Part shown: piece by piece, positions 1 through 42,005 of the stretch
Layout: each line of letters begins with the position of its first letter
Position numbering within the stretch: the stretch's first letter is position 1
NCBI GenBank assembly: GCA_946401725.1
Contig: CAMIVE010000013.1
Span: 1 to 42,005 of the forward strand
DNA length: 42,005 bases
Direction: 5' to 3'
Origin: an uncultured Bacteroidales bacterium
GTDB taxonomy: Bacteria > Bacteroidota > Bacteroidia > Bacteroidales > P3
Notes under the pieces: model-generated
Told to the model about the DNA's origin: nothing
Databases searched by the model: none
What the model saw: the letters and a program-made list of their open reading frames with translations, nothing else
Program-made: the position numbers and the translations under genes

Positions 1-54
1 ACCCAGGACCCCATCCTTAAAAGGGATGTGCTCTACCTGCTGAGCTACTTAGTC
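1..54 (-). tRNA. tRNA-Lys (TTT), partial
   Basis: This is the 5' part of a lysine tRNA read on the minus strand. The window edge cuts it inside the T arm. The 54 visible bases are identical to the matching part of the complete tRNA-Lys at 71-146, including the anticodon loop CTTTTAA. It is the downstream member of a tandem pair separated by a 16-bp spacer, and both are probably made from the promoter at 170-199. Confidence 0.93.
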
Positions 55-70
55 GAGAAGACTTGTTTTT

Positions 71-146
71 TGGTGACTAAGCTGGGGCTCGAACCCAGGA
101 CCCCATCCTTAAAAGGGATGTGCTCTACCTGCTGAGCTACTTAGTC
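71..146 (-). tRNA. tRNA-Lys (TTT)
   Basis: Complete lysine tRNA on the minus strand. The acceptor stem GACTAAG/CTTAGTC pairs over 7 bp, the D arm is GCTC...GAGC, the anticodon stem CATCC/GGATG encloses CTTTTAA with anticodon TTT (positions 34-36), and the T arm contains GGTTCGAGCC. The discriminator A is followed by an encoded CCA (bases 71-73 as TGG on the plus strand), unlike the tRNAs at the other end of the window. Confidence 0.96.
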
Positions 147-169
147 ATTCCACCCTCAATTTGAGTTTG

Positions 170-199
170 CAAAAGTACAACATTTTTTATTACTGACAA
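170..199 (-). promoter_or_regulatory. Bacteroidota sigma-A promoter for the tRNA-Lys pair
   Basis: On the minus strand, TTG (197-199) is followed after 19 bp by TACTTTTG (170-177), matching the Bacteroidota consensus TTG-N19/21-TAnnTTTG. The predicted start of transcription is near 163, just before the tRNA at 146. Confidence 0.8.
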
Positions 200-428
200 A
201 ATTATTTTAACATAGCCCTTCTTGCAACTCATAATACAACTGATTATCATGTATTTATAACATGCCTAATCTCAACTTATTTGATGTTGGACCTTCTTCG
301 GTTCCATACCAACAGCCCCACTTTCAATGAAAAACGACTCGATTTTTTTCATCTTTTACAGACAAAACCGGCGGAAATAACATAATAAAATAAATATCAA
401 CACCTTAATTATTTTTTGAAAAAAAATT
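200..428. other. AT-rich intergenic stretch between divergent promoters
   Basis: This lies between the tRNA-Lys promoter and the promoter of the unknown gene at 506; with both promoters the gene-free stretch is 147-505. I see no coding signal. A small inverted repeat, CATGT (248-252) and ACATG (260-264) around a 7-nt loop, is the only structure I noticed. Confidence 0.5.
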
Positions 429-458
429 TTGCCACCCGCAAAAGTTTGTGTATCTTTG
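429..458 (+). promoter_or_regulatory. Promoter for the 506-1553 gene pair
   Basis: TTG (429-431), 19-bp spacer, then TATCTTTG (451-458). The predicted start of transcription is around 465. This fixes the start of the following gene at ATG 506, because a longer in-frame reading from 416 would begin inside the promoter. Confidence 0.8.
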
Positions 459-505
459 TCCATTCAAAAGAATGCAAAGAAAAACAAAAAACAATACCTA
501 GCCCT

Positions 506-919
506 ATGAAATATGAGATCAAATTGAAAGAAGGTCTTGGCGACATCCGCTTTGACATGCCGGTGGAGGAGGTGGTTTCCCTTATGGGAGATGCCGAAGA
601 GGTGGAATCCATGGACAACGCCACCGACGAAACCACCACCATACTGCATTACGAAGATGGCGGGATCACCCTGTTTTTCGAAGGGGAGAACCCCACACTC
701 CAATGCATAGATATTTCACTTGAAGACAGTACCCTGTTCGGCGAACAGGTGTTCGATTTCAATGAAAAGGAAATCGTCCAGCTAATGGTGAAAAACAAAT
801 ATTTCGAACAGGATGCCGAGGAAGAGGCGTGGGGCGAACGACGCATCTCGTTTGGAGAAGGCAATATCGATTTCTTCCTCGAGGACGACGAATTGCTGGC
901 CATCGTCTATGGAAAATAA
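506..919 (+). CDS. Conserved hypothetical acidic protein
   Basis: A 137-aa protein I do not recognise. It is strongly acidic, has no signal peptide or membrane segment, and shows a regular mixture of predicted beta strands (HYEDGGITLFFEG, ERRISFGEGNIDFFLED) and a helix, so it is probably a small soluble alpha/beta domain. The promoter at 429-458 decides the start: an upstream in-frame ATG at 416 lies ahead of the predicted transcript. Its last 11 bases overlap the start of the WbqC gene, so the two are probably translationally coupled and made from one message. It lies opposite to the leftward majority of genes in this part of the window. No function is proposed. Confidence 0.75.
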   Translation: MKYEIKLKEGLGDIRFDMPVEEVVSLMGDAEEVESMDNATDETTTILHYEDGGITLFFEGENPTLQCIDISLEDSTLFGEQVFDFNEKEIVQLMVKNKYFEQDAEEEAWGERRISFGEGNIDFFLEDDELLAIVYGK

Positions 920-1553
920 ACCCCTGCATACCGGCTGTAAAGCCCTGTTCTCCACCGCCTACTTCCCGCCCATAGGGATGATGGCTGCAATGGTACAGTC
1001 GGACGAGCTGCTGATAGAGCTACACGAAACATTCCCCAAACAGACCCACCGCAACCGGACAGTCATCCTTACCGCCAACGGACCGATGACACTCAGTGTG
1101 CCTGTACTACGACCTGACGGAACACACACCCGAACATCGGATATCCAAATTGCCTATACCGAACGATGGAATGTAATCCACTGGCGCGCCATCGAATCGG
1201 CATACAGCTCCTCCCCTTTCTTTCTCTACTACCGCGACGAGATAGAACAGCTGCTGATGCAACGCTATCGATACCTTGTCGAATTCAACGAACGCCTGCT
1301 TGCCTTCCTTTTCAAGAAATTGAAAAAAGAGATCCCTATACACTACACTGAGACGTTCCAGCGCAACACAGCGCCCCTCCACGACTACCGTGACCGCTTC
1401 TCCTACAAACACCCCGACACCAACATCCTGTACCCTTCCTACACACAGGTATTCGGTGACCGACAGCCCTTCAACAGCAACGTCAGTGTTCTGGACCTCC
1501 TCTTCAACTTAGGTCCCGAAGCAAAAGAATACCTCTGCGGGATAAGGCTCTAA
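909..1553 (+). CDS. WbqC family protein
   Basis: A 214-aa protein of the WbqC-like family, which is found in O-antigen and surface-polysaccharide loci and is common in Bacteroidota; the exact reaction is not established. Family hallmarks are the N-terminal strand FSTAYFPPIGMMA, the run FPKQTHRNRTVI, followed by an AYTERWNVIHWRAIESAY segment and a C-terminal LLFNLGPEA. The ATG at 909 places the conserved FSTAYFPP block about 14 residues in, as usual for the family; the reading frame stays open further upstream but that part overlaps the preceding gene in another frame. The sense strand is C- and A-rich, as expected for a plus-strand gene left of the proposed origin. A terminator follows at 1621. 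Confidence 0.88.
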   Translation: MENKPLHTGCKALFSTAYFPPIGMMAAMVQSDELLIELHETFPKQTHRNRTVILTANGPMTLSVPVLRPDGTHTRTSDIQIAYTERWNVIHWRAIESAYSSSPFFLYYRDEIEQLLMQRYRYLVEFNERLLAFLFKKLKKEIPIHYTETFQRNTAPLHDYRDRFSYKHPDTNILYPSYTQVFGDRQPFNSNVSVLDLLFNLGPEAKEYLCGIRL

Positions 1554-1556
1554 GAT

Positions 1557-1569
1557 ACATGGACCATGT
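1557..1569. repeat. Palindrome ACATGG-A-CCATGT
   Basis: A 13-bp odd-centred palindrome immediately after the WbqC stop codon. Its core ATGGACCAT recurs as ATGGTCCAT (1639-1647) inside the loop of the terminator 80 bp downstream. It may be a protein site or part of the 3' end structure; function unknown. Confidence 0.5.
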
Positions 1570-1620
1570 ATTTTATCCTAATTCCGAAAAGAAAACGATT
1601 ACAGAAACCCTATCACTTAT

Positions 1621-1664
1621 AAAAAAGCCGTAAACTCCATGGTCCATGATGTTTACGGCTTTTG
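1621..1664. terminator. Bidirectional intrinsic terminator between WbqC and mnmG
   Basis: An A-tract and AAGCCGTAAAC pair with GTTTACGGCTTTT across a 16-nt loop. The stem has about 11 bp and is flanked by A residues on the left and T residues on the right, so it can stop transcription of the rightward WbqC gene and of the leftward mnmG gene. The loop carries a second ATGGTCCAT palindrome. Confidence 0.85.
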
Positions 1665-1678
1665 TTCCACGGGAAACA
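1663..1678. other. parS-like centromere site 1
   Basis: TGTTCCACGGGAAACA differs at one position from the broadly conserved ParB binding site TGTTnCACGTGAAACA. It is intergenic, squeezed between the terminator and the mnmG stop codon. Two more one-mismatch sites occur at 3603 and 16690. Confidence 0.7.
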
Positions 1679-1689
1679 TCCGGTAGGAT

Positions 1690-3573
1690 TCAGCAGCCCA
1701 TCACAATCAAAAGTACGGAAATATCCGCCGGTGAGACACCGCTGATTCGAGACGCCTGTCCGATTGTCTGGGGGCGCATCTTCGACAGTTTCTCCCGGGC
1801 TTCGAACGAAAGCGCCAAGATAGACCTAAAGTCGAGATCCTCTTTGATGGGAAAATCCTCGTATTTAAGAATCTTGTCCGCCACATCCTTTTCTTTCTCG
1901 ATATAGCGGCGATACTTCAACAACACTTCAGTCGACAGGACAACTTCCGAACGGATAGACTCTGGTATCGATGCAACAAAAGTCGCCAGCGAAGGCGACA
2001 ACTCCATTAGTAACGACATGTCAATCTCCGGACGCGCTATCAGACTGAACAGCTTCACCCGCTGCTGCAATGGAGCCGACTCATGACTGGCAAGACAGTC
2101 GTTAACCTCCGACGGCAAAACCGATTGCGTTTCGATAAACTCCGACAGGCGACCCACAGCGGCGTCCTTCTCCTCTACCCTGCGCATGCGTTCGTCGGAA
2201 GCCAATCCCAACGCATGGGACAACGGTGTCAAACGCGAGTCCGCGTTATCCTGTCGCAACAGGAGCCGGTATTCGGCACGCGAAGTAAACATCCGATAGG
2301 GTTCATCGACCCCTTTAGTGACCAGATCATCGATCAACACACCGATATAGGCCTGTGTACGACGCAGGACAAACGGCGCCTTCCCTTGCAGTTTCAACAC
2401 CGCATTGATACCTGCCATCAACCCTTGACAGGCGGCCTCCTCATATCCTGTAGTGCCATTGATTTGTCCGGCGAAATAGAGGTTTTCCACCTGTTTCGTC
2501 TCCAATGTATAGCGCAACTGGGTAGGAGGGAAATAATCATACTCGATGGCGTAGCCAGGCTTGAAGATCCGGGCCTTCTCAAATCCACGGATGGAATGCA
2601 GCGCCTCCAGTTGCACCTCCAGCGGCAAAGAGGAGGAAAAACCGTTCAGATAATAGGAATTCGTGCGAAGGCCTTCCGGCTCCACAAACAGTTGGTGACG
2701 ATCCTTGCCGGAGAAACGCTCAATCTTGTCCTCGATGGAAGGACAGTAACGGGGGCCCACCCCCTGGATACGTCCTGTAAATAACGGCGAGCGGTCGAAT
2801 CCTTTGCGGAGAATATCGTGCGTTTCGCTGTTGGTATAAGCCAGATAGCACGGCTTCTGCTCCCGGAGGGGATGGGTATCAGGACTGTAAGAGAATTTCT
2901 GAGGATGGCTATCCCCGGGTTGTTCCACAAGTGCATCGAACTGTATCGAACGGCCATCGATACGCACCGGCGTTCCCGTCTTCAGTTTCGACACCTCGAA
3001 GCCCTGCTCGCGCAACCGGTCGGAGAGACCCTTCGCCGGCAGTTCACCTATACGGCCTCCCGAGAAAACAGTCTCGCCAATATAGATACGACCATTCAAG
3101 AAAGTGCCATTAGTCAGGACGACCGCTCGTGCAGGGATCTCTATCTGCATGCGCGTGACGACACCCGTCACCATACCCTGGTCCGTCAGAAGGTCAACCA
3201 CCTCATCCTGCCACAACGTCAAACCATGGATATTTTCGAGCACCTGTCGCCAGTTGGACGAGAACAGCGCCTTATCGCATTGCGCACGAGGACTCCACAT
3301 GGCCGGACCTTTGGAGAGGTTCAACATGCGGAACTGTATCATGGAGCGGTCGGTGACAATTCCCGACCAGCCGCCCAAGGCATCGATCTCACGTACGATC
3401 TGTCCCTTGGCGACACCACCCATGGCAGGGTTGCACGACATCTGACAAATGGTATCCAGATTCTGTGTCACCAAAAGGGTTTTAGCTCCCATCCCTGCCG
3501 CTGCGGCGGCAGCCTCAGCACCCGCATGCCCTGCCCCCACCACAACGACATCGTATTGTTCGAACTTCATCAT
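1690..3573 (-). CDS. mnmG: tRNA uridine-5-carboxymethylaminomethyl modification enzyme MnmG (GidA)
   Basis: FAD-dependent enzyme that, with MnmE, installs the (carboxymethyl)aminomethyl group on wobble U34 of certain tRNAs. The product is 627 aa from ATG 3573 (MMKFEQYD); the family is normally 620-630. The frame remains open to a TTG 15 bases upstream, which I reject. Visible marks are the dinucleotide-binding VVGAGHAGAEAA near residues 11-22, the CQMSCNPAMGG motif near 50, GPRYCPSIEDK with the second conserved cysteine near 280, and the C-terminal helical domain for MnmE. It follows ybeY on the same strand with only a parS-like site between them, so it is probably co-transcribed. mnmG often lies near the replication origin in bacteria. 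Confidence 0.97.
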   Translation of the reverse strand: MMKFEQYDVVVVGAGHAGAEAAAAAAGMGAKTLLVTQNLDTICQMSCNPAMGGVAKGQIVREIDALGGWSGIVTDRSMIQFRMLNLSKGPAMWSPRAQCDKALFSSNWRQVLENIHGLTLWQDEVVDLLTDQGMVTGVVTRMQIEIPARAVVLTNGTFLNGRIYIGETVFSGGRIGELPAKGLSDRLREQGFEVSKLKTGTPVRIDGRSIQFDALVEQPGDSHPQKFSYSPDTHPLREQKPCYLAYTNSETHDILRKGFDRSPLFTGRIQGVGPRYCPSIEDKIERFSGKDRHQLFVEPEGLRTNSYYLNGFSSSLPLEVQLEALHSIRGFEKARIFKPGYAIEYDYFPPTQLRYTLETKQVENLYFAGQINGTTGYEEAACQGLMAGINAVLKLQGKAPFVLRRTQAYIGVLIDDLVTKGVDEPYRMFTSRAEYRLLLRQDNADSRLTPLSHALGLASDERMRRVEEKDAAVGRLSEFIETQSVLPSEVNDCLASHESAPLQQRVKLFSLIARPEIDMSLLMELSPSLATFVASIPESIRSEVVLSTEVLLKYRRYIEKEKDVADKILKYEDFPIKEDLDFRSILALSFEAREKLSKMRPQTIGQASRISGVSPADISVLLIVMGC

Positions 3574-3602
3574 ACAACTAATATTCAACCTAATAAACCA
3601 TC

Positions 3603-3618
3603 TGTTCCGCGTGAAACA
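3603..3618. other. parS-like centromere site 2
   Basis: TGTTCCGCGTGAAACA has one mismatch (A to G at position 7) from TGTTCCACGTGAAACA. It occupies most of the 46-bp gap between ybeY and mnmG, so it is not constrained by coding. Confidence 0.72.
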
Positions 3619-3619
3619 T

Positions 3620-4048
3620 TTACTTTTGAAGCGCTTCCAAAAGCTGTAAAGACTCCTCTTCCTTCCTTCGCATCTGAGCTGCTTCTTGTGCCGACTTGTC
3701 TTTGAAACCGAGAAGGTGCAATACGCCGTGAATCATCACCCGATGCAGTTCTTGTGTGAAAGAGACCCCGAATTGTTTTGCGTTCTCCCCTACCCTATCC
3801 AGACTAATCAGAATATCACCCGACACCAAATCTCCCTCCACTGAATCGAAGGTGATAATGTCTGTATAGGTATCATGGTTCAGAAAAGCCATATTGTCTT
3901 TTAGGATACGGTCGTCCGAACAAAAAAGATAGGATATCTTTCCCGTCTTCTTCCCATGGTTTTTTATCACCTCCGAAATCCATTTTTTCATCATGGATTC
4001 ATTCTCGAGAGCAAAACCATCATATTCTGTAAAAAATCGAACAGCCAT
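3620..4048 (-). CDS. ybeY: Endoribonuclease YbeY (rRNA maturation factor)
   Basis: A 142-aa zinc-dependent single-strand RNase used in 16S rRNA 3' maturation and ribosome quality control. The metal-site motif is seen near the C-terminus as HRVMIHGVLHLLGFKDK. It holds the first two histidines of HxxxH; the third histidine of the E. coli type (GYDH) is replaced by the KDK form, which I recall as usual in Bacteroidota. The preceding ITFDSVEGDLVSGDILIS block is typical. Start MAVRFFTEYDGF at 4048 is chosen because it gives the family length; the frame is open for 44 more codons that look non-conserved. It sits upstream of mnmG on the same strand. Confidence 0.93.
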   Translation of the reverse strand: MAVRFFTEYDGFALENESMMKKWISEVIKNHGKKTGKISYLFCSDDRILKDNMAFLNHDTYTDIITFDSVEGDLVSGDILISLDRVGENAKQFGVSFTQELHRVMIHGVLHLLGFKDKSAQEAAQMRRKEEESLQLLEALQK

Positions 4049-4240
4049 GGCAGAAAGCGTTAAAAAAGTTTTTTTGGCAAGCAAAGACAGTGCTTTAAGA
4101 AAACAAAATATATTATTGAATAACAATATATTAAGCAGTGTTTGGCGCTTTTTTTCATCGTTTTCCAACGCACAAAACAAGCCTGACGGGATAACGGGTC
4201 AGCAGAAAAAAAAGAAAACGAGTTGAGAAAAATGACCAAA

Positions 4241-4696
4241 TTATGCATTTACTGTCTTGGGGGCATAAAAGTGGCGAAGCTTCACCAAACGTTCCAATGC
4301 GCGACTGGGTTCGATGCCACTGATGACAAATTCCAGACAGACCGTTCGACCTTGGTCAGAGAAGGACATCTTGTCCGAGAGCGTCTTCATCAAATAGATG
4401 CCCGTCCCCTCCCCTTCGTGGACAGGGATGGAACCGTAAGACGCGTAATCGAAACCGTCACCTTCATCTGAGACTTTGAAGTAGACCCCTCCCCTATTAT
4501 AGTCACTTTCTATGGTTACCTTTTTCTCAGGGTCGGAGTGGTTGCCGTGGACAATGGCATTTTTCACGGCCTGCAACAGCGACATGGAGATAGTTCCTGC
4601 ATAATTATTGATATTATAGGAATCACAAACGACATCAACGAAGCGTTCCACTTCAGTCAATTTGTCTATATCTGATTGAATAATAATTCTTTCCAT
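4241..4696 (-). CDS. RsbW-like ATP-binding protein (HATPase_c_2, anti-sigma regulatory type)
   Basis: A 151-aa GHKL-fold protein resembling anti-sigma kinases RsbW/SpoIIAB. The N box is LLQAVKNAIVHGN (about residues 40-52), the G1 box is VSDEGDGFD and the G2 box GEGTGIYLMKTLSD. In canonical RsbW kinases the N box begins with a glutamate needed for catalysis (EAVTNAIIHG); here it is Gln42, which may mean ATP binding without efficient phosphorylation. No anti-anti-sigma (STAS) partner or PP2C phosphatase lies beside it. It has its own promoter at 4724-4753. The partner and regulated process cannot be told from sequence. Confidence 0.85.
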   Translation of the reverse strand: MERIIIQSDIDKLTEVERFVDVVCDSYNINNYAGTISMSLLQAVKNAIVHGNHSDPEKKVTIESDYNRGGVYFKVSDEGDGFDYASYGSIPVHEGEGTGIYLMKTLSDKMSFSDQGRTVCLEFVISGIEPSRALERLVKLRHFYAPKTVNA

Positions 4697-4723
4697 AAAT
4701 AATGCCTCATACTATCTCTGGTA

Positions 4724-4753
4724 CAAAGATACGGAGAAAAAATGGAAAGACAA
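4724..4753 (-). promoter_or_regulatory. Promoter for the RsbW-like gene
   Basis: On the minus strand TTG (4751-4753) and TATCTTTG (4724-4731) are separated by 19 bp, an exact match to the Bacteroidota consensus. The leader to ATG 4696 is about 20 nt. Confidence 0.82.
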
Positions 4754-4806
4754 AATGAAATCAATTTTTTTTGCAACCCAATAGGGTGGGGGAGGGGTTG
4801 TACGGA

Positions 4807-7800
4807 CTAAAACTTAAAGAAATAGTCGTTGACTTTTTGCTTGTAATAGTTCGACATGGAAGGCGGATTGGAGCGGAAAAGATCGATATTTTTTTCTTGC
4901 AGTTTCTTGTAACGTTCCAAATCGCCCTGCGAAGGCTGGTACATATCATGCGCCTCCTTGCTTTCTCTACGGTCTTCTTTTTCGCGCTGCAAATCAGCCT
5001 TTTCATGTTGCAGTAAACGGGTCAAAATCTGTTGTTGGCGTTGGATGGTCTGATGGGTGATGGTTTTATTGACCAGGTCGGTCTCCGTCTGTTCCATCTG
5101 ACGGATCATCTCGTCGATTTCACGTGCCAAGCGGGGATCGCCACCACTCTCTTCTTTCATCCGCTGTCCGTATTCCTGCATCATGCGACGGATCTGTTCC
5201 TGTCGGGCTGCCATCTTGGCCAGTTCCGAACTCATCGTGTTGTGTTCGCCCAACTTGGTGCGGCTACCCGGCTTGTTGCCTTGTTTTTCAAGCTCTTTCT
5301 TGAGCGATTCCATCTGTTTGTTCAGCTCTTCCTGCATCTGTCGCATGGACTTGGGCGATGGTTTTCCGCTGCCCGGATTGCTGCAGTTGCCCTTCATCTT
5401 CATCCCCTCCCGTTTGCAATTGCCATTCTTTTGCTTCTGCTGGTTCTGACGCATCTGGTTCTGCATCTGGTCGAGTGATTCGGCCAGTACCAGCGAGAGG
5501 TTGTTCAACGAAGTCATCGCATATTGCATCGGCTTGGAAGCCTGCGTATTGCGGTAATTACCATAGATAGACTGGTTATATTGCAACAGTCCCGAGAGCG
5601 ACTTGGCGATATTGGATTTGACCTCGGAAAGCTCTTTGTTGACCACCGAGGCAATAGCCATCTGACGTTTGGCCATAGCACGAAGCGAGTCCTCCACATT
5701 ACGGAAATCGTCCTTCAGGAGATTCTGTTTGGCGATTAACTGCTGATATTTCGGATCCTGCACACTCACCCGCGAGAGGTCGTTGATAAGCGTCTCCTGG
5801 TTGAAAGAGAGTTGCACTAGATTTTTCAGCAGTTGGCGCACCTGCTCTGCATCCTCAGCCAAGTCCTCCTGCTCCACATCCATCTGTGCACGGGCCAGCT
5901 CCTCCGACAGTTTTTGGAGGTCGTCGGCTGCCGATTTCTGGGATTTGGAAGCATCCTTTTTCTTGCCTTTCGAAAGTTTGCTTTCCGCCTCTTGCTGCTG
6001 TTGTTCGATACGGTTCATCAAGTCCTTGTCCAACTTGAAATCCGACGGTTGTTCCAGGTTCTTATAGTCTTTCTGTATCTGTTCTATCTCTTTCTCCAGC
6101 TGCTTGTATTGCTCCGAGAGCTGTTGCTGTTCCTGAAGGCTTTTCCGGCTGTCGTCCTGCTTGTTGGAGAGCTCTTCCTGTTTCTTTGCCAGCTCGTCGG
6201 CTTTGTTGACCGCCTGTTCCACTTTCTTCTCGAGTTCCAAGCGTTTCATCAGCTCAAGATTCTGGTCCAGCTGCTTCTCCAGGTCTTCGTTTTTCAGTTT
6301 CAGCTGTTCCAGTTCATCCTGCACTTTCTGCTTGTCCATCTCTTTCATCAGACGATCCATCTCCTTCATCATCTCCTTGATTTCGTCACTCATCACCTCG
6401 TCGAACAGACGGTCCAACTCCTTCTGTTTCTGGATGATCTCTTCGCTCTGGTCGCGGTATTTCTCCTCCAGGCGGTTGTTGTCCTTCATCTGTTCGCGCA
6501 TCTGCTGCATCTGTTTTTTCACCTCCTCCTGCCGCTTCTTCAACTCCTCCAGCTGCTTCTTGTCCTGCCACGACAGCTCTTTCTTGTCGACCAGTTTGCG
6601 GATCATTTCGTTGATTTCCTCCTGCAGTTTGCGGAGTTCCGATATCGACAGCTCGGCCTGATGCTGCGCATCCGACGAACCCTCACGAATCAACTGGTCT
6701 ATCTCTTCGTCGGTAGGGATCTGCACTTCGAAAGTCTGTGATTTCGTTGACTTCGAGCCGTTCACCCCGTCGTTGTCCCACACCTCGAAATAGTATTTGA
6801 CATGGTCGCCCGGGTTGAGTGTCAACTGCGACAAGTCTGTCGAATAGACAAACTCCTGCGACGCGTCGCGCGTGATGACGACCGGCGTACGCTGTGTCTC
6901 TTTCACCGTGGTGTCGGTGGCGTTGCTTTTCTCTACGACGAATTCCAGTTTCGAGAAGCCGTAGTCGTCCTTGATATGTCCTCGGAAGAAATAGCGGTCG
7001 GGCATCAGCGAGTCGCCCATCTGGATGACCGCAATCATCGGATATGCATCGTCGATGACGGAGATATTATAGGCAAGCGTGTCGGAGACCGTATGCCAGT
7101 TGTCAGCATAGAAACCGTATGAGAACGAGGTCATTGCACGGATGGCTGTCTTGCTGCGCCCGTTTTCGTTAGGCAGCAGCGAGAATGCTCTGGTATCCGT
7201 AAAGAAATGAAGTGTGTCGCAATCCTTGGTCATAAAGAGCCATTCAACCGTACTGCCTTTAGGTATCGTGATATCGCCCTCGTTGGAGAGGATCTCCGGC
7301 AACTTACCCGTATAGGCAGGGTAGGTGAGGAGGGTCTGGAAATGGACAATCGCCGGACGGGGAATCACCTCCAGTTCATAGACTTTGGAGGTGACGCCGA
7401 CTGCGGTGAACTGGAAGTTGTGCGATCGTTGCAGGTTCTTGAAGAGGTAGCTGTAGTGCAGGTTGTCGCGTTTCTGCATGCGATAGGCAACACCGTCAAC
7501 CAGTATGGAGACCTCGCTGGGGATCTCGTCGCCCTCAATGGCGACCTCCACCATGAAATCCTCCTGTTGAGAGGCTTCCAGCGACTTGTTTCCCAAGACA
7601 AACGAAAAAGGAGCCGGACGCTCGAAATAGGTAGAATGCTTCATGATGCGTTTGGAAGGCTCCGTGATAAACGATGGCGCCACAATCAGCACAACGATGA
7701 TAAACAATGCCGGTACGGCGACATACTTGACATATTTGAGGTTTTTCCGCAGGTCGATAGCGTTCAGAAACGGGATAGGGGAGAGCTGGTCCGTTTTCTG

Positions 7801-8193
7801 GTCGATAGCGGCACGAAGGAGTTCGCTGTCAGCTGTCTCACCCATTTTCTGCAGCTGCAGCAGGTTCAGCAGTTTGTCGCTGACTTCCGGGAAGTGGTCA
7901 CCGATGATGGTTGCCGCCGTCTCATAGGAGATGCACGAACCCAGCCTGAACATCTTCAAAAGCGGCGTGACGATATAGACAGCGACTATGGCGGCCGTGG
8001 CGACGATGAACGACCAGAAAAGAACCGTCCGTACAGCGATGCCGAAATAGCCGAAATGCTCCAGCACGACCATCAAGATAAACAACATCAGAACGGAAGC
8101 CAAAGTGTAAAGCAAACCCTTCAGCAACCGGTTTTTATAGTATTTTCGGATAAACCGATCCAGTTTGTCTATGATGTTGTTGGCTGTCTGCAC
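4807..8193 (-). CDS. DUF4175-type membrane-anchored coiled-coil protein
   Basis: An 1128-aa protein typical of Bacteroidota DUF4175 members. Three hydrophobic segments occupy about residues 23-43, 50-78 and 150-175; after them comes a beta-rich extracytoplasmic region (to about 500) and then a very long Gln/Glu/Lys/Met-rich coiled coil (about 505-950), with a charged tail that includes a low-complexity Gly/Asn/Lys patch. The start is GTG at 8193, 19 codons ahead of the basic stretch RKYYKNR; no nearby ATG fits. The family role is unknown; the architecture suggests an envelope scaffold. A degenerate -7 element (TATCTTTT, 8212-8219) is the only promoter hint. The gene downstream encodes the RsbW-like protein, but that has its own promoter. 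Confidence 0.8.
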   Translation of the reverse strand: MQTANNIIDKLDRFIRKYYKNRLLKGLLYTLASVLMLFILMVVLEHFGYFGIAVRTVLFWSFIVATAAIVAVYIVTPLLKMFRLGSCISYETAATIIGDHFPEVSDKLLNLLQLQKMGETADSELLRAAIDQKTDQLSPIPFLNAIDLRKNLKYVKYVAVPALFIIVVLIVAPSFITEPSKRIMKHSTYFERPAPFSFVLGNKSLEASQQEDFMVEVAIEGDEIPSEVSILVDGVAYRMQKRDNLHYSYLFKNLQRSHNFQFTAVGVTSKVYELEVIPRPAIVHFQTLLTYPAYTGKLPEILSNEGDITIPKGSTVEWLFMTKDCDTLHFFTDTRAFSLLPNENGRSKTAIRAMTSFSYGFYADNWHTVSDTLAYNISVIDDAYPMIAVIQMGDSLMPDRYFFRGHIKDDYGFSKLEFVVEKSNATDTTVKETQRTPVVITRDASQEFVYSTDLSQLTLNPGDHVKYYFEVWDNDGVNGSKSTKSQTFEVQIPTDEEIDQLIREGSSDAQHQAELSISELRKLQEEINEMIRKLVDKKELSWQDKKQLEELKKRQEEVKKQMQQMREQMKDNNRLEEKYRDQSEEIIQKQKELDRLFDEVMSDEIKEMMKEMDRLMKEMDKQKVQDELEQLKLKNEDLEKQLDQNLELMKRLELEKKVEQAVNKADELAKKQEELSNKQDDSRKSLQEQQQLSEQYKQLEKEIEQIQKDYKNLEQPSDFKLDKDLMNRIEQQQQEAESKLSKGKKKDASKSQKSAADDLQKLSEELARAQMDVEQEDLAEDAEQVRQLLKNLVQLSFNQETLINDLSRVSVQDPKYQQLIAKQNLLKDDFRNVEDSLRAMAKRQMAIASVVNKELSEVKSNIAKSLSGLLQYNQSIYGNYRNTQASKPMQYAMTSLNNLSLVLAESLDQMQNQMRQNQQKQKNGNCKREGMKMKGNCSNPGSGKPSPKSMRQMQEELNKQMESLKKELEKQGNKPGSRTKLGEHNTMSSELAKMAARQEQIRRMMQEYGQRMKEESGGDPRLAREIDEMIRQMEQTETDLVNKTITHQTIQRQQQILTRLLQHEKADLQREKEDRRESKEAHDMYQPSQGDLERYKKLQEKNIDLFRSNPPSMSNYYKQKVNDYFFKF

Positions 8194-8288
8194 AGGAAAT
8201 AGTTATTCTCAAAAAGATATATAACAACGTCACAATCGGAAAAATATTATGAAATGGCGACGCTTAAAATAATAAAAACTATGATAAT

Positions 8289-8320
8289 TTGTAAAACTCC
8301 ATTTTTTTTGTGTATTTTTG
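8289..8320 (+). promoter_or_regulatory. Promoter for the SDR gene
   Basis: TTG (8289-8291), 21-bp spacer, TATTTTTG (8313-8320). The predicted start is around 8327, so ATG 8339 is the only plausible start codon. Confidence 0.72.
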
Positions 8321-8338
8321 CACTTTAAAACGAATCTA

Positions 8339-9139
8339 ATGAGTAAAGTTGTTTTGATAACAGGCGCCTCGTCGGGCTTTGGCAAAGCCACTGCCGAACT
8401 GCTGGCAAAGCGGGGCTATACCGTGTACGGCACCAGCCGCAACCAGGTGCAGCATGAACAAATCCGTTTTCTCGTCATGGATGTCCGGGACCGCGATTCG
8501 GTGCGGAAAGCGGTGGCGCAGCTGCTGGACGAAAGCGGCCGCTTGGACGTGGTGGTCAACAACGCCGGCATGGGCATCGGCGGCGCGCTGGAACTGGCCA
8601 CCGACGAAGAAATCGCCATCCAGATGGGTACCAATTTCCGCGGCTGCGTCAATGTGTGCCAGGAGGTGCTGCCTGTCATGCGCCAGCAGGGTGGGGGACA
8701 GATTATCAACCTCAGCTCCATCGGCGGCGTGATGGGTCTTCCCTACCAAGGGTTCTATTCCGCCTCGAAATTCGCCATCGAAGGCTTCACCGAAGCCTTG
8801 GCGGCCGAGGTGAAAGGGTTCGGCATCAAAGTGTCGATGGTGGAACCCGGTGACTTTGCCACCAACTTCACCGCCCGACGCAAAAACTCCGAACTGACGG
8901 CCAAAAACGACGCCTACAGCGCCAGTTTCGCCCGCTCCCTGTCCATTATCGAGAAAGAGGAGAACGGCGGTCTAAAACCTGAAAAACTGGCCCAAAAAAT
9001 AGTGAAAATCATCGAATGCCGTCGTCCACGGCTGCGCTACGTGGTGGCCAACCTGGAACAGAAACTCTCCGTATTGCTGAAACGCATACTGCCCGGCAAC
9101 TGCATGGTAGGCATCTTGCGCAATTACTATAAAGTGTAA
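8339..9139 (+). CDS. Classical short-chain dehydrogenase/reductase
   Basis: A 266-aa NAD(P)-dependent oxidoreductase with a Rossmann fold. The cofactor loop TGASSGFG is at residues 8-15, NNAGMG near 77, the catalytic Ser in LSSIGG near 130 and the Tyr-Lys pair in YSASK near 144. TSR follows the second strand, and an Arg there usually favours NADPH. The promoter at 8289 fixes the start. Its location, two genes from serine palmitoyltransferase and a GNAT acyltransferase, suggests it could be the 3-ketosphinganine reductase of sphingolipid synthesis, since a classical SDR does this step in other Bacteroidales; that is inference. Classical SDRs have many other substrates. C-rich sense strand, against the local transcription direction. 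Confidence 0.88.
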   Translation: MSKVVLITGASSGFGKATAELLAKRGYTVYGTSRNQVQHEQIRFLVMDVRDRDSVRKAVAQLLDESGRLDVVVNNAGMGIGGALELATDEEIAIQMGTNFRGCVNVCQEVLPVMRQQGGGQIINLSSIGGVMGLPYQGFYSASKFAIEGFTEALAAEVKGFGIKVSMVEPGDFATNFTARRKNSELTAKNDAYSASFARSLSIIEKEENGGLKPEKLAQKIVKIIECRRPRLRYVVANLEQKLSVLLKRILPGNCMVGILRNYYKV

Positions 9140-9159
9140 CCCATTAATTCCTAATAATA

Positions 9160-9534
9160 ATGAAAAACCAAGGAAAAGAAATCTGCGAGCAGCTGAAGGA
9201 AATCCGTCACCAGATTGCCGACGAGAACGACATTCCGCTGGAACAGCACGAATGCCATCACGAGGGACCCTGCCAAGGCACCTGCCCCCGTTGCGACTCG
9301 GAGCTGCAGTATCTGGAAAAGGAGATGGGGCGTCGGGGCCTGCTGGGGAAAGCAGCCCTGGTGGCAGGTATGACGCTGGGACTCGCCTCCATGTGCACGA
9401 CACAAGGCGATGTCGAAAGTCCCTATCCTTTGGAAGGCGATGTCGTCGCACCAGAAGACACCACCGAATGCCCAAACAACAAAAGCGCCTCGAACGATGA
9501 CGAAGCGCTCAATATCACTATAGAAGAACTCTGA
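9160..9534 (+). CDS. Small Cys-rich Bacteroidota protein of unknown function
   Basis: A 124-aa protein. The N-terminal 45 residues carry a pattern I recall from several Bacteroidales proteins: KEICEQLKEIRHQIADENDI, then HECHHEGPCQGTCPRC, i.e. four cysteines in a C-x6-C-x3-C-x2-C arrangement suited to metal or an Fe-S cluster. This is followed by a helix and a hydrophobic GKAALVAGMTLGLAS segment that could be a membrane anchor, and an acidic, low-complexity C-terminus. It lies 20 bp after the SDR and is probably co-transcribed. Its stop codon directly abuts the stop codon of the convergent acyltransferase gene (no spacer). No function can be assigned. Confidence 0.75.
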   Translation: MKNQGKEICEQLKEIRHQIADENDIPLEQHECHHEGPCQGTCPRCDSELQYLEKEMGRRGLLGKAALVAGMTLGLASMCTTQGDVESPYPLEGDVVAPEDTTECPNNKSASNDDEALNITIEEL

Positions 9535-10656
9535 TCAGATCTCCTTGCCGAACACGGCACGGGTCATCAGCGGCTCGGTCTCGTAGGTGGTACCCCAGAT
9601 TTTCTCAGCCTCGTTGCCGATAATCTGTGGGTTGGAGTAGGCCCATATCACATTGTTCTTGATGGCGTTGCGGTTCATCTCGGCATAATAGATGGAGTGA
9701 ACGCCCCGTTTCTGCCAGTCGGGATGGACACCGTTGAGCAGCAGGTCGATGGTGTCGTATTTATGCAGCGCCCGCAGCAGGTGGTACCAGCCGAAGGGGA
9801 AGAGGTGGCCGTTGGCTTTCTGGTAGGCCTCGGTGAGGCTGGGGATGCTGAGACCGAACGCCACGAGGTTGTCGTCCTTGTCGACCACGAAATTGCAGAA
9901 ATCCAAGTTGATGAAAGGGAAATATTCCTTGATATAGACATCGATTTCCTTCTCCGTCATGGGAACGAAATCATAGAGGTCCTTGAACGCGTCGTTGAGC
10001 GTGTGGAAGAACTTGCGGGCATAGGGGTAGACCTCTTTGCGTTTCTTGAAACGAAGCAGTTTCAGATTGTAGCGTTCCAGGATCAGGCCGTTGATACGCG
10101 CCACCTTGTCGGGGATAGGCTGGTTGGCATGCATCTTGTACTGCTGCCAGCGACAGATGATTTTGCAGTCCAGCCGCTCGATAAAGTCGATATAGTATTT
10201 CGGGTTATAGAGCGTGCTGAGGTTCTGGCGGGCATCGAAACCCTCAATCACCCAACATTCCTTGTCCATGTCGGTGAAGCCGAAAGGTCCTTCGACGAAA
10301 GTCATCCCTTTCTGGCGACCGTATGCCACCACCTTGTCGAACAGCGCCTGGCAGACATCGAAATCCTCAATGAAATCGAACCATCCGAAGCGGACGGCCT
10401 TTTTGTTCCAGTGCGTGTTGACCGAATGGTTGATGATGGCGGCCACACGACCCACCACTTTGCCGTCGACGGTGGCCAGATACATCTGCAGGTCGCAGTG
10501 TTCCAGCGACGGGTTTTTGTCGGTCAGCAGCGCCTTCTCGTCACGGTTCAAAGGAGGGACATAGGTGGGGACCTCCTTGAACAGGCGGTTGGGGAAAGCG
10601 ATGAATCTGTTAAGGTCGCGACGGCTTTTCACCTCGCTGATAACGATATTTTTCAT
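9535..10656 (-). CDS. GNAT-like N-acyltransferase, possible bacterial ceramide synthase
   Basis: A 373-aa protein with an N-terminal GNAT-like half (VGRVAAIINHSVN near 70; RFGWFDFIEDFDV, then a GPFGFTDMD turn) and a second acyltransferase-like half with LLLNGVHPDWQKRGV near 310, which resembles the acyl-CoA binding loop. It lies directly downstream of serine palmitoyltransferase on the same strand. Bacterial ceramide synthases (bCerS) are GNAT-like and partner with SPT, so N-acylation of sphinganine is the most likely role; this rests on context and fold and is not proven. A terminator-like hairpin in the 52-bp gap upstream may reduce read-through from the spt gene. No promoter of its own was found. 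Confidence 0.75.
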   Translation of the reverse strand: MKNIVISEVKSRRDLNRFIAFPNRLFKEVPTYVPPLNRDEKALLTDKNPSLEHCDLQMYLATVDGKVVGRVAAIINHSVNTHWNKKAVRFGWFDFIEDFDVCQALFDKVVAYGRQKGMTFVEGPFGFTDMDKECWVIEGFDARQNLSTLYNPKYYIDFIERLDCKIICRWQQYKMHANQPIPDKVARINGLILERYNLKLLRFKKRKEVYPYARKFFHTLNDAFKDLYDFVPMTEKEIDVYIKEYFPFINLDFCNFVVDKDDNLVAFGLSIPSLTEAYQKANGHLFPFGWYHLLRALHKYDTIDLLLNGVHPDWQKRGVHSIYYAEMNRNAIKNNVIWAYSNPQIIGNEAEKIWGTTYETEPLMTRAVFGKEI

Positions 10657-10676
10657 GGCACAAAGGGATTAGAATG

Positions 10677-10701
10677 AAAAGAGACGTTCTTTCAACGTCT
10701 C
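10677..10701 (-). terminator. Hairpin with U-tract between spt and the acyltransferase gene
   Basis: On the minus strand GAGACGTT-GAAAG-AACGTCTC forms an 8-bp stem with a 5-nt loop followed by UUUU. It begins 8 bases after the spt stop codon and ends before the next ATG. It may be a partial terminator that sets the ratio of the two products, or an RNA-stabilising hairpin. Confidence 0.65.
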
Positions 10702-10708
10702 ATTATTT

Positions 10709-11893
10709 TTATAGAAGGCCAAGTTTCTTGAAGCACTTGACAGATTTCTCGACGGCGAAATCGACATGTTCCAGCGTGTGTGTCGCCATCCAAGCCAGAC
10801 GGATGAGCGTATCCTCGGGCGGCACGGCGGGCGAGATAACCGGATTGACAAAAACGCCCTCTTCGAGGAGCATGCGTGTCACCATGAAGGTCTTGTCGTT
10901 GTCCCGCACGTAAAGCGGCAGAATGGGAGTCTCCGTATTGCCAATCTCAAAACCCGCCTCGCGGAACGATTTGAGCGCGTAGTTGGCCACCTTCCACAAG
11001 TTCTCCTGGCGTTCGGGTTCGCTGCGCATGATTTCGATGGCGGCGATGACCGATGCCGTCGCCGAAGGGGGAATGCTGGCGGTGAAGATGTAGGGACGCA
11101 CGTTGTGGCGCATCCAGTTGACGGTGTCCTTGTCGGCAGCAATGAAACCGCCAATAGAGGCCAGCGACTTGGAGAAAGTACCCATGACCAGCTCCGTCTT
11201 GTCGAGCAGGTTGAAATGGTCGGTGACTCCGCGCCCTTCGCGTCCGAAAACACCCAGACCGTGAGCTTCGTCGACCATCAGCGTGGCTTGGTATTTATCG
11301 CACAACGCCTGTATTTCCGGGAGCTTGGCGACATCGCCCTCCATGCTGAACACACCGTCGGTGACCACCAGTTTGGCGGCATCGAGCGGACAGCGTTGCA
11401 GCACCCGTTCGAGGTCGTTCATATCGTTGTGACGGTATTTCAACGTAGAGGCGAAAGTGAGCCGTTTGCCCTCGATGATCGAGGCATGGTCCATCTCGTC
11501 GAAAATCACATAGTCGTTGCGACCCGTGACACAAGGAATGACACCGGAATTGGCTTGGAAACCGGCTGAGAAAAGAAGCACGCCGTCCTTGTGGAGGAAG
11601 TCGGCCAGAATGTCTTCCAGCTGCTTGTGGATGTCGAGCGTTCCGTTGAGGAATGGCGAACCGGCACAGCCTGTACCGTATTTGTCAATAGCCGCCTTGG
11701 CAGCCTCTTTGATTTTGGGGTGGTTTGTGAGACCAAGATAACTATTGGAGCCCAGCATCAAGACCTTCTTGCCATTCATCATAACCTCGGTGTCCTGATC
11801 ACTGGAAATCTCCCTGAAATATGGATAAACCCCCTTGGCTTTGGCTTCTTGCGGAGCCGTGTACCTGGAGAGTTTCTGTTGGAGTGGTTTCAT
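10709..11893 (-). CDS. spt: Serine palmitoyltransferase
   Basis: A 394-aa PLP enzyme of the alpha-oxoamine synthase family; it condenses L-serine with a fatty acyl thioester to 3-ketosphinganine in the cytoplasm, the first step of sphingolipid synthesis. The Schiff-base lysine is Lys242 in GTFSKSLASIGGF; the ring-stacking His136 is in FDEMDHASII and Asp208/His211 in VDEAHGLG. The N-terminus (QKLSRYTAPQ, GVYPYFREI) and the block KYRHNDMNDLE match Bacteroides SPT, as I recall it, far better than the relatives Kbl or BioF. The start is ATG 11893. A near-consensus -7 element TTATTTTG is at 11917-11924. The following gene encodes a GNAT-like acyltransferase. Confidence 0.9.
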   Translation of the reverse strand: MKPLQQKLSRYTAPQEAKAKGVYPYFREISSDQDTEVMMNGKKVLMLGSNSYLGLTNHPKIKEAAKAAIDKYGTGCAGSPFLNGTLDIHKQLEDILADFLHKDGVLLFSAGFQANSGVIPCVTGRNDYVIFDEMDHASIIEGKRLTFASTLKYRHNDMNDLERVLQRCPLDAAKLVVTDGVFSMEGDVAKLPEIQALCDKYQATLMVDEAHGLGVFGREGRGVTDHFNLLDKTELVMGTFSKSLASIGGFIAADKDTVNWMRHNVRPYIFTASIPPSATASVIAAIEIMRSEPERQENLWKVANYALKSFREAGFEIGNTETPILPLYVRDNDKTFMVTRMLLEEGVFVNPVISPAVPPEDTLIRLAWMATHTLEHVDFAVEKSVKCFKKLGLL

Positions 11894-11947
11894 CTATAGA
11901 TTGGTTATTAAAAATGCAAAATAACAAAAAAAAATCGAAAAAAACCC

Positions 11948-12784
11948 CTATAGATTTGTTAAAAAATTAAACAATTGGGGTGTCAGGCGGCTCGTTCCAA
12001 TTCTAAAAATTTGATTAGTAATATTTTTTACACCCAATATTTTTTCCATCAACAATGCGTAGCACCATGCTTCAGAGGGAGTTGAAATGCCTCCAGCGGC
12101 TTTGAAGCCTGCCGTCGAATTGTTTTTTTTCAAAAAATCACGCAAGGCAACCATCATGACAGTGGCCGACAAAGGTGTGGCCCCCACAGGAATCTTTCCT
12201 GTAGAAGTTTTGATGAAATCGGCTCCTGCCTGCAGTGCCAGCATGGAAGCACAGTAGATATTTTCCGTGGTCGACAACTCGCCCGTTTCCAGAATCACCT
12301 TCAGCGGCACCTTGCCACAAAGGGATTTGGCTGCCGCCACCTCATCGAAAAGATACTGGCTCTCGCCTTGGAGGAACATGCCCCTATTGATGACATAGTC
12401 CACCTCGTCGGCGCCCGAGTCGACAAGCCAGCGCACCTCTTCCATTTTCAGCTGCTGAGGCAGCTGTCCTGCAGGAAATCCTCCCGCTACAGCAGCCACA
12501 TGAATACCGCTGCCTTCCAACACTTTTTTTGCCTCTTCGACGAAACAGGGATAGACACATACCGCAGCCACGGAGGGTATCGATTTGTCATGCATCTGCT
12601 TTACCTTCTCGCAGAAAAGACGTATGGATTGCGGCGAGTCGGAACCGTTCAGCGAGGTATGGTCCAAGCAACCGAACAGGCTGGATGCAGCTGTTCGGGA
12701 GAGCGATTCCTTACGAAGCACTTGCTCCGTTTCGTCTATGATTTGTTGAAAATAGCTGTCAGAATAGTCAAATTCAATGGTCAT
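11948..12784 (-). CDS. deoC: Deoxyribose-phosphate aldolase
   Basis: A 278-aa class I aldolase that splits 2-deoxyribose 5-phosphate into glyceraldehyde 3-phosphate and acetaldehyde, in nucleoside catabolism. The Schiff-base lysine is Lys192 in DFIKTSTGK; the proton-relay lysine is in GFKAAGGI (near 227), and the phosphate-binding glycine-rich loop follows. The N-terminal LDHTSL block is also typical. Start MTIEFDYSDSYF at 12784 overlaps the stop of the LutB-like gene (ATGA), so it is translationally coupled as the last gene of the rpiB operon. The frame continues upstream for 89 codons but only as a shadow of the LutB-like gene. Confidence 0.95.
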   Translation of the reverse strand: MTIEFDYSDSYFQQIIDETEQVLRKESLSRTAASSLFGCLDHTSLNGSDSPQSIRLFCEKVKQMHDKSIPSVAAVCVYPCFVEEAKKVLEGSGIHVAAVAGGFPAGQLPQQLKMEEVRWLVDSGADEVDYVINRGMFLQGESQYLFDEVAAAKSLCGKVPLKVILETGELSTTENIYCASMLALQAGADFIKTSTGKIPVGATPLSATVMMVALRDFLKKNNSTAGFKAAGGISTPSEAWCYALLMEKILGVKNITNQIFRIGTSRLTPQLFNFLTNL

Positions 12785-13935
12785 TGGCTGTTCTTGAATT
12801 TTTGGTACATTTTGTTGAAGGTGTCGGTGTTGAAGGCCGGAAGTCGGCGGGTTTTCTTGAATTCCGAAGTAAAGTACTTCCCCATCATGACATTTTTCAC
12901 AAATTTGGAAGCATTCATTTTGGAACGACTCAGCAGGACTTTCCGCTGAGTGGCCAGCAAATGACGCTCTTTCTTTTCGACCTCGCCATTGACAAAAAGG
13001 ATATGACGTGAATCGACTATCATGTCGCGTATGGGAAGCGAAATAGGGCATACCTCTTCACAACGGCCACACAGCAAGCAGGCATAGATGATATGTTTGT
13101 ACGACTCCATCGATTCGAGATAGGGAAGCGTAATGTGGGCGATAGGACCTGTAAAGACATTGTTGTACGGTTCTTCTCCAATGGTTTGCAGCACAGGACA
13201 GACATCTTGGCAACGACCGCACTGCAGACAGGTGAGTGACTGACGGAGCTCTTTGTTGTTCAGCAGCTGCGTGCGCTGGTTGTCGATGATGAAAAGGTAG
13301 TTGTTACAATTCGAAGCACTCTTGAAAAAGACCATCTCCTGCTGGTTTCCACCGCTACGGTAGGTGGCCAGCTGCTGATAGACCTCCGCCCAATTGCTGT
13401 TGCACATGATACGGTCTATCGTGGTGAAAAAGATGTTTGTCTTGTCGTTCGTCAGCCGGGAAAAACTGTTGTTGCTCTGGTTAAGCAACAGCAACGCCCC
13501 TATATCGGCAAGCATCATATCCGCCACGAAAAACTGTACATCGCCATCCTCTCTCAACTCTATTTTCTCTTCACGAAGGAAATATTTGATACCCAACTCG
13601 CGAAAGATCGTCGATGCATTGACATTAGGCAATCTCACCGAACGTACTTTCTGTGATTTGAATATCTTTTTCAGACTGGCGAACACATCCTGGTAATCCG
13701 AAGCCCAAAAGACCGCGTTGTTCTTGTTTGAGAAATTCTTCTCAAACCGCGCCAGCTCCTCGTCGAGGTTTTCTATGGTGCGTTGCAGCATGGTACGGAA
13801 ACGACCGGCTGTCTCTTCCATGTCAAGAAACTGCGACGGTTTTCCCTGACTTGTCTTGAACAATCCAGGCCCTTCGTTTTTCTTGATGGCCTTTTCAGAG
13901 ATTTCCAAGAAGTTTGTATAATACTCGTTGTTCAT
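12781..13935 (-). CDS. LutB-like iron-sulfur protein (LUD domain plus two 4Fe-4S motifs)
   Basis: A 384-aa protein with an N-terminal LUD-type domain and two ferredoxin motifs: CLQCGRCQDVCP (about 239-250) and CLLCGRCEEVCP (about 289-300), each able to hold a 4Fe-4S cluster. This layout resembles LutB of the lactate-utilisation complex LutABC, but lutA and lutC are not adjacent. Here it sits between rpiB and deoC. Start MNNEYYTNF (13935) shares one base with the rpiB stop (TGATG); a further ATG four codons upstream (13947) is possible. Role and electron partner are unknown; an oxidoreductase of organic acids from sugar breakdown is only a guess. Confidence 0.82.
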   Translation of the reverse strand: MNNEYYTNFLEISEKAIKKNEGPGLFKTSQGKPSQFLDMEETAGRFRTMLQRTIENLDEELARFEKNFSNKNNAVFWASDYQDVFASLKKIFKSQKVRSVRLPNVNASTIFRELGIKYFLREEKIELREDGDVQFFVADMMLADIGALLLLNQSNNSFSRLTNDKTNIFFTTIDRIMCNSNWAEVYQQLATYRSGGNQQEMVFFKSASNCNNYLFIIDNQRTQLLNNKELRQSLTCLQCGRCQDVCPVLQTIGEEPYNNVFTGPIAHITLPYLESMESYKHIIYACLLCGRCEEVCPISLPIRDMIVDSRHILFVNGEVEKKERHLLATQRKVLLSRSKMNASKFVKNVMMGKYFTSEFKKTRRLPAFNTDTFNKMYQKFKNSQ

Positions 13936-14384
13936 CAATCCATACATTTGTTGATTTTCTCGACTCTGCGCTGATGACGGCCTCCTTCAAAAGGAGTGGA
14001 AAGGAAAATATCCACCAACTCCAATGCTTTCTCTACAGGAATAAATCGGGCAGGCAGTGCCATCATATTGGCATCATTGTGCTGACGTGCCAGTTGGGCT
14101 ATTTCTTCGTTCCAGCACAACGCACAACGCACGTTGGGGTATTTGTTCACTGTCATCTGTACGCCGTTCCCCGACCCACACATCACTATTCCGCGTGGAA
14201 AAAGACCCTTATTGATGGCAGACCCTATTTGGTGGGCATAGTCAGGATAATCTACACTCTCCGATGAATAAGTACCGAAATCCTTGACCTCATATCCCTT
14301 CGAAACGAGATACTCTTTGACTTTTTCTTTCAGTTCAAAACCTGCATGGTCTGAAGCAAGCGGTATGTTTTTACTGTTTATCAT
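13935..14384 (-). CDS. rpiB: Ribose-5-phosphate isomerase B
   Basis: A 149-aa RpiB/LacAB-family isomerase interconverting ribose 5-phosphate and ribulose 5-phosphate. Motifs: SDHAGFELK at residues 11-19, the catalytic cysteine in CGSGNGVQM (about 69-77), and the phosphate-binding RQHNDANM. The first gene of a tight minus-strand operon rpiB, LutB-like, deoC (overlaps of 1 and 4 bases), a combination that suits pentose and deoxyribose salvage. A -7 element is at 14414. It borders the AT-rich region that I propose as oriC. Confidence 0.95.
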   Translation of the reverse strand: MINSKNIPLASDHAGFELKEKVKEYLVSKGYEVKDFGTYSSESVDYPDYAHQIGSAINKGLFPRGIVMCGSGNGVQMTVNKYPNVRCALCWNEEIAQLARQHNDANMMALPARFIPVEKALELVDIFLSTPFEGGRHQRRVEKINKCMD

Positions 14385-14413
14385 TTCAGTTGTTGATTAT
14401 TTTTTCAATTTTG

Positions 14414-14421
14414 CAAAGTTA
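14414..14421 (-). promoter_or_regulatory. -7 element of the rpiB operon promoter
   Basis: TAACTTTG on the minus strand matches TAnnTTTG exactly, 30 bp before the rpiB ATG. A clear TTG at the -33 position is missing. Confidence 0.6.
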
Positions 14422-15073
14422 CAATAAAAAAACGGTACTATTTTAAGCGCTGAGAATATATTTTTAATAATTTATCACCATTTTATATAACAAATTGATT
14501 TATTATTATTTATATTTTAAAAATTTACAAAAATAACCGCGTGAATTTTACATTCGTGAAAAATTTTCACAAATCTAAAAAATCAGTTACAATCCTATTT
14601 TCAACAATTGTTATGCCAATTATTTATCAACACATTATTCGATTACATCAGTAAATTTTTTTGAGAAGACTATAAAAAATAAACAGTTACACGTTGAATT
14701 TCCGAGGAAACCATTGTCGATAAAATCTGATAAATTAAAACGTATTACAGTTTTGTTGAAAAAGTATGTTTTTCCAGAATTTTTCAGCCTTTTTCGAATA
14801 AAGAATTCAACGCTGAAAGGAATAAACATTTAACGGTTGATCTATCTTTCAACAGCAAGTTAATAAACATACAAATCAATGAAAGTGAATATTGAAGCAG
14901 GTGAAAAAACTGATAATAAAAAAGAATAAACAAATAGTTGGAGTAAACGAAACAGAGGATATGAACAAACTAACAGCCATAAAAAAGAAAAGAAAAAAAA
15001 CTTTTTAATTTCATTTCTCTTTTTTCTTTTTTTGAATGATTTCATGATTCCTTTTTTGAAGTTTGAAATTAAT

Positions 15074-15104
15074 TTGGTCATTCCGTTAAAAATCTGTACT
15101 TTTG
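15074..15104 (+). promoter_or_regulatory. Promoter for nadA
   Basis: TTG (15074-15076), 20-bp spacer, TACTTTTG (15097-15104). It lies inside the origin-like region and reads rightwards into nadA, giving a leader of about 65 nt. Confidence 0.8.
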
Positions 15105-15175
15105 CAAAATATAACTCTTTTTTTTTAATAGTGTAAACTATTAAAAATGAATTTTATGAAATTAAATAGCCAACT

Positions 15176-16123
15176 ATGACAGAGAATGAGTTGAAAAACG
15201 AAATCTTAAGATTGAAGAAAGAAAAGGATATCGTTATTCTAGGACATTATTATCAGATTGATGAGATACAGGAACTTTCAGATTATGTAGGCGACAGTTT
15301 GGCACTGGCCCAAGAGGCACAGCGTACCGATGCGCCGATTATTGTCTTCTGCGGTGTCCATTTCATGGCTGAGACTGCCAAGATATTAAACCCTACACGC
15401 AAGGTGCTTCTTCCCGACAGGAATGCCAGCTGCTCGCTGGCGGAATCCTGCAGTGGCCCCGACCTAAGGAAGTTCAAACAACAGCATCCCGACCATATAG
15501 TCGTCTCTTATGTCAATTGTTCAGCCGAAGTGAAGGCTGAGTCCGATCTGATTTGCACTTCCGGCAATGCGGAAAAACTTATCAATGCATTGCCTGTCGA
15601 CCAAAAGATCATTTTCGCACCTGACAAGAACTTGGGTTCTTATATCAACCGGCAAACCGGCAGAAACATGCTTTTGTGGGATGGTGTCTGCACGGTGCAT
15701 GACGCACTCGAGGCTGAGGGCATTTTGAAATTGAAACAGTCGAATCCCGATGCGCCTGTTGTGGCCCATCCTGAATGCAATGCCGCTGTATTGGCCGTGT
15801 CTGATTTTATCGGTTCCACCAAGGCGATGCTCAACTATATCCAGACGGCTCCTTACAAACGTTTTATTGTGGCTACCGAGTCGGGTATTCTGTATGAAAT
15901 GCGCAAAAACAATCCCGACAAGGAGTTTATTGCTGTCTCATCCAAAGAATCCTGTGCTTGTCTAGACTGTGCCTATATGAAGATGAATACTTTGGAGAAG
16001 TTGTATCTGTGCATGCGTGACGAGCAGCCCGAGATATTGCTTGATGCGGATCTTATTGAACGGGCAAGCAGACCTATCGTCCGTATGTTGGATATGTCGA
16101 AGCAATTGGGAATCATCAAATGA
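15176..16123 (+). CDS. nadA: Quinolinate synthase A
   Basis: A 315-aa 4Fe-4S enzyme that condenses iminoaspartate with dihydroxyacetone phosphate to quinolinate in NAD synthesis. Cluster ligands are visible as Cys86 (NASCSLAESC), Cys172 (WDGVCTVH) and a C-terminal cysteine in SCACLDCAYMKMNTL (260-265). The HYYQIDEIQELSDYVGDS block is the substrate-binding N-terminus. The ATG at 15176 follows the promoter at 15074. The next gene overlaps by four bases (ATGA). nadB and nadC are not in the window, but nadK is at 25467. Confidence 0.97.
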   Translation: MTENELKNEILRLKKEKDIVILGHYYQIDEIQELSDYVGDSLALAQEAQRTDAPIIVFCGVHFMAETAKILNPTRKVLLPDRNASCSLAESCSGPDLRKFKQQHPDHIVVSYVNCSAEVKAESDLICTSGNAEKLINALPVDQKIIFAPDKNLGSYINRQTGRNMLLWDGVCTVHDALEAEGILKLKQSNPDAPVVAHPECNAAVLAVSDFIGSTKAMLNYIQTAPYKRFIVATESGILYEMRKNNPDKEFIAVSSKESCACLDCAYMKMNTLEKLYLCMRDEQPEILLDADLIERASRPIVRMLDMSKQLGIIK

Positions 16124-16635
16124 TAGGCCAGCAGTCGGTATACGATTATCTTGCGTTGCAGGGGATTCCGTTTGATTACTATGAGCACCCGGAAGCACCT
16201 ACCATCGAGATAGCGGCGCGTTTTTATCGGGGAGAGGGAACTACGCTGTGTAAAAACCTCTTCTTCCGCAATCACAAAGGCAACAAACATTACTTGGTGA
16301 TTATGGACAGCAGACAAGAGATGGATATCCACAGCATCGAGAAACTGCTCCACCAAGGAAAGCTCTCTTTTGCGTCGCCTGAGCGCATGATGAAATATTT
16401 GGGCGTCACGCCTGGGTCGGTCAGTCTGCTGAACTTGGTTAACGACACAAATCATGAAGTGATATTGTTTGTCGACGAATCATTGTTGAAGGCTGAAAAG
16501 GTGAGTTTCCATCCCAACGACAACCGTGCTTCATTGGTGATAACCCGTGACGACATGTTGAAATTCATCCATTCCATCGGCAACTCTTACGAAATTCTTC
16601 CCCTCTACGGCAACCCCGTTGTTGAGAACCAGTAA
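16120..16635 (+). CDS. YbaK/ProX-type aminoacyl-tRNA deacylase domain protein
   Basis: A 171-aa stand-alone editing domain related to the ProRS INS domain, YbaK and PrdX, which clear mischarged tRNA. Features are YDYLALQGIPFDYYEHP near the start, the conserved lysine in TLCKNLFFRN (near 45) that in relatives acts on the ester bond, and the glycine-containing VTPGSVSLLNLVND loop. It is translationally coupled to nadA by a 4-base overlap. Which tRNA it edits cannot be seen; the length and FRNHKGNKHYLVIM element look most like the ProX/PrdX group. Confidence 0.88.
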   Translation: MIGQQSVYDYLALQGIPFDYYEHPEAPTIEIAARFYRGEGTTLCKNLFFRNHKGNKHYLVIMDSRQEMDIHSIEKLLHQGKLSFASPERMMKYLGVTPGSVSLLNLVNDTNHEVILFVDESLLKAEKVSFHPNDNRASLVITRDDMLKFIHSIGNSYEILPLYGNPVVENQ

Positions 16636-16640
16636 AATAA

Positions 16641-16649
16641 TGTTGATAA
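16641..16649 (-). other. DnaA-box-like 9-mer beside parS-like site 3
   Basis: TGTTGATAA on the plus strand reads TTATCAACA on the minus strand, identical to the element at 14624 in the candidate origin. It is in the 102-bp intergenic gap that also holds parS-like site 3. A single 9-mer with one mismatch is weak evidence by itself. Confidence 0.35.
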
Positions 16650-16689
16650 CATACTAATCATTCAGCTGATACATAATAAATTATATAGT

Positions 16690-16705
16690 TGTTTCCCGTG
16701 AAACA
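16690..16705. other. parS-like centromere site 3
   Basis: TGTTTCCCGTGAAACA has one mismatch (A to C at position 7) from the palindrome TGTTTCACGTGAAACA. It lies in the intergenic gap before the pseudouridine synthase gene, about 1.5 kb right of the candidate origin. Confidence 0.75.
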
Positions 16706-16737
16706 AAAGTGCGTGGAGAAAAAAAGGAAAAACAGCA

Positions 16738-17625
16738 ATGAAAACTTTTGAAATAACAGTCAAAGAGCCCAAGCCATTACTGGAATTGATAACGGATATT
16801 TTTCCTGATTACAGCCGTACAAAACAAAAGGAGATTCTTTCCCACAGGGTACTCATCAATTCCCGTCGGGTGACGCAATTCGACTTTTCGTTAGAGGTAG
16901 GGATGAAGGTTACTTTCTTGGGTGATGAGAACAGAAATAAACCGATGCAAGGCAAGATGCCCATCGTCTATGAGGACCGTTACCTGATAGTGGTCGACAA
17001 GCCGGTGGGACTCCTCAGCAGCAGCGGGCATCCCAATGACATGACCGTTATCACGGAGTTGAACGATTACCTGATTCGCCGCCGTTCCCGTCAGCGGGCC
17101 CATGTGGTACACCGTTTGGACAGAGATACCTCAGGGCTGCTGATTGTTTCGAAATCCAAAGAGGTGTCGCGTCAATTGGAACATGATTGGAAGGAACAGG
17201 TGTACGACCGCGCCTATGTGGGAGTCACCTGGGGAACACCTGTACCCCGCGAGGGAGTGGTGCGTTCATGGCTCACCGACGGTGAATACTGTGTAGAGTC
17301 TTCTCCTGTCGACAACGGCGGGAAACTATCGGTCACCCATTACCAGACATTGAAATCGAACGGGAAATATGCATTGGTGCAGTTTCGGCTGGATACAGGT
17401 CGACGCAACCAAATCAGGGTCCACATGCGGGATTTGAAACATCCGTTGCTCAAAGACCCTATCTATGGTTACCGCGACGACAACTCTCCGTTGAAGCGGT
17501 TGGCACTGCACGCCTATAAACTCTGTTTCCATCATCCGGTGACAGGAAAGGATGTCATACTGGAAACTCCATTCCCGGCCGAGTTTCTCAGTCTGTTTGA
17601 AAAGAAAAAAGGGGAGACAAAATAA
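16738..17625 (+). CDS. RluA-family 23S/tRNA pseudouridine synthase
   Basis: A 295-aa enzyme converting uridine to pseudouridine in structured RNA. It has an N-terminal S4-like RNA-binding domain (DYSRTKQKEILSHRVLINSRRV) and the RluA catalytic domain with HRLDRDTSGLLIVSK, in which Asp128 is the nucleophile, then YVGVTWG and the RNA-contacting TGRRNQIRVHMRDLKHPLLKDPIYG. Specificity (RluC, RluD or a Bacteroidota-specific target) cannot be read from the sequence. It begins 102 bp after the YbaK-like gene, beyond parS-like site 3. Confidence 0.93.
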   Translation: MKTFEITVKEPKPLLELITDIFPDYSRTKQKEILSHRVLINSRRVTQFDFSLEVGMKVTFLGDENRNKPMQGKMPIVYEDRYLIVVDKPVGLLSSSGHPNDMTVITELNDYLIRRRSRQRAHVVHRLDRDTSGLLIVSKSKEVSRQLEHDWKEQVYDRAYVGVTWGTPVPREGVVRSWLTDGEYCVESSPVDNGGKLSVTHYQTLKSNGKYALVQFRLDTGRRNQIRVHMRDLKHPLLKDPIYGYRDDNSPLKRLALHAYKLCFHHPVTGKDVILETPFPAEFLSLFEKKKGETK

Positions 17626-17671
17626 AAAGCGGTGAAATAACGTTAATAAAAGATTAAGCAAAAATCGAAAC

Positions 17672-18304
17672 ATGGAATACAACACAAAAAGAGGAGACAT
17701 GCAGTATCGCGAATATGGCCGCATGGTGAAAAAAATCATTGACCAGGTGTGCGATGTCGAGGAGGGGGAGCCACGCAACGAGGCGACCCGCGCCTTGGTG
17801 GCTGTCATGGGTCAAGTGAGCGGATTGTCACTTCGCGATGAAGTCTCCTTGCATAAACTCTGGGACCATTTGATGATTCTTTCTGAATTCCGTCTGGCAT
17901 CGGCATGGCCCTATTCTCAAGAGGAATTGGAGTCATTGAGACAGCGGGCCAGTGAAGAAACCAATGCTCCTCAGGAGCGTCTGCCATACAAGAACACCCA
18001 GATCAACCGTCGTCACTATGGTGCCTATCTTGAATCTATGATGCGGCAGTTGAAACAGACTCCCGATGGTGAGGAGTACGATGTGTTGGCTTCTCTGGTG
18101 GCCCAGCAGGCTAAACGTGCCTATCTGGTTTGGAATGGTGACTTGTCAGACGACAATATCATAGTCAACCAGATGGCGCAGACCAGTGGGGACGAGCGGT
18201 TGACGGAGCGGCTTACTGACAAGGAGATCTATGTCAACAGCGCCAGCCTGCCGGTTGAACCTGTTGCGGGAAAGAAAAAGAAAAAGAAAAAAAGAAACGA
18301 TTGA
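17672..18304 (+). CDS. DUF4290 family protein
   Basis: A 210-aa protein of the Bacteroidota-specific DUF4290 family, of unknown function. It is predicted to be mostly helical (MEYNTKRGDMQYREYGRMVKKIIDQ at the start; YGAYLESMMRQL in the middle) and ends in a basic tail of seven consecutive lysines before Arg-Asn-Asp, which could bind nucleic acid or phospholipid. No signal peptide. In Bacteroidota this family commonly precedes murA, as here (44-bp gap), so a role linked to envelope growth is possible but unproven. Confidence 0.85.
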   Translation: MEYNTKRGDMQYREYGRMVKKIIDQVCDVEEGEPRNEATRALVAVMGQVSGLSLRDEVSLHKLWDHLMILSEFRLASAWPYSQEELESLRQRASEETNAPQERLPYKNTQINRRHYGAYLESMMRQLKQTPDGEEYDVLASLVAQQAKRAYLVWNGDLSDDNIIVNQMAQTSGDERLTERLTDKEIYVNSASLPVEPVAGKKKKKKKRND

Positions 18305-18348
18305 GAAACGGCAACAGTTTTTGATTATTATTGAGAATCCATTGAATT

Positions 18349-19707
18349 ATGTCTACGTTTGAGATAGAAGGCGGTCACAGACTGCACGGAACCATCACCC
18401 CTCAAGGAGCCAAGAACGAAGCGCTCCAAGTGCTCTGTGCCGTATTGCTTACTCCTGAGAAGGTAAGGATTGACAATATCCCTGACATACGTGATGTCAA
18501 CCATCTCATCAAGCTGCTGAAGCTGCTGGGTGTGAAAGTGGAAGAGCATCCGTGGGAAGGGGTGGGAAGGAGTTTCACTTTCCAGGCAGATGCTGTCGAT
18601 CTCGATGTGCTGGGAACTGCACAATACTGCGCGCTTTCTTCCAGTCTGAGGGGCAGCATCATGCTTGCCGGACCCTTGCTGGCCCGTTTTGGCAAAGCCG
18701 TCATCCCCCAGCCGGGAGGCGACAAGATAGGCCGACGCCGTATCGACACCCACCTCACCGGTCTTGAAAGACTCGGAGCAGTCATCGACGACTTCCTGTT
18801 ACGTTTGCCCGCCACCGCCACCAGTAAAGGGTCCAGCTATGGCGGCTACCAGCTCTCGGTGCCTGGTAAAATGGAGGGGGTCTATATGTTGCTTGACGAA
18901 GCCAGTGTCACCGGTACTGCCAATATCATCATGGCGGCCGTCATGGCCAAAGGGACGACGACCATCATGAATGCCGCTTGCGAACCCTATGTCTACCAGC
19001 TTTGTGAGATGCTGAATCGTATGGGGGCGCGAATCTCGGGTGTACGCAGCAACCTCTTGACCATCGAAGGGGTGGAATCCCTGCAGGGCACCACCCACTG
19101 CCTGCTCCCCGACATGATTGAGGTGGGCAGCTTCATCGGTATGGCAGCCATGACCCGGAGCGATATCACCATTAGCCATGTGGCATTGGAGCACCTGGGT
19201 CTTATCCCGCAGATGTTCCGTCGTTTGGGTATTGAGATATGGCAGAAAGGCGACGACCTATACATCCCTGCGCAGGAGGTATACGAAATCGACCGCTTCA
19301 TGGACGGTTCCATCCTCACCATCGCCGACGCCCCATGGCCGGGATTCACGCCCGACCTTATCAGTATTGCGCTGGTGACAGCCATTCAGGCACGCGGCAG
19401 CGTGCTCATCCACCAGAAGATGTTCGAGAGCCGCCTTTTCTTTGTCGATAAACTGATAGAGATGGGTGCCCAGATTATCTTGTGCGACCCCCACAGGGCC
19501 ACCGTAATCGGACTGGCACGCGAACATCCTCTGAGGGGCATGCACATGACTTCGCCCGATATCCGTGCCGGTGTGGCGTTGCTCATCGCCGCCATGGCGG
19601 CACAGGGTGTCAGCCATATCGACAACATTGAGCAGATCGACCGCGGCTACCAGAATATCGATACCCGCCTCAACGCCCTCGGTGCCCACATCACCAGAAT
19701 AGAGTAA
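18349..19707 (+). CDS. murA: UDP-N-acetylglucosamine 1-carboxyvinyltransferase
   Basis: A 452-aa enzyme performing the first committed step of peptidoglycan synthesis, transfer of enolpyruvate from PEP to UDP-GlcNAc. Two-fold EPSP-synthase-like domain; Lys22-Asn23 (GAKNEALQ) bind PEP. The active-site loop reads QPGGDKIGRR, with Asp125 in the position of the catalytic Cys115 of E. coli (GGCTIG). This Cys-to-Asp change is known from Mycobacterium and Chlamydia to keep activity while blocking covalent attack by fosfomycin, so intrinsic resistance is expected. Late motif GSFIGMAAMTRSD and the C-terminal DIRAGVALLIAAM are present. Confidence 0.96.
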   Translation: MSTFEIEGGHRLHGTITPQGAKNEALQVLCAVLLTPEKVRIDNIPDIRDVNHLIKLLKLLGVKVEEHPWEGVGRSFTFQADAVDLDVLGTAQYCALSSSLRGSIMLAGPLLARFGKAVIPQPGGDKIGRRRIDTHLTGLERLGAVIDDFLLRLPATATSKGSSYGGYQLSVPGKMEGVYMLLDEASVTGTANIIMAAVMAKGTTTIMNAACEPYVYQLCEMLNRMGARISGVRSNLLTIEGVESLQGTTHCLLPDMIEVGSFIGMAAMTRSDITISHVALEHLGLIPQMFRRLGIEIWQKGDDLYIPAQEVYEIDRFMDGSILTIADAPWPGFTPDLISIALVTAIQARGSVLIHQKMFESRLFFVDKLIEMGAQIILCDPHRATVIGLAREHPLRGMHMTSPDIRAGVALLIAAMAAQGVSHIDNIEQIDRGYQNIDTRLNALGAHITRIE

Positions 19708-19750
19708 TTATTTTGAAACAGCAAATCATTTTAAACCCACTTATCATACC

Positions 19751-20530
19751 ATGTTCGGATTATTCAAGAAGAAGCATACACCGCCCACATTCGCTCCCTT
19801 GCGTACAGATATGCACTGCCACTTGCTGCCTTTGGTCGACGACGGCAGCAAGTCGCTCGAAGAATCGCTCGAAGTGCTGCAAACCATGAAGGAGGTTGGC
19901 TTCGAGGAGGTCCGTCTGACTCCCCATTTCCAGTACCCGCGTTTTCCGAACCGCGAGGAGGATATAGAAGAACGTTACAAGAACTTCTGTGACGAGGTGG
20001 AACGTAACCGCGGCGACAAGGAACTCCCGCTGATGAAAAGTGTCACCGGAGAGTACCGCATCGACGACGGTTTCCAGGACTGTGTGGATCGGGGACATCT
20101 GCTCACCTACCATTTCGCCGATCCTGCCAAGGGATCCGAGAAGGGCTTGCTCCTGCTGGAGCTCTCTCTCCACCAGCCGGTGATGGGATTCGATGAGATT
20201 ATCTTCGAACGGCAGATGGAAGGGTACGACATCATCCTGGCCCATCCGGAGAGGTATCCCTATTTCAACGTCCACAGCAGCAAGCTGGAACAGATGAAAG
20301 AGCAGGGGGTCTATTTCCAGGCCAATATCCTGTCGCTCGACGGTTTCTATGGTGAGGAATCCCGCAAGAAAGCCTTCGAATACATCGAAAGCGGGTGGAT
20401 AGAGTTCCTGGGTACCGACATGCACAATGTGATGTATGCCCAAGGGTTGCGACATGCGGCTGAGAACAAGAAAATCATCCACCTGCTCGAAAAAGTGGAG
20501 TTTGAAAACAAAAATCTGGTTGAAAAATAA
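19751..20530 (+). CDS. CpsB/YwqE-type tyrosine-protein phosphatase (PHP domain)
   Basis: A 259-aa manganese-dependent PHP phosphatase of the CpsB/CapC/YwqE family, which in other bacteria dephosphorylates bacterial tyrosine kinases that control polysaccharide export. Metal ligands are visible in DMHCHLLPLVDDGSKS (residues 20-35), TPHFQYPRF, HPERYPYF and GTDMHN. No cognate BY-kinase or polysaccharide cluster is next to it; the flanking genes are murA and purB. The start ATG 19751 gives MFGLFKKK, a basic N-terminus that is not a signal peptide. Confidence 0.9.
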   Translation: MFGLFKKKHTPPTFAPLRTDMHCHLLPLVDDGSKSLEESLEVLQTMKEVGFEEVRLTPHFQYPRFPNREEDIEERYKNFCDEVERNRGDKELPLMKSVTGEYRIDDGFQDCVDRGHLLTYHFADPAKGSEKGLLLLELSLHQPVMGFDEIIFERQMEGYDIILAHPERYPYFNVHSSKLEQMKEQGVYFQANILSLDGFYGEESRKKAFEYIESGWIEFLGTDMHNVMYAQGLRHAAENKKIIHLLEKVEFENKNLVEK

Positions 20531-20541
20531 AAAAAATTATC

Positions 20542-21882
20542 ATGGATATTTTAGATGCTATATCGCCCGTTGACGGACGTTACCGCGGCAAGACAGAACC
20601 GTTGGCCGCTTTTTTCTCTGAATCGGCACTGATACGCTACCGTGTGAAGGTGGAGATTGAATACTATATCGCGCTCATGCAAGAACTGGGCACGGTCAAG
20701 GAACCTATCGACAGCGAAGCCCTGCGCAGCCTTTACCGTGACTGGACACTCGAATCGGCAGCACGAGTCAAAGAGATAGAGAAAACCACCAACCACGATG
20801 TGAAGGCGGTGGAATACTTTATCAAGGAACGTCTCGATGCCATGGGCAGCAAACTGCCGCGTGAGCTGGTCCATTTCGGACTTACTTCGCAGGACATCAA
20901 CAACACCGCTTTCCCCATGATGATGAAGGAGGCCCATGAGTCAGTCGTCCTTCCCGCCTACCAATCCTTGGTCGAGAAGCTGGAGTCGCTGGCCCGCGAA
21001 TGGCGCACCATCCCCATGCTGGCCCACACCCACGGCCAACCTGCCTCGCCCACCGCGCTGGGCAAGGAGATCATGGTCTTTGTCTACCGCCTGAAGCAGC
21101 AGCTCGCCGCCTTGGCACAGGTTCCTTTCACGGGCAAGTTCGGCGGCGCCACGGGCAACTACAACGCCCACAGAGTGGCCTATCCGCATATCGACTGGCG
21201 CCGTTTCGGCGACCGTTTTCTGGAAGAACGCTTGGGCATCCAACGCCAGCAGCTCACCACCCAGATTGAGAATTACGACCATCTGGCAGCCTATATGGAC
21301 GGTCTGCGCCGCCTCAACACCATTCTTATCGACCTTTGCCGCGACATCTGGACCTATATCTCCATGAATTATTTCCGTCAGCGCATCAAGGCTGGCGAAG
21401 TGGGAAGTTCCGCCATGCCTCATAAAGTGAATCCCATCGACTTCGAGAACGCCGAAGGCAATCTCGGCGTAGCCGATGCCCTCTTCACCCATTTCTCCAT
21501 GAAGCTGCCCATCTCCCGCATGCAGCGTGACCTCACCGACTCCACGGTCATCCGCAATTTGGGCATGCCGCTGGCCCATACCCTTGTGGCGCTGCAGTCG
21601 CTCCAGAAAGGCTTGGGCAAAATACTGCTCAATGAGGCCAAGCTCCATGAGGATCTCGAGGAAAACTGGGCGGTGACGGCAGAAGCCATCCAGACCGTGC
21701 TGCGTAGCATCGACTACCCCAACCCCTACGAAGCGCTGAAACAGCTGACCCGCACCAACGAAAAGGTGACGGCGGAGACCATGGCTGCCTTCATCGACAG
21801 TTTGGAGGTCGCTCCCGAAGTGAAGCAGCGGCTCCGTGCCATCACCCCGCACAACTACCTGGGTTACGCTGAGGAAATCTGA
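20542..21882 (+). CDS. purB: Adenylosuccinate lyase
   Basis: A 446-aa fumarase/aspartase-superfamily lyase; it cleaves adenylosuccinate and SAICAR in purine synthesis. The family signature GSSAMPHKVNP is near residue 293, with the catalytic His in AHTHGQPASP (near 160) and the serine in the mobile signature loop. The N-terminal LDAISPVDGRYRGKTEPL and the block HDVKAVEYFIKE are characteristic of the E. coli-type PurB. It begins 12 bases after the phosphatase stop codon; the ABC exporter starts 6 bases after its stop, so all are probably in one transcript. Confidence 0.97.
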   Translation: MDILDAISPVDGRYRGKTEPLAAFFSESALIRYRVKVEIEYYIALMQELGTVKEPIDSEALRSLYRDWTLESAARVKEIEKTTNHDVKAVEYFIKERLDAMGSKLPRELVHFGLTSQDINNTAFPMMMKEAHESVVLPAYQSLVEKLESLAREWRTIPMLAHTHGQPASPTALGKEIMVFVYRLKQQLAALAQVPFTGKFGGATGNYNAHRVAYPHIDWRRFGDRFLEERLGIQRQQLTTQIENYDHLAAYMDGLRRLNTILIDLCRDIWTYISMNYFRQRIKAGEVGSSAMPHKVNPIDFENAEGNLGVADALFTHFSMKLPISRMQRDLTDSTVIRNLGMPLAHTLVALQSLQKGLGKILLNEAKLHEDLEENWAVTAEAIQTVLRSIDYPNPYEALKQLTRTNEKVTAETMAAFIDSLEVAPEVKQRLRAITPHNYLGYAEEI

Positions 21883-21888
21883 CAAGCG

Positions 21889-23646
21889 ATGCGTTCCACC
21901 ATCACACGCAAGGGTTTGTTCCGTCACGGAAGTTCGATGGCCGCTTTCATCGTTACGGCGGCTCTCGCTGCCTTTTTGACGATGGCCACCGCCTTGAGTG
22001 TGACAGATTTCCTACAGCTGATATTCCCTTCGGAGGGCGCTTCAGCGACATTGTCGGCAGGCAGTGCCAATCCTGTCGAGTCGCTCCTCTCCGTCGTCTA
22101 CGACTGGTTGGTGGCACAAGGCCCTATGCGTGCCTTGATGCTTTATGCCGTGCTGCTTTTCGTGCTTTACGGGTTGAAGAATGTCTGTTCCTATCTGGCT
22201 TTGGTCACCTTTGCAGCCACCAAGACGGGTGTGTTGCGTGATGTCCGCGACCAACTCCACCGTGCCGTTCTCCGACAGCCCTTCGCCGGCTGGTCGCAGC
22301 AGCAGCAAGGCCACTGGCTTTCGCGCATGAGCAACGACATGGCGGAGTACGAAGCCAATGTGCTCGACAGTATCCAGCTGCTGGTCCAGTCGGTGCTGAC
22401 GATGGTGATATATATCTTCATGCTTTTTTACCTTGATTGGCGCATGACACTTCTTGTCGTTGCGGTAATGGGTGTGGGCACCCTGCTGCTTTCTGTCAGC
22501 CGACGGCTGAAACGGCAGTCCAAGCAGTTGCAGGCGTTGAATGGCGAGTTGATGTCCACCACGCAGGAAACGATGGACTCGCTTAAGGAAATCAAGGCCG
22601 CCACAGCCATCGACTATGTCAACGAACGCCAGCGGGAGCAGAACCGTCTCTTCACACGCCGCCGCATCGCCCTCTACCGTCGCATCAATGCCGCATCGCC
22701 TATCAGCGATTTTGTGGGCAACACCATCGTGGTGATTATCCTTATCCTGGGGGCCTACCGTGTGTTGGGCGATGCCGCCACGCTTACGCCGGCGCTTTTT
22801 GTGTCATATATCATGATTTATGTGTTGTTGCTCACCCCTATCAAGGATTTCAGCAATGCCATGGCGCAGTTGAAGAAGGGTAGGGGAGTGGAGGAACGGT
22901 TGGTCGAAGCCATCGAGGTGGTCGAGACACCGTCCGGGCAGTCCGTCACAGGCTCCGCCGTGCAGCCGTTGACGCCCGTTGAGGCTCCCATCCAATCCCT
23001 GCAGCTGCGCGATGTCAGTTTCGCCTACGGCCGCGAGCAGGTATTCGACCATCTGTCGCTCGACATACCCATCCACCGCCATACCGCCGTCATCGGTGAG
23101 AGCGGTTCGGGCAAGACCACGCTGGGGCGTATGCTTGTCGGGCTGCTCGATCCGCAGGAGGGAGCTGTACTTATCAATGGGACGCCCTGCAGTGGTGCCG
23201 AACGGGCGGGGAGGATAGCCTATATCCCTCAGGAGCCGATGCTGTTCAACGACACAGTCGAGGAAAACATCCGATTCGGCCGCCCTTGGGTCACCCGCGA
23301 ACAGATCGATGAAGCGGTCCGCATCGCGCAGGTGGATCCGATTCTGAAGCAACTTCCCAACGGGTTGCAGACCTCTATCGGCGACGGCGGCAGCCGTCTT
23401 TCGGGCGGCGAACGGCAGCGTGTCAATATCGCCCGGGCGTTGGTGGGCAATCCCGCCGTTATCGTCATGGACGAGGCGACGGCGGCGCTCGATGCAGCCA
23501 CCGAGCAGCATTTCAGCGATTCGCTGCGTGAGAGCATGCGCGACCGTACCATGGTTATCATCGCCCACCGAGCATCGACCATAGCACGCTGCGATGCGGT
23601 CTTCAGCATGGAAGAGAAACGATTCATCAGAAAGGCGGAAGCATGA
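21889..23646 (+). CDS. ABC exporter, fused membrane and ATPase domains (MsbA/LmrA type)
   Basis: A 585-aa half-transporter expected to dimerise in the inner membrane. The membrane domain has about six hydrophobic helices (near 15-40, 82-105, 165-185, 190-208, 280-300, 305-322); the ATPase domain has Walker A GESGSGKTT (near 403), Q loop YIPQEP, signature LSGGERQR, Walker B VIVMDEATAALD and H loop IAHRAS. The first extracytoplasmic loop is large. MsbA-like exporters move lipid A, lipids, drugs or peptides; the substrate cannot be assigned. Its last codons overlap the start of the following T9SS-tailed protein (ATGA), a coupling that suggests a shared task. Confidence 0.93.
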   Translation: MRSTITRKGLFRHGSSMAAFIVTAALAAFLTMATALSVTDFLQLIFPSEGASATLSAGSANPVESLLSVVYDWLVAQGPMRALMLYAVLLFVLYGLKNVCSYLALVTFAATKTGVLRDVRDQLHRAVLRQPFAGWSQQQQGHWLSRMSNDMAEYEANVLDSIQLLVQSVLTMVIYIFMLFYLDWRMTLLVVAVMGVGTLLLSVSRRLKRQSKQLQALNGELMSTTQETMDSLKEIKAATAIDYVNERQREQNRLFTRRRIALYRRINAASPISDFVGNTIVVIILILGAYRVLGDAATLTPALFVSYIMIYVLLLTPIKDFSNAMAQLKKGRGVEERLVEAIEVVETPSGQSVTGSAVQPLTPVEAPIQSLQLRDVSFAYGREQVFDHLSLDIPIHRHTAVIGESGSGKTTLGRMLVGLLDPQEGAVLINGTPCSGAERAGRIAYIPQEPMLFNDTVEENIRFGRPWVTREQIDEAVRIAQVDPILKQLPNGLQTSIGDGGSRLSGGERQRVNIARALVGNPAVIVMDEATAALDAATEQHFSDSLRESMRDRTMVIIAHRASTIARCDAVFSMEEKRFIRKAEA

Positions 23647-25385
23647 AAACGAAGGTATTCCATCATATAATGCCTTTCTTTGCCCTCTGCGTCTTTTTTT
23701 GTGTGGGGCCACTGCCGATGAAGGCTTGTGGCGACACCATTCCCCTTCAGGCGCTGCAGATCGCCACCCGCACCGTTGAGCTACAGTGGACCCCGGCAAG
23801 TACGGGTACCGCCACCACCGTTTTCCGTCGTTATCCCGGCGAGACCACCGAACGCCAGATAGCGGTCACCTCAGACAACCACTATATTGACCGCCATGGT
23901 CGTGCCGTGTGCGACGATACGGTGTATTACTCCGTCAGCCAGACCATTGCTGGAGTCGACAATCGGGGGGCCGCTGCGGTGAATGTCAACGATATGGACC
24001 CTACAGCCATGGCGACGTGGGGATTGGTGACGGTCGATGAGGCCAGCCAGACCATCCTTCTGCAATGGGAAGCCAGTCCTGACAGCGACATTATGGGCTA
24101 CCTTGTCATGGAGGGCAGTCCCAGTATGGTGGTCGACACGGTTTTCGGACGGACCAACACACAATATACGGCTTCGCGTTTCGCGACCGATACCGTCTAC
24201 CATTTCCGCATCTGCGCTTTCGATTCCTGTTTGTTGGCGGCGGCACTGACAGACCCCTGCAACAATGTCGTTGTGCAGTTGGAGAGCCAGCCCTGCAGCC
24301 GTTCGGTGACGGCTCGTTGGAATCACTATGAGAATATGCCGGGTGGGGTGGACCATTATGAGTTGTGGGTTTCCGAGGATGGCGGTGCTTTCAGTCGGGT
24401 AGCCACCGTGGGAGCCACAGAGACGCCCCAGTCCCTTTTCGAAGTCTCGGAAGCGGCCATGTCCGTACAGGCCTATGTCAAGGCTGTCGGCGGGCAGTAC
24501 GTGTCGCTCAGCAACCGCGATACGGTGGCTTTTTCTACGGCCGAGCGTCCCGCGTATTTCTATCTGCGCAAAGTCTCCACCTCTGACGATGGTGCTGTGG
24601 TCACGGTGATGGCGCAGACCGACCCCCAGTTTACGGGTGACGATTATAAGGTCTACCGATCTGTTGACGGCGGTCCTGTTGCGGTGGTGGGCCATTGCCA
24701 GCCCCAGAGCGACGGCAGCTTGGTGTGGCATGATTTGTCGGCCCGACCCACCGAAGCAGTCTATAGCTATTGTCTCGGAGTGCTTGACGGCTGCGGACGC
24801 AACGAGATGAAAACACGCACAGGCTCCACCCTGCTGCTTCGTCTTGAGGAGCAGGGAACAGCGTTGTTGGCTAGCTGGAATGGCTATGAGGGATGGACAG
24901 GTACTACGTCCTATGATCTTTTGGAAAGCCCGATAGAGGAGGAGCAGTGGGTCTCGGTCGGTGCCACCACCGCCCAAGATGTGGTGGTTTCAAGTGACGG
25001 ACAGCAGGGCGGAGGCCGTCGCTATAAGGTTGTTGCCGCCGAAGGGAACAATTCCGAGCACCAGTTAGGCGACACGCTGCAAAGTGCCATCTTCTACCAT
25101 CGACAGGAGACGCAGGTGTGGCTGCCCAACGCCTTTACGCCTACGGAGACTTCCAACAATTATTTCGGTCCACAGTTTCTTTATATGGATGCTGCCGACT
25201 ACCAGTTTGTCATCTTCAACCGGCAAGGTCTTGAAATATTCCGAACTACCGATCCGTCTGTCCAGTGGGATGGGCGCAAGGAGGGCCGTCTGTTGCCGGC
25301 AGGATCGTATGTCTATTGGCTCAGTTATCGCAAAGGCGACGGCACCATCCAGTATCGTAAAGGGACGGTAACGTTGGTTTATTAA
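23643..25385 (+). CDS. Secreted fibronectin-like protein with T9SS type B sorting domain
   Basis: A 580-aa predicted surface or secreted protein. It has a cleavable signal peptide (about residues 1-29, ending near PMKACGD), then four or five fibronectin-type-III-like repeats. These carry VELQWTPASTGTATTVFRR, TILLQWEASPDSDIMGY, SVTARWNHYENMPGG and ALLASWNGYEGWTGT strands. The last 90 residues match the gliding-motility-associated (CHU_C) type B signal: LPNAFTPTETSNNYFGP, VIFNRQGLEIF, WDGRKEGRLLPAGSYVYWL, and terminal KGTVTLVY. The usual NGDG after FTP is replaced by TETS. Such tails direct export by the type IX secretion system, implying the genome encodes it elsewhere. Translationally coupled to the exporter gene upstream. 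Confidence 0.87.
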   Translation: MKTKVFHHIMPFFALCVFFCVGPLPMKACGDTIPLQALQIATRTVELQWTPASTGTATTVFRRYPGETTERQIAVTSDNHYIDRHGRAVCDDTVYYSVSQTIAGVDNRGAAAVNVNDMDPTAMATWGLVTVDEASQTILLQWEASPDSDIMGYLVMEGSPSMVVDTVFGRTNTQYTASRFATDTVYHFRICAFDSCLLAAALTDPCNNVVVQLESQPCSRSVTARWNHYENMPGGVDHYELWVSEDGGAFSRVATVGATETPQSLFEVSEAAMSVQAYVKAVGGQYVSLSNRDTVAFSTAERPAYFYLRKVSTSDDGAVVTVMAQTDPQFTGDDYKVYRSVDGGPVAVVGHCQPQSDGSLVWHDLSARPTEAVYSYCLGVLDGCGRNEMKTRTGSTLLLRLEEQGTALLASWNGYEGWTGTTSYDLLESPIEEEQWVSVGATTAQDVVVSSDGQQGGGRRYKVVAAEGNNSEHQLGDTLQSAIFYHRQETQVWLPNAFTPTETSNNYFGPQFLYMDAADYQFVIFNRQGLEIFRTTDPSVQWDGRKEGRLLPAGSYVYWLSYRKGDGTIQYRKGTVTLVY

Positions 25386-25399
25386 AACGCATTTTTTTG

Positions 25400-25407
25400 T
25401 ATCTTTG
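25400..25407 (+). promoter_or_regulatory. -7 element of the nadK promoter
   Basis: TATCTTTG matches TAnnTTTG, 59 bp before ATG 25467; the nearest TTG (25374-25376) has a long 23-bp spacing. A good Shine-Dalgarno-like AAGGAGG at 25421-25427 lies too far (39 bp) upstream of the start codon to serve it. Confidence 0.6.
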
Positions 25408-25466
25408 TCTTTGCAAAGTCAAGGAGGAATACTATAAAATTATTTGATTATAAATAGATTAATAAA

Positions 25467-26264
25467 ATGAGGGTCGCATTATTTACCAAGAACAATACAC
25501 CGGAGCATAAGGCTGGAAGAGAAGCTTTGATAGAAGCATTGCGTCGTCGTGACATCGAAGTGGTGGAATTGTGGAATCATGAGATACAGATTGATATGAT
25601 GGTCTCTATTGGTGGCGATGGTACGTTGCTGAGTGCTGTTCACCAGATTGGCGATTGTGGCATACCTGTGGTGGGTATCAATTTCGGTCATTTGGGTTTT
25701 TTGACCACAGCGGGACGCGACGATATCGATAAATTGGCTGATTGTCTGCGTGAGGGACGTTACAGCACAGAGAAGCGTACCATGCTCGAGGTTACCGTGC
25801 ATTCGGGTGGAGAATGCCGGCATCTCAGTGCACTCAATGAAGTCTATCTGCACCGTTGCGAGGATGCCCCCTTGCTTCACACGCAGGTGGAAGTCGACGA
25901 TGACATGGTGGCCACTTATGCCGCTGACGGCTTGATTGTGGCGACACCGACAGGTTCCACCGCCTATTCGCTCAGTTGCGGCGGTCCCATCTTGACTCCC
26001 GATTCAGGATGCTTGGTTCTGACCCCCATAGCAGCCCATACACTTACGCAAAGACCTGTTATTGTCAGCGACAATGTACGTCTGCGACTCCATGACGAAG
26101 AGGCCGACGTCCGTTTTACGCTGGGTGTCGATTCCTATGTCTGTACGCTCGACGGCACCAGTGTGGTAGAGGTCTGCAAAGCCCCTTATAGCACCCAGCT
26201 GGTGCGTATCGAACGCCAAAATTTCTTTTCCGCCATCCGTGACAAACTGATGTGGGGTTTGTAG
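25467..26264 (+). CDS. nadK: NAD kinase
   Basis: A 265-aa enzyme phosphorylating NAD to NADP. The catalytic GGDGT motif is residues 49-53, followed by GINFGHLGFLTT (near 72) and the NAD-binding GLIVATPTGSTAYSLSCGGPI near 153; these are the family hallmarks. Slightly shorter than most NadK proteins of about 290 aa; the N-terminus MRVALFTKNNTPEH is intact, so the product looks complete. It has its own promoter, separate from the exporter operon. Confidence 0.96.
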   Translation: MRVALFTKNNTPEHKAGREALIEALRRRDIEVVELWNHEIQIDMMVSIGGDGTLLSAVHQIGDCGIPVVGINFGHLGFLTTAGRDDIDKLADCLREGRYSTEKRTMLEVTVHSGGECRHLSALNEVYLHRCEDAPLLHTQVEVDDDMVATYAADGLIVATPTGSTAYSLSCGGPILTPDSGCLVLTPIAAHTLTQRPVIVSDNVRLRLHDEEADVRFTLGVDSYVCTLDGTSVVEVCKAPYSTQLVRIERQNFFSAIRDKLMWGL

Positions 26265-26351
26265 TCCTGTACGCCAGCTATCTTAAGGTATAGGATAGTA
26301 TTGAATTAAAAAAAAATAATGTTTAAAGCTCACATAATAAAAATATTTCTG

Positions 26352-26359
26352 TATCTTTA
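26352..26359 (+). promoter_or_regulatory. Near-consensus -7 element before the arginase-fold gene
   Basis: TATCTTTA differs from TAnnTTTG only in the last base; 23 bp before ATG 26383. No clear -33 TTG. Confidence 0.4.
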
Positions 26360-26382
26360 CATTTTCAAAAAAAGTGTTAAAT

Positions 26383-27558
26383 ATGGAGTTGAGTACGTAT
26401 TTTCAGCCTGTTAGTTTAGAAAAAATTGCATTTCGCGAAGATGAATTCATCACAAATGTCGGAATGGCAACCCGAATTTATCATCAGGAAGGCGATTTTC
26501 CAGGCTTGGAAAACGTGCAACTGGCTCTTTTCGGGGTATGCGACGACCGGGGAGCTGTGGACAATGCAGGATGCAAGGATGGTCCCGACGAGATCCGCCG
26601 TTTCCTCTACCGTCTGGCATTGCCGGAGGCCTCCATGCAGATGGTGGACTTAGGCAACCTTCAGGCGGGCGATACGCAGGAAGATACCCAGTATGCGGTC
26701 ACGGAGGTGGTCTACAAACTGCTGGAACGCAACATGACGGTCATTATCCTGGGTGGCGGCCAACAGCTCTCGTTTGCCAATTACAAAGCATACGAAGTGC
26801 TGGGTCGTGTGGTGAATATCGCCAGCGTCGACGCCATGTTCGACTTGGGCAACGACACAACGGGGCTGACGTCACGCAACTGGATGAGCCATATCATCGC
26901 CCAGCAGCCTAACTACCTCTTTAACTTTGCCAATATCGGCTATCAGACCTACTTCACCGGCAAGGCTATGGTGGACTTGATGGACGAGCTGAATTTCGAT
27001 GCCTACCGTCTGGGTGCCATCCAGGCGGACATGGTACGTGCCGAGACGCTGGTTCGCTCGGCGGACATGGTGTCGGTCGACATCAACGCGGTGCGCCTCT
27101 CCGACGCCCCGGGACAAGTCCACGGGTCGCCCCACGGCTTCTACGGCGAAGAGCTCTGTCGCCTGGCTCGCTTCGCAGGCATGAGCGACAAACTCACCTC
27201 CATCGGTTTCTACGAGTACAACCCGCTCTATGACATGCGCGGCCAGACCGCCCACATGATCGCCCATGCGATATGGTACTTCATCGAGGGATTCTATCTG
27301 CGGCAGTCTGACTTCCCGCACCGCGACAAGCAGAACTACAAGCACTTCATGGTAGGACTGAACGAGGGAGACATGGAGATCTCCTTCTACAAAAGCAAGA
27401 AGAGCGACCGCTGGTGGATGGAAGTGCCTTACAACGGCGAACAGAAAGAACAATACAAACGTCACCTGTTGGTGCCCTGCACCTATGCCGACTACGAACA
27501 GGCGCAGCGTAACGAAATGCCCGAATTGTGGTGGAAGTACTACCAACGCGTGAATTGA
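26383..27558 (+). CDS. Arginase/formimidoylglutamase-fold protein with degenerate metal site
   Basis: A 391-aa ureohydrolase-fold protein from ATG 26383 (the frame is open to a GTG 9 bases earlier, which I reject). Family landmarks are present: GCKDGPDEIRR near 63-73, GGGQQLS at 124-130, SVDAMFD at 148-154 and SVDIN at 231-235. In active arginases these are GGDHS, DAHxD and DxD, which supply the two Mn ions; here the histidines become Gln127 or Gln128 and Met152, and the second Asp of DxD becomes Asn235. The binuclear Mn centre is therefore probably absent. It may be a catalytically inactive or differently active member; no hut genes adjoin it. Confidence 0.8.
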   Translation: MELSTYFQPVSLEKIAFREDEFITNVGMATRIYHQEGDFPGLENVQLALFGVCDDRGAVDNAGCKDGPDEIRRFLYRLALPEASMQMVDLGNLQAGDTQEDTQYAVTEVVYKLLERNMTVIILGGGQQLSFANYKAYEVLGRVVNIASVDAMFDLGNDTTGLTSRNWMSHIIAQQPNYLFNFANIGYQTYFTGKAMVDLMDELNFDAYRLGAIQADMVRAETLVRSADMVSVDINAVRLSDAPGQVHGSPHGFYGEELCRLARFAGMSDKLTSIGFYEYNPLYDMRGQTAHMIAHAIWYFIEGFYLRQSDFPHRDKQNYKHFMVGLNEGDMEISFYKSKKSDRWWMEVPYNGEQKEQYKRHLLVPCTYADYEQAQRNEMPELWWKYYQRVN

Positions 27559-27611
27559 TACAGAATAACCCCAAACCCAATAAAGTTTCTAACCCTTTTA
27601 AATACCAGATT

Positions 27612-28400
27612 ATGAAAAGATTCAGTACCTTTCTGATGGCTATGGCCATAATGGGATTCTTCTTGACTTCTTGTTCCAAGAAAGTCTATTACCAAGTATT
27701 TCAGACATTGCCCTCCAATGCCGAGACATGTCAGATGAAGGATGGCAATATGACACATGAAGATGCCTATTGCATTGTGCGTTACAATTTCTTCGCCCAG
27801 GAAGGCGATGCCGGATTCTGGGTCACCAACAAGAGCGACTCGATTATCTATGTCGACCTGGCGGAGTGCTTCTTCAACCTGAACGGCAATGCCTACGACT
27901 ACTATCAGGGTCGCGAATGGACCCAGACCAAGTCGCAGACCGTCTCCAACTCCAAAAAGGAGAAAGGCAACAAGACAGCTGATATCTCGTCCAGCGCCAG
28001 TTCCACTTCCACCAAGGCTACCTCGTCGGTGGAACGCAGAGTGGTGATTGTGCCGCCCCATGCAACGAAATATGTGTCGGAATACCATATCGTCTCGAAT
28101 ATGATTGAACTCTGTGGGGTGAAAGACACACCGCGCAAGGGCAAATCGGCCGGTGCTTCGTTCACTCAGGAGACTTCGCCGGTTGTTTTCGGCAACTATG
28201 TCACCTACAAGGTAGGCATGCACGGCAAGAAGGTACATGTGGATGATATGTTCTATGTGTCGCAGATTATCAATGTGAACGAAGGCTCGATGTTTGAGAT
28301 GGTGCGCGAGAAGGATGCCTGCGGCAAGGAGAAAGGCGAGAAAGTGGAAAAGATGCTCTACTCGACTGCCGACCGTTTCTACGTGTCCTACAAACGCTAA
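27612..28400 (+). CDS. Predicted lipoprotein of unknown function
   Basis: A 262-aa protein with a lipoprotein signal peptide: basic MKRF, hydrophobic FLMAMAIMGFFL, and lipobox LTSC with Cys22 as the modified residue. The mature part contains an aromatic N-terminal domain, a serine/lysine/threonine-rich linker (about residues 112-145, SSSASSTSTKATSS) and a VPPHATKYVSEYHIV region that looks beta-rich. I do not recognise the family. Start ATG 27612 is chosen because it begins the signal peptide; an upstream frame to 27528 overlaps the previous gene. No promoter was found in the 53-bp gap, so it may be co-transcribed with the arginase-fold gene. Confidence 0.82.
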   Translation: MKRFSTFLMAMAIMGFFLTSCSKKVYYQVFQTLPSNAETCQMKDGNMTHEDAYCIVRYNFFAQEGDAGFWVTNKSDSIIYVDLAECFFNLNGNAYDYYQGREWTQTKSQTVSNSKKEKGNKTADISSSASSTSTKATSSVERRVVIVPPHATKYVSEYHIVSNMIELCGVKDTPRKGKSAGASFTQETSPVVFGNYVTYKVGMHGKKVHVDDMFYVSQIINVNEGSMFEMVREKDACGKEKGEKVEKMLYSTADRFYVSYKR

Positions 28401-28415
28401 ACCAATTCATACTGT

Positions 28416-28480
28416 CGGGACGTTTGGAATGCTGCGGTGCTCCATGCGTCCCGGCCGTTTGACCGCATGACCAGTCATGC
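28416..28480 (+). other. Two strong hairpins in the 3' region of the lipoprotein gene
   Basis: CGGGACG (28416-28422) pairs with CGTCCCG (28447-28453), with an inner TGGA/TCCA extension; 12 bases further GCATGA-CCAG-TCATGC (28465-28480) forms a second 6-bp stem. No U-tract follows, so they are not standard intrinsic terminators; they may protect the 3' end of the message or belong to the leader region upstream of the riboswitch. Confidence 0.5.
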
Positions 28481-28540
28481 AACGACCAAAGCAAACAATT
28501 ATTAACCCAAAATTCAATTCATAATTATTAACTAACTTTC

Positions 28541-28627
28541 AAAGGGGGTGCCCAACCAGCCGACACCCGTCGGCAGGGCTGAGAACAGACCCTTGGAACC
28601 TGATCCGGATAATACCGGCGGAGGAAA
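28541..28627 (+). promoter_or_regulatory. TPP riboswitch (THI element)
   Basis: Aptamer signatures are all present in order: the GGGGGTGCC start (28544), a variable hairpin GCCGAC-ACCC-GTCGGC, the CTGAGAA bulge (28579-28585) that reads the pyrimidine, ACCCTTGGAACCTGATC, and CCGGATAATACCGGCGGAGGAAA for the pyrophosphate. It senses thiamine pyrophosphate. The 3' end is only about 4 nt before the ATG at 28632, so ligand binding most probably blocks translation initiation; no terminator stem is visible. Controls the thiamine uptake operon. Confidence 0.95.
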
Positions 28628-28631
28628 AAAC

Positions 28632-30857
28632 ATGAAAAAACAACAATTAAGAATGGGTGCATTGCACAAGATGCTTTGCACCGCGGCAGTAGTGCTTGCC
28701 GCAACCAATGTCACTTATGGTCAAACCGACAAACGCGACACTGTGAGAACCAAACAATTGGAACGGGTCATCATCACAGATTCGCGTGTGAGCAACAAAG
28801 CACCTCTCACCACCACCACCCTTAACCGTGAACAGCTTGACGAAGAGAAAATCTCTCTGTCGCTGCCCTACATGTTGGAGAACCAGCCCAGCGTCGTCAC
28901 CTCGAGTGAGAATGGCGCAGTGGGTGTCACCAGCATGCGTATTCGTGGTGTGGACGCCACGCGCATCAATGTCAACATCAACGGCATCTCGCTGAACGAT
29001 GCTGAGAGCCAGACGGTTTATTGGTACAACATACCCAATTTGGGCGGCATGTCGCAGAGCGTGCAGCTGCAGCGCGGTGTCGGTGCCAGCAATGGCGGTA
29101 CGGCCGCTTTTGGCGGTGCAATGAACCTACAGACCCTCAGCACTGCCGCACAACCTTACGGTTCGGCCGACTTGGGATGGGGTTCGTTCAACACCCGCCA
29201 GTATGGCTTTACGGTCGGTACGGGCCTCACCAAACACGGCTTCACTTTCGACGCAGCCTACAACGGCTTGACGAGCGACGGCTGGCAGCGTGGCGGGCAG
29301 ACCAAGCAGCAGAGCCTCTTCCTCAATGCCGGATGGTACGGCGAGAAGTCTTTGTTGAAGTTCATTGCCATTATCGGCGACCAGCATACAGGCATCACCT
29401 GGAACGGCGCCACCGAAGAGGAACTCGACAACGACCCCCATTACAATAGTCGCGGCTCGTATACCGACTCGTTGGGCAATGTCTATTACTATGGCAACGA
29501 GACCGACAACTACCTGCAGCAGCACTATCAGCTGTATTATAGCCGACTGCTCAGCGACAACCTGACCCTCAATGCCGCTGTCGACTACACGCTGGGTAAG
29601 GGCTACACCGAAAGCTATAAGGACAACAAGAAAGCCACCAACTTCGCCATGGGCGACATGATTGCCGCCGGTGTGAGGAGCGACTTCATCACCCGCAAGA
29701 ATATGGACAATAAGGCCCTTACCGCCAACCTCTCGTTGGGTTACCACAAGGACGGGCTCACGGCCTCGTTCGGCGGCAGCTACCAGCACTACAACGGCGA
29801 CCATCTGGGCGAGGTCATCTGGTCGCAGCTGGTGCCGACGGTCAGCGAGGACAACACCGTCACCGGATGGGACGACAACACCGGTGAGAAGAACGACGCG
29901 GTCCTTTTTGCCAAACTGAACTATGAATTCTCCAGCCATTTCAACCTCTATGCCGACCTGCAGGCACGCTTTGTGTCCTACAGCTTGCACGGCATCGACG
30001 ACGACTACGGCCAGATTGACTACGACACCACCCACCTCTTCTTCAACCCCAAAGTGGGTCTCAACTATCGCATCGACGACAACCAGCGCTTCTACTTCGT
30101 CGCCGGCATATCGAACCGCGAACCCAACCGCACCGACATCAAGGAAGCCTGCGCCGACAATGACACCATCAGCCCCGAGACCATGCTCGACATCGAACTG
30201 GGCTATCAGATCAAAAAGAACCGTTTCCACTTCGAGGGCAACCTCTATGCCATGCTCTACAAGAACCAGCTGACAGCCACCGGTGTGGTCACCGAAAGCG
30301 GCTATGCCCTGATGGAGAATGTGGACAAGAGCTACCGCATTGGTGCCGAACTCGTGGCTGGCTATCAGTTTGACCGCCACTTCTCGTTGGAAGGCAACCT
30401 CACCCTCAGCACCAACAAGATTGTCGACTACCAGTATGAGGTGACCCTCGACGACTGGTATTCCAAGACCGTACTCAATATGGGCACCACCGACCTGGCC
30501 TTCTCGCCTTCGGTTGTGGGCGCCGCCATCTTCACCTATCGTCCGGTCGAACAGGCCAAGCTTCAGTTGGTGGGCAAATATGTGGGCGAGCAGTATGCCG
30601 ACAACACCTCGCGCGAGGACATGCTCGTGGAAGATTATTTCCTGCTCAACCTGCGCGCTTCGTACACCTTCGACATGAAGAACCACAACGAACTGGAATG
30701 CCAGTTGGCCGTCAACAACATATTGAACCACCAGTACCGTCTGAGCGCCTACGCCTATGGCGTGTACGACCCCGTTGCACAGACGTTCGACAACTACCGT
30801 GGTTACTTCCAGCAGCCGGGCATCAACTTCATGGCCCGCGTAATCTATCGCTTCTAA
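28632..30857 (+). CDS. TonB-dependent outer-membrane receptor for thiamine
   Basis: A 741-aa receptor with a signal peptide (about residues 1-30, ending NVTYGQ), a TonB box-like N-terminus and plug domain (LEENQPSVVTSSENGAVG-type segment with MRIRGVDATRINVNINGISLNDAESQ), then a 22-strand barrel ending in IYRF. It has no SusC-type carboxypeptidase-like N-terminal domain. The riboswitch 5 bases before its ATG, together with the following PnuT and thiamine pyrophosphokinase genes, shows it imports thiamine, thiamine phosphates or a close relative. The frame can be read back to 28548, but that part is the riboswitch itself. Confidence 0.9.
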   Translation: MKKQQLRMGALHKMLCTAAVVLAATNVTYGQTDKRDTVRTKQLERVIITDSRVSNKAPLTTTTLNREQLDEEKISLSLPYMLENQPSVVTSSENGAVGVTSMRIRGVDATRINVNINGISLNDAESQTVYWYNIPNLGGMSQSVQLQRGVGASNGGTAAFGGAMNLQTLSTAAQPYGSADLGWGSFNTRQYGFTVGTGLTKHGFTFDAAYNGLTSDGWQRGGQTKQQSLFLNAGWYGEKSLLKFIAIIGDQHTGITWNGATEEELDNDPHYNSRGSYTDSLGNVYYYGNETDNYLQQHYQLYYSRLLSDNLTLNAAVDYTLGKGYTESYKDNKKATNFAMGDMIAAGVRSDFITRKNMDNKALTANLSLGYHKDGLTASFGGSYQHYNGDHLGEVIWSQLVPTVSEDNTVTGWDDNTGEKNDAVLFAKLNYEFSSHFNLYADLQARFVSYSLHGIDDDYGQIDYDTTHLFFNPKVGLNYRIDDNQRFYFVAGISNREPNRTDIKEACADNDTISPETMLDIELGYQIKKNRFHFEGNLYAMLYKNQLTATGVVTESGYALMENVDKSYRIGAELVAGYQFDRHFSLEGNLTLSTNKIVDYQYEVTLDDWYSKTVLNMGTTDLAFSPSVVGAAIFTYRPVEQAKLQLVGKYVGEQYADNTSREDMLVEDYFLLNLRASYTFDMKNHNELECQLAVNNILNHQYRLSAYAYGVYDPVAQTFDNYRGYFQQPGINFMARVIYRF

Positions 30858-30887
30858 CCGACTGTGTTTTAACCGCAGGACATTGAT

Positions 30888-31523
30888 ATGATTTCCATCT
30901 TCGGATTTCAGATATCAGTTATCGACCTCATCGGTGCCATCATCGGCCTGTTCTATGTCGTCAGCGAATATAGGGCAGGCCGGTGGTTCTGGCCGTTGTC
31001 GCTGCTGATGTCGGCGTTTTATGCCGTTATTGACTTCAGTGCTGCGTATTATGCTAACGGCTCCATCTGTGTATACAATTTCATCATGTCCATTTACGGC
31101 ATCCTGGTATGGCGTGGCATAGTGCAGAGCCGTAACAAGGCGGAACGGCCTTTCGGTTCCTGTCCGTTGCGCAATGTGCCATGGATAGTGCTGGTTGTCG
31201 CTGTGCTTTCGGTGGTGCTGTGGTGGCTGTTGCAGTTGCTGGGCGAAGGCCACGAAGGGGTCGACATCCATGTCTCGGCATGGCTCGACGGCATCTCGTC
31301 GGCGCTGACTATTGTCGGCATGTGGATGCTCTCCCAGAAATGGTGGCAGCAGTGGATTTGCTGGATGGTGGTGAATCCGATCATGATGGTGCTGTTCTGG
31401 ATGAGCGGCAACTATGCATCGGCGGTGCTGTATGTCGTTTTCGAGGTGTTCTGCATTTTAGGTGTCCTCTCGTGGCGGCGCAAGGCCCTTGCCGATGAAA
31501 GAAAGGAGATATGTGATGAATAA
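30888..31523 (+). CDS. pnuT: PnuT/PnuC-family thiamine transporter
   Basis: A 211-aa inner-membrane protein with about seven hydrophobic helices and Trp-rich repeats (AGRWFWPLSLL, IYGILVWRG, QKWWQQWICWMVVNP) typical of the PnuC family of vitamin facilitators. Under TPP riboswitch control, next to thiamine pyrophosphokinase, the PnuT subgroup imports thiamine by trapping it as TPP. Starts 30 bp after the receptor gene; its last 8 bases overlap the kinase gene. Confidence 0.9.
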   Translation: MISIFGFQISVIDLIGAIIGLFYVVSEYRAGRWFWPLSLLMSAFYAVIDFSAAYYANGSICVYNFIMSIYGILVWRGIVQSRNKAERPFGSCPLRNVPWIVLVVAVLSVVLWWLLQLLGEGHEGVDIHVSAWLDGISSALTIVGMWMLSQKWWQQWICWMVVNPIMMVLFWMSGNYASAVLYVVFEVFCILGVLSWRRKALADERKEICDE

Positions 31524-32193
31524 AGCGATTATTTTAGCCAACGGATTGTTTCCCAAACGGGAGGAGGCACTGCAGGCGTTGCTGCAGTCGCCCTTGTTGA
31601 TATGCTGTGACGGAGCCTACAACAAGCTTGTGGCCAGCCAGCTCTTCTCCCATGCACAGGTGCTGCCCGAAGTGCATGTGGTGGGCGACGGCGATTCGCT
31701 GAAGTCGGAGGTGCGCCTGCATCCCCCGTTCCCTACGCAGTTTGTTTCGGGATATGACGACCAGGAGACCAACGACCTCACCAAGGCGGTCAAGTATGCC
31801 CTCACGCTGGGCGTTACCCATGTTGTTATTTTGGGTGCCACTGGCTTGCGCGAGGACCACACGCTGGGTAATATCAGCCTTTTGGCCCAGTATGCGGGAA
31901 TGAAGAGTGCATCGGGCAATCCCGTCAAGGTGCGCATGTACACCGATTACGGTTACTTCACGCCGATAACGGAGACTACGACATTTGCTTCTTTTGAGCG
32001 CCAACAGGTCTCTATCTTCTCTTTGTCGCCGGAAGTGTACCTCACCGCTGAAGGGTTGCGTTACCCTTTGCAGCGGCGCCGGCTGCACTACTGGTGGGAG
32101 GCGACGCTCAACGAAGCCATCGGCGAGAAATTCATCGTTTCGGTGGAAGGGCAAGGCGTGGCACTTGTCTACCAAACCCATGCTGCCAAATAA
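31516..32193 (+). CDS. tnpK: Thiamine pyrophosphokinase
   Basis: A 225-aa enzyme that transfers pyrophosphate from ATP to thiamine, giving TPP, and so traps imported thiamine in the cytoplasm. Motifs: CCDGAYNKL near 31, VVGDGDSL (near 57, metal site), QETNDLTKAVKYAL near 80, and GATGLREDHTLGN near 106. ATG 31516 lies inside the end of pnuT, and a Shine-Dalgarno-like AAAGGAG stands 8 bases in front, rare in this genome; it probably secures reinitiation. The frame can be read from 31462 but that overlaps pnuT without a family match. Confidence 0.93.
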   Translation: MNKAIILANGLFPKREEALQALLQSPLLICCDGAYNKLVASQLFSHAQVLPEVHVVGDGDSLKSEVRLHPPFPTQFVSGYDDQETNDLTKAVKYALTLGVTHVVILGATGLREDHTLGNISLLAQYAGMKSASGNPVKVRMYTDYGYFTPITETTTFASFERQQVSIFSLSPEVYLTAEGLRYPLQRRRLHYWWEATLNEAIGEKFIVSVEGQGVALVYQTHAAK

Positions 32194-32272
32194 AAAAACG
32201 AAACAATGTTTTGTTTCACAGCCAACTACCATGCGAAGTAAAAAAAGTGGCTTCCGTTTCTTATTTTTTGTG

Positions 32273-32280
32273 TACTTTTG
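32273..32280 (+). promoter_or_regulatory. -7 element of the tRNA-Ala promoter
   Basis: TACTTTTG exactly matches TAnnTTTG and lies 13 bp before the tRNA. No clear -33 TTG is seen at the usual distance. Confidence 0.7.
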
Positions 32281-32292
32281 CAGCCGCAAAAA

Positions 32293-32365
32293 GGGGTATT
32301 AGCTCAGTTGGTAGAGCGCTTGGTTCGCAATCAAAAGGTCACCGGTTCGACTCCGGTATACTCCA
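32293..32365 (+). tRNA. tRNA-Ala (CGC)
   Basis: 73 nt with acceptor GGGGTAT/ATACTCC, including the alanine identity pair G3-U70; D arm GCTC/GAGC; anticodon loop TTCGCAA giving CGC; T arm ACCGG/CCGGT. The anticodon stem has a C27-A43 mismatch. CCA is not encoded. It is followed closely by the FMN-binding protein gene, for which no separate promoter was found, so the two may share a transcript. Confidence 0.88.
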
Positions 32366-32401
32366 CTCCAGAGGCTGTCTTCATCAGCCGTAAAAGATTT
32401 A

Positions 32402-32809
32402 ATGATGAAAAAAGCAATCCGTTTTATTTTGAGTGCCGCATGGGTGGCCGGCGCCATTTTCATTATCAGCTGCACCACGGGCGACGATGTCATGACCAAG
32501 AAGAAAGGGGTCTACACCATCAATACCACCACCCTGTCGCAGGATGTCAAAGGTTACATAGGTCCCACGCCGCTGCTTATCACCGTCGAAAAGGACAAAG
32601 TGATGAAAGTCGAAGCCCTGGAGAACAGTGAAACACCGAAGTTCTTCGAACGGATGAAGAAAGGCGGTATGTTGGAGCGCTGGAACGGTATGACTGTCGA
32701 CGAGGCGCTGTCCGCCAAGGTGGATGTCGTGGCAGGCGCCACCTATTCCTCCAACGCCGTCAAAGAGAACGTGCGGTTGGGACTCAAATACTACAAGGCA
32801 CACAAATAA
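32402..32809 (+). CDS. Small FMN-binding domain lipoprotein
   Basis: A 135-aa protein: signal peptide with lipobox (IFIISC, Cys24) and a single FMN-binding domain of the RnfG/NqrC/NosR type. The flavin attachment motif is DVVAGATYSSNAVKENV (residues 108-124), in which Thr/Ser of GATYS would bind FMN through a phosphoester in the periplasm if ApbE is present. Likely a membrane-tethered electron carrier; partners are not evident. The start is the first of two consecutive ATG codons (32402); either gives the same lipobox. Confidence 0.85.
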   Translation: MMKKAIRFILSAAWVAGAIFIISCTTGDDVMTKKKGVYTINTTTLSQDVKGYIGPTPLLITVEKDKVMKVEALENSETPKFFERMKKGGMLERWNGMTVDEALSAKVDVVAGATYSSNAVKENVRLGLKYYKAHK

Positions 32810-32821
32810 GATAATCCCCCT

Positions 32822-32874
32822 CAGAAGCCCAAACGGACATACAGGATTTTTTGAGGAGGCCCCTTCTGTTTTTT
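32822..32874 (+). terminator. Possible intrinsic terminator after the FMN-binding gene
   Basis: CAGAAG (32822-32827) can pair with CTTCTG (32863-32868), which is followed by TTTTTT. The loop is long (35 nt) and partly self-paired, so the prediction is moderate. Confidence 0.5.
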
Positions 32875-32939
32875 ATGATGATGGCTCCGTCGGTTTTGCG
32901 GCGTCCAGACCCACTTTGGTTTGCACGGGTGGGCTGCTT

Positions 32940-35177
32940 TCATGTCAGATAGGCACGGGTGACGGATGTTGCTGCCGTGGTTATCTTGCGGGGGACTCCT
33001 TCGTAGAGCAGTTGTCCGCCGGCTTCTCCGCCTCCAGGACCCAGTTCTATCAGCCAGTCGGCATGCTTCATCACGTCGGTGCTGTGCTCAATAAGTATCA
33101 ACGTGTTGCCGGCATCGGTCATCTCGTCGAACAGTCGCATCAGCCGGTGGATGTCGTCCAGATGGAGTCCGTCGGTGGGTTCATCAATGATGTATATCTC
33201 GCCTTTCCGGTAGAGGTTGTCGGCCAGCTTCACCCGCTGCAGCTCGCCGCCACTGAGGGTCGACATGCTCTGGTCCAGATGCAGGTAGCCGAGACCTACC
33301 TTCGACAGCGCTTGCAACTGCGGCTCGAAAGGCTGTCCGGCAAAGAAGTCGATAGCTTCGTCGACAGAGAGCGACAGCACCTCGGCGATGGTCATGCCAT
33401 GGTAACGGTAGCGTAGGGCGGTCTCGTTGTAGCGTTTTCCGTGGCAGAGTTCGCAGGTGGTCTCGATACTTTCCATATAGGCCATGTCGCTCACAATGAT
33501 ACCCTTGCCTTTGCATGCGGGGCAGGCTCCTTGGCTGTTGAAGGAGAAAAGCTGGGCACTGACTCGGTTTTCGCGGGCAAAGAGGCGACGGATGGTGTCG
33601 CTGATGTCAAGATAGGTGGCCGGCGTGGAACGCAGGTTGACGCCGATGTTTTTTTGTCCGATGAAGGTGGTCTTTCCTTCGAAATGGGACATGAAATGTT
33701 CCATCAGCGAACTCTTCCCCGAACCGGCGACACCGGCGATAACGGTCATCACCCCTTTGGGGATATCGACAGACAGATCTTTAAGATTGTGGAGTGTGGC
33801 ATGTTCCACATGGAACCATCCTTTGGGTTGTCGTGTGGCGGACTTGAATTCCGAGTGTTGACGCAGCATGCGTCCTGTCACGGTGTCGGAACGCACCAAT
33901 TGGTCGAAACCCCCTTCGAAGGTGATCTGTCCGCCTTTGCTGCCGGCTCCGGGACCCATGTCGACGATATGATCGGCCATGGCGATGATTTCGCGGTGGT
34001 GTTCCACGATGAGCACCGTATTGCCGTGGTCACGCAAATGGCGCAGTGACTCTTTCAGCCGGCTGATGTCCTGCGGATGCAGTCCCACACTGGGTTCGTC
34101 GAGCACATAGACCATATCGGTCAACGCCGAGTTGATGTATTTGGCTATCTTTGTACGTTGCGCTTCGCCGCCGCTCAACGTCCCAGTCCCGCGGCTCAGG
34201 GTCAGGTAGCCCAGTCCGATGTCGCAAAGGGCCTGTAGCCGCTTGCCCAGTTCGCGGCGGATGTCGACAGCCAGGGGATGGTCAATTGACTGGACGAAAG
34301 CCAGTGCCTCGCTGATGGGCATCGCCACCACGTCGGCCAGGTTTTTACCGGCGATTCGGCAGCTCCGCACCCGCTCGTTGAGCCGTGTACCGTGACATTC
34401 GGGGCACTCCTGGGTGCAGACCATCGTGTCGAGCACTTTCTGCTGCCGTTTGCCCTCTTTGGTGGTGATGATGCTTCGGTACATACGGGGGTAGAGTCCT
34501 TCGAATTTGGCGCTTTTGGGCCAGTTGGCGGGTGGGTTCTTGAGTCGCACCTGCGGCGAGTAGAGGAACAGGTCGAGTTCCTCTTTCGTGTAGTCGCGAA
34601 TTTTCTTGTCGAGGTCGAAGAGGCCGCTGTAGGCATAGCGTTTCCAGCGCCAAGCGCCGGTGGTGAAGGTGGGGAAATGGATAACATCCTGGTCGTTCAG
34701 ACATTTGTCGAAGTCGACCAGTTTATGGATGTCGAGATCGGTGACCTCGCCGAGCCCTTGGCAACGGGGGCAGCTGCCCGAAGGGTGGTTGAACGAGAAG
34801 GTGTCGCTGTAGCCTACGAAGGGCTGACCCACACGGGAGAAGAGCAGACGCAGCAGCGCATAGACGTCAGTATAGGTGGCTACCGTCGAGCGGGCGTTAT
34901 TGGCGGGTTTTTTCTGGTCGATGAGGATAGTGACAGGCAGGTTCTCGATATGTTCCACATGGGGACGGCCGTATTTGGGCAGGTACTGCTGCACAAAACT
35001 GGGGAAGGTCTCGTTCAGCTCACGACGGCTTTCGGCGGCGATGGTGTCGAGACAGAGCGACGATTTGCCTGAACCGGAGACTCCGGTAAAGACGGTTATC
35101 TTGCCTTTCGGGATTTGCAAAGTGACGTTTTTCAGATTGTTCTCGGTTGCGCCGACGACATGGATGTAGGATGTCAT
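32940..35177 (-). CDS. UvrA-like ABC ATPase (short UvrA2-type paralogue)
   Basis: A 745-aa protein with two UvrA ATPase modules: Walker A GVSGSGKSSL (31-40) and GVAGSGKSSL (near 465), signatures TLSGGEAQR and TLSGGELQR, and two zinc-finger-like modules (CPRCQGLG...CPECHG; CPACKGKG...CELCHG). True UvrA is about 940 aa; this one lacks the UvrB-binding domain after the first Walker A, so it resembles the UvrA2/DrrC group linked to resistance to DNA-binding drugs, rather than the main excision repair subunit. The only large right-hand gene on the minus strand. Its G/T-rich plus strand follows the right replichore, showing stable residence. Confidence 0.9.
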   Translation of the reverse strand: MTSYIHVVGATENNLKNVTLQIPKGKITVFTGVSGSGKSSLCLDTIAAESRRELNETFPSFVQQYLPKYGRPHVEHIENLPVTILIDQKKPANNARSTVATYTDVYALLRLLFSRVGQPFVGYSDTFSFNHPSGSCPRCQGLGEVTDLDIHKLVDFDKCLNDQDVIHFPTFTTGAWRWKRYAYSGLFDLDKKIRDYTKEELDLFLYSPQVRLKNPPANWPKSAKFEGLYPRMYRSIITTKEGKRQQKVLDTMVCTQECPECHGTRLNERVRSCRIAGKNLADVVAMPISEALAFVQSIDHPLAVDIRRELGKRLQALCDIGLGYLTLSRGTGTLSGGEAQRTKIAKYINSALTDMVYVLDEPSVGLHPQDISRLKESLRHLRDHGNTVLIVEHHREIIAMADHIVDMGPGAGSKGGQITFEGGFDQLVRSDTVTGRMLRQHSEFKSATRQPKGWFHVEHATLHNLKDLSVDIPKGVMTVIAGVAGSGKSSLMEHFMSHFEGKTTFIGQKNIGVNLRSTPATYLDISDTIRRLFARENRVSAQLFSFNSQGACPACKGKGIIVSDMAYMESIETTCELCHGKRYNETALRYRYHGMTIAEVLSLSVDEAIDFFAGQPFEPQLQALSKVGLGYLHLDQSMSTLSGGELQRVKLADNLYRKGEIYIIDEPTDGLHLDDIHRLMRLFDEMTDAGNTLILIEHSTDVMKHADWLIELGPGGGEAGGQLLYEGVPRKITTAATSVTRAYLT

Positions 35178-35194
35178 TTCCTTCGTTTTTTTTG

Positions 35195-35202
35195 CAAAGA
35201 TA
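35195..35202 (-). promoter_or_regulatory. -7 element of the uvrA-like gene promoter
   Basis: TATCTTTG on the minus strand, 18 bp before the ATG at 35177, matches the consensus. Back to back with the PAP2 promoter at 35269. Confidence 0.68.
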
Positions 35203-35268
35203 GGAATTTTTTTGGAAATGTTTTGGATTCCGTTTCGTCTTTATCATTTATGTTTTGCAAAGTCTTTG

Positions 35269-35276
35269 TATCTTTG
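35269..35276 (+). promoter_or_regulatory. -7 element of the PAP2 gene promoter
   Basis: TATCTTTG directly precedes ATG 35286, leaving a very short leader (about 3-5 nt), so the transcript may be nearly leaderless. A second in-frame start is not evident. Confidence 0.6.
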
Positions 35277-35285
35277 CAAAATAAT

Positions 35286-35933
35286 ATGAAACGATTCTTT
35301 TTGCTAACGCTTTGTATCTCTGTTTTGAGCATGGTACCGCGTGAGGCCGCGGCGCAGGGGGTGGACTATTCCATTCTCTGTTCGTTGCAGCAGCAACGTA
35401 CGCCTGTGATGGACAAGGCGATGGTGTGGACTTCCAACAGTCTGGTGCTGGTGCCGGCGGTTCCGGTCGCGATAATGACCGCGGGGTGGGCTGCCGACAA
35501 TGACGCGCTGCTCCATATGGGAGGCAGTGCGGGTCTCTCGGTCCTGATAGCAGGCGGGCTTACCGAAGGGTTGAAATTCTCTGTCCGGCGTCCACGGCCC
35601 TATCTGGGCTATCCCGACGACTTGGTGCCGGTGAAGACCACTCTCGGCTACTCGTTCCCGTCGGGTCATACCTCGTTGAGTTTTTCCCTTGCCACCTCGC
35701 TCAGCCTCAGCTGCCCCAAATGGTATGTCGTGGCCCCTTCGCTCCTTTGGGCTGCGGGTGTCGGCTTTTCGCGGCTTTATCTGGGCGTCCATTACCCCTC
35801 CGATGTCTTGACCGGCGCCTTGGTAGGCGTTGGCTCCGCTTTACTGGCCCACTACCTTTCGCGACGTATGTGGCCCAAAACAGAGACACCGACGTCGAAG
35901 GCGTTTGTGATTCCGGTTGTTTTTACATTCTGA
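35286..35933 (+). CDS. PAP2-family phosphatase
   Basis: A 215-aa membrane phosphatase of the PAP2 superfamily. The three motifs are [17 protein letters not shown] and [16 protein letters not shown], with catalytic His residues in the second and third. An N-terminal signal peptide ([24 protein letters not shown]) is followed by about five helices. Such enzymes remove phosphate from undecaprenyl pyrophosphate, phosphatidate or lipid A; the substrate is not evident here. The start at 35286 is set by the signal peptide and the promoter. Confidence 0.9.
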
Positions 35934-36004
35934 CAAATCGTCAGAAAGACTTCATAGGGCTGTCACTTTTGAAGAGGCAAAAATCGCCTTTTCAACTTTT
36001 TTTG

Positions 36005-36012
36005 TATTTTTG
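36005..36012 (+). promoter_or_regulatory. -7 element of the ribBA promoter
   Basis: TATTTTTG matches TAnnTTTG, 40 bp before ATG 36053. The -33 TTG is not at the usual spacing. I see no FMN riboswitch signature in the leader. Confidence 0.6.
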
Positions 36013-36052
36013 CATATTTCATTTGTTTCAAAGAGAAAGACAATATTTGTTT

Positions 36053-37264
36053 ATGGAATTTAAACTCAACACAATAGAAGAAGCTATAGCCGATTTCAAA
36101 GAAGGGAAATTCGTCATTGTCGTAGACGATGAGGACCGTGAGAACGAGGGCGATTTCATCATTGCAGCCGAGAAAATCACGCCGGAGAAGGTGAATTTCA
36201 TGCTGAAAAACGGACGCGGCGTGCTCTGCACCCCTGTCACGGAGGACCGCTGCCATGAATTGAATCTCGACATGCAGGTGCACGACAACACCTCGTTGCT
36301 TGGCACCCCGTTCACGGTGACCGTCGACCTGCTGGGTCACGGATGCACTACGGGTGTCAGCATGTACGACCGCGCCATGACCATCAAGGCGTTGGCCGAC
36401 GATGCCACCACCGCCAACGACTTGGGACGTCCAGGTCATGTCAATCCGTTGCGGGCGCGCAACGGCGGAGTGCTGGTCCGTGCCGGCCACACCGAAGCGG
36501 CTGTCGACCTGGCCCGGTTGGCGGGACTGAAGCCCGTCGCCGCCCTTATCGAAATCATCAACGACGACGGCACCATGGCCCGCATGCCCCAGTTGCAGGA
36601 AGTGGCACAGAAATATGGTCTGAAGATTGTCACCATCAAGGATTTGATTTCCTACCGCATCGCTCATGAGACGATGATTCGTAAGGAGGAGGAGGTGTTC
36701 CTTCCCACCGAATGGGGCAACTTCAAGCTGATTGCCTATACCCAGTTGGACAACGGTGCCACGCACCTCGCCCTCAAAAAAGGCGACTGGAACGAAGAAG
36801 AGCCGCTGATGGTAAGGGTCCACTCCAGCTGTGCCACAGGCGATATTTTCGGCTCGTGCAAATGCGACTGCGGTCACCAGCTCCACCGAGCCATGGAGAT
36901 GGTCGAGAAGGAAGGGAAAGGCCTGATTCTTTATATGAGCCAAGAGGGCCGCGGAATCGGTCTGGTCAATAAACTCAAAGCCTATCACCTGCAGGAACAG
37001 GGATTCGACACCGTCGATGCCAACCTCAAGTTGGGATTCAAAGCCGATGAGCGCGACTACGGCATCGGTGCCCAGATTCTGCGCGACCTCGGCGTCAAGA
37101 AGATGCGCCTCATCACCAACAACCCGGTGAAACGCAGCGGTCTGGAAGGGTATGGCCTGGAAATCGTCGAGACACTCCCGATTGTCGTCGAACCCAACCA
37201 GTACAACGAAAAATATCTGAAGACGAAGCAGGAAAGAATGGGTCACACACTTAATATTAAATGA
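36053..37264 (+). CDS. ribBA: Bifunctional DHBP synthase / GTP cyclohydrolase II
   Basis: A 403-aa fusion for riboflavin synthesis. The N-terminal RibB domain (about 1-205) makes 3,4-dihydroxy-2-butanone 4-phosphate from ribulose 5-phosphate; it has [13 protein letters not shown] and GHVNPLRAR with HTEAAVDL. The C-terminal RibA domain opens GTP; zinc is held by cysteines in [22 protein letters not shown] (near 258-280), and SQEGRGIGL binds GTP. Ends in the expected [10 protein letters not shown] block. The start at 36053 follows the promoter; the frame is open back to 35720 but that overlaps the PAP2 gene. Confidence 0.96.
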
Positions 37265-37424
37265 CGATTTAAAGTTTAAAAGTCGCTCCTGAAAAAACAG
37301 GTAATTCAATAATGCGCTTATTACAATTTATTTAGATTCATACTAAAAAACTAATCATCAACCAATTAACAGATGCAAGTTAAATACTTGATAAAAATTT
37401 GTTTTACGTAATTGAAAAAGTTCG
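37265..37424 (+). other. AT-rich intergenic stretch between ribBA and the coiled-coil/zapA operon
   Basis: Two hundred and sixty-one bases separate ribBA from the next start codon. The first 160 hold no coding signal or strong hairpin that I can see; the rest is the promoter and leader of the coiled-coil gene. Confidence 0.5.
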
Positions 37425-37432
37425 TAACTTTG
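37425..37432 (+). promoter_or_regulatory. -7 element of the coiled-coil/zapA/rny promoter
   Basis: TAACTTTG matches TAnnTTTG; the closest TTG (37399-37401) is 23 bp away. The leader of about 85 nt contains GGCCGTTGGCC and a repeated TTTGAAGCA (37493, 37510). Confidence 0.62.
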
Positions 37433-37525
37433 CATCCGCTAAAAAGTTAAATATTAAAGCAGAAAAAGAGGGGAGGCCGTTGGCCGAACATCTTTGAAGC
37501 AACAACACCTTTGAAGCAGCAAACC

Positions 37526-37819
37526 ATGTTCGATTTCGAGACCACGCTTAGCGGCATAGAGTTCAAAGTGAGACAGTTGATTGACGAGAACAGTCGACTG
37601 AAGACGGAGGCCTTGGAATTGACGGAAAAAATCGAAGAATTAACAGAAATTATTAACAGTCAAAAAAATACAATAAATAATTTAACAGAAGAAACCCAAA
37701 TAATAAAACTCAGGAATACGCTTGTGCAGAAGGGCGATTCAGCAGAAATAAAACTCAAGATCAATCAGTTGATCCGGAATATAGATAAAAGTCTGTTACT
37801 ATTGACGCATGTAGACTAA
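37526..37819 (+). CDS. Small coiled-coil protein, possibly ZapB-like
   Basis: A 97-aa protein almost wholly heptad-like (IDENSRLKTEALELTEKIEELTEIINSQKNTINNL), with no signal peptide. It lies 8 bases ahead of zapA. ZapB in E. coli is a small coiled-coil partner of ZapA at the divisome, so a functional analogue is plausible by position and shape, though I see no sequence proof. Start ATG 37526 (MFDFETTL); the frame is open to a TTG at 37511. Confidence 0.7.
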   Translation: MFDFETTLSGIEFKVRQLIDENSRLKTEALELTEKIEELTEIINSQKNTINNLTEETQIIKLRNTLVQKGDSAEIKLKINQLIRNIDKSLLLLTHVD

Positions 37820-37827
37820 CGAATCAG

Positions 37828-38133
37828 ATGGAAAACGTATCAGTAACTGTCAAAATATTGGAGCGAGACTACAGGCTCTCCATTGCTGCCAGTGAGGAGA
37901 CATTCCTCCGCAATGCAGCAGCGCTTATCGACGCCCAAGCTCGCATCTTCAAAAAACAATACGGTCACCGTGACAACCAAGACCTTCTGGCAATGGTGGC
38001 GCTCGCCCAGGTGACAGAACTGATGAAGTTGCAAGATAGTCTTAAATTCAAAGACACCGAGCTGATAGAGAAACTGACAGAGATTGACTCTCTTCTGGAG
38101 CATAACCTGCACCCGACCCGAAACAGTTTGTAA
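37828..38133 (+). CDS. zapA: Cell division protein ZapA
   Basis: A 101-aa cytosolic protein that promotes FtsZ filament bundling. The N-terminal beta hairpin (VSVTVKILERDYRLSI), the AALIDAQARIFKK helix and the C-terminal coiled coil with LAMVALAQVTELMKLQDSL fit the family. Second gene of its operon; the 3' end of the reading frame takes part in an inverted repeat (38126-38153) that leads into the structured spacer before rny. Confidence 0.88.
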   Translation: MENVSVTVKILERDYRLSIAASEETFLRNAAALIDAQARIFKKQYGHRDNQDLLAMVALAQVTELMKLQDSLKFKDTELIEKLTEIDSLLEHNLHPTRNSL

Positions 38134-38153
38134 ACTCAACACCATTTACAAAC
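38126..38153 (+). repeat. Inverted repeat spanning the zapA stop codon
   Basis: GTTTGTAAA (38126-38134) and TTTACAAAC (38145-38153) are a perfect 9-bp inverted repeat with a 10-nt loop. The stop codon lies in the left arm. No U-tract follows; it may be a processing or protecting hairpin at the boundary of the structured spacer. Confidence 0.65.
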
Positions 38154-38290
38154 CGAGTCTGCTCATGGGTGGGTAGGTTGTACGGCTGAGACACCCGGCG
38201 CTCAAATCCTATCTTGTCAGAGTTTACCATAACTCTCGGAGGGTGACGGTGCAGGTTTTTTGCTGAACATCCCGACAAGCTTTCCTACTC
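38154..38290 (+). ncRNA. Candidate structured RNA between zapA and rny (6S-like position)
   Basis: The spacer is GC-richer than other intergenic DNA here and folds into several compatible helices: GGTAGG (38172-38177)/CCTATC (38208-38213) with inner TGAG/CTCA; TTGTC (38214-38218)/GACAA (38274-38278) enclosing AGAGTT-TACCAT-AACTCT (38219-38236). An alternative, GTAGG (38173)/CCTAC (38284), could close the whole element. It has no open reading frame. In Proteobacteria 6S RNA lies beside zapA, so a 6S-type RNA is one candidate; a leader element controlling rny is another. No dedicated promoter was seen. Identity not established. Confidence 0.45.
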
Positions 38291-38307
38291 AAAATTTTTT
38301 AAAGCAA

Positions 38308-39849
<1,542 letters not shown>

Positions 39850-39882
39850 TACCTTTTCAAACATATATCGCTCGAGAATCAT

Positions 39883-40758
39883 ATGCTGAATTTCATCCAT
39901 TGGAATGTCGATCCTGTCATTTTTCACATCGGATCTTTTGGTGTGAGGTGGTATTCGTTGGGGTTCCTGTTTGCATTCCTTTTGGGCTATCTTATCGTTG
40001 CCCGTATGTTCAAGCGGGAGCAGGTCGACTCCAAATATCTGGAATCGCTGCTTATCTATATGTTTATCGCCGTACTTGCGGGTGCCCGTCTGGGACATTG
40101 CCTCTTCTACCAGCCCGACTATTACCTCAGCGGCAACCACTGGATTGAGATTATCCTTCCCTTTGGCCGTGATGCCAACGGGTGGCATTTCACCGGCTAT
40201 GAGGGTCTGGCCAGCCATGGGGCCGCCATCGGTATCCTCCTCGCCATGTGGCTATACTTCCGCAAGTATCGCATGAATCCCGTCTGGATTGTCGACCGTA
40301 TGGTTATCGTCATTGCGCTGGGTGGTGCCTTTATCCGATTGGGGAATCTTTTCAATTCCGAAATCTACGGTGTCGCCACCGACCTTCCGTGGGGTTTTGT
40401 CTTTGACCGCAACGGCGAGACAATGGCCAAGCACCCCACCCAGCTTTACGAGTCGCTGAGCTACCTGCTTATCTTCGTGGTTTGTTATGTGGTCTACCTT
40501 AAGAAAGACGGCAAACTCCGTCCGGGTGCCCTGTTCGGCTGGTGGCTTATCGCTTTGTTCGGTGTCCGTCTCCTTGTCGAGTTCGTCAAGGAGAACCAGG
40601 TGGACTTCGAAAAGGGTATGATCCTCGACATGGGCCAGTGGCTCAGCATTCCCTTTATCCTTCTTGGCATTGTCATGTGCATTCTGGCCTACAGGGACAC
40701 CTTCAATCCGCATCCGATTCTGAAAAAAGACGAAAATATATTTGTAAAAAGAAAATAA
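39883..40758 (+). CDS. lgt: Prolipoprotein diacylglyceryl transferase
   Basis: A 291-aa inner-membrane enzyme that attaches diacylglycerol to the lipobox Cys of prolipoproteins. Seven helices are visible; the Lgt signature appears as GGAFIRLGNLFNSEIYG (near 147-163) and the functional His in LASHGAAIG (near 112), with HPTQLYES near 188. It works on the lipoproteins in this window (27612, 32402). Follows rny by 33 bp. Confidence 0.96.
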   Translation: MLNFIHWNVDPVIFHIGSFGVRWYSLGFLFAFLLGYLIVARMFKREQVDSKYLESLLIYMFIAVLAGARLGHCLFYQPDYYLSGNHWIEIILPFGRDANGWHFTGYEGLASHGAAIGILLAMWLYFRKYRMNPVWIVDRMVIVIALGGAFIRLGNLFNSEIYGVATDLPWGFVFDRNGETMAKHPTQLYESLSYLLIFVVCYVVYLKKDGKLRPGALFGWWLIALFGVRLLVEFVKENQVDFEKGMILDMGQWLSIPFILLGIVMCILAYRDTFNPHPILKKDENIFVKRK

Positions 40759-40791
40759 TCAGACTATTACAAACAATTCAATGCTTGAACT

Positions 40792-41538
40792 ATGAAACAG
40801 TTGATCCTGGTTCGCCACGGCGAAAGTGAATGGAATAAATTGAATCTTTTTACAGGATGGACCGATGTCGATTTGACTGAGTTCGGTCGCAAAGAGGCTT
40901 TCGAGGCAGGCAAGCTCCTCAAGGCAGAAGGCTACAAACCGCAAATCTGTTTCACCTCTTATCTGAAACGTGCGGTCCGTACCCTCAACCAGGTGCTTGA
41001 GGCCATGGATATGGACTATCTCCCTGTCGAGAAAAGCTGGCGCCTAAACGAGAAAAGCTATGGTGCCATTCAAGGTCTCAACAAAGCGGATACCGCCAAG
41101 AAATATGGCGACGACCAGGTGCTTCTCTGGCGTCGCAGTTTCGATGTGCAGCCTCCGGCTCTCGACCTTCATGACGAGCGTAGTCCACGCATGGATCCCC
41201 GCTATGCGGAGCTTTCCGACAGTGAAATCCCGCTGACCGAATCGCTCAAGGACACCATCGCCCGTCTGATGCCCTACTACAAGGAGGTCATCATGAAGGC
41301 GTTCGACCGTTACGACACCGTCATGGTTGTCGCTCACGGCAACAGCCTGCGAGGCATTGTCAAGGAGTTGAAAGGGATGTCGAACGACGAGATTATCAAG
41401 TTCAATATCCCGACGGCGGTACCCTATATTTTCCAATTTGACAGTCAGATGAAGCTGCAAAAGGATTTCTTTTTGGGAGACCAGGAGGAAATTCGCAAGA
41501 AAATGGAAAGTGTTGCTAATCAAGCAAAGAAGAAGTAG
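40792..41538 (+). CDS. gpmA: 2,3-bisphosphoglycerate-dependent phosphoglycerate mutase
   Basis: A 248-aa glycolytic enzyme interconverting 3- and 2-phosphoglycerate. The phospho-histidine is in LVRHGESEWN (His9), the second His in VVAHGNSLRG, and the acid Glu is in WRLNEKSYGAIQGLNK, where the common RHYG reads KSYG. The C-terminal lysine-rich tail (ANQAKKK) is normal. It follows lgt by 33 bp on the same strand; no own promoter seen. Confidence 0.95.
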   Translation: MKQLILVRHGESEWNKLNLFTGWTDVDLTEFGRKEAFEAGKLLKAEGYKPQICFTSYLKRAVRTLNQVLEAMDMDYLPVEKSWRLNEKSYGAIQGLNKADTAKKYGDDQVLLWRRSFDVQPPALDLHDERSPRMDPRYAELSDSEIPLTESLKDTIARLMPYYKEVIMKAFDRYDTVMVVAHGNSLRGIVKELKGMSNDEIIKFNIPTAVPYIFQFDSQMKLQKDFFLGDQEEIRKKMESVANQAKKK

Positions 41539-41573
41539 TTCTCTGTAAAAAGACTGCGAAAAAGAAAAAAAAT

Positions 41574-41604
41574 TTGTTCAGATTACAAAAAGTTAGTACT
41601 TTTG
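41574..41604 (+). promoter_or_regulatory. Promoter for the tRNA-Ser gene
   Basis: TTG (41574-41576), 20-bp spacer and TACTTTTG (41597-41604): full match to the consensus. The tRNA begins 67 bp later. Confidence 0.8.
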
Positions 41605-41670
41605 CAGCCGATTTCGGAGAGAATTCTCCCGCGGTCATCAGGACAGCGACAACAGGAATCATACAGCTAC

Positions 41671-41758
41671 GGAGAGGTGGGTGAGTGGCTGAAACCAACA
41701 GTTTGCTAAACTGTCGTACTCGATTAGGGTACCGGGGGTTCGAATCCCCCCTTCTCCG
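41671..41758 (+). tRNA. tRNA-Ser (GCT)
   Basis: An 88-nt class II tRNA. Acceptor GGAGAGG/CTTCTCC, anticodon arm ACAGT-TTGCTAA-ACTGT giving GCT, a long variable arm, T arm GGGGG-TTCGAAT-CCCCC and discriminator G. CCA is not encoded (GCAAAA follows). Confidence 0.95.
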
Positions 41759-41760
41759 CA

Positions 41761-41786
41761 AAACGCCCCCCAAAAGGCGTTTTTTT
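41761..41786 (+). terminator. Intrinsic terminator after tRNA-Ser
   Basis: AAACGCC (41761-41767) pairs with GGCGTTT (41776-41782) around an 8-nt loop, followed by T residues. It lies between tRNA-Ser and tRNA-Pro, with no visible promoter before tRNA-Pro, so termination must be partial or the next tRNA has an unrecognised promoter. Confidence 0.8.
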
Positions 41787-41799
41787 AATGACCGTCCCT

Positions 41800-41874
41800 C
41801 GGGATGTAGCGTAGTCCGGTTATCGCGCCTGCTTTGGGAGCAGGAGATCGCCAGTTCGAATCTGGCCATCCCGA
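41800..41874 (+). tRNA. tRNA-Pro (TGG)
   Basis: 75 nt: acceptor CGGGATG/CATCCCG, anticodon arm CCTGC-TTTGGGA-GCAGG giving TGG, T arm GCCAG-TTCGAAT-CTGGC and discriminator A. CCA is not encoded. Confidence 0.95.
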
Positions 41875-41878
41875 CAGA

Positions 41879-41948
41879 ATAATTTTGAATTATCAATTTT
41901 GAAATTTGAGAGGCCCTTCAAAATTCAATTTTCAAAATTCAAAATTAA
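41879..41948. repeat. AT-rich repeats of TTTTGAATT / AATTCAAAA
   Basis: The spacer between tRNA-Pro and tRNA-Arg consists of repeated AATTTTGAAwT and its complement TTCAAAATTC around GAGGCCC, giving an imperfect inverted repeat. It may form a hairpin or mark short intergenic repeats; no gene seen. Confidence 0.55.
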
Positions 41949-41952
41949 CAAT

Positions 41953-42005
41953 GGCCCCGTAGCTCAGCTGGATAGAGCAACTGCCTTCTAAGCAGTAGGT
42001 CCTGC
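41953..42005 (+). tRNA. tRNA-Arg (TCT), partial
   Basis: The 5' part of a tRNA cut by the window end: acceptor GGCCCCG, D arm GCTC/GAGC, anticodon arm ACTGC-CTTCTAA-GCAGT giving TCT (arginine AGA). The T arm is incomplete. Confidence 0.9.

Follow-up and report, generated by a model that had tools for sequence, protein, structure and literature searches.

A putative chromosomal replication origin between rpiB and nadA in an uncultured Bacteroidales bacterium

Does the gap between the genes rpiB and nadA of an uncultured Bacteroidales bacterium, in a gene context without dnaA, represent its chromosomal origin of replication (oriC)? That was the proposal of a first-pass annotation of a 42,005-nucleotide stretch of contig C13, here called the window, in a draft genome (G000) of 1.61 Mb in 51 contigs that is ~60% complete. 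The nearest named relatives of this genome are uncultured Bacteroidales or Bacteroidetes, at least one of them from the rumen. The gap (14385..15175) is 791 bp long with a GC content of 0.236, and is flanked by rpiB on its left (ribose-5-phosphate isomerase B, 13935..14384, minus strand; NCBIfam NF004051, 6.1e-55) and nadA on its right (quinolinate synthase, 15176..16123, plus strand; NCBIfam NF006878, 9.2e-134), so its earlier description as an AT-rich region between these diverging genes was correct. That it is the largest gene-free stretch of the window, as was also stated, is not established, as the region 37310-38316 may be longer. That region of ~1 kb contains only ORFs of ≤102 aa, and the one ORF from it that was scanned had no Pfam match. 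A deoC-like ORF (11948-13051) and a LutB-like ORF (12781-13947) were also noted to overlap by 271 bp on the same strand, and the true start of the deoC-like ORF is probably further in. Based on comparisons of sequences from the window and its relatives, we consider it very probable that the rpiB-nadA gap is the oriC of this bacterium, where DnaA is predicted to act, with ParB predicted to act at nearby sites.

The gap contains an array of 9-mers resembling DnaA boxes. Four are exact matches to TTWTCRACA: TTTTCAACA at 14598..14606 (plus strand) and again at 14754..14762 (minus strand), TTATCAACA at 14624..14632 (plus strand), and TTATCGACA at 14715..14723 (minus strand). These four stand from the five that had been listed in the first-pass annotation; the fifth, CTTTCAACA at 14846..14854 (plus strand), is a weaker site that is one base off the form given for it. 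Only 0.16 matches to TTWTCRACA were expected in the gap and none of 3000 shuffles reached four. The looser form TTWTNNACA showed no significant excess in the window gap alone (4 vs 1.77, p 0.096). The 6-mer TTCAAC does occur five times within 254 bp, as had been reported (14600+, 14693-, 14755-, 14806+, and 14848+), and its claimed excess over base composition held as well (shuffled-gap mean 0.90, p ~0.0017). Across the 1.61-Mb draft genome there are 83 TTWTCAACA sites, and the window gap is the only spot having three inside 200 bp, based on a listing read by eye. The boxes are one base from TTWTCCACA and, as in DnaA-dependent oriC regions, they are clustered in an AT-rich intergenic region.

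Comparison of the rpiB-nadA gap among relatives, a check that had been suggested for the 9-mers, showed that they are conserved. NadA could be identified in 30 of the 37 genomes of the same genus (the window's genome counted) and RpiB in 27; 26 genomes have both, and in 23 of these the genes are divergent neighbors ~0.4–1 kb apart. The 34 loci entered were 29 from the genus, window included, and five from named close relatives (L002–L006), with L005 and L105 being the same contig. Counts were pooled over 26 gaps, the 23 from the genus plus L002, L003, and L004. Seven loci with no rpiB upstream (L005, L091, L097, L103, L104, L105, and L107) were left out, as was L006, whose gap is 3126 bp; L006 and the genomes of L097, L103, and L107 were covered in the comparison of rearranged relatives described below. 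The pooled gaps contained 72 TTWTCAACA sites vs 1.9 expected, and the largest count in 100 shuffles was 6.

The boxes also have a recurring arrangement, + (104–105 bp) - (28 bp) - (28/29 bp) +, that was present in full in L003, L004, L087, and L099 and in part elsewhere: the same-strand spacing of 28 was found in 8 gaps, the -/+ spacing of 28 or 29 in 12, and the +/- spacing of 104 or 105 in 6. The order in the window, + + - - +, has spacings unlike that pattern. The L109 gap had no exact box and the L002 gap had one only, while L005/L105, in which the contig is cut 482 bp before nadA, had none. Few boxes were present in other rpiB-nadA gaps: one in G115 (sister genus), one in G041, and none in G043. 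Order-wide, a search for close everted box pairs had matches in 45/149 genomes vs 16/149 for the reversed control (hand count). That search was rejected as an origin locator since it was too noisy and several matches were repeats.

An array situated between two divergent genes could instead serve as operators, bound by a transcription factor that controls nadA or rpiB, with no origin present. Promoter-like motifs of the form TAnnTTTG, which we take to be a promoter consensus, were read from the sequence at both genes, at 14413..14421 for rpiB (minus strand) and 15097..15105 for nadA (plus strand), and the k-mer TATCTTTGC of the rpiB site is present in 13 of the 26 gaps. We consider an operator very improbable, based in part on five relatives in which rpiB and nadA have been separated, by 48 kb in G004 and by 2.1–4.7 kb in G014, G028, G035:C34, and L006. 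In all five, boxes and a core element (described below) lie no more than ~0.6 kb from rpiB; G028, G035, and L006 also have single stray box-like sites at a greater distance. In G004 there was no box in the 2.1 kb before nadA, and because the array is kept beside rpiB with nadA 48 kb away, the module is not a nadA operator. An operator would also leave unexplained the switch in strand bias that is reported next (in G039, of another family, located where boxes cluster upstream of rpiB). Nor would a local operator account for the clustering of parS sites.

For an oriC reading, the strand composition of the flanking DNA is evidence independent of the boxes. A whole-chromosome GC-skew minimum is beyond what the 42-kb window and the draft relatives can reveal; the cumulative minimum of the window was at 6786, which is 8 kb to the left of the gap, and local GC skew was weak. 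Since GC skew was noisy at these contig sizes and opposite in G016, it was replaced by the composition of fourfold-degenerate third positions within genes, compared between leading and lagging genes with 2000 permutations, an approach that controls for gene direction. Ten contigs were analyzed, the window and nine from relatives, chosen mainly as long contigs; the long contigs G003:C1, G014:C1, and G023:C11 were outside this set. In eight of the ten, genes that would be leading relative to the gap were richer in T over A than lagging genes, by +0.15 to +0.34, a value reached by 0/2000 permutations in each, and in those eight the left and right sides each showed the bias alone. The exceptions were G016 (+0.18, p 0.09) and G012 (-0.02, no bias). 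The choice of T/A was not blind, as GC was the first choice and the T/A component was first noticed on the same ten contigs.

The best T/A switch points, measured from 300 bp before nadA, were at -1 kb in the window, G017, and G031, -3 kb in G010, +4 kb in G015, -8 kb in G002, +11 kb in G029, and +45 kb in G009. In the window, the gap ranked first of 29 candidate switch points. The fourfold GC component was weak (p<0.05 in one of the ten contigs, G012, p 0.013) and clearly opposite in G016, with a difference of -0.235. We noted that the GC skew of G016:C2 is itself strongly opposite to that of the other relatives, its cumulative maximum being 42 bp from the gap reference point.

Three contigs from other families, G039, G051, and G059, were tested later and are independent of the ten; they were picked as long contigs with box-like clusters, at least three box-like sites having been found in 6 of 20 stretches (own count). 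In G039 the best T/A switch coincided exactly with the box cluster that lies upstream of rpiB (rank 1/126) and the cumulative GC-skew minimum was 247 bp from the tested point, with the fourfold GC component absent (-0.007). G051 had a GC component of +0.173, which no permutation reached, and no T/A component (p 0.12); its best point was at -22 kb and its cumulative GC-skew minimum at +21 kb. G059 had both components (+0.120 and +0.091), with the best point at -32 kb.

A switch by itself fits a replication terminus as well as an origin, as strand asymmetry switches at both. We give the terminus almost no credence. This is because the sign found, a T-rich leading strand with a slight mean G excess, has the usual direction, coding length was leading-biased in 9/10 contigs, and DnaA-type boxes and parS are features of origins.

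The parS consensus, TGTTNCACGTGNAACA, is a 16-bp palindrome and a ParB site that marks origins. Exact copies were found in 29/36 relatives of the same genus and in 16/24 genomes from the order's other families, while the reversed sequence, used as a control, was found in none of 61 genomes. In 28 of those 29 relatives an exact site was on the contig that carries nadA/rpiB, and in 24 it was within 5 kb; in the other families, 9 of the 16 had one on that contig, 7 within 25 kb. Overall, 48 of 70 exact sites were on nadA/rpiB contigs and 22 on other contigs of these fragmented drafts.

The draft genome of the window had no exact TGTTNCACGTGNAACA. A relaxed pattern, written after the window sites had been seen, had three matches in that genome, all in the window, and its reversed control none. 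These parS-like sites are TGTTTCCCGTGAAACA (16690..16705, intergenic) and two that flank gidA/mnmG (1690..3588, minus strand; PF01134, 1.7e-160), TGTTCCGCGTGAAACA at its upstream edge (3603..3618) and TGTTCCACGGGAAACA at its downstream edge (1663..1678), and each has one mismatch to TGTTNCACGTGNAACA by hand count. Pairs ~2 kb apart and at a similar distance were observed in G003 (both exact) and G016 (one exact, one with a single mismatch). Weaker look-alikes with 2-3 mismatches occur in the window at 14187, 33802, and 34000. A ParB gene is present in the genome (G000:C3), and, with 16-bp palindromes near the putative origin, the arrangement resembles the known parS/ParB origin-segregation system; it is unlike that system in that all three window copies carry their one mismatch in the central CACGTG.

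The three window sites keep the outer arms, one base of the center being changed in each, and in the near relatives G033 and G035:C52 the parS sites (TGTTCCACGTGTAACA and TGTTACACGTGAAACA) deviate in the inner arms. ParB specificity may, judging from such sites, be drifting in this clade.

In many bacteria oriC adjoins dnaA, and were that so here, the gap would be a DnaA titration or regulatory site. We regard this as extremely unlikely, even though the region upstream of the bacterium's own dnaA is AT-rich and contains TTTTCAACA twice (C5:71519 and C5:71799), and a T/A switch placed at dnaA ranked 2/69 on that contig (G000:C5), one flank of which is only 9 kb. In G029:C11, with flanks of 62 and 55 kb, the bias runs unswitched past dnaA (+0.258 without a switch vs -0.035 with one). 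The model with no switch was also the larger in G000:C5 (0.303 vs 0.275) and G016:C5 (0.161 vs 0.105), where one flank is only 9 and 26 kb long, respectively, so that a switch at dnaA could still be accommodated. Among 30 Bacteroidales dnaA loci, the 186–375 bp upstream contained one TTWTCRACA in 9 and two in none, with no shared box array, and parS is located at nadA/rpiB. Autoregulation of dnaA as an independent proof of the box was likewise not found in those 30 upstream stretches.

Our preferred reading remains that oriC is the rpiB-nadA gap, and the first-pass statement that it is not next to dnaA was right, with dnaA on contig C5 and the gap on C13. Such a distance is ordinary for Bacteroidetes, as their oriC is commonly far from dnaA according to passages of PMC4755523. 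The inference of an oriC is supported by the conservation of the array and, independently of the boxes, by the asymmetry switch, the clustering of parS, and the retention of the array beside rpiB after rearrangement.

The DnaA of this genome has the box-binding domain IV (1.0e-27). In alignment, its recognition helix reads DHATV, compared to DHTTV in B. subtilis DnaA (8btg), and among the 30 Bacteroidales dnaA loci DHATV was found in 28, DHSTV in one (L182, G044), and DHTTV in one (L187, G046). It is a guess on our part that the change to DHATV pairs with the A, instead of C, at position 6 of the box.

Two genomes stood apart with regard to these proteins. In G012, no match to DnaA (PF08299, PF00308) or ParB_N and no exact parS was found, and there is no T/A strand bias; its rpiB-nadA gap (G012:C15, near 148.7–149.2 kb) keeps boxes and the core element. 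G018 likewise gave no match for dnaA. The missing matches probably reflect incomplete assembly, but the absent strand bias of G012 is odd.

What is new here, from comparison of the gap sequences, appears to be a conserved core element at the nadA end, TTATYAACMAAATTAACA, followed by an A/G tract. The element is an 18-mer that occurs in one direction near the nadA end of the gaps. It was first spotted by eye in L003, L086, L087, L101, L106, and L015, and then scored in gaps other than the window and the five consensus gaps with 17–18/18 (L085, L089, L099, L101, and L106). At least 15/18 positions matched in 13/20 gaps, vs none on the reverse strand and 0.1 expected from first-order Markov resampling, in a test that was not fully blind since L003, L086, and L087 were still in the set. 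The window copy, ATATGAACAAACTAACA (14959..14975, plus strand), was missed by the automatic scan and found by eye. It is a diverged copy, one base shorter than the consensus, and by-eye alignment showed that L083 and L002, the two nearest relatives of the window, share the shorter version.

In most gaps, a GC-richer step comes directly after the core element, and then an A/G-rich tract, L096 being an exception. In the 45 nt after it, purines average 68% and A 60%, vs 53% and 39% in whole gaps (25-gap mean). In the window, a GCC step and A/G-rich tract lie directly 3' of the element (14976..15000, plus strand) and represent a candidate unwinding region. By nearest-neighbor energies, no 60-mer in the window is less stable than the one at 14456..14515, on the rpiB side of the gap, and opening could occur at that place instead.

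This layout is similar to that of the basal unwinding system (BUS) of B. subtilis oriC, in which, according to passages of PMC8287927 and PMC10721633, box-like 9-mers in tandem and in one orientation precede a short step richer in GC and then the stretch to be opened. By the rule in PMC8287927, tandem co-oriented boxes are ≤3 bp apart; a BUS also has at least three DnaA-trios (3'-NAN-5') within 16 bp. The core consensus, read as TTATCAACC|AAATTAACA, would fit the tandem-box rule, its two 9-mers being by hand count 2 and 4 bases off TTATCCACA, the standard DnaA box of E. coli as given in a passage of PMC10225481. The window copy is more divergent still from TTATCCACA, being shorter than the consensus and having 3 mismatches in its first 9-mer. 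Also unlike the BUS, the tract after the core has its A/G in the strand that carries the boxes; being A-rich, it would match NAN trivially and on one strand only.

From features that can be read directly in the sequence, namely the array and its conservation, the asymmetry switch, the parS neighborhood, and the dnaA and parB genes, we infer how DnaA and ParB would bind, where the DNA would unwind, and how the origin would fire. DnaA, encoded elsewhere, would bind the TTWTCAACA-type array (14598-14762) and presumably spread toward the core element at 14959-14975. There it would open the adjacent A/T-rich tract, enabling the helicase to load. Two forks would then depart, one leftwards, co-directional with rpiB, and the other rightwards, co-directional with nadA, and ParB on the parS-like sites at 1663, 3603, and 16690 would segregate the new origins.

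More broadly, Bacteroidales may have a lineage-specific start module near rpiB/nadA, a variant of the BUS whose box code and tract would be distinct, in which a TTWTCAACA array would be read by the DHATV DnaA, a one-directional TTATYAACM-AAATTAACA would hand DnaA to the A/G tract, and parS would lie at recurring nearby places. This generalization is tentative and, on balance, we are inclined to doubt it.

Origins distant from dnaA have already been reported for Bacteroidetes. The oriC of Prevotella intermedia chromosome 1, in passages of PMC4755523, was similarly predicted away from dnaA, on the grounds that several DnaA boxes coincide with a GC-skew transition. Those passages give it by coordinates, without neighboring genes, and describe boxes sought with the E. 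coli motif and a skew plot of the complete genome, whereas here the evidence is a TTWTCAACA array together with fourfold-site strand bias and parS. In the parts consulted of a largely non-subscription literature, rpiB/nadA as origin neighbors, the core element, and the parS placement of this group were undescribed, and DoriC may well record the location. A literature search for the 9-mers as letters gave nothing relevant among the matches listed.

The layout found here makes the origin recognizable in close relatives. Based on box form, core element, parS, and the rpiB/nadA neighbors, oriC could be placed from sequence in drafts of uncultured Bacteroidales genomes from gut and rumen, in which dnaA would be a misleading marker of the origin. 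Such placement would aid growth estimates based on the slope of read depth, and the box and core element, now explicit, could be tested with purified Bacteroidales DnaA.
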